The position numbers and the translations under genes were made by a program. From Chitinophaga pinensis (GTDB lineage: Bacteria > Bacteroidota > Bacteroidia > B-17B0 > Aurantibacillaceae): a stretch of DNA of 64,000 nucleotides. A model generated the notes under the pieces. That model saw only the letters and a program-made list of their open reading frames with translations. It ran no database searches and was not told the DNA's origin. The stretch covers positions 1-64,000 of the forward strand of contig CAMAPT010000007.1 in assembly GCA_945860225.1 (NCBI GenBank). Reading direction: 5' to 3'. Below, one piece after another: positions 1 to 64,000 of the stretch (its first letter is position 1; each line of letters opens with the position of its first letter).

Positions 1-845
1 AACGCAACCGTGCCGGATTAAAAGATCCAAATAAACCAATTGGTTCATTTATTTTCTTAGGGCCTACAGGTGTTGGTAAAACTCAGTTAGCGAAAATTTT
101 AGCGAAACATTTATTTGATAATGATGAAGCCTTAATAAGAATTGATATGAGTGAGTACATGGAGAAATTTGCCGTGACTCGATTAATTGGAGCTCCTCCC
201 GGATACGTCGGTTATGAAGAAGGCGGACAATTAACCGAGAAAGTGCGTCGTCGTCCCTACTCTGTTGTGTTGTTAGATGAAATAGAAAAAGCACATCCTG
301 ATGTATTTAATATCTTACTTCAAGTATTAGATGATGGTCGGTTAACTGATAATAAAGGTCGAACAGTGAATTTTAAAAACACAATTGTGATTATGACCTC
401 TAATATTGGTTCTCATTTGATACAAGAAAATTTTGATACATTAACTGAATTCAATAAAGAAGAAGTTTTATTAAAATCAAAATCGGAGGTGTTTGAGTTA
501 TTGAAAAAAACGATTCGCCCTGAATTTTTGAATAGAATAGATGAGATAATTATGTTCGAACCTCTAAATAGAGAGGATGTTGCTGATATTGTTAAAATTC
601 AGTTTAAAGAAATTTCAGATAGATTAGCTGATCAACATATAACTATTTCTGCAACCGAAGAGGCTATTGATTGGCTTGGAGAGTTGGGCTACGATCCTCA
701 CTATGGAGCAAGGCCAGTTAAACGAGTACTTCAAAAACAAATACTTAACGAATTATCAAAACAATTATTAGCAGATAAAGTAGATAGAACTAAAGATATT
801 GTGGTAGATGTATTTAATAAGCAATTTGTGTTTCGAAATAATTAA
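1..845 (+). CDS. clpB: ClpB disaggregase, C-terminal part (5' end outside window)
   Basis: This is the second AAA+ ATPase module and C-terminal domain of the ClpB/Hsp104 chaperone, which works with DnaK to extract polypeptides from aggregates in the cytoplasm. The reading frame is open from base 3. The Walker A motif GPTGVGKT is encoded at 60-83, followed by the pore-loop segment [13 protein letters not shown], the Walker [13 protein letters not shown] and the small-domain [11 protein letters not shown]. The ending [21 protein letters not shown] is typical of ClpB. ClpC was considered, but the GSHLIQENF segment and C-terminus fit ClpB better. The upstream half lies outside the window. Confidence 0.95.
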
Positions 846-867
846 TTTTCAGTAGCTACTGAAACTA

Positions 868-905
868 TAAAGGAGACTATCCCGAAAAGATAGCCTCCTT
901 TTTTT
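868..905 (+). terminator. Rho-independent terminator of clpB
   Basis: A GC-containing stem (AAGGAG-A-CTATC pairing with GATAG-C-CTCCTT, with one internal mismatch) closes a short CCGAAAA loop and runs directly into seven or more T residues, 25 bases after the clpB stop codon. Confidence 0.9.
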
Positions 906-1089
906 GTGGAGTATTTATCGTTTTAAAAAAACAATCAGATTAATCCCAATCAAAATAGTCAGATTGATTATTTTCTGAATTGTTATGTTCGCTGATACCT
1001 TAACCAAAAGGAACTTTGACAAAAATTCCCGGACTAAAAATCTTTTTTCGCTCTATTTTTTGGTCACTTAAATTTAGCCCTCTAAAATA

Positions 1090-1106
1090 GCTCAACCACA
1101 TTGAGC
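1090..1106 (-). terminator. hairpin, possible terminator of the DUF805 operon
   Basis: A six-base-pair stem GCTCAA/TTGAGC with a five-base loop lies about 22 bases beyond the stop of the minus-strand gene ending at 1129. A wider AAATAGCT/AGCTATTT repeat encloses it (about 1084-1121). Only a short T-rich tail follows on the minus strand, so termination is plausible but not certain. Confidence 0.4.
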
Positions 1107-1128
1107 CTCAGATAGCTATTTAAATTTT

Positions 1129-1632
1129 TTAATTCTTTGATAGCGCTTTATTTATAATGAAAGCCATTAAATAAAACCAAATAGTAAATACGCTTAATCC
1201 AACGAAAAAGTAAGCGAAAGCACTATATGTTTTAGAATAGTTTCTGAATTCTGAGATTAACTGGTAGTTATTTGGCTTATTTTTATTATAAATAACGGAG
1301 TCTAATGGCAGATAAAGATTTATTTCATCGAGCTCATTTATTTGCATGGCCCAAATATTTTTTCCAATCGAGCGAATGGTATCACCTGTTGCCGTTACAA
1401 AATACATTTTAGCAACTTTAGTGTATTTTACTCTTTGAAAAAATGTAGATTCGTTTTCATTTAAACTTTTTACATAAAGTTCCTTTACAATACCATTTTC
1501 TTTAAATTCTTTGAAGCTTGCTAATTGACGTAAAAAGAAGATTGCATTTAGAATAAGGGAAATAACAAGGCAATATGAAAATAGACATTTGTTAAACGTC
1601 AGTGCCTGTTTATGTATTTGTTTTCGTTTCAA
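1129..1632 (-). CDS. hypothetical two-pass membrane protein
   Basis: I do not recognise a family. The 167-residue protein has an N-terminal hydrophobic helix (about residues 18-37), a soluble stretch of roughly 95 residues and a second helix near residues 140-160. This fits an inner-membrane protein with a periplasmic or cytoplasmic middle domain. Its start overlaps the stop of the upstream DUF805 gene by four bases (ATGA), so the two are probably translationally coupled and work together. Confidence 0.7.
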   Translation of the reverse strand: MKRKQIHKQALTFNKCLFSYCLVISLILNAIFFLRQLASFKEFKENGIVKELYVKSLNENESTFFQRVKYTKVAKMYFVTATGDTIRSIGKNIWAMQINELDEINLYLPLDSVIYNKNKPNNYQLISEFRNYSKTYSAFAYFFVGLSVFTIWFYLMAFIINKALSKN

Positions 1633-2294
1633 TGTTTAGTAATTAAATTACCAAAAAAATCAAAAAGACTATACAGAAGGTACATGCAACCTATTATGAT
1701 GAATATAAGCCGCTTTGATTTATTTTTAATAGTTAACGATAGAATAATTGGAATAAACGCCCAAACGATACCGATGAGTGTATTTGCTAGTATAAACCAA
1801 CCTTCTGTAAATACATTATCTATAAATTTTGGCATTAATGACCAAAATAATCGCGAAAAAATCATCCAAAATATAACTGCTAGCTGAATTGAATCTCTTG
1901 AATTTTCATCCGGAATTAATTCTTCATCTTCAGTTGGTTTTGGACACTCACCATATTCATTTTCTTCGCGTTGACTGTTGGTAAGTAATAAAACTAATAA
2001 CCAGATTGCGCCAACTATTGGTAGTAAAGCAATCAGCATCATCCAACCGCTTTTTCCAACATCATGCAGTCTTCTTAAGGTAACTGCAAGTCCCGGTATG
2101 AATATAAATATAGCATATAAAAAATACAGAGCGCCATAAGGTAATTTACCTATTGTTAGTCCCAACATGTTATCTAATACCATCGCAATCATAAAAAAGA
2201 TGACGTTGAATAACGTGAATATCCAATATTCTTTTCTTCTTGCTCTGCTGTAAAAGTCAGTGTACTGTATTATAACCTTAATATACCAGTTCAT
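1629..2294 (-). CDS. DUF805 domain membrane protein
   Basis: The N-terminal half (about residues 1-115) has the DUF805 pattern: FYSRARRKEYWIF, then several membrane segments with the conserved LAVTLRRLHDVGKSGWM. A charged linker (EENEYGECPKPTEDEE) leads to an extra C-terminal part with three more hydrophobic segments, so the protein is longer than minimal DUF805 members, which are around 120 residues. Function of the family is unknown. It is the first gene of a two-gene operon with the 1129-1632 gene. Confidence 0.85.
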   Translation of the reverse strand: MNWYIKVIIQYTDFYSRARRKEYWIFTLFNVIFFMIAMVLDNMLGLTIGKLPYGALYFLYAIFIFIPGLAVTLRRLHDVGKSGWMMLIALLPIVGAIWLLVLLLTNSQREENEYGECPKPTEDEELIPDENSRDSIQLAVIFWMIFSRLFWSLMPKFIDNVFTEGWFILANTLIGIVWAFIPIILSLTIKNKSKRLIFIIIGCMYLLYSLFDFFGNLITKH

Positions 2295-2323
2295 AATTTT
2301 ACCTTTTTATTGTTTACTGCTTT

Positions 2324-2497
2324 TTACTTTTCTTCCCTATAAAACACATTACCACTCTCATCGCCGTAACAGAAGAATTTACCACGTTCCTCTTCTCCAT
2401 CAACTATTTTACCTTCTTCGGTTAAGCCAAATAATATCTTTCCTTTTATGTATTTATAATCGTTTATATAATAGGCCGATTTTTTTAGGAAAACATG
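2324..2497 (-). pseudogene. 3' fragment of a WG-repeat protein gene
   Basis: Read on the minus strand this encodes about 55 residues, from FLKKSAYYINDYKYIKGKIL to a stop after GNVFYREEK. They match the C-terminus of the intact WG-repeat gene at 6156-7877 almost residue for residue (KGKILFGLTEEGKIVDGEEE shared). No start codon or repeat region is present, so it is a decayed 3' remnant. It lies just downstream of the propeller gene's promoter region, in the opposite orientation. The final EEK rather than EK shows that it has diverged. Confidence 0.85.
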
Positions 2498-2617
2498 AAC
2501 TATATAAACATTACGTTTAGCATAAATAAAATTACTGTTTTAAAATCATCTAAAAATTAGTTTTTCTCTAAAATCTATTTTGCATATATTAGAATATTAA
2601 TATTTTAATTATACAAA

Positions 2618-4828
2618 ATGAATAAAATAAAATTCACTGTTATCTTTTTTTTAATATGCATTTATGTAAGTGCACAATGGACACCATTAAATGGCCCGTT
2701 CAACAATAAAGCTTCAAGCGATTCTAGAGTTATGGCAATTGATGATAACAATATTTTTGTTGCTGTTTTTAACAATAATGGGGTTTTTAAAACATCTGAC
2801 AACGGCAAACATTGGCAAGAATTTAATAACGGTTTGCCACTTAATGTAATTGGAGGACTTGGGATACAAACAATGGCCATTATTGCGGATAATATTTTTA
2901 TATGCACTAGTCAAGGAGTATTTAGATCAAATGTTAATAATTGCAATTGGATACAGTTGAATGCTCCGTTTTATTTTAACTATTTTTCAAAAATGTGCTC
3001 CAATGGTAATCAAATCTTTGCAGCAACTCAAAAAGGTTTGTATGTATCCTCAGACAATGGAATTAGTTGGACATTAGACAAAACTATTGGCGAAGTAGTA
3101 ATTTGGGCATTGCATTATGATAATGGTGTTTTATACCATTATCGAGATGGTATTTTCTCGAAATCGTTTGATAATGGGCAGTCATGGATCGATATATCAG
3201 TTGTTGGTCTTAATAGATTCCGTAATGTTTTAATAAGCAATGGCAGCCTTTTTGCAGCTGTTGAAAATGGATTTAATTATAAAGGAGGGGTATATAAATC
3301 CGTTGATGGGGGCTTAAATTGGAAACTAACCGGAAAAGATAACTTCCCTATAAATACAATGTTTAAAAGTGAAAATAATATTTTTGCACTTGGACTTCAC
3401 TCTATGATGGTTTCTCCAAATGATGGTGTAACATGGAATGATTTATATGCTGTTTGCAATTTTTATTCTACTTACGGGTATTCTCATAAAAATAGAATCG
3501 TCTTAAGCGATTATTACTCAAATGGAACGGTACCCATTCATTTTTCACCAGATGCCGGCAATAGCTGGAGAAGAATCAATTATAATCTAGTCGGTCTTGA
3601 TGTTAAATCTATTGATGTTATCAACAATAAAATTATAGCTGATATGTCCTCAAGTTATTATATGTATTCTGACGATAATGGAAACGAATGGAATGCCACA
3701 TATAATTATAAAAACTTTAAAAGTAATGGCAATGAACTAATGACATTGAGCTCTAGTTATAATGCTACTACTGCCGTACAAACTAACAAACTGCTAAAAT
3801 CTACTGATGGCGTAAATTGGACTGAAATTAACGATATTGTTTTACCGAAGCAATGCGTTACTACAGATTACTGTGCAAGAGGAGCATATCAACTGATAAA
3901 ATATAATACAAATGAAATTTATATAGGAGTCAGTTTTTATTACACTAAAAGTGACCAAGGTGTTCGTATGTATAAAGTTTTTAAATCTACAGACAATGGT
4001 TTAACCTGGAATATGTTTATGGATAAAGAAACAGATGAAGAAATAATGGATATAGCAATAGGTAAAAATATAAGCTGTGCTTTGGGCAAATATGGTGGTG
4101 TATATATTTCAAACGATAATGGAGCGAATTGGTTTAAGCCAAATGTAAATAATATTTCTACGGCAATAACTTGTATAGCAGTTGATAGCAATGACCATTT
4201 GTATTTAGGTAATGGGGCTTGGGGTAATATTCCAAAAGTAGATGGTATTTTTAGATCTACAGATAGAGGATTGACTTGGGGGTTATTTAATAATGGATTG
4301 AACCCTACATTTACAAAAAAGATTTATTCTTTTGAAAATGACTTATTTGCAATTACTACTAATTACAACAATTCAATTGGAAATGTATTTCAATATGATT
4401 TTATTACTAATAAATGGATAGAAATATCTTCCACAGAATTGAACAAAGCACTACCTCAATCGCTAACTTTTAATAATAATAATATTTATTGTGCTTCTGA
4501 GAAAAATGGGATATGGATAAAGTCTTTAGTGACTGTGGGTATAGAAAATAATAAAAACTCAAATTTATCTGTGGCATTTAAAATTGCGCCAAACCCAACT
4601 GATTCAAATGTATTTATAGAATTAAGCAATGATGATTTTAAAAATTACGGTTTTGAAGTTTATAATATACTAGGAAAGAAAATATTTGAGGGCAACTTCT
4701 TAGAAAATGAAACAACAATTCCCTTACATCATTATTTAATTGATGACGGTATTTACTTTATAAAAATAGTAAACAAAACTAACAATAGTTTTATTACAAA
4801 AAAAGTTATATTCAATAGTAAGAATTAA
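2618..4828 (+). CDS. secreted Asp-box beta-propeller protein with type IX secretion signal
   Basis: A 736-residue secreted protein. An N-terminal signal peptide (MNKIKFTVIFFLICIYVSAQ) is followed by about eleven Asp-box motifs of the form S-x-D-x-G-x-x-W (SDNGKHW, SSDNGISW, SVDGGLNW, STDNGLTW, SNDNGANW and others). This is the signature of BNR/sialidase-like and photosystem-assembly-like propellers. The last 85 or so residues (KIAPNPTDSNVFIEL, then YNILGKKIFEG, ending DDGIYFIKI...KKVIF) are a type A T9SS sorting domain. No catalytic sialidase Arg triad is obvious, so enzymatic activity cannot be claimed. It stands alone on the plus strand, between WG-gene remnants. Confidence 0.92.
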   Translation: MNKIKFTVIFFLICIYVSAQWTPLNGPFNNKASSDSRVMAIDDNNIFVAVFNNNGVFKTSDNGKHWQEFNNGLPLNVIGGLGIQTMAIIADNIFICTSQGVFRSNVNNCNWIQLNAPFYFNYFSKMCSNGNQIFAATQKGLYVSSDNGISWTLDKTIGEVVIWALHYDNGVLYHYRDGIFSKSFDNGQSWIDISVVGLNRFRNVLISNGSLFAAVENGFNYKGGVYKSVDGGLNWKLTGKDNFPINTMFKSENNIFALGLHSMMVSPNDGVTWNDLYAVCNFYSTYGYSHKNRIVLSDYYSNGTVPIHFSPDAGNSWRRINYNLVGLDVKSIDVINNKIIADMSSSYYMYSDDNGNEWNATYNYKNFKSNGNELMTLSSSYNATTAVQTNKLLKSTDGVNWTEINDIVLPKQCVTTDYCARGAYQLIKYNTNEIYIGVSFYYTKSDQGVRMYKVFKSTDNGLTWNMFMDKETDEEIMDIAIGKNISCALGKYGGVYISNDNGANWFKPNVNNISTAITCIAVDSNDHLYLGNGAWGNIPKVDGIFRSTDRGLTWGLFNNGLNPTFTKKIYSFENDLFAITTNYNNSIGNVFQYDFITNKWIEISSTELNKALPQSLTFNNNNIYCASEKNGIWIKSLVTVGIENNKNSNLSVAFKIAPNPTDSNVFIELSNDDFKNYGFEVYNILGKKIFEGNFLENETTIPLHHYLIDDGIYFIKIVNKTNNSFITKKVIFNSKN

Positions 4829-4866
4829 ATCACTATGAACTAAAAGACCGTAGGTTTGGTTTGCAG

Positions 4867-4939
4867 AATAAAATCTTTCCTTTTACGCCCTAATAATCTT
4901 TTATATAATAAGTTGGTTTTTTTAGGAAAACATGAACTA
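4867..4939 (-). repeat. second decayed copy of WG-gene 3' sequence
   Basis: On the minus strand this matches the C-terminal coding sequence of the WG gene (FLKKPTYYIKDY, stop, GVKGKILF), with an in-frame TAG where the intact gene has Gln. It shares the exact block TTTTTTTAGGAAAACATGAA with the remnant near 2480-2499, a block absent from the intact gene. The two remnants are therefore closer to each other than to the intact copy, and they form direct repeats on either side of the propeller gene. Confidence 0.85.
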
Positions 4940-5030
4940 AATAAGATACAGCTGTAATTAAATAATAGGATAAGAGTGAAATTAAAATCATAATTGCTAC
5001 GAATTCCCATCCAAAATCTAAGTTTTCCAT
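4890..5030 (-). CDS. small 46-residue single-pass membrane protein, hybrid with WG remnant
   Basis: An open frame with an ATG at 5028-5030 encodes MENLDFGWEFVAIM followed by a hydrophobic helix (about residues 11-35). It then runs in frame into the WG-derived FLKKPTYYIKDY and stops at TAG. It lies 40 bases downstream of the 5071-6153 gene on the same strand. It could be a real small membrane protein whose tail was borrowed from the WG fragment, or simply a truncated pseudogene. I have no family assignment. Confidence 0.4.
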   Translation of the reverse strand: MENLDFGWEFVAIMILISLLSYYLITAVSYLVHVFLKKPTYYIKDY

Positions 5031-5070
5031 TTTTTATACTTTTTTCAAAATGTCGTTTTAAAAACGGACG

Positions 5071-6153
5071 CTATTTTTTATGGCAATAAAGTTTTCTATC
5101 AACAATAATATAATAATACTCATCGCTTACTATTAAATCTTCCACAGCCATACATTCATAAAAAACAGCTCGTTCTTTCTCCAGCAGGGCATTTAAATTT
5201 ATTTCCCTGACAGCTATATTTCCTGCTTTTTTTCTGATAGCAAGACATAAACTCGCTTCTTGATTAATATCACCATCCCAATTCATGACAGCTCCGGGGT
5301 TTGATAAATACCAGAAAAGAAAATACAAAGTCCCGTTTTTGTCTTTTTTGCTGCTTTTGGGAATAGGCATAAATTTTTTAAACCCCTTCAATTCACCTGC
5401 ATTTTTTATGTCCTCAAACTCATTCCAAATTTTTACTTTTGGCAAGTTTTCTTCATTAAACGGGTCATCATCATAATCAAGTTTGGTATGCCCAAATACG
5501 AGTTTGTTTTCCTCATTTTCTGTTGAAATTACCGTTACTGTTTTATTTCCATCATCTTGAAATATATCGGGGTTTTGAATAATTCCATGATTTATAAAAT
5601 GCCCAATTTTGTTTTTTTCTATTTCCTGTAATTGATGGCCTTTAACTAAATAAAATTTACCGTTTAAACTATTTGTTGCATTGTCACTAACATAGATAAG
5701 GTTGGTATCGTTCATGTTTATAAAAAGGCGTAAGTTATACCCATCAAATTTTATTTGTTGGTAGTCATCTTTGCCTTCTATTGATTGATTTCTTCTGCAT
5801 TCATTAATAATTGAAAAAAAACCGTTTTTGGATGATTTAACTATGTATGGAAACCCAGAAATTACCACAGGTAATAAAAACATAAAAGAAATTATATTGA
5901 TAACTATCAAAAATGCTTTTTTCCCTTTTGTGTATCTAACCCATGTTACATATATTAATGATGTTATTAAAAATGAGATAAACAAAAACATCAAAATTAT
6001 CATTTCACCCACTGCCTCGCCCGCCCCTCCTACGCCAACATCTGTTGCAGTAGAAGGAGGGGACGGTATATAAATTAACAGCATAAAAAACAAAATTACT
6101 TGTATTAAGTAAGTGATATAGTTTAACCAGTTAAATTGGAGTAGTTTCTTCAT
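5071..6153 (-). CDS. hypothetical membrane protein
   Basis: I do not recognise a family. The 360-residue protein has three predicted membrane helices in the first 105 residues (about 12-29, 50-72, 80-102). A Ser/Pro/Gly-rich loop (residues 31-49) separates the first two. A soluble domain of about 250 residues follows. It starts two bases after the stop of the WG-repeat gene and is the last full-length member of the 14212-to-5071 operon. Its topology suggests a membrane-anchored partner for the secreted upstream proteins, but that is inference. Confidence 0.75.
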   Translation of the reverse strand: MKKLLQFNWLNYITYLIQVILFFMLLIYIPSPPSTATDVGVGGAGEAVGEMIILMFLFISFLITSLIYVTWVRYTKGKKAFLIVINIISFMFLLPVVISGFPYIVKSSKNGFFSIINECRRNQSIEGKDDYQQIKFDGYNLRLFINMNDTNLIYVSDNATNSLNGKFYLVKGHQLQEIEKNKIGHFINHGIIQNPDIFQDDGNKTVTVISTENEENKLVFGHTKLDYDDDPFNEENLPKVKIWNEFEDIKNAGELKGFKKFMPIPKSSKKDKNGTLYFLFWYLSNPGAVMNWDGDINQEASLCLAIRKKAGNIAVREINLNALLEKERAVFYECMAVEDLIVSDEYYYIIVDRKLYCHKK

Positions 6154-6155
6154 TT

Positions 6156-7877
6156 TTATTTCTCCCTATAAAACATATTTCCACTCTCATCGCCGTAACA
6201 GAAGAATTTACCACGTTCCTCTTCTCCATCAACTATTTTACCCTCTTCGGTTAAGCCAAATAAAATTTTTCCTTTTACGCCCTGATAATCTTTTATGTAA
6301 TAAGTCGGTTTTTTTGTAAATATAGGCTCAACAATTACTCTGTTTTTACCAACATCGACAATGGCTCCATATTGATTGCCTTTTTTTAGGATTTTAAAAT
6401 AACTTTCAAAATACATCCACTCCCTTGCATTTATTTTTATTTCTTCGTATTCAGCTTTCAAAATAATACTGTCGGTTGGCGATATATAACCATACTTGCC
6501 ATCTTTTTTTACCAACCATTCTGTTAAATAAACTGAATTGTAAAACTCTGGTTTTTCAGGTCCTCTGCGTCCTCCCCATCGATCATATTCATGAAAATCT
6601 ATACTTTCATATACCATAGGGATAACCGTATTACCGTAAAGATCAATGGTGCCGTAATTCATCTTTTGACTAGTCTTGTCTTGTATACCAACTAAAAAAT
6701 AATGAGCATTTACGTTATTTACATAGGTATAGTAGTTTATATAAATAATCGAATCATAAACAGGTTTTATATGAATGTTGTCAGAAATTAAGATTCCGTA
6801 TTTGTTATTGGTTTTATACACAACCAAGTTTTGACTAATAACTTTTTTCTCATTACTTGTAAAGAGCTCTAAGTAGCGATTTTTGTTTTCTATTTTAACA
6901 TTTTCTATAGGGTAAGGCAAGTTAATTTCTTTTACAATGGTGTCTTTTTTATACTCCGTTTCCAAATAATAAATTTTACCATTTACAATTTTAAATTGAG
7001 TGCTGATATGGCGCTGCCTAATTTTATTGCTGCCAAGTTGATTCGAGCTATATTCATCTCCAAATCCATCAGATGCTTCGACAGGACCCCAACTTCCCTC
7101 AGCATCGGCAGGTTCCCTATTGGTAACATAATCCGTTTCTTTATTTGGATTCTTTGGTTTTATACTATTCAATTTAAATTTTTTGCCATCGTAAACGAGT
7201 TTGATTTTTTCTTCTGCATCCATCGGTGTTTTTTCGACCCTAAATTCCCTTTTTTCACCATAATAGTTCCTCTCTGCAATTTCGATGGTATGATAATCCT
7301 TGGCGAGCCATTCCGTAATTTTTTGAAGGTCGCAATCGTAAACAAAAATGCTTTTTTGATTGTCGAAATTGGAACTGATAAAAGCGATGTATTTACAAAG
7401 CTTTTTGTTTTTAATACTTACACCTGCTGTATCTATTACTCGCATTGCTTTAAAATTTTCAGGATATACATTTTCTCCTTTCAGGTTGAATAAAGTAATG
7501 TATTCTCGTTTTTTATCATAATCTAAATATTCTTCTTTGGTTTTAAATGATTTGTTCTCCCCATAAATTTTCTCTTTTTTAGCTCCAATGAATTTATTTG
7601 TATGTATTTCAAAATCGCTGCATTCCGAATCCTGAATGATGATTTTATTATTAGAAATTACCGTTGTTGTTTTATCATTTTTTTGTGCACAAAAAAATCC
7701 TTTGGGATACCTTTGACGCAAAATAGGATAATCATAGTCTGCCGGTATTATCATATTGCCTTTTAAATCGGCAAAGCCAAATTTATCTCCAATGCGATAA
7801 GGAACTAACACGTTTTGACTAAAGCTATTGTTTAATAGTAATAGTAAGATTGCTGCTGTAATTAGTTTTTTCATCAT
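6156..7877 (-). CDS. secreted WG (KWG) repeat protein
   Basis: A signal peptide (KKLITAAILLLLLNNSFSQ) precedes at least four WG-type repeats with the K-x-G-K-x-G-x-x pattern: IGDKFGFADLKGNMIIPADY near the start, then NNKYGILI, KDGKYGYISPTDSIILKAEY and KGNQYGAIVD. A basic insert of about 200 residues lies between repeat groups. I chose the ATG at 7877, since a start at 7904 would overlap the preceding gene's stop (7888) and put charged residues ahead of the signal. WG proteins are common in Bacteroidota and their function is mostly unknown. Two decayed copies of its 3' end lie at 2324-2497 and 4867-4939. Confidence 0.85.
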   Translation of the reverse strand: MMKKLITAAILLLLLNNSFSQNVLVPYRIGDKFGFADLKGNMIIPADYDYPILRQRYPKGFFCAQKNDKTTTVISNNKIIIQDSECSDFEIHTNKFIGAKKEKIYGENKSFKTKEEYLDYDKKREYITLFNLKGENVYPENFKAMRVIDTAGVSIKNKKLCKYIAFISSNFDNQKSIFVYDCDLQKITEWLAKDYHTIEIAERNYYGEKREFRVEKTPMDAEEKIKLVYDGKKFKLNSIKPKNPNKETDYVTNREPADAEGSWGPVEASDGFGDEYSSNQLGSNKIRQRHISTQFKIVNGKIYYLETEYKKDTIVKEINLPYPIENVKIENKNRYLELFTSNEKKVISQNLVVYKTNNKYGILISDNIHIKPVYDSIIYINYYTYVNNVNAHYFLVGIQDKTSQKMNYGTIDLYGNTVIPMVYESIDFHEYDRWGGRRGPEKPEFYNSVYLTEWLVKKDGKYGYISPTDSIILKAEYEEIKINAREWMYFESYFKILKKGNQYGAIVDVGKNRVIVEPIFTKKPTYYIKDYQGVKGKILFGLTEEGKIVDGEEERGKFFCYGDESGNMFYREK

Positions 7878-7887
7878 TTTTTTGTTT

Positions 7888-8499
7888 TTATTCAGTGCTA
7901 CCACACTCGTAACTTTTTTCTATATCATCTTTAGTTTCCCCTGTTTTTCCGTCAATACCAATTATTCGCATCGTACTTTTTGGGCCATCACCTAAATACC
8001 AAGTAACTTGATAATATGGGTAATTATGACAATACCTGTTTATACTCATATTTTCATCTACATTCATGATGTTTTTACCATATTCTTTCTCCATTTTTTT
8101 GGCAATATCATAAATGCTTAAGGGGTATAAACTATCCTCATTTACCCGTCTTATTTCTTCTCCATGTAAATTATAGAATAGGTGAATTCCAATTTGCATT
8201 CCTCCAAAATAATTACCCTGATACAAGATAAATCTATTCTTTTTATTGAATTTTTTCACAGTTTCAAATTTGCTTTTGTAGGGCATTATTCTTTGCTGGT
8301 ATTCCCTTCCATAATCGGCAAGCTCAATTTTGGTGCTATCTGATAGATAATAAATAATTGGCTCATCTTGTTTTAAATTTGGCAGTTCATCGATATTTAA
8401 TTGCTTGCGAGCAAGCTCTGTGCTAAGTTCAGTTTTTTCTTGACCGAAACCGAATGTAGCAGTCAGAAATAAGTAAAGTAGGATTATAGTATGTTTCAT
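7888..8499 (-). CDS. hypothetical secreted protein
   Basis: I do not recognise a family. The 203-residue product begins with a clear signal peptide (MKHTIILLYLFLTATFGFGQ), so it is exported. The mature part is mixed alpha/beta with no motif I can name, and it carries two Cys residues (in NRYCHNYP and SYECGSTE) that could form a disulfide. It sits between the YD-like and WG-repeat genes in the same operon, 30 bases after the former and about 10 bases before the chosen WG start. Confidence 0.7.
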   Translation of the reverse strand: MKHTIILLYLFLTATFGFGQEKTELSTELARKQLNIDELPNLKQDEPIIYYLSDSTKIELADYGREYQQRIMPYKSKFETVKKFNKKNRFILYQGNYFGGMQIGIHLFYNLHGEEIRRVNEDSLYPLSIYDIAKKMEKEYGKNIMNVDENMSINRYCHNYPYYQVTWYLGDGPKSTMRIIGIDGKTGETKDDIEKSYECGSTE

Positions 8500-8529
8500 T
8501 TTTGAGGTTTATTAATTTTTTATTCAGAT

Positions 8530-10332
8530 TTACCAAATCTCATAGCTAAAAGAATAATACCTCGGGTTGTAATTATTTTGTTTTTCTTCAAAGCTAATTA
8601 TTCGCTTGTTTTCATCGTAGGATGCCGTTTTTGTTATCGATATATTTCTGTTTTCGTACCGCGTGTGCTTTATCAAATTATTGCTGTTGTCATAGTGGCA
8701 CTCAATTAAATCAGAACCTCTATCAAAGTCTTTTGCTATTAAATTACCTCTTTCATCGTACACGTAATAGACATAGTCTGGTTGTTCTTTATTTGATGAA
8801 CAATAGGAAAGAATAAGTCTGTTATTTTTGTCATACTCGTTTTCGTAGGTGCTTCCTCCGTTTCCGTTACTAATGCTGAGGTAACATTTCTGATTAACTA
8901 GGCCTAATTCGTTAAATGTTTTTTGAACAAAGTTTTCGTTAATTTCTTCATAGAAATTAGAGAAATTATAGCTCTCTTCTAACATGCGATTTTTCTCATA
9001 GTGATAATAAGTGCTTTCGACGTATTGATCTTCTGTAATCCTTGTTAATTCGATTACATTTCCTTTTTCATCGTAAAGAAATTCAAAGCTTTCTAATGTT
9101 TTTCCTTTTCGGTATTTAGTTTTCTTAATAATTCTACCGCCATTGTTATAGGTAAAAATGGTATTTAATGCACCCTGCATTTCTGAAACTTCAGTTAAAT
9201 TGCCATTCTTATCAAAGTATATTTCTTTGTAAATTTCTCTTTTTGTAGTGTCAGCTTTGTTAAATGGTTTGTTGTGTTGTTTAACAGTGATTTTTTTCAG
9301 ATTATTCGAAATTTTAAGCGGTACATTTTCAATCCAATCGAATTCAGGTTCATTGTATGGGTTTTTATTTGTTGGCTGATTTTGATTTTTTAGCTGGGTT
9401 TCGTTGCTTAACCGAAATGAAATTAGCGAAGCGAAAGGTCCATCTGGATTCAGAATAGTTCTGATTTCGTCAAAAGTTAGACGCACTTCCATGCTCATTC
9501 CAAAAATATTTTGGGTGCATTTAGACCATGCCGGTATATAGTAAGCCATTGAAAATGCTTTTGGGAAGGCAAAACCTTCTTTTAAAACCGAAAAATTTTC
9601 CAAGCCTCTATTTTTAAAAGAAAGAGCATTTTTTACTCCTTTATAAAACTCAACTTCCACACCTTCCTCTTCATCCAAGTCTAAGAGTGCCGCTCTTAAT
9701 TCTTTAAAATCTACTTGGTTTAATTTTTCTTTTACCTTTTTTTCTATCAGGTGGTTAATTTGTTTTTCAGAGGATTTTTTAAATATGTCGGAGGGTTTAT
9801 ATTCTTTGCCATTCAATACATTAAAGTAAAATAGTCTAAACGAATAAAATTCTTCGTCAATATCCGAACTTCGATCTTTTACTCTGTAACTAATAAGCTG
9901 CATCATAGTTAATGTGGAGTTGAGGTAGGAGAGAAAAGCAACCCCAATATCTTCAATTTTGTGAGGTGGGATATAGTTCTCCTCAGTTTGTTCATATCCG
10001 TTTCTATTAGAAGGATCATGCTGTTGTAAAGAATTATAAACCTCCATGTTATTATTTACCTCTCCAAATAAACTTAATCGAAAACTATCTGATTCAATTT
10101 TATCTACAAAAATTTGCTTAAATCGGGCATTTAATTTGTTTTGAATCAAAGTATCTTTCAATCCCTTAATTACTGGGTAGTTGATATCAATATCATTTAA
10201 CTCCACATATTTTGTTTCATATACCAAATCTTTGCCCGTCAGCAGGTCTTTTACCAAATGCTGGGCATTTAGGTTTAAAAATCCTAAAAGCAAAAAGCAA
10301 CCAATACATCGTGTTTTATATAAGCAGCGCAT
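8530..10332 (-). CDS. secreted protein with RsiV/DUF3298-like N-terminus and YD-like repeats
   Basis: The 600-residue protein has a signal peptide ending LLGFLNLNAQ. Residues of about 30-290 resemble the DUF3298/RsiV fold: paired beta segments around INYPVIKGL, a FYFNVLNGKEYKPSDIFK segment, and LTFDEIRTIL. From about residue 345 on there are YD/RHS-like repeats with the pattern YDxxGNLxxxxxY (YDEKGNVIELTRI, YDKNNRLILSY, YDERGNLIAKDF, YDNSNNLIKHT). The domain reading is from pattern only. The gene starts five bases after the stop of the MORN-variant gene, in a shared operon. It lacks an RHS core cage and any toxin tip. Confidence 0.75.
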   Translation of the reverse strand: MRCLYKTRCIGCFLLLGFLNLNAQHLVKDLLTGKDLVYETKYVELNDIDINYPVIKGLKDTLIQNKLNARFKQIFVDKIESDSFRLSLFGEVNNNMEVYNSLQQHDPSNRNGYEQTEENYIPPHKIEDIGVAFLSYLNSTLTMMQLISYRVKDRSSDIDEEFYSFRLFYFNVLNGKEYKPSDIFKKSSEKQINHLIEKKVKEKLNQVDFKELRAALLDLDEEEGVEVEFYKGVKNALSFKNRGLENFSVLKEGFAFPKAFSMAYYIPAWSKCTQNIFGMSMEVRLTFDEIRTILNPDGPFASLISFRLSNETQLKNQNQPTNKNPYNEPEFDWIENVPLKISNNLKKITVKQHNKPFNKADTTKREIYKEIYFDKNGNLTEVSEMQGALNTIFTYNNGGRIIKKTKYRKGKTLESFEFLYDEKGNVIELTRITEDQYVESTYYHYEKNRMLEESYNFSNFYEEINENFVQKTFNELGLVNQKCYLSISNGNGGSTYENEYDKNNRLILSYCSSNKEQPDYVYYVYDERGNLIAKDFDRGSDLIECHYDNSNNLIKHTRYENRNISITKTASYDENKRIISFEEKQNNYNPRYYSFSYEIW

Positions 10333-10336
10333 AATT

Positions 10337-13300
10337 TTATGAATTTATGGTTAAATAAAAATAAATGATAAGCTGATTGAATTTATCATCATATTTAGTT
10401 TGAAGTTTTTCAATACCTCTCAATTTTAATTCCTTTTCAATAGTAGCAGCATCAAAAATTATTTTTTCGGCACCTTGTCCAATTTGATATTTCTGCCCCT
10501 CAATATTAAATGCGTTTATTTTGATGGTGCCGATGAGGTATTTCCCTGCAATTAATATGTTTTTTCCTTCTACTTTAATTCTTCTTTGTGAAGTATTTTT
10601 AAAAATGTTTTCCGGAAACTGTATGGTGGCATCAGAAACATAAACCCCTACAAAATCATCATTGATTTTGGGTTTCGATTGCTTTTTTGTTTTTCGAATA
10701 GGATTCTCGTAGTCGAAATATTCTTCATAACTACTTTGACTAGAAGGAAATAGCTCATTGATTTCAGCAGGACTTTGGGTATTATCCCAATCAAATATGA
10801 TGTGTTTAAAATCAATCAATATGCCTGTTTTACCAATTTCGGAAGTGGTAAAACAGGGATTACTGTATTTGTCAATACGGAGTCGGTCTCTAAGGCTGTA
10901 GGAGATGATTGGAGCATCAAATAGTAATCTGGAAGCAACAGACTTGTCCGCCGTTTTCAAAGTACTATCGATAATGGGTTGGTTTAGTTTTTTGTCCCAT
11001 TGGTGAAGCAAAGAAGGGTTAAATTCTATGGCTAAGTTCTTAGTTGTAAGCGTGGCATATGTCTGGGTTTTATCTTTCCGGTCTATGCTCATATTTAGGT
11101 TCATTTTAGAAACATTGCCTCCCACTTTTATACACGGATTTAAAATCAATTTAATGCCGTTTTTATCTGGTATATTCAAATAAATTTCTTTAAAAGCCAA
11201 CAAGTCAAAGGCGCACCAAAGTCCATCATTTCGATTGGTGTTAAATTGATAGTTGATGTAAAATAAATTATTGTAAAAATCACCAATGGGTTCATGAAAA
11301 TTATAACTCTTTTTTCTTACCTCCTCCAAAGTGGCGAGTTGGTTAAGTTGAGCGGCATAAGTAGCTTTAAATTTGGAGCTATCAATACATTGGCATATTT
11401 GTTCTGCTGGCTCTGGGTTGTTTATTTTGATTAGAATTTCGTTCCTTATTGGACCTGCACATTGACATATATAACCTCCGTGATGCCTTCCTGATGGGCA
11501 GCGTGATGTAACTATATCATCTATGTCTTCTCTTACACATTGACAAGTAAAACCCGCATGACTGGCAACACCTCTCGGACAAGTGTTGATTGCATTTGCC
11601 TGGAGCTTTTCATGCTTTACTGGTTTTAGTTGAAGTATCCCATTTTTGTAGGTTTCTTTTTTTATCAGCTTTCCCTGAGCGTTATAATAGGTCCAAACAC
11701 TATCTTTTTCGTCGTGTTTGTAATATCCTTTAGTAAGGGTAGAATCATAGTTTAATTCCTCCCAATAGCCCTCTTTAATGTTGTTTTTATAATTGGCTTT
11801 TAAACTTATTCTTCCGTTTTCATGCCATAAAATGCTCTCTCCATCTAGTAAGCCGTTTTTATAAAATTTACTGGATTTATTTTTACCATCGTTATAAAAA
11901 TATTTTTCCTGCCCATCCTCTCTGCCGTTTAAATAGTTTTTTTGGTAAAATAAATTTCCATTTTCAAAATAGCCAATTGCTTCTCCATGCTGAGTACCCG
12001 TTTCATTGAAATTAATTACAAAATTTAAATTGCCATTTTCAAACCATTTTTTTTCTGATAAACAATGTTTTGCATTTGCTATATAGACATACTCAATTTG
12101 CTTTTTACCGTTTGAATAATATTCTGTGAACAAACCATGTTTTTTTCCTTTTACATAATTTTCCTCTTTGTATTTGTTACCCTTGGTATCCCAAAGTATG
12201 AGTTTGCCATTGCCAATAGCATTCTGCATATCCATCTCGTGCATTATTTTGCCATCCGGATAGTAAACACGCACAGTTCCATTGTGCTTGTCATTTTTAA
12301 AAGTTTCTTCTATCCATTTACTGCCGGGTTTAAAGCAGGTAATATGCAATCCTTCCTTTTGACCTTTGATGATTTCTCCTTCTGTTTTTATTTTGTTTAG
12401 TAGGCTGTTATATAGTTGTTGGGCTAAAAGGGTATCCCTAATATCTTCAAATGTTTTGTAGTCTTTATAGATTTTATTACTGATGAGCTTTCCATCAGGT
12501 CGCCATAAAATTTCATAGCCACATTTTCCACTGGAGCGAATATCATTATATTCAATAATACTTTTTGGCTTTCCGTTTATGAAATAATTGACTGTTCTTC
12601 CTATGGGTCTTTCGTTGAATTTAAAACAATCCGATTCTACATTTCCGTTGCTGAAATAGGTGGTATATCTCCCAAATTTCTGGTAATTGTATTCTGAATT
12701 TAGCAGATTATACCATTCTGCTTTTATAGTACTGTCTTCGTAAAATAACTTGGTGTGATAACACTCGTTTATATCGTTATAAAAGGAAATCAAGTATATT
12801 TTCCCATTAGTATCATACTGTTTGGTAATATAACTCGGTTTACTTGTTGGGGTTCCGTTTACTGTATCAATGGCATAAAATAATTCACTTGTTATATTCC
12901 CTTTTTCATTCCAAATTGTACTTGCTCCTACCTGAAAGTCATTCGCAAAATGACAAACCTTAGAGAGTTTTCCATTTTGATGCCAAGTAGTCCACTTACC
13001 CTCTTTTTTTCCTTTTTTGTAAAATCCTTGATTTATAATTTGTTGATTTATTTCATTGAAATAGAGGTATTCACCATCTTTAACAGAAATCTGTTTTTCA
13101 TTTTGTTTAATAACTACATAGTTCTCACTTTCAATTAAAAAACCATTTCTGTTCCATCGTTTCGAAGATCCATTTTTAAGCCCTTCACTATAGTTTTGCT
13201 CACTGGCTTTTATCTTGTTTTCATGGTATTCTATAAAAGCTCCATCCTCTTTACCCTGTTTGAAATGTTTGAGTTGATGTGGGTTGCCGTTGTTGTAATA

Positions 13301-14212
13301 CGTTTCATATTTGCCGTCCAATACTTCTTTAAAAGCTTTTCTTAGGCTGTCGTAAATCGGTTTGCCGTATGAGATGTTTTTTTCGAGCTTTCCGTTATCA
13401 AACCATGTTTTGTAATTGCCGCAATAAATATCATAACATAAGGCTATTTCCGATTTTTTTACCCCGGCAATGTTCCACGATTCAAAAAGCCCGTTTTTCT
13501 TTCCCTTTTCATAACGACTTATGCTTTCCAGTTTGCCGTTTTCAAAGTAAGTTTTCTGCTCCCCATCAAGCAATGTGGCAGCTTCGTGCTTTGAATGCTT
13601 AAAGTTGTCGTTTAATTTATAACGGTTTTCTGATTTCAGTTGCCCTGAATTGTAATAATACAAGGCTTTACCATCCATTACATCATCTTGGTAGTTTATC
13701 TGCGATTTCTTTTTACCATTGTCGTAATATTCTAACCATTCCCCATTTTTTTGATTGTTTTTATAATGACCTTGCTTTTGAGGAAATCCATTTGAGTAAT
13801 ACATCTCAAATTTTCCATCCAAAACCGATTGTAAGGAATCGTTGTTTCCTACAACTTTAAAATTTTCCAGCTGAGAAAGTAAACCACTTTTATACCAACC
13901 ACATGTCTCTCGTTTAACGAGGAGACCGTTGTTGTATAAACTCAATACTTGTTTTTCGCCATTTTCCCAAAAACTTTGTCGTTTTTCTATTTTGCCTTCT
14001 TTATATGATTCTTTCATTCGAATTACACCATTGATGTAATAATGAGTAATCAGTTTTTCATCTCCCTTTGTTTGCGTAATGGATTTAATAGCATAAGGAG
14101 TTTCATTTCGGTTATAAAACACCGTGTCTACAAATTGAGTATTAGGTTGGGCGATTAGGTAATTATGGAGTAATAAATAACCAATCAATGCGGAAATAAA
14201 ACGAAATGGCAT
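10337..14212 (-). CDS. giant secreted MORN-variant repeat protein with C-terminal Cys-rich motif
   Basis: A signal peptide (about residues 1-22) is followed by roughly twenty MORN_2-type repeats (xYYxNGKxxxxxxYKxGxxxG) to about residue 865. Examples are KQGHYKNNQKNGEWLEYYDN, GKKHGLFTEYYSNGK and GREDGQEKYFYNDGK. These resemble the YwqK-antitoxin-like repeat family. Residues 878-943 hold a cysteine-rich segment with two copies of C-P-x-G-x(4)-H-x-G-[FY]-x-C-Q-C plus a third CQC. The last 350 residues are an unassigned, mostly beta domain. At 1291 residues it is far longer than typical YwqK proteins. It is the first gene of a five-gene minus-strand operon. Confidence 0.85.
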   Translation of the reverse strand: MPFRFISALIGYLLLHNYLIAQPNTQFVDTVFYNRNETPYAIKSITQTKGDEKLITHYYINGVIRMKESYKEGKIEKRQSFWENGEKQVLSLYNNGLLVKRETCGWYKSGLLSQLENFKVVGNNDSLQSVLDGKFEMYYSNGFPQKQGHYKNNQKNGEWLEYYDNGKKKSQINYQDDVMDGKALYYYNSGQLKSENRYKLNDNFKHSKHEAATLLDGEQKTYFENGKLESISRYEKGKKNGLFESWNIAGVKKSEIALCYDIYCGNYKTWFDNGKLEKNISYGKPIYDSLRKAFKEVLDGKYETYYNNGNPHQLKHFKQGKEDGAFIEYHENKIKASEQNYSEGLKNGSSKRWNRNGFLIESENYVVIKQNEKQISVKDGEYLYFNEINQQIINQGFYKKGKKEGKWTTWHQNGKLSKVCHFANDFQVGASTIWNEKGNITSELFYAIDTVNGTPTSKPSYITKQYDTNGKIYLISFYNDINECYHTKLFYEDSTIKAEWYNLLNSEYNYQKFGRYTTYFSNGNVESDCFKFNERPIGRTVNYFINGKPKSIIEYNDIRSSGKCGYEILWRPDGKLISNKIYKDYKTFEDIRDTLLAQQLYNSLLNKIKTEGEIIKGQKEGLHITCFKPGSKWIEETFKNDKHNGTVRVYYPDGKIMHEMDMQNAIGNGKLILWDTKGNKYKEENYVKGKKHGLFTEYYSNGKKQIEYVYIANAKHCLSEKKWFENGNLNFVINFNETGTQHGEAIGYFENGNLFYQKNYLNGREDGQEKYFYNDGKNKSSKFYKNGLLDGESILWHENGRISLKANYKNNIKEGYWEELNYDSTLTKGYYKHDEKDSVWTYYNAQGKLIKKETYKNGILQLKPVKHEKLQANAINTCPRGVASHAGFTCQCVREDIDDIVTSRCPSGRHHGGYICQCAGPIRNEILIKINNPEPAEQICQCIDSSKFKATYAAQLNQLATLEEVRKKSYNFHEPIGDFYNNLFYINYQFNTNRNDGLWCAFDLLAFKEIYLNIPDKNGIKLILNPCIKVGGNVSKMNLNMSIDRKDKTQTYATLTTKNLAIEFNPSLLHQWDKKLNQPIIDSTLKTADKSVASRLLFDAPIISYSLRDRLRIDKYSNPCFTTSEIGKTGILIDFKHIIFDWDNTQSPAEINELFPSSQSSYEEYFDYENPIRKTKKQSKPKINDDFVGVYVSDATIQFPENIFKNTSQRRIKVEGKNILIAGKYLIGTIKINAFNIEGQKYQIGQGAEKIIFDAATIEKELKLRGIEKLQTKYDDKFNQLIIYFYLTINS

Positions 14213-14426
14213 GTGTATTTTAGTTGAGATTATTTTTTAGAGAAATATAAACACAAAAATGTTGCCATTTTTAGATTTCTTAACAAATTGTAGGCTTAAA
14301 AGGTCGGGGTGATAAATTTAAGTAGTTTGATTGAAGCGTCAATATCGAAACCTTAATGACTGATATTATTTGTAACGAATACAGAAAATGGCATTATAAC
14401 TAGTAAAATCATTAAATTAAACGGCT

Positions 14427-15215
14427 ATGAGAAACGTATTTTTACTTTTATTTTCGGTGTTATTAAGCATTAGCGCTTTTGGTCAATTTAATGTCAAAGA
14501 CATTAATGAATCCTTAGCTAAAATTAATGACACTCTTTATGCTTCGAAATATGAAGTTTCAAATAAATTATATATGTCTTTTTTGAATTCTTTGAGATTA
14601 GAACGGAAATTAAATTTAGTTTCTATGGCTCAAATCGATAGTTTAAAATGGATAGACAAATTGAGTTATAACCCACCTTATGTTGTATATTATCATACTC
14701 ATCCTGGGTATTATAATTTCCCTGTTGTAAACATAAGTTATGAAGGTGCTAAACTTTTTTGTGAATGGTTGACAGAACACTACAATTCTAGTCAAAACAG
14801 AAAAAAATTTAAACAAGTATTATTTAGACTACCAACCGAAAAAGAGTGGATAAGTGCTGCAAAAGCAGGCGATAGCAGTGCAATATACCCCTGGAAAGGA
14901 AATGCTTTAAGAAATAAAAAAGGACAAGTGTTGTATAATTTCAAACGTCAGTTGAAAGATACGTTATGGATTAATGGGAAATTTGTAGAAAACATGGATG
15001 TAACCGCACCAGTAAAGTCCTATTGGGAAAATGAATTTGGATTATATAATATGAGTGGCAATGTAGCTGAAATGATAAAAGAAAAAGGAATTGTTAAAGG
15101 TGGCAGTTGGATTGATGATTCAGAATTTTTAAAAATCATGAATAAATATAGTTATGACGGAAAGCCAAAGCCATTTGTAGGGTTTAGATATTTTGTGGAA
15201 GTTATAGAAAAATAA
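14427..15215 (+). CDS. secreted SUMF1/formylglycine-generating-enzyme-fold protein
   Basis: A signal peptide (VFLLLFSVLLSISAFGQ) leads into the SUMF1 fold: an opening KYEVSNKLYMSFLNSL, then FPVVNISYEGAKLFCEWL, LPTEKEWISAAKAG, YPWKGN, FGLYNMSGNVAEM, VKGGSWIDD and the final GFRYF. These are the conserved landmarks of the family that includes formylglycine-generating enzymes and the gliding/T9SS protein GldK. The copper-binding Cys pair of the true enzyme is not seen, so a structural or carbohydrate-related role is more likely than catalysis. It is a single gene, divergent from the MORN operon. Confidence 0.88.
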   Translation: MRNVFLLLFSVLLSISAFGQFNVKDINESLAKINDTLYASKYEVSNKLYMSFLNSLRLERKLNLVSMAQIDSLKWIDKLSYNPPYVVYYHTHPGYYNFPVVNISYEGAKLFCEWLTEHYNSSQNRKKFKQVLFRLPTEKEWISAAKAGDSSAIYPWKGNALRNKKGQVLYNFKRQLKDTLWINGKFVENMDVTAPVKSYWENEFGLYNMSGNVAEMIKEKGIVKGGSWIDDSEFLKIMNKYSYDGKPKPFVGFRYFVEVIEK

Positions 15216-15487
15216 AAACGTGTAAAGTAGTTTTGAAGTTACGTTGTTTTAATTTTTTATCCGAACCAATAATTAATCAAGTCATTATTCAGGAGTTAGT
15301 TTTTAGTTAGTTTTTTAAATAATTAAAGTTTTTTAATTTTTTGATTGATACGAATAAAAATTTGTTTAACAGCTCAATAAATATCGATCAATTAAAAAAT
15401 GGATTTTTCATACACTTAAATGAAGTTGAGTTACGAGCCTTTTTAGTTGGCAATTAGAGCAGTTTCATGAAAATGTTTATGTTTTCT

Positions 15488-15967
15488 CTAAACCAGTTTA
15501 GACTGAGTTGCCTCGTGTTTTAATAGCCATTCTTTTCTCCATAATCCTCCGGTAAAACCCGTTAATTGTTTGTTAGCGCCAATGACGCGATGGCATGGAT
15601 GTAAAATAAGTAGCTGGTTTTTACCACACGCAGCTCCAATAGCCCTGGCGCTTTTAGGCTGACCTAGCTGAAGAGCCATTTGTCCATAAGATATTGTTTT
15701 ACAATAAGGAATGGTTAATAAATGATTCCAAACTTGATGTTGAAATACTGTTCCACCTTGGGTGGTTGGTAAATGAAACTTAAAAAGTTTGCCCGAAAAG
15801 TAACCTGCTAATTGATGGATGCATTCCTTTAGAATTGGCGTGTTATCTTGTGGTAAATTGGTGATTTTATCTACAAATGTTACTTCACAGATATATTCTC
15901 CAAAACTTTTTATAGCAATAAATCCAATTGGGGAATGCGTGTAAGCGGTCCCAAAATTATCGTTCAT
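15488..15967 (-). CDS. ogt: methylated-DNA--protein-cysteine S-methyltransferase
   Basis: Repairs O6-alkylguanine by transferring the alkyl group to an active-site cysteine. The PCHRV motif places the acceptor at Cys125, and the helix-turn-helix region with TISYGQMALQLGQPKSARAI and the GFTGGLWRKEWLL ending are all present. At 159 residues the length matches single-domain Ogt/MGMT enzymes with no Ada regulatory domain. It starts directly after the stop of the FtsE-like gene with no gap, so the two are cotranscribed. Confidence 0.95.
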   Translation of the reverse strand: MNDNFGTAYTHSPIGFIAIKSFGEYICEVTFVDKITNLPQDNTPILKECIHQLAGYFSGKLFKFHLPTTQGGTVFQHQVWNHLLTIPYCKTISYGQMALQLGQPKSARAIGAACGKNQLLILHPCHRVIGANKQLTGFTGGLWRKEWLLKHEATQSKLV

Positions 15968-16651
15968 TTATTGTAAAGAAGTACTATCTGCAATTTGATT
16001 ATTTTCACACAATAAAGTTCTAGCAGGAAATTTACTGTACAATAATAAGTCATGAGTAGCAAATAAAATACAACGACCTTGTTTACTGATATCTAAAAGT
16101 AACTTCATAATTTCTTCAGATGTCTCAGGATCCAGATTTCCGGTAGGCTCATCTGCTAAAATGATTTCCGGGTTATTAATTAATGCTCTGGCAATACTAA
16201 TACGTTGTTGTTCTCCTCCTGATAACTGGAAAGGCATGACTTGTTCTTTGCTTTCTAATCCTACTTTTGACAATACATCTTTGATGCGACTTTTTATTTT
16301 TGTTTCGTCATTCCAACCCGTTGCTTTCATGACAAATCTTAAATTTTCAAACACAGTTCTGTCGCTAAGTAATTGAAAATCCTGAAATACAATGCCTAAT
16401 TTCCTTCTTAGATATGGAATTTCTTTACGTTTTAAGCTGTGTAATTTAAACCCCGAAACCTCTCCAGTTCCTTGTTTTAACTCAATGTCGCCGTAAATAG
16501 TTTTAAGTAAACTGGTTTTACCACTTCCTGTTTTTCCTAATAAATAAACAAACTCTCCTTTGTCAAGTTTAAGGGTTAAGTTGTTAATAACGGAAACGTT
16601 TCCTTGAAAAATAGTTGCGTCTTTAAATTCTATTACAGGGTCATTCATCAT
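15968..16651 (-). CDS. ftsE: FtsE-like ABC transporter ATP-binding protein
   Basis: A 227-residue ABC ATPase with Walker A GKTGSGKT, Q-loop VFQDFQLL, signature LSGGEQQR, Walker B IILADEPTGNLDP and switch His in FATHD. The sequence closest to FtsE is the segment ending LRRKLGIVFQDFQLLSDRTV. FtsE pairs with FtsX at the division site to activate cell-wall hydrolysis. No ftsX lies next to it here, as is common in Bacteroidota, so a LolD-like role cannot be fully excluded. Either of two adjacent ATGs (16651 or 16648) could be the start. Confidence 0.85.
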   Translation of the reverse strand: MMNDPVIEFKDATIFQGNVSVINNLTLKLDKGEFVYLLGKTGSGKTSLLKTIYGDIELKQGTGEVSGFKLHSLKRKEIPYLRRKLGIVFQDFQLLSDRTVFENLRFVMKATGWNDETKIKSRIKDVLSKVGLESKEQVMPFQLSGGEQQRISIARALINNPEIILADEPTGNLDPETSEEIMKLLLDISKQGRCILFATHDLLLYSKFPARTLLCENNQIADSTSLQ

Positions 16652-16879
16652 GGTAAATAATTGTAGGTGAAATTAAAAAGTAATCAGCTACCTTATAAAA
16701 GGATGTGTTGCATGTTTTAACAGGGTTGGGTTAATAACTACGAAATCAATGCGTTAAGTTAGTTTAAGTTACTGTTAATTTTAAAAACAAATTTTGGATT
16801 TAAAAGTTACAATGTTTTTTTAACAAAAAAAGAATCGTTGTAACTCATTTTACATATATGTATTTTATATAAAGCGATC

Positions 16880-19800
16880 ATGAAAAGATATTATATCATT
16901 CAGTTTCTATTGGTGTTCTCGGGATATTTGTTTTCTCAAAAAACACAAATATACTTGGATAAGGATGCGCTATTTAAAACAGGTTTAGACTTGTTTGAAA
17001 GAAAGCAGTATACCTCCGCTCAGAAAGCATTTATAGATTACATGAATTCTAACAGGTTTTACTCATTGCAAAAATCGGATGCCGAATACTATGCTGCTGC
17101 ATCCGCTATTGAACTTTTTCATAAGGATGGAGAGTGGAGAATGAAGGAATTTATAGAGCATAATCCTGGCAGTAATAAGTTGAAGTGGGCTTTTTTTTAC
17201 TTGGGGAAATCGAACTTTAGAAAGAAGAAGTATGAAGAGTCAATTCAGTTTTTAGAAAAGGTAGATATTTATGAGCTTAATCAAGAAGATTTATCTGAAC
17301 TGTATTTTAAAAGAGGCTACAGTTATTTTGTAACCGCAAAATTAGAAAAGGCAAAAGCTGATTTGTTTGAAATAAAGGATGTAGATAATAAATATGCGCA
17401 TCCTGCAAATTATTACTATTCGCACATATTATATCAGGAAAAAAAATATGAAATGGCCTTGCAAGGCTTTAATCGTTTGTTGAATGATGAAACATTTGGA
17501 ACAGTAATTCCTTACTACGTGACGCAAATTTACTTTATGCAAGGTAATTATGAAACGGTAGTAAAAAATGCACCGGCCTTATTGGAAGATACTGCTCATG
17601 TTCAAAAACAAGGAGAAATTCATCGGATGATAGGAGAGTCTTATTTTCATTTAAAAGATTTTTCAAATGCACTCACGTACTTTAAAAAATCTGAAAAATC
17701 AGGCTCAGGATTCAATAATCAGGGAAGTTATGAAATAGGTTATTGTTATTATCAGATTAAGGATTATAAAAACGCTATTTTAAATTTTGAAAAAGCGACG
17801 GAAGCAAAAGATAGTTTGGCTCAAAATGCTTGGTATCATTTGGCCGATTGCCATATGAAAACAAATAATAAGACAAAGGCACGTAATGCATTTTATGCCG
17901 CATCTAATTCAAAATTTGATCCAAAAATCGCCGAAGATGCTTTGTTTAGTTATGCTAAGTTATGTTATGAGTTATCTTTTGCGCCTTATAATGACGCTGT
18001 TGTTTCATTCCAGACATACATAAACGAATATGGCGACTCACCAAGAAAATCAGAAGCATATCATTTTTTAGCAAATGTTTTTTCAACCACTCGCAATTAT
18101 TCTCAGGCTATAGCTTCTATTGAAAAAATTCAACCTTCAGATCCAATTTTGAAATTGACTTATCAAAAGCTCATTTATTTTAAAGGAGTTGAGTTTTTTA
18201 ATAATGAGCAATTAGATAGTGCTGTAAGATATTTTAAAAAATCTTTGACAGTCAATTTTGATAAAACTTACAATGCTCTTTCACAATATTGGTTGGGAGA
18301 AATATCTTACATGAAAAAAGATTATGCCACAGCCATCGAAAGGTGGAAAGCGTTTCAATTAATAGAAGGAGCCTTTAGTTTAAAGGAATATGAGCTTTCA
18401 AATTATAACATTGGTTACGCTTATTTTCAGCAAAAAAATAAGAAAGATTTTGAAAATGCGAATCTTTCGTTTCGTAAGTTTTTATTATCTAAAACCACTC
18501 ACGATTCCAAAAAAGTGGCCGATGCAACGATTAGAGCCGCCGATAGTTATTTTATGAATAATGTTTATCCTCAGGCAGCAGATTATTACCAATCAGCTAT
18601 TGAATTAAACCAATTGGATATGGACTATTGTTTGTATCAAAAGGCTCTTTGTAATGGCTTACTGAAAAATAATCAGCAAAAAATAACTGACTTAAATGCG
18701 TTGATATCAAAATATCCAAAATCAAATTACCTAGCGTCCTCTATTTTTGAAATAGCAGAAACGTATAACAAAGATTTGAATCAAGGGAATGAAGCCGTTG
18801 TTTATTATCAGAAAATATTGGATACATATCCTAATTCGTCCTATGCTAATGCAGCTTTGGCGGGCATAGGTTTGGTATATTATAATGATAAACAAGATGA
18901 GAAAGCTTTTGAATATTTTGATCAATTAGTGAAAAAAGATCCAAAGAGTTCGGCATCAAGAGAAGTTTTGCCAATGATTAAAAAAATATTTGAAGAACAG
19001 GGAAAAATTGATGAGATGGCATCTTATTTTACATCTGTAGGCAATCCTTTAAAAACATCTGAATTAGAAGCTTCATTATATGAGTCTGCGAAAGAGGTTT
19101 ATTATAATAAAAAAGATTGTGATTTGGCGATGTCTAAATTTGAAAATTATATTTCTAAATATCCTGATGGTAAATATATTGCAGAAGCTCATTTTTGTTT
19201 TGCAGAATGTGCTTACAGTAAAGATTTGTTTGAAAAAGCTTTACCTTCTTATCAATTCATTGTCAATAAATCAAGAGGTATTTATTCAGAAACTTCTCTG
19301 TTAAAATTAACCTACCTTTTTTATAAAGAGAAAAAATATGAAGAAGTTTTGCCCTTATATCAAAAATTAGAAGAATATTCAGAAACGCCAGCTAATAAAT
19401 TAACCGGTAGAATTGGAGCCATGCGCAGTGCTTTTTATTTAGGACAGTTTGAAACAGCTCTTGATTTTGCCGTAAAAGTATTGAATACTGATAAAATTAC
19501 TCCTCAACAAGTTAATGAGGCAAAATATGACAAAGCAAAATCATTATATGAATTAAACCGCTTGGACGATGCTTTAATTGAATTTAAAGCGATTCATAAA
19601 TCTGCTAAAAACGTGACAGGAGCAGAGGCATTATATCATATAGCTAAAATTCAGTTTTTGAAACAAGATTATGAAGCTGTAGAAAAAACGGTGACAACTT
19701 TAGTTGGTTATGAATACTCAAATGACAATTGGAATACGAAAGGCTTGTTATTATTATCTGATGCTTATATAGCAAAAGGAGAAGACGCAGATGCAGAATT

Positions 19801-20023
19801 AATGTTACAGACTGTTGTAGGGGGAAAACCTAAGCAAGAATATATTGATGAGGCCAATGCCAAACTTGATATATTAAAAGCTAAAAAAGCTAAGCTAATG
19901 GACGAAGAAAAACAGCGTCAAAATAATGAAATGAAGGTAGAATTTAAGGAACAAAATGGAGATAAGCTATTGTTTGAACCACTTAATCAAACCAAACAAG
20001 ACACGTTAATCAATCCTAATTAA
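16880..20023 (+). CDS. large secreted tetratricopeptide-repeat protein
   Basis: The 1047-residue protein has a signal peptide (YIIQFLLVFSGYLFSQ) and consists almost wholly of TPR and Sel1-like helical pairs, such as KKYEESIQFLEKV, KDYKNAILNFEKATEA and KKDYATAIERW. It ends in a charged tail (KAKKAKLMDEEKQRQ). Such proteins act as periplasmic scaffolds, and this one is followed 50 bases later by an outer-membrane barrel gene on the same strand, a pairing that suggests one envelope complex. The binding partner is not deducible from sequence. Confidence 0.88.
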   Translation: MKRYYIIQFLLVFSGYLFSQKTQIYLDKDALFKTGLDLFERKQYTSAQKAFIDYMNSNRFYSLQKSDAEYYAAASAIELFHKDGEWRMKEFIEHNPGSNKLKWAFFYLGKSNFRKKKYEESIQFLEKVDIYELNQEDLSELYFKRGYSYFVTAKLEKAKADLFEIKDVDNKYAHPANYYYSHILYQEKKYEMALQGFNRLLNDETFGTVIPYYVTQIYFMQGNYETVVKNAPALLEDTAHVQKQGEIHRMIGESYFHLKDFSNALTYFKKSEKSGSGFNNQGSYEIGYCYYQIKDYKNAILNFEKATEAKDSLAQNAWYHLADCHMKTNNKTKARNAFYAASNSKFDPKIAEDALFSYAKLCYELSFAPYNDAVVSFQTYINEYGDSPRKSEAYHFLANVFSTTRNYSQAIASIEKIQPSDPILKLTYQKLIYFKGVEFFNNEQLDSAVRYFKKSLTVNFDKTYNALSQYWLGEISYMKKDYATAIERWKAFQLIEGAFSLKEYELSNYNIGYAYFQQKNKKDFENANLSFRKFLLSKTTHDSKKVADATIRAADSYFMNNVYPQAADYYQSAIELNQLDMDYCLYQKALCNGLLKNNQQKITDLNALISKYPKSNYLASSIFEIAETYNKDLNQGNEAVVYYQKILDTYPNSSYANAALAGIGLVYYNDKQDEKAFEYFDQLVKKDPKSSASREVLPMIKKIFEEQGKIDEMASYFTSVGNPLKTSELEASLYESAKEVYYNKKDCDLAMSKFENYISKYPDGKYIAEAHFCFAECAYSKDLFEKALPSYQFIVNKSRGIYSETSLLKLTYLFYKEKKYEEVLPLYQKLEEYSETPANKLTGRIGAMRSAFYLGQFETALDFAVKVLNTDKITPQQVNEAKYDKAKSLYELNRLDDALIEFKAIHKSAKNVTGAEALYHIAKIQFLKQDYEAVEKTVTTLVGYEYSNDNWNTKGLLLLSDAYIAKGEDADAELMLQTVVGGKPKQEYIDEANAKLDILKAKKAKLMDEEKQRQNNEMKVEFKEQNGDKLLFEPLNQTKQDTLINPN

Positions 20024-20073
20024 ATTCTTTGAGAGTTTACTAATTGTACTATATAAATAATAATCTAAAGGTT

Positions 20074-21846
20074 ATGAAAGAGTCTAAATATTATCATAGT
20101 GATACCATCATTTCTTCGAGTAAGTATGGTAATTCCTATATGTATGAACAAGACCAGCAACAACAAAAGAAACGAATTAGGAAGTTGCAATGGTTTTTTA
20201 TATTCATACTTTTAATTGGATATGTTATAGCTGCTTTGGCACAAACCGGCTTAAAGGATATTGAATTAAAAGCAACGAGCGAATTTGAACCTACGATTAA
20301 AGATGCCGTTAAATTAAATGATTTACCAGAAATTAATGATTCTGTGAAGAAAATAACAGGTATTAATTACAATATTTCATCTATGCCTTTGGTTTCAAAA
20401 TATGAAGTTATTGCAATTGATGCGGCAAAAATGCAAAATGAACCATTAACTAAATTGTATAGGTCGTTATTAAAAGTTGGAATGGGTAATTACACAACTC
20501 CTTATGGCGAATTTTGGTTAAATAGTCTTAGAACAAAAGATATCGTATATGGAGCACATTTAAAGCACTTTTCTTCTTCGGCACATTTGAAAGATGTAGG
20601 TTACAGTGGCTTTAGTGATAATGAAGGAGAATTATATGGGAAGAAATTTTATAAAAAGCACACTCTTATAGGAGAATTTAATTATAAAAGAAATATGGTG
20701 CATTTTTATGGATACGATACGGTTGAAAATAAATTAACACGCGATTTTACGAGGCAACGTTATCAATTAATTGAACCTGTTGTTACAGTTCAAAGTCACT
20801 ATACTGATAGTAATAAAATAAATCATTCGATTAAATTAGGATACCATAATTTGAAAGATTTTTATAAGGTATCAGAAAATAATATAAAGTTAAATACGAT
20901 ATTTAATACTTATGTTAACAAGGAACGTTTATTTGTTTTGTTTGATGCCGATTATTATAATCACAAAATACCTAATGATACATTTAATGATGTAATTATA
21001 AAGTTGAATCCCTATTTTGAAACACATGGAAAAAAATGGATAGCAGATATTGGTTTAGCGGCTACATTAGATATTTTTTCAGAACAAACCCCACGATTTT
21101 ATTTTCATCCACGATTTAATGCGCAGTATGATGTTTATGAAAGTATTATTATCCCCTATGTTGGAATTGTTGGAGGTTTGAATAAAAACTCATTACGCAG
21201 TTTATCTGCGGAGAATCCTTTCATATCATCAACAATAAATTATAAAAACACTAATACTAAAATCAACATATTTGGGGGATTAAAAGGTAATTTAAGTACA
21301 AATACCAGTTATGATGCTAAGGCTAGTTATAGTGCAGTGGATAGTATGCATTTTTTCGTGATTGATTATACAGTTAATGGTATATTGGATAATCAATACA
21401 AGGTTATTTATGATAATACAAATTTATTTACAGTTTCAGGACAAATAAAACATCAATACAAGGAAAAAATAAACTTTATAGCCAAAGGAAATTATTATTT
21501 GTATAAAACAAAAAATTTGACCCGTCCATATCATAAACCAGATTTTGACTTGACATTTTCCGCAGTTTATAATTTAAAGAATAAGATTATTATCAGGGGC
21601 GATATATTTGTGATAGGCAATCAATTTGCTTTAACAAAAGTTACAGATAATCTTAATGATGAACTGCAACCTAAGTTAATGAAAGGAATTGTAGATGCTA
21701 ATTTAGGAGCAGAGTATCGTTATAGTAAAATGCTGTCTTTCTTTGTTAATTTTAATAACATTGCAAATACTCGTTATTACAGATGGGAAAAATACCCAAG
21801 CCAACGTTTTAATTTGATGGCAGGCTTAACATTTATCCCTTTTTAA
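20074..21846 (+). CDS. outer-membrane beta-barrel protein (TonB-receptor-like)
   Basis: The 590-residue product has a cytoplasmic N-terminal stretch, a hydrophobic segment (KLQWFFIFILLIGYVIAALAQ) and then long alternating beta-strand sequence rich in Tyr and Asn, ending in aromatic residues (NLMAGLTFIPF). This is typical of outer-membrane barrels. I saw no plug or TonB box that I can confirm. I chose the ATG at 20074 over a TTG at 20044, since the latter adds only ten residues. About 40 residues precede the hydrophobic segment, which is long for a signal peptide. It is cotranscribed with the TPR gene. Confidence 0.75.
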   Translation: MKESKYYHSDTIISSSKYGNSYMYEQDQQQQKKRIRKLQWFFIFILLIGYVIAALAQTGLKDIELKATSEFEPTIKDAVKLNDLPEINDSVKKITGINYNISSMPLVSKYEVIAIDAAKMQNEPLTKLYRSLLKVGMGNYTTPYGEFWLNSLRTKDIVYGAHLKHFSSSAHLKDVGYSGFSDNEGELYGKKFYKKHTLIGEFNYKRNMVHFYGYDTVENKLTRDFTRQRYQLIEPVVTVQSHYTDSNKINHSIKLGYHNLKDFYKVSENNIKLNTIFNTYVNKERLFVLFDADYYNHKIPNDTFNDVIIKLNPYFETHGKKWIADIGLAATLDIFSEQTPRFYFHPRFNAQYDVYESIIIPYVGIVGGLNKNSLRSLSAENPFISSTINYKNTNTKINIFGGLKGNLSTNTSYDAKASYSAVDSMHFFVIDYTVNGILDNQYKVIYDNTNLFTVSGQIKHQYKEKINFIAKGNYYLYKTKNLTRPYHKPDFDLTFSAVYNLKNKIIIRGDIFVIGNQFALTKVTDNLNDELQPKLMKGIVDANLGAEYRYSKMLSFFVNFNNIANTRYYRWEKYPSQRFNLMAGLTFIPF

Positions 21847-21877
21847 TTTTTCACTTGCTATAAAATTAATTTTTCAC

Positions 21878-22846
21878 CTAAGAAGATAATACGTCTAAAA
21901 TGCGTAACATATCAGAGTTTAGGTTTTCGATGTGTTTGACAGCCTCCTTAAAAGGCGTATAACAAACCTGTTTGTTAATAATACCTATCATTTCGTTAGC
22001 ATGTCCGTTTTGCAAGGCTTTTACAGCATAATATCCCATTAAGCTTGCATTAACCCTTTCCATGCAAGTTGGATTGCCACCTCGTTGAATGTGTCCGAGT
22101 ATGGTTATTCTGATGTCGAAATCGGGCCATTCTTTTTTTAATAAATTTCCTATTCCCATTGCGCCGCCATGCTCATCACCTTCTGCAACAATAATGATTC
22201 TGCTTTTTTTTGTTTGGCGCCAAGATTTTTTCTTTTCTAGTAAAAATTCAAAATCATCTTTTCTTTCAGGTATTAGTATGGCCTCTGCTCCACAAGCTAT
22301 AGCACTTCTTAATGCTATTAGACCAGCATCTCTACCCATCACTTCAATTACAAATATGCGCTCATGGCTTTCGGCCGTATCTCTTATTTTATCAATAGCG
22401 TCCACCACATTATTAATAGCAGTATCATATCCTATAGTAAAGTCAGTTCCAATTAAATCATTATCAATTGTTCCAGGGCACCCAACTATTGGCAAGGGAT
22501 AATGGCTACTTAATGCTAGTGCACCTCTAAAACTTCCATCACCCCCAATCACGATTAACCCATCTAACTGATTTTTTATGATGGTTGTAACAGCCATTTG
22601 TTGACCTTTGTCGGACATAAATCGTTCACTTCTAGCTGTTTTTAAAATAGTACCACCTCTATGAATGATATTTGCCACTTTGCTTTTTGTGAGTTTTACA
22701 TGGTCATCGTCTACCAAACCTTCATAGCCTCTATAAAAACCTAACACTTCTATATGTTCTGCACAAGCTGTTCTAACAACTGCTCGTATGCACGCATTCA
22801 TCCCCGGAGCATCTCCACCTGAGGTGATAAGACCTATCTTTTTCAT
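21878..22846 (-). CDS. pfkA: ATP-dependent 6-phosphofructokinase
   Basis: Phosphorylates fructose 6-phosphate to the 1,6-bisphosphate, the committed step of glycolysis. Family landmarks are present: GGDAPGMNACIRAVVR, the nucleotide site GGDGSFRGA, the catalytic PGTIDNDL loop with the proton-abstracting Asp, VIEVMGRDAGLIAL and the GHIQRGGNP stretch. At 322 residues it is the normal length of an allosteric bacterial PfkA. Gly follows GGDG, the residue associated with ATP rather than pyrophosphate use. It is a single gene, convergent with the barrel gene. Confidence 0.97.
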   Translation of the reverse strand: MKKIGLITSGGDAPGMNACIRAVVRTACAEHIEVLGFYRGYEGLVDDDHVKLTKSKVANIIHRGGTILKTARSERFMSDKGQQMAVTTIIKNQLDGLIVIGGDGSFRGALALSSHYPLPIVGCPGTIDNDLIGTDFTIGYDTAINNVVDAIDKIRDTAESHERIFVIEVMGRDAGLIALRSAIACGAEAILIPERKDDFEFLLEKKKSWRQTKKSRIIIVAEGDEHGGAMGIGNLLKKEWPDFDIRITILGHIQRGGNPTCMERVNASLMGYYAVKALQNGHANEMIGIINKQVCYTPFKEAVKHIENLNSDMLRILDVLSS

Positions 22847-23010
22847 AGCATTTGGTTTTAGAAAGTCTCTAATTTTTAATAATTACTTTATAACTATCGA
22901 TTTGAATAATTATAAATTTAACTTATACAAAAATACGAGAATTAAAAATGGAATACATGTATTCACGATTCTATTTTTTTATCCTTCTGAGATTAGAATT
23001 ATTATACCAT

Positions 23011-25263
23011 TTATTTCTTTTTACCTAATATCCAAAAAAGCAAGACGGGTAGTAAAAATAAATCAGCAATAACTGCAATTGGTATCGTCATGCAAATTAA
23101 AAAACCAAAATAAAATGTGCTTTGAAAATCACTTATCATTAAACTTAAAAAGCCTCCCATTAAAATAAATGTGGTAAGTAATATAGGTTTGCCGGTTTCG
23201 AAATAGGTTCTTTTAAAGGCATAGATGAGCGATTTGCCATAACCTAATTCAATTTTTAAACGAGAAATAAAGTGGATTGTATCATCAGTAGCTACACCAA
23301 ATGCAATACTAAAAACTAAAGACGTTGCAGCTTTAAGTTCTATATTCGCGAACCCCATGATACCGGCAATAATTAATAATGGGATAAAATTAGGAACAAT
23401 AAACACTAATACCATTCGCCAACTTCGATGTAAAAAATAAGTTAATAAAGCAATTAATGAAATTGAAAATAAAAAACCCTGAATCATATTACTAACCATG
23501 TATTCATTATTTCTGTCTACTAAATGTGCAGCACCGGTAATTTTAATTTCTAAGTCTTTTGATTCGATATGTGTATTCAGATAGTTTAACAGATGTTCAT
23601 TATGCTGATTAATAATAATACTTCCAACATCATTTATTTTAGCACTTATCCTTGCAAATTTTCCGTCAGTGCTTATGATTTTAGTTATATCCTTGTTTTT
23701 TTTATTATTTAGTAGCTGTTGTTTGATTTCTGTGTAATCTTTTTCATCTGGAAATCGACCTTCGCCGGAAATTTCATTATTTAGAGCTTTTTCAATGTTT
23801 TTGACTACCATTGCTGGTGAATATAAAAAACCGGCGTGGTACTCTTTTTTTATAAAGCTGTCTACTTTATTTAATTGTTGCATGATATCATAATCCCATA
23901 TAGTTTTATGTTGATTCTTAATAGATATTGCTAATTCAAGTGGACGAACTCCACTATAATGTTTATCGAAAAACATAAAATCTTGTTTGATTTTGACACC
24001 ATCAGATAAGTCCTCTAATAAAATATTATTAATCCTTATTTTGTATATTCCTACAATAGAAAAGATGATTAAAACACAAGTGGTGACTATAATTGTTTTT
24101 TGATTTCTGAAAATCCAAAATAAAATAACTCGCATTGTGCTGTATGTTTTGTTTTGATTCCCATGTATAGATATCATTTTATTGGGTGTAATAAAATAGA
24201 GAATAGCAGGTAATAGGGTATAGGATAAACAAAATGCAATCGTAATACCAATTGATGTATAAATTCCAAAGTCTCGGATTGGTGTTATACTTGAAAATAG
24301 CAAAGATAAAAAACCAACTACGGTTGTAATTAAAGTCAGAAAAGTTGGAAATCCAACTTCTTTTAAAATCATTGGATAAATGAGTTGCTTGTCTGTTCCT
24401 TTGGATAATTCTTCAAAATATTTTGAAAAAAAATGTACAACATCGCTCATACCTGCAATGAATATCATGGTAGGGAGCATACAAGTCATTATATCTAATG
24501 CTTGATTCATCATCGACATGATCCCTAAGGTCCAAATAATAGATATAACAACAATACTTATAGGAACAATAATTCCATAAATTGATTTAAAAGAGAACCA
24601 TAAAAAAATGATTACTAAAACAAAGGAAATTGCTAAAAAATAAATAAATTCTTTTTCTAATTTTTTCAAATAAACATCTTGAGCTACGATTCGGCCAACA
24701 AAATGAACCTCATCGAATTTGAATTTCTGAAAAGCCGAAGAAATATTTTGTGATAAACTATCGCTCTTTGCTTTACTTAGGCCTTCATCAGTCTTAATGA
24801 AAATAGAAATAGATTTACCATCTTTTGGAAAAAATGAACCGATAAGATTTGGAGTTTTATAAATATTGATACTGTCACTTTTATATAAACTTGTATCTTC
24901 GAGATGTAGCAGACGATTTTGAATTGGTATTATACCTCCAAGTGAAATTGATTTTAAATTTGTAGGAGAAATAACACGAGTTATATATGTTATTTCTTGC
25001 AATACTTTAGTTAGGGAATCGAGTTGATTTAAAAATTTTTTCTCGAAAATTCCTGATTTATTTTCTATTCCAATTAAGACGAATTCATTATCCCATTCAA
25101 ATCGATTTCGATGATTTTCATAAATTTCCAATTCATTATCCTCATTTGGAAAAAATGCTTCGAAATCATAATTAAATTTTAAATCCTTTATTTTAATTAT
25201 ACAGAAAAAAGTAAATCCAATGATTAATGTGATGAGAACGTAATAAAGGTTTTTACTCGACAT
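23011..25263 (-). CDS. RND-superfamily (MMPL-type) transporter
   Basis: A 750-residue inner-membrane protein with the tandem RND layout: one N-terminal helix (LITLIIGFTFFCII), a large periplasmic loop, five helices (with GMSDVVHFFSKYFEE), a second large loop, and five more helices containing FGVATDDTIHFISRL. This is the MMPL/HpnN-like branch, which exports lipids or other hydrophobic molecules using the proton gradient. No adaptor or outer-membrane partner lies nearby. The substrate cannot be read from sequence. Confidence 0.92.
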   Translation of the reverse strand: MSSKNLYYVLITLIIGFTFFCIIKIKDLKFNYDFEAFFPNEDNELEIYENHRNRFEWDNEFVLIGIENKSGIFEKKFLNQLDSLTKVLQEITYITRVISPTNLKSISLGGIIPIQNRLLHLEDTSLYKSDSINIYKTPNLIGSFFPKDGKSISIFIKTDEGLSKAKSDSLSQNISSAFQKFKFDEVHFVGRIVAQDVYLKKLEKEFIYFLAISFVLVIIFLWFSFKSIYGIIVPISIVVISIIWTLGIMSMMNQALDIMTCMLPTMIFIAGMSDVVHFFSKYFEELSKGTDKQLIYPMILKEVGFPTFLTLITTVVGFLSLLFSSITPIRDFGIYTSIGITIAFCLSYTLLPAILYFITPNKMISIHGNQNKTYSTMRVILFWIFRNQKTIIVTTCVLIIFSIVGIYKIRINNILLEDLSDGVKIKQDFMFFDKHYSGVRPLELAISIKNQHKTIWDYDIMQQLNKVDSFIKKEYHAGFLYSPAMVVKNIEKALNNEISGEGRFPDEKDYTEIKQQLLNNKKNKDITKIISTDGKFARISAKINDVGSIIINQHNEHLLNYLNTHIESKDLEIKITGAAHLVDRNNEYMVSNMIQGFLFSISLIALLTYFLHRSWRMVLVFIVPNFIPLLIIAGIMGFANIELKAATSLVFSIAFGVATDDTIHFISRLKIELGYGKSLIYAFKRTYFETGKPILLTTFILMGGFLSLMISDFQSTFYFGFLICMTIPIAVIADLFLLPVLLFWILGKKK

Positions 25264-25312
25264 GTTTTTTTTTAATGATTTTGTGTATTATTTAAAGGTA
25301 CTGTTTCATTTT

Positions 25313-25954
25313 TTAAAATTGGCCACCTTCAATTAATTTTATGGCTCGTTCTATCATTATATCTTCACCATTTGGGTCATATTCCGATTTCATGTTACTG
25401 CCAAATAAACGAGCCACACTTTGCCACATAAATGCTTGAAATCCGCCACGTAATTCTTTTACCAATTCAAAGCTTGTATTTCCGGTTTCCCTATCTATGA
25501 GTTTTAGTAATATTTTGCCTTGAGTCATGGACAAATTTTTTAAAGGTTCTTCAAATTCCGCTTTTAATTCCTTTTCAACAATTCTCATGTAAGCTTCGCG
25601 CATTTTTTGATTAGGCATTTTTTCTAACACAAGGTTGTATTCCTTTAATTTGGCTGCTGCTAAAATGGCATAGGGATAAACTTTTTTAACATTATATTTT
25701 GTGCGGGTCCACTCCTCATAGCGTTTTTTATTTTTGAAGCTAAATTCGGCATAAATATTAATTTCTTGTAGTCGGATACTAGGAATGGTATCTCCGTTAA
25801 TAATTTCGGCGTAGACTTTATAGGTGTTTTTGTTTTGAATTTGCGAAAACGTAAAGAAATAACAATTAAGAAGCATAGCAAATACAAAAAAATGTTTCTC
25901 ATATTTTTCTTTGTAAGGCCTTTGGCTAATATTATAATGAATATTTGGCTTCAT
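25313..25954 (-). CDS. DUF4294 domain protein
   Basis: The core with VYAEIINGDTIPSIRLQEINIY and the FELVKELRGGFQAFMWQSVARLFGSNMKSEYDP tail is the DUF4294 family, restricted to Bacteroidota, with unknown function. The N-terminus is odd. In this frame the start adds MKPNIHYNISQ before a hydrophobic stretch, whereas a second frame starting at ATG 25902 encodes a cleaner signal peptide (RNIFLYLLCFLIVISLRF). A start at 25954 is kept, but a frameshift or sequencing error between the two frames near 25845 is possible. Confidence 0.85.
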   Translation of the reverse strand: MKPNIHYNISQRPYKEKYEKHFFVFAMLLNCYFFTFSQIQNKNTYKVYAEIINGDTIPSIRLQEINIYAEFSFKNKKRYEEWTRTKYNVKKVYPYAILAAAKLKEYNLVLEKMPNQKMREAYMRIVEKELKAEFEEPLKNLSMTQGKILLKLIDRETGNTSFELVKELRGGFQAFMWQSVARLFGSNMKSEYDPNGEDIMIERAIKLIEGGQF

Positions 25955-25977
25955 TAATAATTAATTCCTAGAAGAAA

Positions 25978-26003
25978 AAAGGTAACCTTTTTGGTTACCT
26001 CAA
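25978..26003 (-). terminator. intrinsic terminator at the end of the polysaccharide operon
   Basis: On the minus strand a GGTAACC/GGTTACC stem with a five-A loop is followed by six T residues. It lies about 25 bases after the stop of the last glycosyltransferase gene (26026) and marks the end of the long surface-polysaccharide transcript. Confidence 0.88.
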
Positions 26004-26025
26004 AATTACTGAATTGAATGATGTT

Positions 26026-27132
26026 TTATTTTAATACTGTACTATAAAAAGTTGAAAAATATTTTTTTTGAAACATAGTACTTAATTGTTTGTTTTTTTC
26101 TTTATCTATTTTTATATGATTTTTGAAATCTTGAAACAGATGACCGCATTCATGATCTATGACAAACTTAGTATAATCTCCTAGGTGATTGGAGATGATA
26201 ATTTGCAGACCACAAGCTAAGTATTCGGCAAATTTAACAGGTGATGCTACTTTATTAGTAATCGATTCTTCACGAATTAGAATGCCATAATCAGCAACTT
26301 TTAAATAATCAGGAACTTCTTTAGGTGAAACCTTTGTAGCTAAAACTTGGCTTCCAAATTCAGATTGAAGTCTAGAAATGTTTGAATCAATGTCTGACAA
26401 AAAAAGTATTTTATAATTAGGATTCGAAATTAATATTGGAGCTATGAAATTATAAAGTAAATGAAACGATTGCCATCCAGCTAGTGAACCAGAATATACA
26501 AAAACAACATTTTTTTCACTTAATCCTAATTTTTTTCTGGAGTTAAAAATAGATTCAGGAGATAAGTCAACATGGTTATAAATTTGATTTAATGTGCAGG
26601 GAATAATAACATGGTTATTAGAAAAATAGTTAAATTCTTTTTGCCAATAATGGATTAATTGGTTGGAGACTGCAATCCTAAAATTTGATTTTAATACAAC
26701 TTCTTTTTCCCAAATGTGTATGTTATCTTTTAGATAATTTGAATTGACCACATTGTACTCATGCCATTCAGCTGATATCGCTCCTCGGCCATCGTAAATA
26801 ATTTGGCAATTTTCCTTTTGAAATCTTAATGCTAGCTGGGTCGCTAAAACACTTCTTCCGATTATTTTAGTTGGTTTAAAAAAGTAGAAAACAAAAATTA
26901 ACAACCAAAAATTAAACTTCCATCTATGTACACCAGGAAACATAGGAAGAACTATCGCATCAGGACATTCTTTGATGATTTTATTTTTATTTTTAAGAAA
27001 ATGACGTAATGAAATTAGTGAAACTAATCTAACCTTAGTATTGAGTTCTTTCTTGTAAAAATTTACCACATCAATCACCTGACTTGAAAAAATACCAGAA
27101 GGTGAATCATTGTAGGTCAGATAAATAATCAT
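26026..27132 (-). CDS. glycosyltransferase, GT4-like
   Basis: A 368-residue GT-B fold protein. The acceptor-side N-terminus is divergent, but the C-terminal nucleotide-sugar half is recognisable: VFVYSGSLAGWQSFHLL, YKILFLSDIDSN, VPDYLKVADYGILIRE and SPVKFAEYLACGLQIIIS, with the E-x(7)-type Glu. The donor sugar is unknown. It is the last gene of the surface-polysaccharide operon, and its start overlaps the epimerase stop by four bases, so it is translationally coupled to it. Confidence 0.85.
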   Translation of the reverse strand: MIIYLTYNDSPSGIFSSQVIDVVNFYKKELNTKVRLVSLISLRHFLKNKNKIIKECPDAIVLPMFPGVHRWKFNFWLLIFVFYFFKPTKIIGRSVLATQLALRFQKENCQIIYDGRGAISAEWHEYNVVNSNYLKDNIHIWEKEVVLKSNFRIAVSNQLIHYWQKEFNYFSNNHVIIPCTLNQIYNHVDLSPESIFNSRKKLGLSEKNVVFVYSGSLAGWQSFHLLYNFIAPILISNPNYKILFLSDIDSNISRLQSEFGSQVLATKVSPKEVPDYLKVADYGILIREESITNKVASPVKFAEYLACGLQIIISNHLGDYTKFVIDHECGHLFQDFKNHIKIDKEKNKQLSTMFQKKYFSTFYSTVLK

Positions 27133-28223
27133 AATTTATTGGCTATGAACTCTAGAATACGTTTAGTGGATTGCCCGTCCCATTTTTTTGGAATTTTACC
27201 TTTTTTATACGTGCCATTCTCAATTTCTGTTATTTTATCTTTGATGACATTTAAATCAAAAGGCACAAGTGTGTTAGTTCCTTCTAATACAGTGATAGGT
27301 CTTTCGGTGTTGGGTCGTAATGTTAAGCATGGTGTGCCTATAAAGGTTGATTCTTCTTGGATTCCACCACTATCGGTTAAAATAAATTTACTATCACGAA
27401 TTAATTTTTGAAAAGAAAAATAATCTAAAGGCTCTACTAATATAAGTTCTTGATTGTTTATGAATTCGTTTTTTAACCCGAACTCATCAAGTTTTTTAAA
27501 TGTTCGTGGATGAATTGGAAATACGATTTTATATTTACTAGTAATATATTGAATTAATGTTTTTAATTTTAATAAACCAATTTCATCATCAACGGTTGCA
27601 GGTCTGTGCATGGTCATCAAAACATATTGTTTAGAAGTAATTTTTAGTTCAGACAATATAGGAGATAATTCAATTTGATTTCGAAAAGCAACTAAACTAT
27701 CAATCATTGTGTTCCCAGAAAATAGAATTTGTTCGTCTTTAACACCTTCTTTTTTTAAATTTTCGTAGCCGCTGTTTTCTGTTACAAAAAAGAATTGGCT
27801 TAGCTTATCAGTCAAAATGCGGTTATGTTCCTCTGGCATGGTATTGTCAAAACTTCTTAATCCACTTTCAAGATGTGCTAATTTGATACTCATTTTATTA
27901 GCAGTAATCGCTCCTGCTAAAGTGGAATTCACATCACCAACTACAATTATTAAATCAGGATAGAATGTTTTATTGATTAAATTTTCCAATTTAATCATCA
28001 TTTCAGCAACTTGAGAGTTAGGGGATCCCTGGGTAACATTTAAAAAATAATCAGGTGTAAGATTAAATTGCTTAAAGAAGATGTCAGCCATTTTATCGTC
28101 ATAATGTTGTCCTGTATGAACCATTTTCAGATCAATGTTCGGGTAATTACTTAATTCTTGTCTAAATTGAGTAATTTTTATAAAGTTAGGACGAGTGCCA
28201 ATGACAATAAGAATTTTTTTCAT
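27129..28223 (-). CDS. wecB: UDP-N-acetylglucosamine 2-epimerase (non-hydrolysing)
   Basis: Interconverts UDP-GlcNAc and UDP-ManNAc type sugars. Landmarks are IGTRPNFIKI at the N-terminus, MVHTGQHYDDKMADIFF, VVGDVNSTLAGA, LESGLRSFDNTMPEEHNRIL, MTMHRP and the C-terminal LTDSGGIQEESTFIGTPCLTLRPNTERPIT. Length (364) is normal. In this amidation-gene context the true substrate may instead be a 2,3-diacetamido sugar acid, as for the related WbpI of Pseudomonas. That is inference, and sequence alone does not separate the two. Confidence 0.92.
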   Translation of the reverse strand: MKKILIVIGTRPNFIKITQFRQELSNYPNIDLKMVHTGQHYDDKMADIFFKQFNLTPDYFLNVTQGSPNSQVAEMMIKLENLINKTFYPDLIIVVGDVNSTLAGAITANKMSIKLAHLESGLRSFDNTMPEEHNRILTDKLSQFFFVTENSGYENLKKEGVKDEQILFSGNTMIDSLVAFRNQIELSPILSELKITSKQYVLMTMHRPATVDDEIGLLKLKTLIQYITSKYKIVFPIHPRTFKKLDEFGLKNEFINNQELILVEPLDYFSFQKLIRDSKFILTDSGGIQEESTFIGTPCLTLRPNTERPITVLEGTNTLVPFDLNVIKDKITEIENGTYKKGKIPKKWDGQSTKRILEFIANKL

Positions 28224-28265
28224 TTGATTATTATTGCACGTTAAAGAGATAGAATATAGTAAATA

Positions 28266-29168
28266 CTAAGAATTTTTTTTAATGAATTTAGCCGGATTAC
28301 CTGCAACAATATGAGATTCTTCGACAGATTTTACGACAACCGCCCCTAGGCCAATTAATGCATTGTCATTAACTTCAATTTTATTAATGAGAGAAGCAGA
28401 AGGGGCTACCCAAACATTTTTTCCAATTTTTGTGCTGCCTCCAATCATGGAATTTGCTATAATTAGTGAATTTTCTCCGATTTCGACACCGTGAGCAATA
28501 TGAACTAAATTATCAATTTTTACGTTTTTATGAATTTTTGTAGAACCTAAAACAGCTTTGTCAATGCAAGTATTGTTTCCTATTTCAACATTTTCATAAA
28601 TTACTACATTACCAATATGTGGTAATATTTCATAATTTCCTTGTTCGTTTTTTTCGTATCCAAAACCTATTCCACCAATCGTGTTATTTGAACCAATTTT
28701 TACATTTTTATGTAAATGTGTTTTTTGATGAATGGTATTGTTGTACCCAATTTTACAATTATCTTCAATTATACAGTTTTCCTCTATCACAGTAAAGTGT
28801 CCAATCGATACATTTAACCCAATTTTAGCACTTGGATGTATAACAGCACTTTGAGATATATAAGGCGCTTTTTCATCTTGTAAAAAAAAGTCTTTTATGA
28901 TTTTAGAAAAGACGAGTCTTGGATTTTCAACAAAAATATAATTACAGTCCTGATTAATTTTAAAATCTTTTTTTGCTGAGTGGGAACAAATTACTGTGCC
29001 ATACTTACAATTATTTAATTGAAAAATATTTTTATTGTTACACCAAAAAATGGCATGTCTATTTGTATTATTTGGATTTAATTGAATAACCTCATGAATT
29101 TGAGTATCAATATTTCCTTCAAATTCAACAAAGTTTATTTTGAGTAATATTTCTTTTAGTAAAATCAT
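28266..29168 (-). CDS. LpxD-like left-handed beta-helix sugar N-acyltransferase
   Basis: A 300-residue protein with an N-terminal non-repeat domain of about 95 residues followed by many hexapeptide repeats (IHPSAKIGLNVSIGHFTVIE, VEIGNNTCIDKAVLG, VHIAHGVEIGENSLI). The C-terminus VVKSVEESHIVAGNPAKFIK is the usual cap. The layout resembles LpxD, but the polysaccharide-locus context and its position next to a PIG-L deacetylase suggest it acylates an amino sugar of the surface polymer instead of lipid A. The catalytic His is probably that in VHIAHG. Confidence 0.8.
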   Translation of the reverse strand: MILLKEILLKINFVEFEGNIDTQIHEVIQLNPNNTNRHAIFWCNNKNIFQLNNCKYGTVICSHSAKKDFKINQDCNYIFVENPRLVFSKIIKDFFLQDEKAPYISQSAVIHPSAKIGLNVSIGHFTVIEENCIIEDNCKIGYNNTIHQKTHLHKNVKIGSNNTIGGIGFGYEKNEQGNYEILPHIGNVVIYENVEIGNNTCIDKAVLGSTKIHKNVKIDNLVHIAHGVEIGENSLIIANSMIGGSTKIGKNVWVAPSASLINKIEVNDNALIGLGAVVVKSVEESHIVAGNPAKFIKKNS

Positions 29169-29170
29169 AT

Positions 29171-29806
29171 TTATAATATCCAGCGTAAAACTTCAAAACA
29201 TTCTGCGTAATTCGTATTTATTTGAACACCTCTTACTCTTGCTAAAGACCTTATAAATTCTTCGTTAGCGTATGATCGATGAGCTTGAGATTTATATTCT
29301 TTTAAAGCCTCTATTTTTTTAGTTAAATGAGTTTCTTCTATTACCATAAAACAAGAAGTAGAAAAAGAGATATTATTCCATGGTAACTCATAACTTAGTA
29401 TGGAAGAAAATTTAAATGCTCTGAATGCTTCATTTGATATTGTAGCATGATCCTGATGAATATCATTTAAAGATGGAATAAATATGATATCGGGTTTTAT
29501 GTCATTTTTTAGCTGAATAATAGAGTCTAGTATCTCCTGTCTTCTATAGTTAAATGTTCTTACCTCATAATCATAGAGAATTAAATTAGAACTTTTAATA
29601 CCTAATTGTTGAGATGCAGCTTTTACTTCAGTAATTAATATGTTTGAAGGAAAATCTTTCAAAACAGATTGTTCACAAGCAGAAAAAGCAACGCAAAAAA
29701 CATCATTTCCGTTTTCAATTAATTTTGCAATTGTTGCACCACAGCCAAATTCAGCGTCATCTGTGTGAGGTGCTAGTACTAATATACGTTTGTCTTTTTC
29801 TATCAT
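29171..29806 (-). CDS. PIG-L family N-deacetylase
   Basis: A 211-residue zinc-dependent deacetylase with the N-terminal metal motif LAPHTDDAEFGCGA (usual AHPDDE) and the downstream SLNDIHQDHATISNEAF that supplies the third metal-binding His. PIG-L enzymes remove the N-acetyl group from GlcNAc-type residues. Here it sits between a beta-helix acyltransferase and a glycosyltransferase (start overlapping the upstream stop by four bases), which fits deacetylation followed by re-acylation of a sugar amine. That coupling is inferred. Confidence 0.9.
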   Translation of the reverse strand: MIEKDKRILVLAPHTDDAEFGCGATIAKLIENGNDVFCVAFSACEQSVLKDFPSNILITEVKAASQQLGIKSSNLILYDYEVRTFNYRRQEILDSIIQLKNDIKPDIIFIPSLNDIHQDHATISNEAFRAFKFSSILSYELPWNNISFSTSCFMVIEETHLTKKIEALKEYKSQAHRSYANEEFIRSLARVRGVQINTNYAECFEVLRWIL

Positions 29807-31047
29807 AGTATAAAATGAGAAACAATTAAATTATTGCATAATGTTTCAAAAGAATATTCCTCAACGTTAAAATTTAAATTATAAGTATAGGGATAATTCT
29901 TTAAAATTATTTTTGAAAAATTTTCTGTAATCTCATTTTCATCAAAACTATATCCAATTTTGTTTTTAGTCACAAAATCTGAAGTTAATCCCTTTTTTCC
30001 TATATATAAAATGGGTGTTTTAGAGTAAATGATTTCGTAGAATTTAGTTGAGATATTATGTATCCCATAATCAGGATGAATAAGTAATACAAATGAAGCA
30101 TCTTGTATTTTTTTGAATAGTTCAATTGTTGGTAAAGGTTTATGATAGAATACATTTTCATTTAATAAACCTTTATTTTTAAAAATATCAGAGTAACTTA
30201 AATTATCAGAATAAATATGAAGCTCTAATTCATTTTTAAGTTTAGTAAATTCATTTGATAAAATTGACATATACTTTTCAATTCCTTTGTATAAGCTACC
30301 ATAAAATATAATTTTTGTTTTATGTGAATTAATATTCTTTGTACAATCTAAAATTTCATCTTTATCGAATCCATGTGGTAGCACATTTATTTTATTTGCT
30401 TCACTTGTATATGTTTTTTGTAAGTCAAGTTTCATTATTTCAGTTGGAACAAATATCGAATCAGCTATTTCTAAAACTTTTTTTTCTAGTTTTTTTTCAA
30501 AAGCGATTCTTTTATTTGAGATTATAGAAAAACCATAACCTGAGCCCCATGTCCAAGGATCTCTTAAATCAATCATTAATTTAATATGTGGGTATATACT
30601 TTTTAGTTCAATAGAGAAATAAGCAGAACTAAATGGGGCACAACTAGTAATGACATTTTTAATATTAAACTCTTTTATAAGTTTAGAGGCAGTTTTTAAA
30701 AGAGAATTTTTCAAAAAAACACCTTTATCGTAAGGTGTGCCTTTAGTAATTTGATTGATTGAAAATAGAGCTATTTTATATTTAATTTTTTCTAGTAATG
30801 ATGTTGGTGTTGTTGTTAAAATTTCAGGATAAAAACTGTTTAATTCATATCTAATTATATTAGGAATATTTCTGATATCATCTATCCATAAAGACTCTTC
30901 ATTTTTTCTTGGATTTTTAGCATGAATAACATGTATTGTATAACCTTTTCTGCTTAAATACTTAGCAAATTTAGCCCAACGCCTTCCGCCTATTCCAGGA
31001 TATGGAGGGAATATATAAGAAATTAATAAAATATGTTTTGAATCCAT
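29803..31047 (-). CDS. glycosyltransferase, GT4-like
   Basis: A 414-residue GT-B protein. The N-terminal acceptor domain has the typical SYIFPPYPGIGGRRWAKFAKYLSRKGY opening region, the middle includes MIDLRDPWTWGSG and VPTEIMKLDL, and the C-terminal domain has INVLPHGFD, IIFYGSLYKGIEKYM and a YEIIYSKTPILYIG segment. Donor and linkage are unknown. It belongs to the tightly packed polysaccharide operon, four bases after the fused glycosyltransferase/amidotransferase gene. Confidence 0.85.
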   Translation of the reverse strand: MDSKHILLISYIFPPYPGIGGRRWAKFAKYLSRKGYTIHVIHAKNPRKNEESLWIDDIRNIPNIIRYELNSFYPEILTTTPTSLLEKIKYKIALFSINQITKGTPYDKGVFLKNSLLKTASKLIKEFNIKNVITSCAPFSSAYFSIELKSIYPHIKLMIDLRDPWTWGSGYGFSIISNKRIAFEKKLEKKVLEIADSIFVPTEIMKLDLQKTYTSEANKINVLPHGFDKDEILDCTKNINSHKTKIIFYGSLYKGIEKYMSILSNEFTKLKNELELHIYSDNLSYSDIFKNKGLLNENVFYHKPLPTIELFKKIQDASFVLLIHPDYGIHNISTKFYEIIYSKTPILYIGKKGLTSDFVTKNKIGYSFDENEITENFSKIILKNYPYTYNLNFNVEEYSFETLCNNLIVSHFIL

Positions 31048-31050
31048 ATT

Positions 31051-33027
31051 TTATCTGAAATTTAATTTTAAATATTTCACGATTTTAAAATACCTATTCC
31101 ACATTTTTTTTTCGGTTTTAAAATCTAAATGGGATCTAGGATTTTCTTTCATAAAACAATCGAATTCAGTTTCGCTTAATTCTAATTTTTTTAACACATA
31201 TTTTTTATCTTCTTCCATTGAATTTTCATGATAGATTTTTTTATCTAACTCATTAAGAGCTCCTTTTTTGGTTATTTGACCAGAACAAATTAATGTAGAT
31301 AAATGAGCGCGTCTTTTATCTATACCAAATTTAACAGGCAAGATATATGATTGATAAAATTTAGTAAAAGTAGATTCAAAATGTTTGCCGCCATAATCTC
31401 TCCATCCTAATTTTTCTATAAGAAGTTTTTTTGCATCTTCTTTATTGTAGTTAATGTAGTTTAGTACTTGAACCGTTTCTATTTTTAAAAACCAATGATA
31501 GTATAGTTTTTTATAGAAATTGATGTGAGGATATGTTTTTACCTTCAAATTTTTTCCGAATTTAGAGTTTATATCCTTTATGTTTTCCCAATCAGTTTTA
31601 TCAAATACCCAACTTTTTGGCATTATGGCTTCTGTTGCAAGATTATAGCCACTTAATATATAATTTATTTTATATTTTTTAGCGACATTCAACAAAGTGG
31701 CATAAATGGCATGATCTGTTAAAACTTCTATATCAATAACACCGGATTTTAAATATGCTAATTGTAAATTTTTAAATTCATTCCAATTAATGACATAAGT
31801 TTGTAATTCTAAATTAAGTGTTTTACAAATATTTTCAATGTTTTTTACAGCTAGTTCACTATTCCATCCATTATCTACATGAATTACTAAAGGATTTAAT
31901 TGGTTAATTTTGGCCCAATATATCAAATAAGAGCTGTCCACTCCTCCGCTTACACCTACTAGGCAATTATATGTGTTTTTGTTTGATTTAATTTCTGATA
32001 TTTTCTTATTTAACCATTTAGTTCTAGTTTCTGAAGATCCGAGTCTTTTAAATTCATAATGGTATGAATTACAATAATTACAAATACCTTTTTCATCAAA
32101 TTCGATATGTATGGTATCTCTTGAATTTAAAATACAATTCGAACAAGTTACTAATTCTCTATTATGTAAATCAATTGAATGAACCCTAGAGTAATTGGTA
32201 GTTATAGGTATCAATGTATCATTTATTAGATTTTTATAATTTTTTATTTTATTGTAAATCCAGTACATGCTGTTTTTTTTAGGCTTTTGAGAAGACAGTA
32301 TTTCAATTTCCTCATTCCCTTTAAACATTCTAAAAACATTTGTTTCTGAAATCCATGGACCGTAACTATTTAGATATGTTAAATATTTATTCCAATTGAT
32401 TTCATTTATATTTTCTGATAAAGAACTTGTTAGAGTGAAAGGCGATAAAACTCTATAATACAAAGGTTTTTGTCTAGGACTTTTGTATGTTTTTTTGTTT
32501 TTGTAAAAATGATGCCAATATAAGTCGTGATCTTGAAAAAATAATGTTTCCATATAAGGGCCGCACTTTGTCATAGCATATTCAAATTTATGAATGGCTG
32601 TATTCGCAATCCATGAATTTTTTCGGTAAGAGATTTTTTTATAAATAGGATCCATACATATATGATATTCATCGTAGTATAAATCAAATGAATCATCTAG
32701 ATTTTCAATATCGTATAAATAGTTTTCATTAATTAAATCATCAGAATCAAGCCTAATAATATATTCTGGTTTTTCTTCAGGATGCTCATTTAGATAGTTT
32801 ATTGCAATTTTTAGTTTATCTGTTTTTAAGAAATCATCAGCTTGTATATATATAAAACGGGTATCATTTTCATCCTTATTTTGATTTTGATCTCCAATAA
32901 TTATAGCTTTCCAATTTTTAGATTTCTGCATTTTTAAAGAACGCAAAGTTTGCAGATATAATGAAGTTCTTAGAGAATTCCTTAATCTTGTTGGTAATCT
33001 AGGTATAATGAATAAAAATTTTGTCAT
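31051..33027 (-). CDS. fusion: glycosyltransferase plus N-acetyl-sugar amidotransferase
   Basis: Residues 1-240 look like a putative rhamnosyl/GT2-related transferase: FLFIIPRLPTRLRNSLRTSL at the start, a RLDSDDLIN metal-binding DxD-type motif at 92-100, and FFQDHDLYWHHF. From about 290 to 658 it is a full WbpG-like amidotransferase, with a four-cysteine zinc site (Cys295, 298, 316, 319), a PP-loop SGGVDSS at 360-366 and VIHVDNGWNSELAV. The stand-alone paralogue at 35534-36700 has the same 370-residue region, so this is a gene fusion of two complete domains. WbpG-type enzymes use ammonia from HisH/HisF to make amidino sugars. Confidence 0.9.
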   Translation of the reverse strand: MTKFLFIIPRLPTRLRNSLRTSLYLQTLRSLKMQKSKNWKAIIIGDQNQNKDENDTRFIYIQADDFLKTDKLKIAINYLNEHPEEKPEYIIRLDSDDLINENYLYDIENLDDSFDLYYDEYHICMDPIYKKISYRKNSWIANTAIHKFEYAMTKCGPYMETLFFQDHDLYWHHFYKNKKTYKSPRQKPLYYRVLSPFTLTSSLSENINEINWNKYLTYLNSYGPWISETNVFRMFKGNEEIEILSSQKPKKNSMYWIYNKIKNYKNLINDTLIPITTNYSRVHSIDLHNRELVTCSNCILNSRDTIHIEFDEKGICNYCNSYHYEFKRLGSSETRTKWLNKKISEIKSNKNTYNCLVGVSGGVDSSYLIYWAKINQLNPLVIHVDNGWNSELAVKNIENICKTLNLELQTYVINWNEFKNLQLAYLKSGVIDIEVLTDHAIYATLLNVAKKYKINYILSGYNLATEAIMPKSWVFDKTDWENIKDINSKFGKNLKVKTYPHINFYKKLYYHWFLKIETVQVLNYINYNKEDAKKLLIEKLGWRDYGGKHFESTFTKFYQSYILPVKFGIDKRRAHLSTLICSGQITKKGALNELDKKIYHENSMEEDKKYVLKKLELSETEFDCFMKENPRSHLDFKTEKKMWNRYFKIVKYLKLNFR

Positions 33028-34241
33028 TTTTGAAGTAAAGCTGTTTTAATGAAATGAGGATAAGTATTTCCAGCGAAAAAATTATTTCCCCAAAATTCTT
33101 TAACACCATATCTGAATTTATTTGTTGAAAATGGTGATTTGTCAAAATTATTCAAGATAGAAGATATATCTGAGGTATTAAAATTAATATCTAATAGTAT
33201 TCCAGTTTCATCTTTAACTATTTCTGAAGTTCCTCCAACGTTCGTTGCTATGATTGGTATGCCAAAGCTAGTGGCTTCAATTATAGTAAAAGGTAGCCCT
33301 TCAGAATCAGAAACATTTATGAAAAAATCGATGTGATTGTTATTGTAAAAATCAAATAGTTCATTTTGTGATACCTGACCTTTTAAAGTTAGATGAATAT
33401 GAGATGGTAATTGTTTACTTCTACAAATAATATCATCTCTTAAAATTCCATCTCCAAAATGAATCCATCTTACTTTTTTTTGCACGTGTTTCAATGCTTC
33501 GATAATTAAATGGAGTCTTTTTAATGGTATTATATTTGAACAAGAAACTAATGTTAAAAAAGAATCATTTGTTGGTTTTGAAGGATTGATTCCATTATCT
33601 ATACAAGCTAAATAATTTACTTTTGCTTTTAAATTGTTTTTATAAGTTTTTTTTAGATATTCTAAGCTTTTTTTAGATACAGTATGAATTTCATCCGCAT
33701 ATTTATGACATGTGTTTTGAAAAGCTATAAAATTATGTGGCCATCTCTCTAAAATTAAATCGTAACCGTGTACTCTAAAAATAAAACGATTTATTTTATT
33801 TTTTAGTTTTAAAATTGATAATGTTATAGCGTGGTTATTCATCCAGTAAGAATAATAATATGCGTTTTTATCAAACTCTTTTAAGTTTTCAATAAAATTG
33901 GCACATATAAAAGCATTTATTAATAAACTGTTGTATTGTCTTAAATTTTTTAAAAAGTATAATTTAGAGTTGCAATGTTTATATTCTGAACATAATATTT
34001 TAATGATATTATACAAATTACATGTTAAATACTTGAATTTACTTTTTTGAAAAAGAATATCTTCCAAAAAATAAACGGTTGTGTTTTTATAGATGTTAAC
34101 ATTTCCTCCTTTGATACTAGTGATAATAATAATTTTATCAAAATTATCTAAAAGATACGGGTATTCATTTTTAATGAATGGTTCCCCTTCTGAACAAGGA
34201 AAACCGATTGTGAAAAAAAAGAGTGTATTATTTTTTTTCAA
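33024..34241 (-). CDS. glycosyltransferase, GT4 family
   Basis: A 405-residue GT-B enzyme with a clear GT4 C-terminal half: LVSCSNIIPLKRLHLIIEAL, WIHFGDGILRDDI, HLTLKGQVSQNELFDFY, and the donor-binding EGLPFTIIEATSFGIPIIAT followed by VGGTSEIV. The N-terminus FFTIGFPCSEGEPFIKNEY is common in flavobacterial surface-polysaccharide transferases. Start overlaps the neighbouring fusion gene's frame by four bases, so the order of action along the chain may follow the operon. The sugar donor is unknown. Confidence 0.93.
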   Translation of the reverse strand: MKKNNTLFFFTIGFPCSEGEPFIKNEYPYLLDNFDKIIIITSIKGGNVNIYKNTTVYFLEDILFQKSKFKYLTCNLYNIIKILCSEYKHCNSKLYFLKNLRQYNSLLINAFICANFIENLKEFDKNAYYYSYWMNNHAITLSILKLKNKINRFIFRVHGYDLILERWPHNFIAFQNTCHKYADEIHTVSKKSLEYLKKTYKNNLKAKVNYLACIDNGINPSKPTNDSFLTLVSCSNIIPLKRLHLIIEALKHVQKKVRWIHFGDGILRDDIICRSKQLPSHIHLTLKGQVSQNELFDFYNNNHIDFFINVSDSEGLPFTIIEATSFGIPIIATNVGGTSEIVKDETGILLDINFNTSDISSILNNFDKSPFSTNKFRYGVKEFWGNNFFAGNTYPHFIKTALLQK

Positions 34242-34321
34242 TTTATAATTTTAATATTTGTTATTTTATGAAAATGTAAAAAAATGAAAATCAGTTATCA
34301 AATAAAAAATATGGATATAAA

Positions 34322-35533
34322 TTATGATTTTATTTGGTTCAAAAATTTTGGAAGAGGTTTTAATAATTGTTCCCAACTTAAATATTTAAAAGCTTGTTCT
34401 TGAATATCTGTGTTTAAGTTTTCAGTTTGGTTATATAAATCTCTTATAAAGTTATCTATGCATTGAAAATCTAATAAGCTATCATCGGCTTTAAAGTTTA
34501 AACAATATTTTTTTAATTCAGGTATTGAATTTATGTAAGGGTCATGGTAGCCAATTACAACAGGTAATCCGACCGATAGATATTCTCTTACTTTTAAAAC
34601 AGCTCCTTCATATAATTCAGTTTTATGAAGTGCGCAAGTTCCAATTGCAAAATGCATTTCGTTTAATAAATCATGTAACTCATTTTTATTTAAGTAGTCG
34701 ATTATGAAAATTGATACACCAATTAAATCGGTATAATTTTTTAAAATATCATTGTCAATTTTTCCAACAAAGTATAATTCTATAGTTTTATTTTTTTCTG
34801 TTTCAACAAACGAACGAATAATACGATCAATACCATGCCAAACAGCTAATGTCCCAGCAATAAAAACACCTTTAAGTATTTTATCATTTTGTTTATTTTT
34901 AATTGCTTGTTTAAAATTTTTATTTAATCCGTTGCTGATGACAATAGTATCGTAAGTTGGATATTTTTCCTTTTCAATTTTTTCAATTTCAGGTGTGACA
35001 CAAATACCTCCAGCTGCTGATTTTAGTATTTTTTTTCCTAATTTTTTTTCAATAAAATATGAAAAATAAATATCGCTTATATAATAGCTCAGTATGCTTG
35101 GGCGACAACTAAATGGTATGATTTTTTTATTTTTTTTAATTGTAAGTTTAAGTTCTGCTAATTCATTTGTATTATGTTCAAAAATGATTTTATTTTTATT
35201 TTTATTTATTAGTTGCATTAAACTTAAACTAGCTAAAGGATAACGAAGTATAAAAAAATCATACTGGTCTTTTTTATCGCTAATAAAGTTATTTACGGTA
35301 TTGAATAATTTTTTTGTATTAAAAAATCGTTTAAAATAATTTTTATTTGGATAATTTATCGGAATAGTTAAATTATATTCATCTCTATTTATATCAGTAG
35401 CATTGCCATCAAATTGCACAAATAAACTTTGAGGGAAAATTTCTTTTAGAGCCTCAAATTTCCTTTTCACCTTTAAATCAACTCCTGTTAGTTGCGTATT
35501 ATAATCAGCAATATATAAATAACAAATTTTCAT
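34322..35533 (-). CDS. glycosyltransferase-like protein
   Basis: A 403-residue protein with a weaker GT-B pattern: an N-terminal half with FEHNTNELAELK, then VFIAGTLAVWHGIDRIIRSF, ELYFVGKIDN, and a C-terminal GTCALHKTELYEGAVLKVREYLSVGLPVVIGY that matches the GT4 donor motif. It starts one base after the stop of the amidotransferase at 35534. About 80 non-coding bases separate it from the next gene downstream, one of the few gaps in the operon. Confidence 0.82.
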   Translation of the reverse strand: MKICYLYIADYNTQLTGVDLKVKRKFEALKEIFPQSLFVQFDGNATDINRDEYNLTIPINYPNKNYFKRFFNTKKLFNTVNNFISDKKDQYDFFILRYPLASLSLMQLINKNKNKIIFEHNTNELAELKLTIKKNKKIIPFSCRPSILSYYISDIYFSYFIEKKLGKKILKSAAGGICVTPEIEKIEKEKYPTYDTIVISNGLNKNFKQAIKNKQNDKILKGVFIAGTLAVWHGIDRIIRSFVETEKNKTIELYFVGKIDNDILKNYTDLIGVSIFIIDYLNKNELHDLLNEMHFAIGTCALHKTELYEGAVLKVREYLSVGLPVVIGYHDPYINSIPELKKYCLNFKADDSLLDFQCIDNFIRDLYNQTENLNTDIQEQAFKYLSWEQLLKPLPKFLNQIKS

Positions 35534-36700
35534 TTATCGGATTTCTGGTTTATCTAATCCCAAAGGGTAAGCAAATTTGTATAAATACACCAGTTGAAAG
35601 TATTTAAGAAGACGCAAATACCATGAAGCTTTTTCATCACCTTCACCATAAAATTTATGTGACACTGAGGGTTGATTCATGATTTCGTTAAACTCATCAA
35701 TTGTGTAATCCCATTTTTTTGCCACATATTCTTTATCACGTTCTTGCCTATCTATTTCGTAAGGTTCATTTTTTAACTCTTCTAATGCCTCATCTCTTGT
35801 TAATTGGTTAATCATAATTAAATTAGACAGATGTGCTTTTCTCTTATCTACATTGAATTTTTTTCTTAGATAGTATCCTTGATAAAAACGTGTGAAAATT
35901 GATTCGAAATGTTTACATGGATAAATCGAATAACCAATTTCATCAATTAGGCGTTTTTTTATTTCTTTGTTATTAAATTCTAAATTTTCAAATATTGTAA
36001 TTGATTTGTATCCTAGCAAACTGTTTAATAGCCTTCTATTGATACTTAAATGAGGTATGTTTTTTAGAATTCCATTTCCAAATTTCTTGTAAATATTTTG
36101 CATATTAACAAAATCAAATTTTCTACTATAGATCCAATCGCGTGGTAATATCGATTCTGTCCATTGATTATTACCACTTATCATGTATTTTATTTGATGT
36201 TTTTTTGCTATTTCAAAGAGTGCTCCAAAAATGAACATGTCGGTAGGGACTTCCAAATCAATAACTCCTGCTTTAAAATAAGATTTTTGCATGTCTTTAA
36301 AGCCCTCCCAATTAATAACATACGTATATAAATCAAAACCTGAATACTTTACTAATTTATTAATGTTTTGCACTGCTAACTCATCATCCCATCCATTATC
36401 AAAATGCACAAGTAATGGCTTTAATCCATAATCTTTTGCTAACAGTACCATATATGAACTGTCAATACCTCCGCTCACACCAATGATACAATCGTATTTT
36501 TTATTTTTTCCCTTACGTTTAATCTCTTCTATGTCTTTTTTGAAAATATTATAACGAAATATTTTATCTCTGAATATCCCTTTTTCTGCTTCTCTTAAAA
36601 AATGAGAGCAGTAATTACAATTACCCTCGCTATCAAAGCTAATGTTAATTGATGTTGTGTCCATGACGCAACGTTTACATTGTTTATATTCACTACTCAT
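35534..36700 (-). CDS. wbpG: N-acetyl-sugar amidotransferase (WbpG-like)
   Basis: The 388-residue enzyme carries a four-Cys zinc site (Cys8, 11, 28, 31), the ATP-pyrophosphatase PP-loop SGGIDSS at 76-82 and LLVHFDNGWDDELAV. In Pseudomonas WbpG, with HisH2 and HisF2, turns a UDP-diacetamido uronic acid precursor into an acetamidino sugar. Here a paralogous domain occurs fused to a glycosyltransferase at 31051-33027, and the HisH/HisF pair sits at 41345-42721. Two amidotransferases with one ammonia-producing pair suggest two amidated sugars or two sites. That is inference. Confidence 0.92.
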   Translation of the reverse strand: MSSEYKQCKRCVMDTTSINISFDSEGNCNYCSHFLREAEKGIFRDKIFRYNIFKKDIEEIKRKGKNKKYDCIIGVSGGIDSSYMVLLAKDYGLKPLLVHFDNGWDDELAVQNINKLVKYSGFDLYTYVINWEGFKDMQKSYFKAGVIDLEVPTDMFIFGALFEIAKKHQIKYMISGNNQWTESILPRDWIYSRKFDFVNMQNIYKKFGNGILKNIPHLSINRRLLNSLLGYKSITIFENLEFNNKEIKKRLIDEIGYSIYPCKHFESIFTRFYQGYYLRKKFNVDKRKAHLSNLIMINQLTRDEALEELKNEPYEIDRQERDKEYVAKKWDYTIDEFNEIMNQPSVSHKFYGEGDEKASWYLRLLKYFQLVYLYKFAYPLGLDKPEIR

Positions 36701-36703
36701 TAT

Positions 36704-38629
36704 TTATTTATTTATTATTATATGGGCATTTAGTACATTCCAAAATTTATTTGCTGAAAAATTATCCCAAGATTTTTCTTTACATCGTTTTATTACTTCT
36801 TCTTTGATTACACGAGCATTCCATATGTTAGTATTTGTAAATGAGACTGAACTAACCTCATCACAAATAAATTCATTTAATTGATTATTAAACCAATGAG
36901 AAGTTGGAGCTCCTAATCCAATTTTATTTGTTCTTAATCTAATAGTTTCCGGTAGCATTTTTTTCATACTTTCTCTTAAGATATATTTTGTATATCCCTT
37001 TTGAACTTTACTGTCAATTGGTAAACCGAAACAAAAACAGACTAATCGATAATCCATAAAAGGCATTCGTATTTCTATGCCATGTTGCATAGCGCCTCTA
37101 TCAAAATCTCTTAAATTATATGGTATATGTTTTATGAAAAAATCTTCCCATAATAATTGTTCTGGATAATGACTATTGAATTTATGATGTTGTTGCAGGT
37201 TAGTGTATTTTTGATCATTAAACCAATAATCCCCATTCAAAAATTTTTGATTTTTTTTTGTATTTCGTTTGTCAAAAATTCTAGTTTTTAACCTTGAAAA
37301 TATTGAGCGATTTTTATGATTTTGTATGATTTGCAATAATTTCTCTTTTGTTTTAGAAATATTATTTGGTTCCACCATAAGTGAATACGTCGTTGCAATT
37401 TCTTCTGCTTTTAGAAAATTACCATTTGTTAAATAATAATCAAATAAATCATAAATGCTTGATTTATAACCAAATAATAGTTCATCTCCTCCATGACCAT
37501 CTAAAGATACTTTAATACCATTTAACTGCATGGCCTTATATACATCTGTTACACTAATAATAGGTGTACCACTTATAGCATCGAATAATTTTGTAGTTTT
37601 AAGTATATCCTCTGGTAAATTTTTGTAATTAGGTTTCGTATAAATAGCTTCTGCATTTAGAAAATTAATAACCTGATCAGCATATTTTTTTTCGTCAATA
37701 TCTGTATTTGGAAAGGTTGCTACTACGGCTTTTTTCCAGCTATTCGGTGTTCGGTTAAACGTATGATTATTTTTAGAAATATAATTAATCATTGAAAACA
37801 CACTTGATGAATCTAACCCCCCACTTAACGCTGATGCGATAGGAACATCACTTCGTAATCTTATTTTACAAGCATTTTCAAATAAATTGAAAAAATCTTC
37901 TTTTTGTTTTGAGAAATTGGAGTTGTTTATTGTGATGTATTCGGATGTATTCCACCAACATGATTGTTGTAGATTATATTTATGATCAATTTCTATCAGA
38001 TGCCCTGGTAGTAATTGTTTGATATCGTCGTATATCGTCTCCCCAGTTGATTCTAAATTTGAAGGATGATGAATAGCGAATAATAGCCGATCATTATTTA
38101 TTTTCTTATTAAAATCTTTTAGTTCATTAAATGCAATTGTTTCAGATGCAAAGGCGAAGAAATTATTTTGTTTAAAAACATAATGTAAAGGTTTTATCCC
38201 AAATCTGTCGCGGCAAAGTATTAATTTTTTTTCTATATCATCCCAAATCGCTAAAGCCCACATTCCATTAAATTTTAGGAATGCATCCTTACCCCAGATC
38301 TGATATGCTGCTAAAATAACTTCTGTATCAGTATCTGTTTTAAACGATATTCCTTTTTGAAGAAGTTCTTCTTTTAATTCAATGAAATTAAATATTTCTC
38401 CATTAAATATTATCCAGTATCTATTGGCAAATACCATTGGTTGCCTTCCTAATTCGCTTAGGTCTAAAATAGATAAACGACGATGACCTAGTCCAAGTAA
38501 ATTATTGTTTAATAATTCATATCCAGCACCGTCTGGCCCTCTATGAAATAGTGTATCTGTAAATTTTTTGATTTCGTTAAAATCAACGGTAGATTTTCCA
38601 AATTTATATATCCCTGCTATACCACACAT
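36704..38629 (-). CDS. asnB: asparagine synthase (glutamine-hydrolysing) homologue
   Basis: A 641-residue AsnB-family protein. The N-terminal glutaminase begins MCGIAGIYKF with Cys2 as nucleophile after Met removal and has the Arg-bearing RRLSILDL and FNGEIFN motifs. The C-terminal synthetase domain shows SALSGGLDSSSV and SLDGHGGDELLFGYK. Family members in surface-polysaccharide loci usually amidate uronic-acid carboxyls instead of making free asparagine. Location between the amidotransferase and acyltransferase genes supports that role, but sequence cannot settle it. Confidence 0.92.
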   Translation of the reverse strand: MCGIAGIYKFGKSTVDFNEIKKFTDTLFHRGPDGAGYELLNNNLLGLGHRRLSILDLSELGRQPMVFANRYWIIFNGEIFNFIELKEELLQKGISFKTDTDTEVILAAYQIWGKDAFLKFNGMWALAIWDDIEKKLILCRDRFGIKPLHYVFKQNNFFAFASETIAFNELKDFNKKINNDRLLFAIHHPSNLESTGETIYDDIKQLLPGHLIEIDHKYNLQQSCWWNTSEYITINNSNFSKQKEDFFNLFENACKIRLRSDVPIASALSGGLDSSSVFSMINYISKNNHTFNRTPNSWKKAVVATFPNTDIDEKKYADQVINFLNAEAIYTKPNYKNLPEDILKTTKLFDAISGTPIISVTDVYKAMQLNGIKVSLDGHGGDELLFGYKSSIYDLFDYYLTNGNFLKAEEIATTYSLMVEPNNISKTKEKLLQIIQNHKNRSIFSRLKTRIFDKRNTKKNQKFLNGDYWFNDQKYTNLQQHHKFNSHYPEQLLWEDFFIKHIPYNLRDFDRGAMQHGIEIRMPFMDYRLVCFCFGLPIDSKVQKGYTKYILRESMKKMLPETIRLRTNKIGLGAPTSHWFNNQLNEFICDEVSSVSFTNTNIWNARVIKEEVIKRCKEKSWDNFSANKFWNVLNAHIIINK

Positions 38630-38633
38630 TATA

Positions 38634-39206
38634 TTATAGTTGTTTGATTATTCTAGCTGGTACGCCAGCTACTACACAGTTAGAAGGAAAGCTTTTTGTA
38701 ACTACCGAATTTGCGCCTACTGTAACATTGTCTCCAAGTTCAACTCCGGATAAAATAGTTGCTGAGTTTCCAATCCAGCAATTATTTCCAATCTTAATAT
38801 TTGCGACTTTGTAATTTTCTCTATTTAAAAAATCGTGATTCCCAGTTTGAATACAGACGTTAAATGCCCAAATAGTATTTTCTCCAATTTCTAATGTTGT
38901 ATTTTTAAATATTGTAAAGTAACACCCTCCGCTAACGGCCATACTAATTTTGGCACTTTCTCCATCACCATTATAGATTATATTTTTATATCCTTGAATT
39001 TTTGAAGTGAAATTAACAGAAATAGGAATTTCAGATTGCAACCTAAATATTCTTTGAAAAATCCAATTTGTTATTAATTGTGAAATGTCTATCTTTTTGT
39101 AATGATATTTTTTGATTATTCTCGTAAAGTAAAAAGATAAAAAACATGTCAATACATGTTTCAACTTATTTGTAAATCCATAGTATAGCCATTTTAATAA
39201 ATTCAT
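38634..39206 (-). CDS. left-handed beta-helix acyltransferase (maltose/DapH-like)
   Basis: A 190-residue acetyl-CoA-dependent acyltransferase of the hexapeptide-repeat family. The C-terminal two-thirds show the repeats (IGNNCWIGNSATILSGVELG, NVTVGANSVVTKSF) and the PSNCVVAGVPARIIK cap, with the catalytic His in QTGNHDFLNREN. The N-terminal 45 residues are basic and hydrophobic, which suggests membrane association. It directly follows the Wzt gene, consistent with O-acetylation of the surface polymer. Confidence 0.88.
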   Translation of the reverse strand: MNLLKWLYYGFTNKLKHVLTCFLSFYFTRIIKKYHYKKIDISQLITNWIFQRIFRLQSEIPISVNFTSKIQGYKNIIYNGDGESAKISMAVSGGCYFTIFKNTTLEIGENTIWAFNVCIQTGNHDFLNRENYKVANIKIGNNCWIGNSATILSGVELGDNVTVGANSVVTKSFPSNCVVAGVPARIIKQL

Positions 39207-40493
39207 TTATAACTTATTAATTAGCCACTCAGCATCATCAAATAAATTTCCTTCAATCCAATGATAACTATAATTGTTTAAATTATCAGATGCTATTTTA
39301 GAAACTTTAAATGAACTAATATTTTCAACGTAATCCATATAATAACCATTTTCATGAAATATACCAATTGTAATAGAGTAATTTCCTGGTTGGAAATTGT
39401 TATTTAAACTAACAATTGATTCATAAAACCCTTTTTTTAATGCAGTAATTGTTTTGTTCTTGTATTTGTTCATAGAATGGGTTAGAGTTGTCCCTTCTGA
39501 ATTTATAATTCTCACATCAATGAAAAAATCTTTTAAATCTGTTAAAATTTCGAATGTAGTACATACTTTAATTGGAGATTTATAATTTATTTCATTAATG
39601 CTTTCATTATTTATATTTTTTATATGAATCGTTTTGAATTTTGCTTCCCCAGTATTTACAAAGCTTGCACTACTAGAAATAATTCCATTTTGATTATTCT
39701 GCTGATTTTTTTCAAGATATTTGTTAATGACATCATTTATAGAATTAATACTACTAATAGAACCTTTTTCTAATAATATTCCTTTTTTACATAAATTTTT
39801 TACTGCACTCATGTTGTGACTCACAAATAAAACTGTTCTACCCGAATTAGAAACGTCTTTCATTTTCCCAATACATTTGTCCTGAAACTCTTGATCTCCA
39901 ACTGCTAAAACCTCATCAACAATTAAAATTTCAGGTTCTAAATGGGCCGCTACAGCAAAACCTAATCTAACCATCATCCCAGATGAGTATCTTTTTACAG
40001 GTGTATCTAAATATTTTGCCACACCACTAAAATCAACTATTTCATCTAGTTTTGATTTTATTTCTTGCTTTGTCATGCCTAAAATAGCCCCATTTAGAAA
40101 AATGTTTTCTCTTCCGCTTAAATCGGGATGAAATCCTGTTCCTACTTCTAATAAAGAAGCTATCCTACCTTTTACTTTAACCTCACCAGTTGTTGGCGAA
40201 GTGACTTGAGAAAGAATTTTTAAGAGTGTTGATTTTCCAGCTCCGTTTTTCCCAATAATCCCTACAACTTCTCCTTCTTTGATTTCAAAATTAATGTCCT
40301 TCAATGACCATACATAATCACTTTTTTCTATTCTACTTCGATCGTTAACATCTCCTAATTTTAAATATGGATCTTCTTTACCTCTCATTTTTGCCCATAA
40401 CCTATTTAAATCATGAGAGATTGTTCCTGTTCCTAACTGACCTAAACGGTATTGTTTAGATATATTTTCTGCTTTTAAAACAATTTTGCTCAT
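39207..40493 (-). CDS. wzt: ABC transporter ATPase with C-terminal carbohydrate-binding domain (Wzt-like)
   Basis: Energises export of undecaprenyl-linked polysaccharide to the periplasm. The ATPase (residues 1 to about 245) has Walker A GKNGAGKST, signature YSSGMMVRL and Walker B LIVDEVLAVGD. A C-terminal beta-rich domain (about 265-428, with FKTIHIKNIN and ILTDLKDFFIDVRIIN) is the Wzt substrate-recognition domain that binds the modified non-reducing end of the chain in E. coli O9a. It is coupled to the permease gene (one base after it) and is a key clue that the polymer is exported by an ABC transporter, not by Wzx/Wzy. Confidence 0.95.
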   Translation of the reverse strand: MSKIVLKAENISKQYRLGQLGTGTISHDLNRLWAKMRGKEDPYLKLGDVNDRSRIEKSDYVWSLKDINFEIKEGEVVGIIGKNGAGKSTLLKILSQVTSPTTGEVKVKGRIASLLEVGTGFHPDLSGRENIFLNGAILGMTKQEIKSKLDEIVDFSGVAKYLDTPVKRYSSGMMVRLGFAVAAHLEPEILIVDEVLAVGDQEFQDKCIGKMKDVSNSGRTVLFVSHNMSAVKNLCKKGILLEKGSISSINSINDVINKYLEKNQQNNQNGIISSSASFVNTGEAKFKTIHIKNINNESINEINYKSPIKVCTTFEILTDLKDFFIDVRIINSEGTTLTHSMNKYKNKTITALKKGFYESIVSLNNNFQPGNYSITIGIFHENGYYMDYVENISSFKVSKIASDNLNNYSYHWIEGNLFDDAEWLINKL

Positions 40494-40494
40494 G

Positions 40495-41343
40495 TTAAAC
40501 TGTATCCATAAATGTTTTTTCTACTTTATGAAAAATCACTAAACTGATCATAAATAAAGTAATCGTAAATACTGTACTATATGCTAAATGAAGCCAATTA
40601 AATTCTCCAACTCCTAAAAAAGCATATTTAAATGTTTCTATAATACTCGTTACAGGGTTTGCTATAATCAACAACTTATATTTTGCTGGCACAATTGATA
40701 GTGGATATACAATAGGTGAGGCATACATCATTAGTTGAACACCAAAAGTTACCAAAAATTTTAAGTCACGGTATTTGGTGGTTAAACTTGAAATAATAAT
40801 GCCAAAACTTAATCCCATAAATCCAATTAATATGATTAAAAATGGTATTAGGCATAAAGCGAGGTTTGGGTGAATTTGATTTGGTTTGAGTAAAAAATAA
40901 AGCCAAATTGCTATGAAAAGTAAGAATTGAACACCTAATTTTATCAAATTTGAAAGCACAACTGATAAAGGCATGATCATTCGAGGAAAATAAACTTTAC
41001 CGAAAATATTTGCATTTGCAGTGAAGGTGTCGGATGTTTTTGTGAGCGTATCAGAAAAATAATTCCATAAAGTTATCCCGCACATATAAAATAACACTTG
41101 AGGTAAACCATCGGTTGAAATTTTAGCTAAATTTCCAAAAATTACGGTAAAAGTTAGTGCTGTTATAATTGGTTGTATGAAAAACCACAATGGACCCAAA
41201 ATGGTTTGTTTATATACAGCTACAAAATCTCTCCTAACAAATAGAAATAGTAAATCTTTATATTTAAAAATTTCCTTTATTCTTAAATCATACCATTTCG
41301 AATGAGGTTTAATGGTTAAATCCCAGTTTTCTTGTTCTTGCAT
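40495..41343 (-). CDS. wzm: ABC transporter permease (Wzm-like) for polysaccharide export
   Basis: A 282-residue ABC-2 type permease with six predicted helices and the family marks RRDFVAVYKQTILGPLWFFIQP near the N-terminus and MYASPIVYPLSIVPAKYK. It forms the channel with Wzt and moves the lipid-linked polysaccharide to the periplasmic face. It starts two bases after the upstream hisF-like gene's stop, in one transcription unit. Confidence 0.95.
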   Translation of the reverse strand: MQEQENWDLTIKPHSKWYDLRIKEIFKYKDLLFLFVRRDFVAVYKQTILGPLWFFIQPIITALTFTVIFGNLAKISTDGLPQVLFYMCGITLWNYFSDTLTKTSDTFTANANIFGKVYFPRMIMPLSVVLSNLIKLGVQFLLFIAIWLYFLLKPNQIHPNLALCLIPFLIILIGFMGLSFGIIISSLTTKYRDLKFLVTFGVQLMMYASPIVYPLSIVPAKYKLLIIANPVTSIIETFKYAFLGVGEFNWLHLAYSTVFTITLFMISLVIFHKVEKTFMDTV

Positions 41344-41344
41344 C

Positions 41345-42100
41345 TTATTCTTGAATGACTTTTTCTCTGTCTGGGAAATTTATTAATACTCCCATTCCTT
41401 TTTTACTGTAAACGGCCATGCTTCCTATCCCAGCAGCATTAACATTACAATCATATAAAACTTTTTTTAAATCCTCTATACTTCCGCATCCGCCACAAGC
41501 AATGATAGGAATATCGATTTTATTGACTATGTTTTCTATGATTTCATAATCGTAGCCCTCCCAAGTGCCATCGCGATCAACGCTTTGTAACATTAATTCT
41601 CCTACACCTAAATTATTCGCTAGATAGTTTGTATGCTCAATTATATCAAATTTAATTTTATGACCTAAATATGAATAAGGAGATTTTTTTCCAAATATAG
41701 GTTTCTTAACATCAACGCATGCTACTACTGCTTGGGAACCATAATGTGCAATGACTTTTTTTATAAGATTTGGGTTTTCTTGAATTAATGAATTAACAAT
41801 GATTTTTTCTACACCTATTTTATATAATGTTGCAAAATCTTCGAATGTTTTTACGCCACCGCCATAAGCAAACGGCATAAATGCCTCACTAGCCATATCA
41901 GCAATTTTGTCAAAATTTGGTTTTCGTTTTTGTTTTGACGCAGTAATATCAATTAAAATAAGTTCATCAACTTCTTTGTCGTTAAATATTTTTATTGCAT
42001 TAATTGGATCGCCGATGTAAGATGGATTTTTGAATCGAATCGTTTTTACTAATCCATTTCCATCGTAAAGTAAACAAGGTATAACACGCTTTAAAGCCAT
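41345..42100 (-). CDS. wbuZ: HisF-like amidation-associated protein (WbuZ)
   Basis: A 251-residue TIM-barrel homologue of imidazole glycerol phosphate synthase subunit HisF. It keeps VIPCLLYDGNG, AYGGGVKTFEDF, VVACVDVKK, SVDRDGTWEGYD and IIACGGCGSIEDLKKVL. The N-terminal catalytic Asp of HisF (CLDV) is replaced by LLYD, which argues against a role in histidine synthesis. In polysaccharide loci this protein pairs with a HisH-like glutaminase and channels ammonia to a WbpG-type amidotransferase. Confidence 0.92.
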   Translation of the reverse strand: MALKRVIPCLLYDGNGLVKTIRFKNPSYIGDPINAIKIFNDKEVDELILIDITASKQKRKPNFDKIADMASEAFMPFAYGGGVKTFEDFATLYKIGVEKIIVNSLIQENPNLIKKVIAHYGSQAVVACVDVKKPIFGKKSPYSYLGHKIKFDIIEHTNYLANNLGVGELMLQSVDRDGTWEGYDYEIIENIVNKIDIPIIACGGCGSIEDLKKVLYDCNVNAAGIGSMAVYSKKGMGVLINFPDREKVIQE

Positions 42101-42109
42101 ATTTGGTAT

Positions 42110-42721
42110 CTAAAGTTTTACGAAGTTTTCAAATAGTTTCATTCCAAATTTCAAACTTTTTTCAGGATGAAATTGGGCACCGTAAATATTTTCTTTATTT
42201 ATCATACAGGTAAAATCTGTTCCAAAATTACTTGTCGCTAATGAATCTGATTCATTAAAACATTTTACGTGATATGAGTGAACGAAATAAAATCGATTTC
42301 GATTATTTACTTCAACTAAAGGATTTTCTTTGTTTACATGGATATAATTCCATCCCATGTGAGGCACTTTTAGTTTTAATGAAGTATCTAATTTAAACTT
42401 AATTGTTTCTGCTTCAATCCAACCTAAACCTTTTTTTACCCCTTCTTCACTTCTTAATGTCAATAATTGCATACCCAAGCAAATTCCAAGTGTCGGTACT
42501 TTATCATCTAATACTTTTTTGTTTAATACAGATATTAGACCAGATGATTCAAGGTTAATCATTCCTGCATCAAATGAACCTACACCTGGTAACAAGATTT
42601 TGTCGGCTTCTTGAATTATTTTATGATTATTGGTGATAGTAACATCGCGGACACCGATTTTTTTAAACATATTTAGAACAGATGCTAAATTACCTATACC
42701 GTAGTCAATTATGGCTATCAT
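42110..42721 (-). CDS. wbuY: HisH-like glutamine amidotransferase (WbuY)
   Basis: A class I glutaminase of 203 residues with LLPGVGSFDAGM, the nucleophile elbow GICLGMQLL (Cys81) and the catalytic pair in GAQFHPEKS (His185, Glu187). It releases ammonia for the HisF-like partner encoded nine bases downstream. The context (no other his genes nearby, two WbpG-like domains in the operon) marks it as the sugar-amidation version. Its start overlaps the UpxY stop by four bases. Confidence 0.93.
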   Translation of the reverse strand: MIAIIDYGIGNLASVLNMFKKIGVRDVTITNNHKIIQEADKILLPGVGSFDAGMINLESSGLISVLNKKVLDDKVPTLGICLGMQLLTLRSEEGVKKGLGWIEAETIKFKLDTSLKLKVPHMGWNYIHVNKENPLVEVNNRNRFYFVHSYHVKCFNESDSLATSNFGTDFTCMINKENIYGAQFHPEKSLKFGMKLFENFVKL

Positions 42722-43215
42722 AGAGCTGGAATTAAAATTTCTTCTGGTAATTTAACTTTGAGACTTTGTCCAATACTTTCTAATAAAACTTCTACAAATC
42801 GTCCATTTTTGTTTACAGTAACAAAGCCTTCTATGCTTTTTAAAGGTCCTGAAATAATTTTTACTTTATCACCTTCTTGATAATTGTTTTTAATATGGCA
42901 TACTTCCATTTGATAGCCAAGGGTCACAAGTTGTTTTAATCGTTCTATTTCAACATCTCTGATAACAGCTATTTTTCCCTCACTCCTTACAAAGTTAACA
43001 ACGCCTTTTGTTTGTAGTACTTTTTCTTGTTGAATTGGTTGTATGTTTACAAACACATAACCATTTAATAAAGGAAATTCTACCATCTTCTTTCTATCGC
43101 TCCATTGTCGCATCGTTTTTACTAATGGAACGTATGCTTCAATATCTTTTGATAGAAGTAGTGTTACTACTTTTTTTTCAGTTCTAGAATTAACATATAT
43201 GGCGTTCCAAGACAT
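42718..43215 (-). CDS. UpxY-family transcription antiterminator (NusG paralogue)
   Basis: A 165-residue NusG-like protein: an NGN domain from WNAIYVNSRTEKKVVTLL through PLLNGYVFVNIQ, ending in a KOW-type loop EGDKVKIISGPLKSIEGFV. UpxY factors in Bacteroides are encoded first in capsule operons and let RNA polymerase read through the long polysaccharide genes by acting at the 5' leader. Its position here is the same: it is the first of about seventeen same-strand genes, so it probably regulates its own operon. The start ATG lies at 43213-43215. Confidence 0.92.
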   Translation of the reverse strand: MSWNAIYVNSRTEKKVVTLLLSKDIEAYVPLVKTMRQWSDRKKMVEFPLLNGYVFVNIQPIQQEKVLQTKGVVNFVRSEGKIAVIRDVEIERLKQLVTLGYQMEVCHIKNNYQEGDKVKIISGPLKSIEGFVTVNKNGRFVEVLLESIGQSLKVKLPEEILIPAL

Positions 43216-43311
43216 ATTTGGTGTTTTAAATTAATTTTAAGTTATTTATGGCTTCGCCCTCTCAGTCACATTTGCTAAGCAGGTTGATATTCGAATCTTG
43301 AATTTCGATTC
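43216..43311 (-). promoter_or_regulatory. candidate leader of the UpxY-led operon
   Basis: The 96 bases between the HTH gene and upxY would form the 5' leader. On the minus strand they hold a GAATC-9nt-GATTC hairpin (43293-43311) and a GC-rich GGCGAAGCC hairpin (43250-43258), an unusually GC-rich spot in this AT-rich region. UpxY-type factors act at such leaders, but no conserved recognition sequence is known to me, so this is positional inference. Confidence 0.35.
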
Positions 43312-43845
43312 TTATTTATTCCATAACAATAATGGTTTTACTTTGACATCTTTGTTTTTATTTTGTTCAAATTCTTCGGATGTGAAAATTAAATATTGTA
43401 TTTTTTTATTGATTTTTTTCTCGGCTTTATCTACTTGTTCATTTAAAAATTGTTGGTTGATATGCGTACCTATTAAAATTATTTCAATAGTATCTGAATT
43501 TTGTCCTTTTGCAAGCTCCCCAACTAGATAAACACATTCAAGTTGTCCTACATGTTGAAGAATGTAATCCATCAAATACTCAACCCCAACCATTTTCATG
43601 ATAATACGATTAATATCTTTAAATAATGGATGTTGGGTATTGGCCGTAAACATTTTCTTGTTCCCTTCGGCATATGAATTTAAAAAACCTGCTTTTTCAA
43701 ATTTATTTAATTCTATTCGTATTCCGTTAGTAGATTCTCCAAATTCTTCTTCTAAATTTCTTAAGTAAGAAGAATTATTACTATTCAAAAAAAATTTGAT
43801 TAATAACTTAATACGAGTTTTTGAAGATATAAGCGTTTCAATCAT
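43312..43845 (-). CDS. winged-helix protein with degenerate nucleotidyltransferase-like domain
   Basis: Residues 1-75 look like a winged helix (SSKTRIKLLIKFFLNSNNSS, then LEEEFGESTNGIRIELNKFEKAGFL). The rest (YLVGELAKGQNSDTIEIILIG) resembles a minimal nucleotidyltransferase, but the usual GS and DxD catalytic residues are replaced (G109-E110; Asp118 then Ile-Glu), so enzymatic activity is unlikely. Proteins of this kind often precede Bacteroidota capsule loci. A perfect 10-base palindrome (GTAAATTTAC, 43854-43863) just upstream of its start could be an autoregulatory operator. Confidence 0.75.
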   Translation of the reverse strand: MIETLISSKTRIKLLIKFFLNSNNSSYLRNLEEEFGESTNGIRIELNKFEKAGFLNSYAEGNKKMFTANTQHPLFKDINRIIMKMVGVEYLMDYILQHVGQLECVYLVGELAKGQNSDTIEIILIGTHINQQFLNEQVDKAEKKINKKIQYLIFTSEEFEQNKNKDVKVKPLLLWNK

Positions 43846-43941
43846 ATTGAGTAGTAAATTTACTCATTATTTTTTGGAAGGAAAAAATATTTATATGGTT
43901 AATTTGTTAAGATTAGCCAATATTGATTTTAAAAAAAATAT

Positions 43942-46320
43942 TTAAGAATTTTTTTGATTACGGTTATAACCGTATCCATAGCCATATCCATAGCCATATC
44001 GTGCATAATAGTAATATTTGCTTCGCTTATGTTTTACGCCGTTTAAAACAAAGTAAACATCTTTAATACTATTATTCTTAATTGTTTTTTCGAAAAACTT
44101 CACGATGCTTTTATTCACAAATTTGGTATTTAAAATTAGCAAATTTAAATCTGCAAATTGCATTAAATACGTTGCATCAGAAAGTAAGCCTGCTGGAGGA
44201 GTATCTATTAGGACAAAATCAAAATTATTTTTTGCATAATCAATAATTTCTTTTAGTTTTTCGGATAAGACTAATTCGGATGGATTGGGTGGGATTGGTC
44301 CGGATAGAACAGTATAAAGATTTTTAATAATAGTAGGTTTAACAATTTCGTCCAAAGTATTTTGCCCTTCCATAAATGTACTAATACCTATATCGGCATT
44401 CATTTCTAAAGCTTTTTGAATTCGGGGTTTATGAAGGTCTAATTCCAACATTACAACCCGTTTTCCGCCTTTTGCTAACACCGTACCAATATTAATTGTA
44501 GTAAATGTTTTACCTTCTCCAGGACCGTGTGAGGTCAATAAAATAGTTCTTTTGTTAGAATTTAGAATTGCATACTGAAGATTAGTTCGTAACGTTCTGA
44601 ATGCTTCAGAGATAGGGGATGATGGATTTTCGTTAACAAAAAAACCTGTACTAGAAATATTGCGTTGAAAGGGCAAGTCTCCAATAATCGGTAATTCTGT
44701 TATTTCTTTGAGTTCTTCTATTGATTGGATAGTAGAAAAAAAGATTATTTTGATAATAGTGATAATCAATGATATTGCTAACCCTATTGTCAGGTATAAT
44801 GAAATAATTTTGTTTTTATTTGGACTTATAACTCCTTGATTTCTAGGGCTATCTATCACCTTAATATTTGGAACGATGGAAGCTCTAGCAATTTTTGTAT
44901 TTGCTCTTTTTTGTAATAAAAAATTATATAATTCTTCATTTACAGCAACCTTGCGAGATATATTTAGGACATCTCTTTGTTTTTTTGGTATTTCTTTTAT
45001 TTCCGATACGTAATTACCGATTTCCGAATTTACGTTTTCAGTAATTTTGTAAGACGCATTTCTAGAATTATTTAGATATACTAACATGTTTTGCTTTAGT
45101 CCTTTTAGTTTTTGACGTATGGCAATTATATTAGGATTAATTTCTTTTGAATGGCTGAGTAGTATATTTAATTCTATTTGAGTATTATATAATTCAGCCA
45201 CAGATGATTTTAAAAACTCATCATCATCAACTAAATAAACATTTGGTGGCAAAAATTGAGGATCCTTATCTTCAATAATGTACTTTTCTAGATCGTTTAT
45301 GGCATCTATTTTTAGTTTTAATTGCGATTTTCTGGAGTCGAAATCAGATAATTTTTTAAAATAATCTTGACTTTCCCAATCCAAATCCAGGATATGTTTT
45401 TGTTTTTTATAGTGTTGCATTGTATCCTCAATTTCTTTTAAAGAAAGACTAACATCGTCTAATTGTTTGTCAATAAATGAGATTGTTCGCTCATTAATTT
45501 CAAAACGAGAATTAAGAGATTTTTTAATATATAATTTTGATAGTGTATCTAAAATGAGGATAGCTCTTTCTGGCAATATATCATCCAATGTAAGAACTAA
45601 TACATTTGTATAGTCTGGGTTTACGACGTTAAGTGCGTTTTTGTATTGATAAACTAAATTATCGATGTCGTGTATAATAATTTGATAGTCAAGTTTGGAA
45701 AGTTGATTAACAGTGCTCTGATCAAATCCGGAGCCTTTCGAAACAAGTATGTTAAAATCTAAATCAATAAAATCTTCGTTAAACGTTCCTGTTTTTTTAG
45801 TTTCTATTCCATTAATTTCATATTTAAGTTCAAATTCATTGAAATTAAGAATTTTGAAATGAATGGGGTTTTCTATTAAATTTTGATTTATATTTTTAAC
45901 AGTAATAGAATAGGGAGTGCCTGAAAATTGTTCTGTGGTCCTTACTCGACCTACCAAAAAATAAGAAACTTGTAATTGTTTCTTTAGTTTATCAATCGTT
46001 TCCTTCATCAAATCATAGGAAGTAATAATCCTAATTTCATTTGAATTATCTATATAAGACCCTCCAGCATTATAAAAACCTTCGTTTTCAGTTATGACGC
46101 TTTCCTTGTGATAGGTGTCATTAGATTTTAATAATTCTACAGATGCTTGATAAATGTTTTCTAGTTTATACGCATGAAAATATCCGATGAAATAAAATAT
46201 AGGAACAATTAGTAGAGGAATATACCAGTTTCTCGATATTATTCTCCAAATAACTTTTAGGTCGCTAATTTGTATCGGGGATTGATTTTTTTTTGGTTCC
46301 ACAAACTGATTTTCTAACAC
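43942..46320 (-). CDS. wzc: polysaccharide co-polymerase / tyrosine autokinase (Wzc-like)
   Basis: A 792-residue inner-membrane protein: TM1 (31-50), a large periplasmic coiled-coil region, TM2 (507-528) and a C-terminal BY-kinase domain with Walker A GPGEGKT (599-605), A' VVMLELDLHKPR (622-633) and Walker B FVLIDTPP (702-709). The C-terminal tail (769-785) holds ten Tyr in alternating GY repeats, the autophosphorylation cluster. The gene starts with GTG at 46318-46320. Wzc normally serves Wzx/Wzy systems, but no Wzx or Wzy lies in this window. Confidence 0.95.
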   Translation of the reverse strand: MLENQFVEPKKNQSPIQISDLKVIWRIISRNWYIPLLIVPIFYFIGYFHAYKLENIYQASVELLKSNDTYHKESVITENEGFYNAGGSYIDNSNEIRIITSYDLMKETIDKLKKQLQVSYFLVGRVRTTEQFSGTPYSITVKNINQNLIENPIHFKILNFNEFELKYEINGIETKKTGTFNEDFIDLDFNILVSKGSGFDQSTVNQLSKLDYQIIIHDIDNLVYQYKNALNVVNPDYTNVLVLTLDDILPERAILILDTLSKLYIKKSLNSRFEINERTISFIDKQLDDVSLSLKEIEDTMQHYKKQKHILDLDWESQDYFKKLSDFDSRKSQLKLKIDAINDLEKYIIEDKDPQFLPPNVYLVDDDEFLKSSVAELYNTQIELNILLSHSKEINPNIIAIRQKLKGLKQNMLVYLNNSRNASYKITENVNSEIGNYVSEIKEIPKKQRDVLNISRKVAVNEELYNFLLQKRANTKIARASIVPNIKVIDSPRNQGVISPNKNKIISLYLTIGLAISLIITIIKIIFFSTIQSIEELKEITELPIIGDLPFQRNISSTGFFVNENPSSPISEAFRTLRTNLQYAILNSNKRTILLTSHGPGEGKTFTTINIGTVLAKGGKRVVMLELDLHKPRIQKALEMNADIGISTFMEGQNTLDEIVKPTIIKNLYTVLSGPIPPNPSELVLSEKLKEIIDYAKNNFDFVLIDTPPAGLLSDATYLMQFADLNLLILNTKFVNKSIVKFFEKTIKNNSIKDVYFVLNGVKHKRSKYYYYARYGYGYGYGYGYNRNQKNS

Positions 46321-46403
46321 AAATATAAGTATTTGAAGTGATTTTTTACATAAGATAGTTCCTTAAGAAAATATTTATTAGATTTACAATTCAATAAGAA
46401 AAA

Positions 46404-46610
46404 ATGAATTTCAAGTATTTATTAACTGTTTCTTTTCTCATTGCATTTAATGCTATCATGTTTGCTCCTCCTCCCGCTCCAGGTGGTCCAGGTTGTTGGC
46501 CTCCGCCTTGTGTACCAATAGATGGTGGTATTTCTATATTAGTTATTGCTGGAGCTGTTTATGGTGGCAAAAAGTTGTATTTTGACAATAAAAAAAGAAA
46601 ATCTTTATAA
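46404..46610 (+). CDS. PID-CTERM sorting-domain small protein
   Basis: A 68-residue precursor: signal peptide (NFKYLLTVSFLIAFNAIMFA), about twenty residues rich in Pro, Gly and Cys (GGPGCWPPPC), then the PID-CTERM tripartite sorting signal: VPIDGG motif, a hydrophobic helix (ISILVIAGAVYGG) and a basic tail (KKRKSL). Such tails are recognised by exosortases. The mature peptide between the signal peptide and PID motif is very short, an odd feature. It is divergent from wzc and 35 bases upstream of the exosortase gene. Confidence 0.85.
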   Translation: MNFKYLLTVSFLIAFNAIMFAPPPAPGGPGCWPPPCVPIDGGISILVIAGAVYGGKKLYFDNKKRKSL

Positions 46611-46645
46611 AATTACACTCTCAGTCTGGGAATTAAGGTTTTAGT

Positions 46646-47176
46646 ATGTTTGCTAAAATAAATAAACATAGTTTTCAGTCGTTTATTATAAACTCTGGTG
46701 TTTTATATACCTTATGTTATTTGTGTTATGAGTTTGGAATTAAAAAATTTACTAAAATCGATCAGCTTTTAATAAGAAAAATTATATTTTTTTGTCAATT
46801 TATACTGAATTCAGTTGGATATAAAACTTTTTCAAGTAAAGAGACTGATGATATTCAAGTATTTGGAATTGATGGTTCTAATGGTGTATGGATTGGTGGC
46901 CCTTGTAATGGAATTACTTTAATGTTTTTGTTTGCTATTTTTGTGTTTGTTTATCCTGGTAATTACAAACATAAAATTTGGTTTATTCCATTGGGTATTT
47001 TATTTGTTCACATTATAAATGTTTTAAGAATAATAGCATTAGCCATTATTGCGAATTATTATCCCCAATATCTTAATTTTAATCACACATATACGTTTAC
47101 TTTTTTGGTTTATACAATAGTTTTTGGTTTATGGATGTTGTGGGTTAATAAATTTTCCGTTAAAGAAGTTTATTGA
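46646..47176 (+). CDS. exosortase family protein (XrtX-like)
   Basis: A 176-residue multi-helix membrane protein with the exosortase triad: Cys87 in GGPCNGIT, Arg128 in NVLRIIAL and His147 in NFNHTYTF. Exosortases are membrane cysteine transpeptidases that cleave C-terminal sorting signals, here presumably that of the PID-CTERM peptide encoded just upstream. The short length and adjacency to a PID-CTERM gene and the membrane protein that follows point to the flavobacterial XrtX type. The name is from memory, not a search. Confidence 0.87.
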   Translation: MFAKINKHSFQSFIINSGVLYTLCYLCYEFGIKKFTKIDQLLIRKIIFFCQFILNSVGYKTFSSKETDDIQVFGIDGSNGVWIGGPCNGITLMFLFAIFVFVYPGNYKHKIWFIPLGILFVHIINVLRIIALAIIANYYPQYLNFNHTYTFTFLVYTIVFGLWMLWVNKFSVKEVY

Positions 47177-47637
47177 AAACAAGTTTTAAATATTTGTTGT
47201 TTGTATCGATTTTTGCATTACTTGGTTTTAGTAGGGAATTTATATTTGTAAATATTAACAGTCAGCTCTATTCGCTTTATTATCATCAACATGATTTTGT
47301 TTTACCTAATAGTTTAATTTTCTTAAGTGATATAAAATACGATTCGCTTTATTACATCAAATATCCACTTACAGTTTTTTATTTTTTAGCATACTACTTT
47401 ACTAGTTTTTTTGCAGTAAAGTTTATTTCTAATGCAGAAAAAAAAACATTATGGGTCTTTTATATTTATCTAATATTGTTAGTTTTGTCTAGTATATCTA
47501 TTTCTTGGGGTTATTTTATGAACAAACAATTAGATGGTTACTCATATACATTTAGCAGGTGGTTAATGGGTATTGCACAATCTCCCTTAGTTGCTTTTTT
47601 TGTAATAGCATCCCAAAAATTACATAACAAACCATAA
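47173..47637 (+). CDS. exosortase-associated membrane protein
   Basis: A 154-residue protein with four hydrophobic segments and no other motif. It starts at a TTG codon that overlaps the exosortase TGA by two bases of TTGA (shared 47173-47176), giving strict translational coupling. Small membrane proteins of this type accompany the flavobacterial exosortase, so a subunit or chaperone role is the best guess. No standard ATG exists near the overlap; the next in-frame ATG is about 120 bases downstream. Confidence 0.75.
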   Translation: MKTSFKYLLFVSIFALLGFSREFIFVNINSQLYSLYYHQHDFVLPNSLIFLSDIKYDSLYYIKYPLTVFYFLAYYFTSFFAVKFISNAEKKTLWVFYIYLILLVLSSISISWGYFMNKQLDGYSYTFSRWLMGIAQSPLVAFFVIASQKLHNKP

Positions 47638-47655
47638 AATATTAAAAAAATAAAT

Positions 47656-48930
47656 ATGAAAAAAGATACCACTGTTTTTAAATTAATCAAGCAAGAAAAA
47701 GAACGCCAAACTTTAGGAATAGAACTTATTGCCAGTGAAAATTATGTGAGTGATCAAGTGATGAAAGCAATGGGTAGTGTTTTGACTAATAAATATGCAG
47801 AAGGGTTACCAAATAAACGTTATTATGGCGGTTGTGAAATAGTTGACAAAATAGAACAGCTTGCAATAGATCGGGCCAAAGAGTTGTTTGGAGCAGAGTG
47901 GGTCAATGTTCAGCCTCATTCTGGAGCTCAGGCAAATGCAGCAGTAATGTTAGCTTGTTTAAAACCAGGTGATACTATTTTGGGATTTGATTTATCACAT
48001 GGCGGTCATCTAACTCATGGATCTCCTGTTAATTTTTCCGGAAAATTATATCGTTCCACATTTTATGGGGTTGATGAAAAGACCGGACTAATTAATTATG
48101 ACAAATTAGAAGCAACTGCTAAAAAAGAAAAACCAAAGTTAATTATATGTGGAGCTTCAGCTTATTCGCGTGATTGGGATTATGTTCGTTTACGAAAAAT
48201 TGCCGATAAAGTAGGCGCCTTACTCTTGGCCGACATTTCTCACCCCTCAGGGCTTATAGCAAAAGGAATTTTAAATGATCCGCTTCCTCATTGTCATATT
48301 GTAACTACTACAACTCATAAAACGCTTCGTGGACCGAGAGGGGGAATGATTATGATGGGTAAGGATTTTGAAAATCCAATGGGAGAAAAAACTCTTAAAG
48401 GGGAATTGAAAATGATGAGTGCATGTTTGGATATGGCTGTATTTCCTGGTACACAGGGTGGGCCTTTAGAACATGTGATTGCATCAAAGGCAATAGCATT
48501 TGCAGAAGCGCTTAGTGACGAATATATGTTATACTGCGTGCAAGTAATTAAAAATGCTCAAGCAATGGCTCATGCCTTAGTTCAAAAAGGTTATCATATC
48601 ATTTCAGGAGGAACTGACAATCATTGTATGTTGATTGATTTGAGAAATAAAAAATTAACAGGTAAGGAGGCTGAAAAAGCACTTGGTGAAGCCGATATAA
48701 CTGTCAATAAAAATATGGTACCCTTTGATGACAAATCTCCGTTTGTTACATCTGGTATTCGAATAGGAACTGCTGCTATTACGAGTCGTGGTTTAAAAGA
48801 AAAAGATTGTTTGAAGATTGTTGAATTTATCGATACCGCTCTCAAACATAAAGATAATCCTAAGGAAATAGTTAAACTCAAAACTAAAATTAATACGATG
48901 ATGGCTAAATTTCCTTTATTTAAAAGTTAA
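47656..48930 (+). CDS. glyA: serine hydroxymethyltransferase
   Basis: Interconverts serine and glycine with tetrahydrofolate, the main source of one-carbon units. It is 424 residues long with the PLP-binding Lys222 in [44 protein letters not shown] and [10 protein letters not shown], and a normal C-terminus ([11 protein letters not shown]). The gene follows the exosortase-associated protein by 18 bases, yet its function is unrelated, so cotranscription may be only positional. Its one-carbon product also supports methionine synthesis downstream. Confidence 0.97.
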
Positions 48931-48953
48931 TTTTTTGATATAAATTCGTTGGG

Positions 48954-48998
48954 TTACCCTCTGTTTAAAGTAAAAAAAATGCCTTAAACAGAGGGTAA
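48954..48998 (+). terminator. hairpin after glyA
   Basis: A long perfect stem, TTACCCTCTGTTTAA pairing with TTAAACAGAGGGTAA, with a purine-rich loop, starts 23 bases after the glyA stop. No long T-run follows, so it may be a terminator or an mRNA-stabilising hairpin. Confidence 0.75.
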
Positions 48999-49062
48999 TT
49001 AATTTAAATTACTTTTATATATGTGCTGTAAAGTCAGGTGTTTTTAGATTATTAAAAAAATA

Positions 49063-49095
49063 TTTGCAAATAAAGAAAATAATGTTTTAAATTTG
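49063..49095 (+). promoter_or_regulatory. Bacteroidota-type promoter of the methionine operon
   Basis: A TTTG (49063-49066) lies 21 bases upstream of TAAATTTG (49088-49095), fitting the Bacteroidota consensus (-33 TTG, -7 TAnnTTTG). Transcription would start near 49101, about 25 bases before the riboswitch. Confidence 0.65.
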
Positions 49096-49124
49096 CATCC
49101 GAATTACTACCCACCTAGTGTGTA

Positions 49125-49259
49125 TTAATTTATAAAGAAGCGACGAGAGAATAGGCTCTATGACTCGCTGGCAACCAACTCGAAGTGGAGACTACATGTC
49201 AAAATTGGAAAACCGGTGCCAACTCCTACTCTGATGAAAAGCGGAGAAAAATAAATTAA
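49125..49259 (+). promoter_or_regulatory. SAM riboswitch (SAM-I type, Bacteroidota variant)
   Basis: An aptamer-like region with the SAM-family core: GAGAGA near 49145, GGCTCTATGACTCG, GCTGGCAACC (about 49169-49177), GGTGCC (49215-49220) and the downstream CTCC...GGAG stem. A nine-pair P1 is formed by TTAATTTAT (49125-49133) with ATAAATTAA (49251-49259). SAM-I elements sense S-adenosylmethionine and repress methionine genes. The P1 3' strand ends 10 bases before the leader-peptide start codon, which suggests control of translation initiation. The lack of a T-run after P1 fits that view. Confidence 0.85.
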
Positions 49260-49269
49260 AAACAAGAAA

Positions 49270-49410
49270 ATGAAACACACAAAATCAAAAACAATCAGTG
49301 ACGTCTATTTTGGCAGAACTCAAAGATTAAATTACCCAAAAGTAAATTTCAACTTCATTCCTTTATATTTCATTATGGCTTGTATGTGTTGCTGTTGCTA
49401 CATGTGCTAG
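49270..49410 (+). CDS. 46-residue leader peptide ending in a Met/Cys codon run
   Basis: An ATG 10 bases after the riboswitch P1 helix opens a 46-codon frame ending TAG at 49408-49410. The last eleven residues are MACMCCCCYMC, with 6 Cys (TGT, TGT, TGC, TGT, TGC, TGC) and 3 Met; the preceding 35 residues have no Cys and only the start Met. The composition and its position ahead of metY point to a regulatory leader whose translation senses charged tRNA-Cys and tRNA-Met. Poly-Cys leader peptides are known in actinobacteria (Cys-tail attenuators). Here one is paired with a SAM riboswitch. The product is unlikely to have its own role. Confidence 0.75.
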   Translation: MKHTKSKTISDVYFGRTQRLNYPKVNFNFIPLYFIMACMCCCCYMC

Positions 49411-49444
49411 GCTAAAGTTTTTCGTTTTTTATCAAAAAAATTAA

Positions 49445-49485
49445 TCTTGGCAATTCAAGAGTTACTGATGCTTTCTTGTATTCAG
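49445..49485 (+). promoter_or_regulatory. mutually exclusive hairpins after the leader peptide
   Basis: TCTTG (49445-49449), CAAGA (49456-49460) and TCTTG (49474-49478) allow the middle segment to pair with either side, and CTGA (49465-49468) with TCAG (49482-49485) offers a further stem. Alternative pairing like this is what attenuators use. The stems are short, so this is tentative. Confidence 0.35.
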
Positions 49486-49531
49486 GAAATTATGTCCAAT
49501 TATTTTCAAAAAAACAATAAAAAAACACATC

Positions 49532-49768
49532 ATGAAATCGAATAAATATTTTAAAGAAAAAACTCAAATAGATTCTAATTTAATAGGTCAATCCCATTAT
49601 CGTCATTATTTAAAACTACAAGCTATCTATGGTCTTGCGCAAAGTGGAGGTGTTCAATTTCCACATATTAGCCTAGAGCATAGTAAACGTTTGGTGAGCG
49701 ATGTTAACATCTTAACGTCAAACGAAAACAAACAAGTCATTTTTTCTGAGTCTATTTTTAGTAATTAG
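49532..49768 (+). CDS. small hypothetical protein in the methionine leader region
   Basis: I do not recognise a family. The 78-residue frame (MKSNKYFKEKTQIDSNLIGQ at the start) has no signal peptide, membrane helix or Cys. It lies between the Cys/Met leader peptide and metY, with 92 non-coding bases before metY. The YLKLQAIYGLAQSGG stretch could be a helix. It may be a real small protein, a second regulatory ORF, or chance. Its conservation next to metY in related genomes would decide. Confidence 0.5.
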   Translation: MKSNKYFKEKTQIDSNLIGQSHYRHYLKLQAIYGLAQSGGVQFPHISLEHSKRLVSDVNILTSNENKQVIFSESIFSN

Positions 49769-49836
49769 TTCAATAGCCCTAAAACAATGCTCTTGTATCT
49801 ATTATTCAAACATATAAAACTTAAATAAAAAAATAA

Positions 49837-51207
<1,371 letters not shown>

Positions 51208-51218
51208 AAATTACAGAT

Positions 51219-51257
51219 AATCACCTTTCTATAACAATGAGAGAGGTGATTTTTTTA
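51219..51257 (+). terminator. intrinsic terminator between metY and metX
   Basis: AATCACCT (51219-51226) pairs with AGGTGATT (51244-51251), followed by a run of T residues to 51257. It would reduce read-through from metY into metX and overlaps the alternative ATG at 51237, which supports the later metX start. Confidence 0.75.
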
Positions 51258-51260
51258 AAT

Positions 51261-52283
51261 ATGAATTATCATTATACTCACCATAAAACATTTCAACTAG
51301 AAAGTGGATTAGTTTTACCGAACCTAGAAATCTCTTACCATACTTATGGTAAATTAAATGAGAATAAAAATAATGTTATTTGGGTTTCTCATGCATTAAC
51401 CGCTAATAGTGATGTGTTTGATTGGTGGAGTGGTTTATTTGGTGATAAGGATTTGTTTAATTCTGAAGAATATTTTATAGTATGCGCTAATAATTTAGGA
51501 TCTTGTTATGGTACCACTGGACCTTTAAGTACTAATCCTAAAACAGATAAACCTTGGTTTAGTGATTTCCCTGAAATTACTATTCGAGATATGGCTAACG
51601 TTTTACAAATCTTAAAACAACATTTGGGTATTACTAAAATACATACTTTAATAGGTGGTTCTCAAGGTGGGCAAATTGCTCAAGAATGGGTATTAGAATA
51701 TCCGGAAATAACGGATCATTTAATTTTAATTGCTACAAATGCTGAACATTCTCCTTGGGGAATTGCATTTAATGAATCACAACGTTTGGCTATTAAGGCA
51801 GATTCAACTTATTTTTCAAATACAGTTAACGGAGGTCAAAATGGTTTATTAGCAGCACGTAGCATAGCTTTGTTAAGTTATAGAAATTATCATACGTATA
51901 ATATCACTCAAAAAAATTCTGACAAAAATCAATTTAAAAATCAACTAGCATCTTCTTATCAGCGTTATCAAGGAGAAAAATTAACTAAACGATTTAATGC
52001 GTATTCTTATATGAGATTGTTGGAAGCAATGGATTCTCATAATATATCGAGAAAAAAAGTTGGTAATATTGAAACTGTATTGACTCAAATTAGAATTCCT
52101 ACAATGGTTATAGGTGTAAAATCTGATATTTTATTTCCTATTCAAGAACAACAATTTTTGGCTGATTATATTCCGGCTGCGATGTATTATGAAATCGATT
52201 CCGTTTATGGGCACGATGGTTTTTTAATAGAAACTGAGCAATTAACACAACATATCAAACATTTTTTACAATCAAAAAAATAA
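51261..52283 (+). CDS. metX: homoserine O-acetyltransferase
   Basis: An alpha/beta-hydrolase that acetylates homoserine with acetyl-CoA. It has the oxyanion GSCYGTTGP, the nucleophile elbow GGSQGG (Ser134), then the Asp in VKSDILFP and the His in VYGHDGFL of the catalytic triad. I chose the ATG at 51261, giving 340 residues, instead of one at 51237, since the latter lies inside the loop of the terminator stem. It supplies the substrate for MetY and starts 54 bases after the metY stop. Confidence 0.93.
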   Translation: MNYHYTHHKTFQLESGLVLPNLEISYHTYGKLNENKNNVIWVSHALTANSDVFDWWSGLFGDKDLFNSEEYFIVCANNLGSCYGTTGPLSTNPKTDKPWFSDFPEITIRDMANVLQILKQHLGITKIHTLIGGSQGGQIAQEWVLEYPEITDHLILIATNAEHSPWGIAFNESQRLAIKADSTYFSNTVNGGQNGLLAARSIALLSYRNYHTYNITQKNSDKNQFKNQLASSYQRYQGEKLTKRFNAYSYMRLLEAMDSHNISRKKVGNIETVLTQIRIPTMVIGVKSDILFPIQEQQFLADYIPAAMYYEIDSVYGHDGFLIETEQLTQHIKHFLQSKK

Positions 52284-52309
52284 CACTACTAACACATTAA
52301 TTATTTTAT

Positions 52310-53509
52310 ATGGGAAATACATTGAAAATAGGTTTATTTGGATTTGGCTGCGTAGGTCAAGGGCTATACCACGTATTAAATAACAGTACCGGATTTAAAG
52401 CCGATATTGTTAAAATTGGTTTGAAAGACAAAAATAAACCTAGAACTATTGGAAAGGAATTAATCACATTTGATAAATGGGAAATTTTGAACAATCCTGA
52501 AATTAATGTCATTGTAGAATTAATTGATGATGCCGATGAGGCTTTTTTGATAGTTAGTGAAGCACTTAAAAAAGGCAAGCACGTTGTTACGGCTAATAAA
52601 AAATTATTAGCAACTCATTTGAACGAATTATACCGATTACAGGAAGAAAATAATGTGTCATTATTGTATGAAGCATCTGCTTGCGGTAGCATTCCAATTA
52701 TTAGAACTTTAGAAGAGTATTTTGATAATGAAGAGTTAGAAAAAGTATCAGGAATATTTAATGGTACAACGAATTATATTTTAACTAAAACTATCATTGA
52801 AAAATTGTCTTATGCAGAAGCTTTAAAACAAGCTCAAGATAAGGGATTTGCTGAGTCTGATCCAACCAATGATGTTGAGGGATTTGATGCTAAATACAAA
52901 GCGGTTATTGTTGCTCTACACGCCTTTGGGTTAATTATTAAACAAGAAGAAGTTTTAAATATAGGTATCACAACTTTACATGAAAATGATATTAAATACG
53001 CGTCGGAAAAGGGCTATAAAATTAAATTGACTCCAATTATTCAAAAATTGGGTGGAGATAAAGTCAGTGTTTTTGTAGCACCCAGATTTATAAAGGAACA
53101 TAGTCATTTATATAATGTAGATAATGAGTTTAATGGTGTCATTGTTGAGGGACAATTTTCTGGAGAGCAATTTTTGCAAGGAAGAGGCGCAGGGAGTTAT
53201 CCAACAGGTGCAGCCGTTCTATCCGATATTTCAGCGTTATCGCATGGTTATAAATATGAATTTAAAAAGTATAGCCAAAAACATGCCCCCGTATTTACTA
53301 ATGATGTTTTTGTAGAAGTTTATTTAAGATATAATCACGAAGAGGATTTGAAACAAATTCCATTTCATGAAGTAACAGAAAAATATGCCAGTAGGGACTA
53401 TAAGTATATTATTGGAAAAGTTAATTTACAAGTATTAATTGCAAATAAATCTTATATTATTAATAATCATTTGTTCTTATCTCTAGTAAAAGATAGCGTG
53501 ACTAAATAA
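52310..53509 (+). CDS. hom: homoserine dehydrogenase
   Basis: Reduces aspartate semialdehyde to homoserine, the branch point to methionine and threonine. The N-terminal dinucleotide fold has GLFGFGCVGQGLY; VVTANKKLLATH, the conserved EASACGSIPIIRTL and SGIFNGTTNYILT follow, with GFAESDPTNDVEGFDAKYK in the catalytic domain. At 399 residues it is a monofunctional enzyme with no aspartate kinase fused and no clear C-terminal ACT domain, so feedback control by threonine may be weak. It closes the metY-metX-hom operon. Confidence 0.95.
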   Translation: MGNTLKIGLFGFGCVGQGLYHVLNNSTGFKADIVKIGLKDKNKPRTIGKELITFDKWEILNNPEINVIVELIDDADEAFLIVSEALKKGKHVVTANKKLLATHLNELYRLQEENNVSLLYEASACGSIPIIRTLEEYFDNEELEKVSGIFNGTTNYILTKTIIEKLSYAEALKQAQDKGFAESDPTNDVEGFDAKYKAVIVALHAFGLIIKQEEVLNIGITTLHENDIKYASEKGYKIKLTPIIQKLGGDKVSVFVAPRFIKEHSHLYNVDNEFNGVIVEGQFSGEQFLQGRGAGSYPTGAAVLSDISALSHGYKYEFKKYSQKHAPVFTNDVFVEVYLRYNHEEDLKQIPFHEVTEKYASRDYKYIIGKVNLQVLIANKSYIINNHLFLSLVKDSVTK

Positions 53510-53551
53510 CATTTCATTCAGATTTTCCAACTGAACCAATTATAATGGGAG

Positions 53552-54805
53552 CTATTTTATATGGATTATTTTTATGAATTCATTAGTGTTTGAAATTTTA
53601 TCTTGACACGTCATTCGAATATGAATAATAAGTGATGATACGATTGTTATTATAGCAACAAAAATAATTGATGTATTAATTCCGAACCTATCCGCAATAA
53701 TTCCGGTTAAAATAGCACCTATCGCATATCCTAAATCTCTCCAAAAACGAAATATTCCTAAACTTTTTGGTCTGTCTAAAGGGTGAGTATTTTCGGCAAC
53801 AGTTGCTAAAAAAGTAGGATATACCATGGCAGTTCCCCAGCCTAATATAACTGACAATATCAAATAATGAGGCATTGTTATTGCCCAAGGCATGGCTAGT
53901 AAAGACATGCCTTGTAATAACATCCCTACAAATAAAATGTCTTTCTTACAAAAATAATCCGCCATTTTTCCTGTTACTAATTGGCCCAATCCCCATACAG
54001 CCGGATAAGTTGCGGTAATTATTCCTATCTGTTCTAAACTAAATTTTTTTTGGAAGAGTAGCATAGGTGAAATTCCCCACACCATACCATCATTTAAATT
54101 GTTAATTAATCCTGCTTGAGTAATAGAGCCTAAATTTTTATTTTTCCATGTCGTATCCCAAAATATATTTTTTAATAAAGCAATTTGATTTGAATTTGTT
54201 TCTTGAATCACGTGATGCTTAGTGTCTTTTACCAACAACCAACTTCCTAATAATCCTGATATAGAAAATACAATGCCTATATAAAATGGATAGGGTCTTA
54301 AACCATATTCTCCAGCAATCCAACCTGTTAAAAAAGCAACAATGGCAATTGATAAATAACCGGCAAATTCATTTAAGCCCATAGCAAATCCCCTTTGCTT
54401 CTCTCCAACTAAATCTATTTTCATGACCACCGAACTGCTCCAAGTTAAGCCTTGATTAATCCCTAATAAAATATTAGCTACAATTATCCAATTCCAATGA
54501 TTCGCAAACATTAATATAAGAGGAACTGGTAAGGCAAATAACCAACCAATCACTAATAGTTTTTTTCTACCAACTTTATCAGCTAAGGCACCAGTAAAAT
54601 AATTTGTAATGGCTTTTACAATACCAAATACTATAATAAATGATAAAATAGCTGTTTTTGCAGCAATATGAAATTCGGATTCAGCTATTTGAGGAAGAAT
54701 AGCTCTTTCTAAGCCAACCATACCACCTATAAAAGCATTAATAATAACAAGAAACATGAACTGCTTCCAGTTTTCTTTTAAGCCATGTTTGATTATTTGG
54801 TTCAT
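53552..54805 (-). CDS. MFS transporter
   Basis: A 417-residue twelve-helix major facilitator with the loop motif GALADKVGRKKLL between helices 2 and 3 and the mirrored GKMADYFCKKDIL in the second half. The substrate is unknown. It lies downstream of the sulfur-handling genes (rhodanese, persulfide dioxygenase-like, YgaP-like) on the same strand, about 33 bases from the nearest, so transport of a sulfur or oxyanion compound is a fair guess but not shown. Confidence 0.88.
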   Translation of the reverse strand: MNQIIKHGLKENWKQFMFLVIINAFIGGMVGLERAILPQIAESEFHIAAKTAILSFIIVFGIVKAITNYFTGALADKVGRKKLLVIGWLFALPVPLILMFANHWNWIIVANILLGINQGLTWSSSVVMKIDLVGEKQRGFAMGLNEFAGYLSIAIVAFLTGWIAGEYGLRPYPFYIGIVFSISGLLGSWLLVKDTKHHVIQETNSNQIALLKNIFWDTTWKNKNLGSITQAGLINNLNDGMVWGISPMLLFQKKFSLEQIGIITATYPAVWGLGQLVTGKMADYFCKKDILFVGMLLQGMSLLAMPWAITMPHYLILSVILGWGTAMVYPTFLATVAENTHPLDRPKSLGIFRFWRDLGYAIGAILTGIIADRFGINTSIIFVAIITIVSSLIIHIRMTCQDKISNTNEFIKIIHIK

Positions 54806-54838
54806 TTATTTAAAATGTTTGCTTGTACGGTTGATGTG

Positions 54839-55081
54839 TTATTTTGAAACCACTTCTTCATATTCAATATCTTTAATCTCTTTTTTAGAATTTGTAATTT
54901 GAGAATCGGTTCGGCAACCATTTACACCACAGCATCCTATGTTTAGAAAAGCCATTCCTCCAACTACTAATCCTAGCAATCCAAGAACAATATCTAAGGT
55001 TAGGAATGCTTGCACTAAAGCGAATGCTCCAAAAGCAAATCGAAGCAATCGCATAAATCCCCATGATTTTAAAGTGCTCAT
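54839..55081 (-). CDS. YgaP-like (DUF2892) small membrane protein
   Basis: An 80-residue protein with two hydrophobic helices (RLLRFAFGAFALVQAFLTL; VLGLLGLVVGGMAFLNIG) and a short C-terminal tail with a CCGVNGC cluster of three Cys. It matches the membrane half of YgaP, a rhodanese with membrane anchor. Here the rhodanese is a separate gene one base upstream, so the pair may form a split YgaP. The Cys cluster could bind metal or take part in sulfane sulfur transfer. Confidence 0.8.
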   Translation of the reverse strand: MSTLKSWGFMRLLRFAFGAFALVQAFLTLDIVLGLLGLVVGGMAFLNIGCCGVNGCRTDSQITNSKKEIKDIEYEEVVSK

Positions 55082-55082
55082 A

Positions 55083-55454
55083 TTACTTAGTTTTACATGT
55101 TATATTTTGCCAAGGACCTAGGTTTTCAATTTCTTTAGTGTATCCCGCATTTTGTAATTGTGCTTTTGCAATTCCTGCTCTGTTACCACTTCTGCATACT
55201 AAAATCACTTTATCGTATTTTTTTAATTCTTCGATTTTAGTCGCAAATTCATGTAATGGGTAATTTACTGAACAGTCAGCATGACCATCTTCATTCCATT
55301 CTTCTATTGTTCTAACATCTACAATAATTTCTTTAGTAGTTGTTTGTGTTGCGTGTTCTGTTTCCATGGTTGTTGTTTTTTTTGTTTTAGATTTACAATG
55401 TGCTAACATAAATGTTAGCATAATTGCTGCTATAATTGGTTTAATTTTTATCAT
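55083..55454 (-). CDS. rhodanese-domain lipoprotein
   Basis: I chose the ATG at 55454, giving 123 residues: it provides a lipoprotein signal MIKIKPIIAAIMLTFMLAHC with Cys20 for lipidation, whereas an upstream start at 55592 would overlap the MBL gene by 83 bases. After a Thr/Lys-rich linker, the rhodanese domain has the active-site CRSGNRAG. Rhodaneses transfer sulfane sulfur. Surface or periplasmic anchoring and its place between YgaP-like and persulfide dioxygenase-like genes suggest a role in detoxifying reactive sulfur. Confidence 0.88.
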   Translation of the reverse strand: MIKIKPIIAAIMLTFMLAHCKSKTKKTTTMETEHATQTTTKEIIVDVRTIEEWNEDGHADCSVNYPLHEFATKIEELKKYDKVILVCRSGNRAGIAKAQLQNAGYTKEIENLGPWQNITCKTK

Positions 55455-55509
55455 GTTTTTAGATTTAATTCCTTGCAACATTTTGAAATCTAAAACGTAA
55501 TGATGTTTT

Positions 55510-56925
55510 TTATGCTTTTTGTAATTTACTTTGGCAAACAAAATCTGTTTTTGATACTCCTGCCTCTGCAATTGCTTTAAATCCGCCTTCAATTTCCTTA
55601 AAGTTGTGAAACCCCCTAGATTTTAAAATACTAGCGGCAATCATACTTCTATAACCACCGGCGCAGTGAATGTAAAATGGCTTTGTGTTATTCATTTCGC
55701 CAAACCAACCATTAATTTGATCTAAAGGTTTGTTAAAGGCCTCTTCAACATGTTCTGCTCTATATTCACTTTCTCTTCTAACATCAATAACCGTATCTGT
55801 TTTTATATCTATCTCATTTGCTAATTGAATTGCTGTTATTCTATTTACTGTATCAATTTCATTATCAGATTCTTTCCAACTAGTAAAACCACCTTTTAAA
55901 TGACCAATGACGTGATCAAAACCAACACGACTTAAACGAGTAACAGTTTCTTCTTCTTGCCCCAATTCGGTAATTAATAAAATTGGTTGTTTTACGTCTT
56001 TAATTAAAGCACCAACCCAAGGTGCAAAATCTCCATTAATGCCAATATTAATTGATCTAGGAATAAAGCCTTGTGCAAAATTAGATGCAGATCTTGCATC
56101 CAGCATTAATGCTTCGGTTGTTTCAGCAGCTGCTTTAAATTCATCCACCGATAAAGCTCTCATTCCATTATTTAAAACTGTTTCAAAACTTTCATAACCT
56201 TTTTTATTCATGGCGACATTCATTCCAAAATAACCCGGAGGAGGCAATAAACCATCGGTAACAGCTTTCACAAATTCTGTTTTATTTGGCTGATTTAAAG
56301 CATAGTTCACTTTTTTTTGATTACCTAAAGTGTCTACTGTTTCTTTCATCATATTTTTACCACATGCCGAACCAGCGCCATGAGCAGGATATATAATAAC
56401 ATCATCCTCTAATGGCATAATTTTAGTATTTAATGAATCGTATAATAATCCGGCTAATTCATCTTGTGTCATAGAAGCTGCCTTTTGAGCTAAATCCGGG
56501 CGGCCAACATCTCCCAAAAACAACGTGTCACCGCTAAATAAAGCATAGTCTTTACCGTTCTCATCTCTTAATAAAAAACAAGAACTTTCCATTGTATGAC
56601 CAGGTGTATGTAATACTTTAATTGTAACATCTCCCAATTTAAATTCTTCTCCATCTTGGGCAATTATTGCATGAAATTCAGGTTTGGCTGTTGGCCCATA
56701 AACAATAGGAGCGCCAGATATTTTACTCAAATCAATATGTCCTGAAACGAAATCGGCATGGAAGTGTGTTTCAAATACATATTTTATTTTTACGCCATCT
56801 TTAGTAGCTCGGTCCAAATAAGGTTGAACTTCTCTTAAAGGATCAATAATAGCTGCTTCACCATTAGATGTAATGTAATAAGCTCCTTGAGCTAAGCATC
56901 CTGTATAAATTTGTTCTATTTTCAT
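55510..56925 (-). CDS. MBL-fold persulfide dioxygenase-like protein with two rhodanese domains
   Basis: A 471-residue fusion. The metallo-beta-lactamase domain (1-240) has HFHADFVSGH (His54, His56, Asp58, His63), HTPGHT (His106, His110) and SGDTLFLGDVGRPDL, the last typical of ETHE1-type persulfide dioxygenases. Two rhodanese domains follow: the first lacks its Cys (LLITELGQEEET) and the second has it in IHCAGGYRS (Cys421). It oxidises glutathione- or protein-bound persulfide to sulfite, which the TSUP protein next door may export. The set resembles hydrogen-sulfide oxidation clusters. Confidence 0.93.
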   Translation of the reverse strand: MKIEQIYTGCLAQGAYYITSNGEAAIIDPLREVQPYLDRATKDGVKIKYVFETHFHADFVSGHIDLSKISGAPIVYGPTAKPEFHAIIAQDGEEFKLGDVTIKVLHTPGHTMESSCFLLRDENGKDYALFSGDTLFLGDVGRPDLAQKAASMTQDELAGLLYDSLNTKIMPLEDDVIIYPAHGAGSACGKNMMKETVDTLGNQKKVNYALNQPNKTEFVKAVTDGLLPPPGYFGMNVAMNKKGYESFETVLNNGMRALSVDEFKAAAETTEALMLDARSASNFAQGFIPRSINIGINGDFAPWVGALIKDVKQPILLITELGQEEETVTRLSRVGFDHVIGHLKGGFTSWKESDNEIDTVNRITAIQLANEIDIKTDTVIDVRRESEYRAEHVEEAFNKPLDQINGWFGEMNNTKPFYIHCAGGYRSMIAASILKSRGFHNFKEIEGGFKAIAEAGVSKTDFVCQSKLQKA

Positions 56926-57055
56926 TTGATTTATTTTTACTGTTTATATTTAATTTGTTATTTACGACTCAAAGGTATGATGTATTCATTTTTGTTTTGG
57001 TAACATTTATTACAAACATCTACTTTGTTTGATTGATTGTAACAATAGTTACAGA

Positions 57056-57853
57056 TTATTTTAACAGCGTTTCTTTAATGATAATATATATTCCCATTAC
57101 TAAAACGAACCACCCGAAAATGGGTTTTAATTTCGCGCCATCAATTTTTTTTGATAAATATATACCAATAAAGATTCCAATAGTTGCAAATGCGCTTACA
57201 GATGTCAAGAGAGTCCAATCAATGATAGTTTCTCCACTTTCTCCAAAAAAACCAATTAATGATTTAGCCGCTATGATTACTAATGATGTTCCTACAGCTT
57301 CTTTCATTGGTAATTTTGATAAAAGTACTAAAGCAGGAATAATTAAAAATCCGCCACCTGCACCAACTAAGCCTGTTACAATTCCGACAATAGTTCCTTC
57401 TAATAATATAATAGGATAGTTAAATTTTTGAGGCCCTAAATTTTCTTCTTTTTTATTTAAATCTTTTTTAATCATGCTAAATGAGGCTGCAACCATTAAG
57501 ATGGCAAATAACAACATCATTAAAATACTTTTGGTAACCATAAAATCACCAACGGAAAACACTTCTTTAGGAATAGTAGGAACGATATATGCTCTGGTTA
57601 AAAAAACAGAAATAATGGATGGCGCACCAAATACCAATGCGGTTTTAATATTCACCAATTTCTTCTTAAAATATCCTACTGTACCAATTGCAGAAGTAAA
57701 ACCAACTATAAATAAAGAATAAGCTGTTGCCGCTACAGCATCTACTCCAAATAGATATACCAATACCGGCACCGTTAATATACTTCCTCCACTACCAATA
57801 AGACCTAATGAAATACCAATTAATATTGATGACATGTATCCGAATAACTCCAT
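57056..57853 (-). CDS. TSUP (TauE/SafE) family sulfite/sulfur exporter
   Basis: An eight-helix protein of 265 residues with the family repeats ISLGLIGSGGSILTVPVLVYL at the N-terminus and GIVTGLVGAGGGFLIIPALVL in the second half. TSUP proteins export sulfite, sulfoacetate or related anions. It follows the persulfide dioxygenase-like gene on the same strand, 130 bases apart, which fits export of the sulfite it would make. Confidence 0.92.
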   Translation of the reverse strand: MELFGYMSSILIGISLGLIGSGGSILTVPVLVYLFGVDAVAATAYSLFIVGFTSAIGTVGYFKKKLVNIKTALVFGAPSIISVFLTRAYIVPTIPKEVFSVGDFMVTKSILMMLLFAILMVAASFSMIKKDLNKKEENLGPQKFNYPIILLEGTIVGIVTGLVGAGGGFLIIPALVLLSKLPMKEAVGTSLVIIAAKSLIGFFGESGETIIDWTLLTSVSAFATIGIFIGIYLSKKIDGAKLKPIFGWFVLVMGIYIIIKETLLK

Positions 57854-57982
57854 AACTTTTTAATATAAATTATGGTGCAAATATGGATTGTTAAAAATCG
57901 AATAACGGTTACATTTGTTACAAATCAATAAGAAGTGTTGAAATTGGAACTGATTTCCAGTTATTTTTTATTTTATCGAATT

Positions 57983-58918
57983 TTATAGCGGGTTTAATTT
58001 TTTTCCTTTTAACTGATTATTAGGTAATAATATGGCAACCTTAGATTGAATAGCTTGCTGAAGCATTCCCGAAATTTTTTTCTTCACAAAATGTCGATGA
58101 GTAATAATACCTACAGACCTGTAGGGGATAGGGGGTGAGAATTCACTGATGTGATTTTTTTCATTTTTTGTGAAATCTATTTGAGCCAAATAGGGGAGTA
58201 ATGTTGAAGCTTTATTAACTTTTACAAAACGAAGTAAGCTGTCGATGGAACCTGCTTTGTATTCGAAATTTAAGTTAGTTGAAAAATCTTTTTTATGCAT
58301 TTCACATAGTTTAATAATTTGCGTCCTCATGCAATGCCCTTCTTCTAATAAACATAAATTTGTCATGTTTATTTTAGTAACAGATGTGGTTTTTAATACG
58401 GTGTTTTTAGCATCGTAAAAAACAAAAGGTTCATTGTATAATTGAATCTCGTTGATATCCGCATCGTTTAGAGGTGTAGAGACAATTCCTATATCTAATT
58501 CACGGGATTTGATTTGTCTGATTATTTCTTTTGTAGTTTCTTCTTTGACCACAATGTTTAAATCGGGAAATTGAGTCGCAAAATCTTGTAAAAATAGTGG
58601 AAGCAAAAAAGGAGCTATCGTTGGAATTACAGAAATGCTTAGATTACCTTTTATTTCGCCTTTTATTTCCTTTGTGAGTTCCTCAAGTTGTTGTATGTCT
58701 TTGATTATTGTTTTTAATTGCTCAATCAGTAACTTGCCTTCTGTGGTTAGTTCAACAGGTTTTTTTTTACGGTCAAAAATTTTAATGCCTATTTCTTCCT
58801 CAAGTTTCGAAATCATAGTGCTTAAGGTAGATTGAGTAATAAAGCATTTGCTTGCGGCTGTTTCAAAATGCCTAGTTTCAGCTACAGCTAAAACGTATTG
58901 AAATTGTTGGATGTTCAT
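57983..58918 (-). CDS. oxyR: LysR-family peroxide sensor (OxyR)
   Basis: A 311-residue LysR regulator with an N-terminal helix-turn-helix (MNIQQFQYVLAVAETRHFETAA) and a substrate-binding domain with the OxyR redox pair: EEGHC (Cys196) and KLC (Cys205), nine residues apart as in E. coli OxyR (199/208). On oxidation by peroxide these form a disulfide that activates target genes. Here the divergent neighbour is katG, and 58925-58949 holds a palindromic operator. Confidence 0.93.
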   Translation of the reverse strand: MNIQQFQYVLAVAETRHFETAASKCFITQSTLSTMISKLEEEIGIKIFDRKKKPVELTTEGKLLIEQLKTIIKDIQQLEELTKEIKGEIKGNLSISVIPTIAPFLLPLFLQDFATQFPDLNIVVKEETTKEIIRQIKSRELDIGIVSTPLNDADINEIQLYNEPFVFYDAKNTVLKTTSVTKINMTNLCLLEEGHCMRTQIIKLCEMHKKDFSTNLNFEYKAGSIDSLLRFVKVNKASTLLPYLAQIDFTKNEKNHISEFSPPIPYRSVGIITHRHFVKKKISGMLQQAIQSKVAILLPNNQLKGKKLNPL

Positions 58919-58924
58919 CTATTT

Positions 58925-58949
58925 TATCAATATTGATATAGAAAATATC
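58925..58949. promoter_or_regulatory. OxyR-type operator in the oxyR-katG intergenic region
   Basis: A perfect 14-base palindrome TATCAATATTGATA (58925-58938) overlaps a second dyad GATAT-5nt-ATATC (58935-58949), giving TATC, GATA and TATC half-sites about ten bases apart, the helical spacing OxyR tetramers use. A TATTTTTG promoter element (58975-58982) lies 40 bases ahead of katG. Confidence 0.7.
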
Positions 58950-59010
58950 GTTTTTATAGAATGAAAGTAATAAATATTTTTGTAATAATTCAAGTCATTG
59001 TTAAACCTAA

Positions 59011-61347
<2,337 letters not shown>

Positions 61348-61366
61348 TTGTAAATAGATTTTTATT

Positions 61367-61408
61367 AATAGGCTGTTCTCTTCGTTTAGAGACAGCCTAT
61401 TTTTTTTG
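61367..61408 (+). terminator. Rho-independent terminator of katG
   Basis: The stem AATAGGCTGT-T-CTC pairs with GAG-A-CAGCCTATT around a short loop and runs into eight T residues, 20 bases beyond the katG stop. Confidence 0.92.
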
Positions 61409-61510
61409 ACTTTATGTGTTGATAAAATTTCTCTTTATAGAACAATTAATGTAAACGCAACAAAAGAAAATGATGCCAAATAGAAATTCCAACTGGCATA
61501 AAAACACAAT

Positions 61511-61557
61511 ATTATGGTGCCAAAAATTGAATTTTTAGTCAGTTTTGGCACCAAAAT
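61511..61557. repeat. 47-bp inverted repeat, copy 1
   Basis: Left arm ATTATGGTGCCAAAA (61511-61525) faces right arm TTTTGGCACCAAAAT (61543-61557), fourteen of fifteen bases complementary, with a 17-base spacer containing TTTTTAGT. Copies of identical total length lie at 61576-61622 and 63533-63579. Confidence 0.92.
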
Positions 61558-61575
61558 AAATTAAAATTTTAAAAT

Positions 61576-61622
61576 ATTATGGTGCCAAATCTGTGATTTT
61601 TTAGTAATTTTGGCACCATAAT
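61576..61622. repeat. 47-bp inverted repeat, copy 2, abutting the ATPase start
   Basis: Left arm ATTATGGTGCCAAAT (61576-61590) and right arm ATTTTGGCACCATAAT (61607-61622) share the same core. The right arm ends one base before the ATG at 61624, so a hairpin in mRNA would cover the ribosome-binding region, or a bound protein would block the start. Confidence 0.92.
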
Positions 61623-61623
61623 A

Positions 61624-63054
61624 ATGATTCTAAAAATGGGTAAAGAAATAATAGGCAGGTCATTAGAAAAACAAAAACTCACAGAAATATTAAGCAGTCA
61701 TCGCTCAGAATTAGTGGCTGTTTATGGGCGAAGACGAATTGGAAAAACATACCTCATTCGTGAGTTTTTTAATGATAAAATCATTTTCAGTTTTATTGGT
61801 TTAAGTGCAGAAAATAAATCCAATCAGATTAAAAACTTTGTTTTAAAACTGAATGAATTTACAGATAAACTAAAAAATGAACCTCTCCCAAAAGATTGGC
61901 TGGAAGCATTTAGCTTATTAAAAAAATACCTCAAAACAATTAAAGAAAGTAAAAAGAAAAAAGTCATTTTTATTGATGAGTTTCCTTGGATAGATTCTCA
62001 GAAATCTGGATTTTTAAGTGCTTTTGAAAACTTTTGGAATGACTACTGTTCCACCCGTTCCGATTTGATTGTTGTTATTTGTGGCTCTGCTGCCTCTTAT
62101 ATGGTTAAAAAGATCATTCGCAACGTAAAGGGTTTAAGTAAGCGCATTACCCAAACCATTAAACTGATGCCTTTTACTCTGCAAGAAACCAAAGAGTTTT
62201 TGAGGTATAAGGGCATAAAAATGGAAGAATACGAATTGCTAAAACTCTATATGTCAATTGGAGGAATAGCCGAATACCTTGAACATGTTCATGCCGGCGA
62301 ATCTGCTGTTGCCACTATTGATAGACTTTGTTTTCAGAAAGGGGCTTACCTCGAAAATGAATACGATGAAGTTTTTAAATCGTTGTTTGAAGAACAATCC
62401 TATCATCAAAAAATAATGAACGTGCTTGCAAGTAGTAAAAAAGAAGGCATTACACGGAATGAATTGATTAATGCGCTAAAGATTTCATCGGGTGGTAAGT
62501 TTAGCGATTCTTTAGATGATTTGATGCAATCCAGTTTTATTTTAAAATACGATGCCTTTAAAAACAATAAGAAAGCAGAGTTGTATCGTATTTACGATGA
62601 ATTTTGTTTGTTTCATTTAAAGTTTATTCAAAAGCACAAAGGTTCCTCCTGGAATTCATTATTTCAACAACAGTCTTATATATCTTGGTGCGGTTTTGTG
62701 TTTGAAACGATTTGTTTAAAGCATATACATCCAATTAAAAAAGCATTGAAGTGCGATCAAATGGCATCCGAAAATTATCATTGGCATAATGCAAATGCGC
62801 AAATAGACCTCGTTATAGACCGAATAGATGGTGTGATTACACTTTGTGAAATTAAATTTTATAGTGAGGAGTTAAGCTTTAATGAAAATACCCTTAACCA
62901 ATTAAGGAAGAAGGAAAACGAATTCAGAAAAACAACTCAAACAAAAAAAAGTATTTATACTTGTTTGATTTCAACTTTTGGTATAAAACCCAATCAATAC
63001 AGTAATGCTATCTTGTCTAATTCTATCACAATCAAAGATTTATTTGTAGCGTAA
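61624..63054 (+). CDS. AAA+ ATPase of the DUF234 (archaeal-type ATPase) family
   Basis: A 476-residue protein: N-terminal P-loop GRRRIGKT (35-42), Walker B KVIFIDEFPWID, a winged-helix-like middle, and a C-terminal DUF234 domain with a nuclease-like D...ExK motif in QIDLVIDRIDG...LCEIKF. The start could be the ATG at 61624 or at 61636 (MGKEIIGR), the latter farther from the flanking repeat. Multi-copy in many Bacteroidota; function is poorly known, though mobile or stress-related roles are suspected. A decayed copy of its 3' end lies at 63456. Confidence 0.9.
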   Translation: MILKMGKEIIGRSLEKQKLTEILSSHRSELVAVYGRRRIGKTYLIREFFNDKIIFSFIGLSAENKSNQIKNFVLKLNEFTDKLKNEPLPKDWLEAFSLLKKYLKTIKESKKKKVIFIDEFPWIDSQKSGFLSAFENFWNDYCSTRSDLIVVICGSAASYMVKKIIRNVKGLSKRITQTIKLMPFTLQETKEFLRYKGIKMEEYELLKLYMSIGGIAEYLEHVHAGESAVATIDRLCFQKGAYLENEYDEVFKSLFEEQSYHQKIMNVLASSKKEGITRNELINALKISSGGKFSDSLDDLMQSSFILKYDAFKNNKKAELYRIYDEFCLFHLKFIQKHKGSSWNSLFQQQSYISWCGFVFETICLKHIHPIKKALKCDQMASENYHWHNANAQIDLVIDRIDGVITLCEIKFYSEELSFNENTLNQLRKKENEFRKTTQTKKSIYTCLISTFGIKPNQYSNAILSNSITIKDLFVA

Positions 63055-63140
63055 TATCCTAGGATAGGGGGGATTCCTGATTTTTTAAATAACTCAATAT
63101 CCTCTTTGGCTTTCTCCGTAAAAATCAGCTTATATTCCAT
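62994..63140 (-). pseudogene. truncated RelE/YoeB-type toxin
   Basis: On the minus strand the ATG at 63138-63140 begins MEYKLIFTEKAKEDIELFKK, the start of a Txe/YoeB-family mRNA interferase, but similarity stops after about 22 residues (near 63075), and the frame runs on through unrelated sequence inside the ATPase 3' end to a stop at 62994. Full toxins are about 85 residues, so the catalytic C-terminal half is missing. It follows the antitoxin stop by one base, as in an intact operon. Confidence 0.8.
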
Positions 63141-63141
63141 A

Positions 63142-63360
63142 CTACAAGCCTAAAAACTCTTTTAAATCGTCTTTTTTTACATCTGTAAAATTACCTTTTT
63201 GATAGTGTTTTTCGCTTTCTTGGATTTTAGATACAAAATCAGAATCATATTGACTTTCTTTTCCTTTACCTATTTCAAACTTAATATTTAAAGCCTTCAT
63301 AAAAGCTTTCAATGCATTTAATTGTTTTTTATTTTCAGTATGAACAGTAAAAGTTGTCAT
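63142..63360 (-). CDS. DUF2683-family antitoxin
   Basis: The 72-residue protein (FTVHTENKKQLNALKAFMKA ... KKDDLKEFLGL) matches the small DUF2683 antitoxins that precede YoeB/RelE-type toxins in Bacteroidota: an N-terminal beta-alpha DNA-binding part and a C-terminal toxin-binding tail. It is intact, although its toxin partner is cut off at 63075. An orphan antitoxin of this kind may still repress or neutralise related toxins elsewhere. Confidence 0.8.
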   Translation of the reverse strand: MTTFTVHTENKKQLNALKAFMKALNIKFEIGKGKESQYDSDFVSKIQESEKHYQKGNFTDVKKDDLKEFLGL

Positions 63361-63455
63361 GTTAATCTATTTTGATTATCAAACTTACGAAAAATTCATT
63401 TTTTTTCAAAATGATAGTTTACTATATGTAAACAAATAGGCTTACTATCTGAAAA

Positions 63456-63491
63456 AATTCTATCACAATAAAAGATTTGTTCATAGCATAA
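63456..63491 (+). pseudogene. decayed 3' end of a second DUF234 ATPase gene
   Basis: Thirty-six bases match the last 36 bases of the intact ATPase gene (63019-63054) at 31 positions and encode NSITIKDLFIA plus stop, versus NSITIKDLFVA in the intact copy. No upstream coding remains. Together with the intact end it forms direct repeats flanking the toxin-antitoxin fragment. Confidence 0.85.
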
Positions 63492-63532
63492 CATAATAGG
63501 GTAGAAGGTTTTTTACAATAGTTGTTATAAAT

Positions 63533-63579
63533 ATTATGGTGCCAAATTTTTAATTTTTAGGTAGTTTTGGCACCAAAAT
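63533..63579. repeat. 47-bp inverted repeat, copy 3
   Basis: Left arm ATTATGGTGCCAAAT (63533-63547) and right arm TTTTGGCACCAAAAT (63565-63579), with a spacer rich in T and an internal TTTTTAG, as in copies 1 and 2. It sits 41 bases beyond the decayed ATPase 3' end. Confidence 0.92.
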
Positions 63580-63643
63580 AAAAATGTGTCGAATGTACTC
63601 GTTTAACTAATCGTTCACGATACTGTAAAATCTACCTAATAAT

Positions 63644-63840
63644 CACCGCAATTTTGCGGTGAATAAAACTTTTTTTTGCCGCAAATTGAACCCTACCACA
63701 AATAATAATTTAGATGTTGAGAACTGAATTATAACAGGCGGCTATTCGCCTCTTCTTTCTATAGGCTTAGGATAACACTTATGTAGAAAGGCAGAGGGCG
63801 AGGGCCCAACAAAAAAACCACCCCGATTACGAGGTGGATT
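63644..63840. other. structured non-coding region
   Basis: No gene is visible in the 600 bases after 63361. Within it are several hairpins: CACCGCA/TGCGGTG (63644-63661), AGGCG/CGCCT (63736-63751), a nine-pair stem CTTTCTATA/TGTAGAAAG (63755-63790) and CCACC/GGTGG (63818-63837), the last followed on the minus strand by a run of seven T, so it could terminate leftward transcription. CGCCTC (63747-63752) could pair instead with GAGGGCG (63794-63800), a switch-like alternative. I cannot match this to a known RNA family. Confidence 0.4.
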
Positions 63841-63971
63841 TTGATAGATTGAACTATTAAGGTTATAGCTAAATAGATTTATGTTGACTTTAGAATTAAA
63901 ATATAATTCTAATTATATTGCAATTGTATAAAAAGGTTAAGATTTTTTGATTTCTTAATTAAATTGATTTA

Positions 63972-64000
63972 ATGAGCAAAAAAAAATACGATATTATATT
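63972..64000 (+). CDS. 5' end of an unidentified gene, cut by the window
   Basis: An ATG at 63972 opens MSKKKYDII before the window ends. The opening resembles FAD/NAD-binding oxidoreductases (M-x-KKYDIIVIG...), but nine residues cannot support an assignment. Confidence 0.4.

Follow-up and report, generated by a model that had tools for sequence, protein, structure and literature searches.

A SAM-I riboswitch and a leader ORF with a Cys-rich end are kept together in Sphingobacteriales, Cytophagales, Saprospiraceae, and uncultured Flavobacteriales-like lineages, and they are found together only before metY/metX, not before metH. In the window analyzed in this study (the whole 64,000-nucleotide stretch of DNA), both stand upstream of metY-metX-hom (Table 1). 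We read them as a two-input attenuator of this methionine operon, with a probability of about 0.58; from the observed anatomy and conservation, we infer that SAM gates translation of the leader and that ribosomes stall in its tail. A single switch would then probably respond to the end product as well as to how much of the sulfur amino acids is available. For the control of one gene, riboswitches and leader-peptide attenuators are commonly regarded as alternatives, and to our knowledge leader-peptide attenuation has barely been described in Bacteroidota.

Table 1. Features of the metY upstream region and operon, in window positions.
Feature	Position	Strand	Evidence or remark
Promoter, Bacteroidota type	49063..49095	+	TTTG at 49063-49066, TAAATTTG at 49088-49095
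SAM-I aptamer	49127..49257	+	Rfam RF00162; P1 reaches 49125-49133 / 49251-49259
Leader ORF, 46 codons	49270..49410	+	Stop TAG at 49408-49410; position and design conserved in relatives
Cys/Met tail MACMCCCCYMC	49375..49407	+	Tail conservation in the family; 47% Cys in named relatives
Terminator-like hairpin and U-rich tract	49376..49430	+	Hairpin 49376-49414, AAG, U-rich tract 49418-49430
Second small conserved hairpin, CUUG...CAAG, after the U-tract	49446..49459	+	Paired in 97% of cells (alignment A2, helix 4)
Small conserved ORF, 78 aa, between leader and metY	49532..49768	+	Family relatives at the same place, 26-69% identity
metY (regulated gene)	49861..51207	+	TIGR01326, 669.6 bits, cut-off 495.1; O-acetylhomoserine/O-acetylserine sulfhydrylase subfamily
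metX, homoserine O-acetyltransferase	51237..52283	+	Best match TIGR01392, E 5.5e-103, under the model's cut-off
hom, homoserine dehydrogenase	52310..53509	+	NF004976, 341.4 bits, cut-off 205

Riboswitch, leader, and operon

The promoter, riboswitch, and leader ORF all lie between the end of glyA (48930) and the start of metY (49861). A strong inverted repeat 3' of glyA (48953-48998, UUACCCUCUGUUUAA...UUAAACAGAGGGUAA) probably terminates the glyA transcript, as judged from its sequence; thus, the riboswitch transcript would have its own start. Of 23 related loci, 19 have the pattern TTTG-N(16-23)-TANNTTTG equally far from the aptamer, compared with 3+4 matches over the whole 64-kb window. The aptamer was recognized by cmscan as a full match to RF00162 (model positions 1-108; 64.7 bits against a cut-off of 44.4; E 9.1e-13), which was the sole Rfam match in the 64-kb window at curated cut-offs. 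P1 can be read as nine A-U pairs between UUAAUUUAU and AUAAAUUAA, and exactly 10 bases separate its end from the leader ATG at 49270. By its sequence, its structure, and its place before metY-metX-hom, this element is a SAM-I riboswitch, with SAM binding predicted. The promoter, the aptamer, the nine-pair P1, and the 10-base gap had all been described in a first-pass annotation of this DNA, and they were confirmed, the aptamer by cmscan and the others on the sequence.

The leader peptide has 46 residues (MKHTKSK...FIMACMCCCCYMC), and its last 11 codons hold all six Cys and three of the four Met, as had also been stated before. The sequence TGYTGYTGYTGY occurs 23 times in the genome itself; among 15 copies that were checked, an ATG-started frame was found only for that of the leader. 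As a test of its proposal, the first-pass annotation had named conservation of the tail, with drift of the rest of the peptide, in related Flavobacteriia. Within the family of the window, pairwise identity is 74% over the last nine residues and 27% over the body, and this behavior holds well beyond Flavobacteriia. In 39 of 44 loci, the TGY runs fall within the open frame that begins at the first ATG. In named relatives, the tails (last 12 residues) consist of 47% Cys and 12% Met, compared with 2.3% Cys and 1.6% Met in the bodies, and many tails contain no Met. Given these compositions, the leader looks to be mainly a Cys sensor, and its sensing of Met weaker than that of Cys. The earlier proposal that the tail senses both sulfur amino acids is thus partly supported, less well for Met than for Cys. 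One member of the genus carries a leader with a damaged tail (ACMWCGMRQFGFSF; L012:1642-1764) and with metX immediately downstream, which may represent decay or altered regulation.

The elements had been placed ahead of metY-metX-hom. Their order is correct, but they do not adjoin metY: the leader stop lies 450 nt from this gene, with the 78-aa ORF in between. The product of this ORF has the motif NLIG...LQA.YG.AQRGG...RLVSDVN.L...E...IFSE.IFSN, matches no Pfam or NCBIfam family, and is encoded before metY or metX across the family of the window; the ORF belongs to the transcript, not to the sensor. At another locus (L273:1596-2033), whose leader is the same as that of L121, a gene for an OsmC-like protein lies between the Cys leader and metY; similarly long gaps between leader and metY are present in L097, L150, and L157. 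Enzymes of the MetY subfamily incorporate sulfide into homocysteine and, in certain cases, into cysteine. A Cys input therefore makes sense for this operon.

Conservation before metY/metX and metH

The distribution of the leader was examined in 80 named Bacteroidota loci, chosen solely by MetY similarity, in which the riboswitch was then located with Rfam. A SAM riboswitch was found in 64 of the 80 loci. In 52 of these 64, an ATG located 2-16 nt past the aptamer opens a Cys-tailed ORF (at least four Cys among its last 14 codons); the 52 ORFs span 32-64 codons, and most of them have their AUG 8-11 nt from the end of the aptamer. Dinucleotide shuffles of the same regions yield an ORF of this kind in 0.06%.

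Comparison within genomes showed where the leader is present and where it is absent. At the genus level, most genomes carry two SAM-I riboswitches, one before the metY/metX operon and one before metH. The leaders before metY/metX have the form MKHT...MACMCCCCxMC, and the metH riboswitches have no such leader. In the whole-genome set, a leader follows 49 of 55 SAM riboswitches of metY/metX operons, and a Cys leader follows none of the 74 metH riboswitches and none of the 28 other SAM riboswitches (Fisher 2e-34); the leader counts do not represent independent events, given that these are related sequences and that both sets appear to share a few genomes, with identical leaders (L083/L015, L093/L022, L082/L190). 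The order-level genome set consists of the same 87 genomes as the family-level set. The contrast with metH is made within the same genomes, and is thus unaffected by shared ancestry or overlap. In the genome of the window itself, no Cys leader was found near the cysE- and cysK/M-like genes.

Some loci depart from the common form. The leader of L159 has three Cys. The Cys tail is missing from some SAM-metY loci, namely L155, L228, and those of Sphingobacterium, where leaders end in RMR. Such RMR ends replace the Cys run at the same place in L138, L144, and L160 (all Sphingobacterium) and in L216, for example as CMSMRMR, ATRMR, or CCITRMR; the sensor end seems to have been exchanged in these loci. 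The three Sphingobacterium loci also have a GUCGUC...GACGAC pairing 3' of the leader stop. In Spirosoma, very short leaders of 13-15 codons that end in CMPARAY or CMPAGAY have a SAM aptamer 5' and metY 3' (L119:2312-2359 and L124:2316-2357).

RNA structures over and beyond the tail

The first-pass annotation did not include an output device. For the lineage of the window, we propose the hairpin and U-tract that overlap the tail, a structure that distant relatives do not share. The tail codons form the 5' arm and the loop of this hairpin, and the stop codon lies within the 3' arm. The hairpin comprises 14 outer and 2 inner pairs, with a folding energy of -16.8 kcal/mol (z -2.62), and is followed by AAG and then UUUUUCGUUUUUU. 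When the window was aligned with 12 relatives, 93% of the cells of this structure were paired, a value that 0 of 500 shuffles reached, and some covariation is seen. A strict terminator scan called 11 of 14 family loci as having a hairpin and U-tract over the tail; the hairpin of the window itself was not called, because the 3-nt AAG spacer precedes the U-tract. Compared with synonymous recodings, the tail hairpin is stabler than their mean in all of the 21 leaders (p ≤ 0.05 in 7). Both the peptide and the hairpin are therefore kept, which resembles attenuators where a stalled ribosome keeps the hairpin from forming.

The hairpin that overlaps the tail is mostly missing from distant relatives, and a universal intrinsic terminator was rejected for this reason. 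The view that the tail is conserved merely as a by-product of the hairpin was rejected as well, given that distant leaders without the hairpin keep the Cys run in frame with the ATG.

Eleven Cytophagales loci have a conserved strand farther downstream, CAGCAACA, with which the Cys codons can pair instead; this strand adjoins a covarying element with an invariant GUGAC loop. The RNA element, about 55 nt long, is located 3' of the Cys leader and 5' of the following gene, for example at L096:2391-2449 and L143:2386-2440; the remaining nine loci are L097, L099, L112, L120, L121, L135, L147, L156, and L157. It matched no Rfam family at curated cut-offs. A model of the element (E < 0.001) found only its 11 source metY loci and 1 of 247 class genomes, where the leader is that of L121. 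Since the model finds almost nothing outside its source loci, the element was rejected as a general part of the arrangement. Over all lineages, pairing of the tail with downstream RNA is weak (5 of 52 significant), so downstream anti-Cys pairing is claimed for this one Cytophagales group only. The same test over 52 loci gave no general signal of a mutually exclusive antiterminator. The two sensors are conserved, and the output device varies between lineages.

Proposed mechanism and alternatives

In the proposed two-input attenuator, P1 would be held shut when SAM is plentiful. Its 3' strand lies 11-19 nt before the AUG, within the stretch that a Bacteroidota ribosome would need free. In the SAM-bound state, the leader would remain untranslated, the hairpin would fold, and transcription would stop before metY. 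When SAM is low, the leader would be translated. A shortage of charged tRNA-Cys, or less strongly of charged tRNA-Met, would then stall the ribosome in the tail, where it would cover the hairpin's 5' arm and let RNA polymerase continue into metY-metX-hom. If Cys is plentiful, the ribosome would complete the leader and depart, and the hairpin could form. The expression of metY would be maximal when SAM and Cys are both low. The contrast between on and off would depend on timing, since a ribosome that completes the leader also covers the hairpin for some time. The tight spacing between aptamer and AUG across the phylum fits SAM gating of leader translation. Bacteroidia ribosomes are reported not to recognize Shine-Dalgarno sequences (PMC9976891).

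A broader formulation may be considered, to which we give even odds. The expression platform of the riboswitch would be the translation of an attenuator peptide, forming a one-RNA logic gate across much of Bacteroidota. The output step, whether an intrinsic hairpin, anti-Cys pairing, or another device, would have been replaced repeatedly while the two sensors and the spacing of about 10 nt stayed.

The main rival assumes two independent controls in series. The riboswitch would act through its own RNA switch, in which 3' strands of the aptamer and the terminator region exchange partners; the Cys leader would act separately, with no SAM gating of its translation. In the window, the 3' part of the aptamer (49231-49249) could form 17 consecutive pairs with 49417-49435 (GUUUUUCGUUUUUUAUC, the U-tract region), and this complementarity reaches p ≤ 0.03 in 10 of 19 family loci, although it sets A-rich against U-rich RNA in related sequences. 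The U-tract is still inside the polymerase at the moment when termination is decided; pairing with it would therefore make a poor antiterminator. Also in favor of independent controls is that the modules are separable. Sphingobacterium keeps the riboswitch with a leader ending in RMR, four more loci have a Cys-tailed ORF farther from the aptamer (L125, L141, L146, and L148), and Cys-rich short ORFs precede metY without a detected riboswitch in L092, L126, and L151 (L126 was scanned at the curated cut-off only). However, separate controls leave the tight phylum-wide distance from aptamer to AUG unexplained, and we consider this reading doubtful.

It is also conceivable, though improbable, that the transcript is shielded from Rho or from degradation by SAM-gated translation of the leader; the Cys tail would serve as a brake or timer, and no intrinsic terminator would be involved. 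As this reading would expect, no clear terminator is seen at the tail in most distant lineages, and a riboswitch-controlled small upstream ORF coupled with Rho-dependent termination has a precedent in M. tuberculosis (PMC12810186). In the family of the window, however, a hairpin and a U-tract are conserved exactly over the tail. A third reading takes the tail as an arrest peptide, in which the nascent chain rather than tRNA charging stalls the ribosome, perhaps on a metabolite. The recurring non-Cys ends (RMR in Sphingobacterium, CMPAxAY in Spirosoma) look motif-like, but most tails are plain Cys runs with a variable pattern, as expected for the sensing of tRNA charging, and we give this reading very little weight. 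Least credible of all, and rejected, is a small Cys-rich protein with its own function, such as metal or sulfide binding, which the Cys clusters and the open frame conserved over a wide range might suggest, but which has no family match, is conserved at its end with a drifting body, always has its tail beside the stop codon, and is encoded only before metY/metX operons and not before metH.

If the two-input attenuator is correct, the arrangement offers a natural two-input switch for sulfur metabolism. The stacked sensors also make the attenuation of this phylum, and riboswitch action without Shine-Dalgarno sequences, testable in the culturable genera Mucilaginibacter, Pedobacter, Hymenobacter, and Pontibacter.

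Comparison with known systems

The first-pass annotation knew of no Cys leader with a SAM riboswitch in Bacteroidota, and searches of an open-access library yielded no earlier report of the combination. SAM-I riboswitches of Bacteroidetes appear in a survey of riboswitch mechanisms, with no leader peptides listed (PMC2258182). Transcriptome data from a flavobacterium have led to the suggestion that leader peptides act as attenuators before amino acid operons; SAM riboswitches do not appear in the main text of that study (PMC9723704). New in this analysis are the role of the Cys codons as the 5' arm of a terminator-like hairpin in the family of the window, and their potential pairing with a downstream strand in some Cytophagales.

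Each part has known counterparts. The riboswitch resembles other SAM-I (S-box) members of RF00162, being a full-length aptamer above the cut-off and upstream of methionine genes, but its P1 is followed by the start codon of an attenuator peptide instead of a terminator or the start of the regulated gene itself. Leader peptides with Cys runs were described in the cys and cbs operons of actinobacteria (PMC1262725), as had been noted before; they likewise are short ORFs with Cys codons beside the stop, located before sulfur amino acid genes. However, those leaders belong to another phylum, were reported with neither a riboswitch nor a conserved terminator, and precede cys or cbs genes rather than metY/metX. 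In Rhodobacterales, uORFC-8-2 is a Cys-codon attenuator of cysS, whose Cys codons lie in a stem followed by U residues (PMC8632094). Its Cys codons are thus inside a hairpin before U residues as they are here, and stalling was proposed to lead to read-through. Unlike the present leader, it has two Cys codons, controls cysS, and has no riboswitch.

The combination of inputs also has relatives. In M. tuberculosis, a B12 riboswitch (PMC11260477) and an Mbox riboswitch (PMC12810186) control or cooperate with short upstream ORFs. As in a system of this type, the leader described here starts close behind the aptamer, 10 nt after P1 (mostly 8-11 nt from the aptamer end in the 52 relatives), where a bound ligand could block its start; however, no codon run for an amino acid of the pathway has been described for these systems, few loci are involved, and the output is Rho-dependent or translational. 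In Bacillus clausii, metE is preceded by tandem SAM-I and AdoCbl riboswitches (described in PMC2258182), and two inputs thus act on the leader of one methionine gene. Both of these inputs are aptamers, whereas the second input here would be a translated leader, and no second Rfam aptamer was found in the window at curated cut-offs. Finally, classical attenuators of the trp, his, and leu type share the codon run for an amino acid of the pathway and the cognate operon; a hairpin with a U-tract, typical of them, is conserved in the family of the window but mostly missing from distant lineages. The present leader differs from them in that no separate antiterminator was found, the codon run is itself the 5' arm of the putative terminator, and a SAM aptamer stands in front. 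In sum, the arrangement consists of known sensor types in a composite and widely conserved form.
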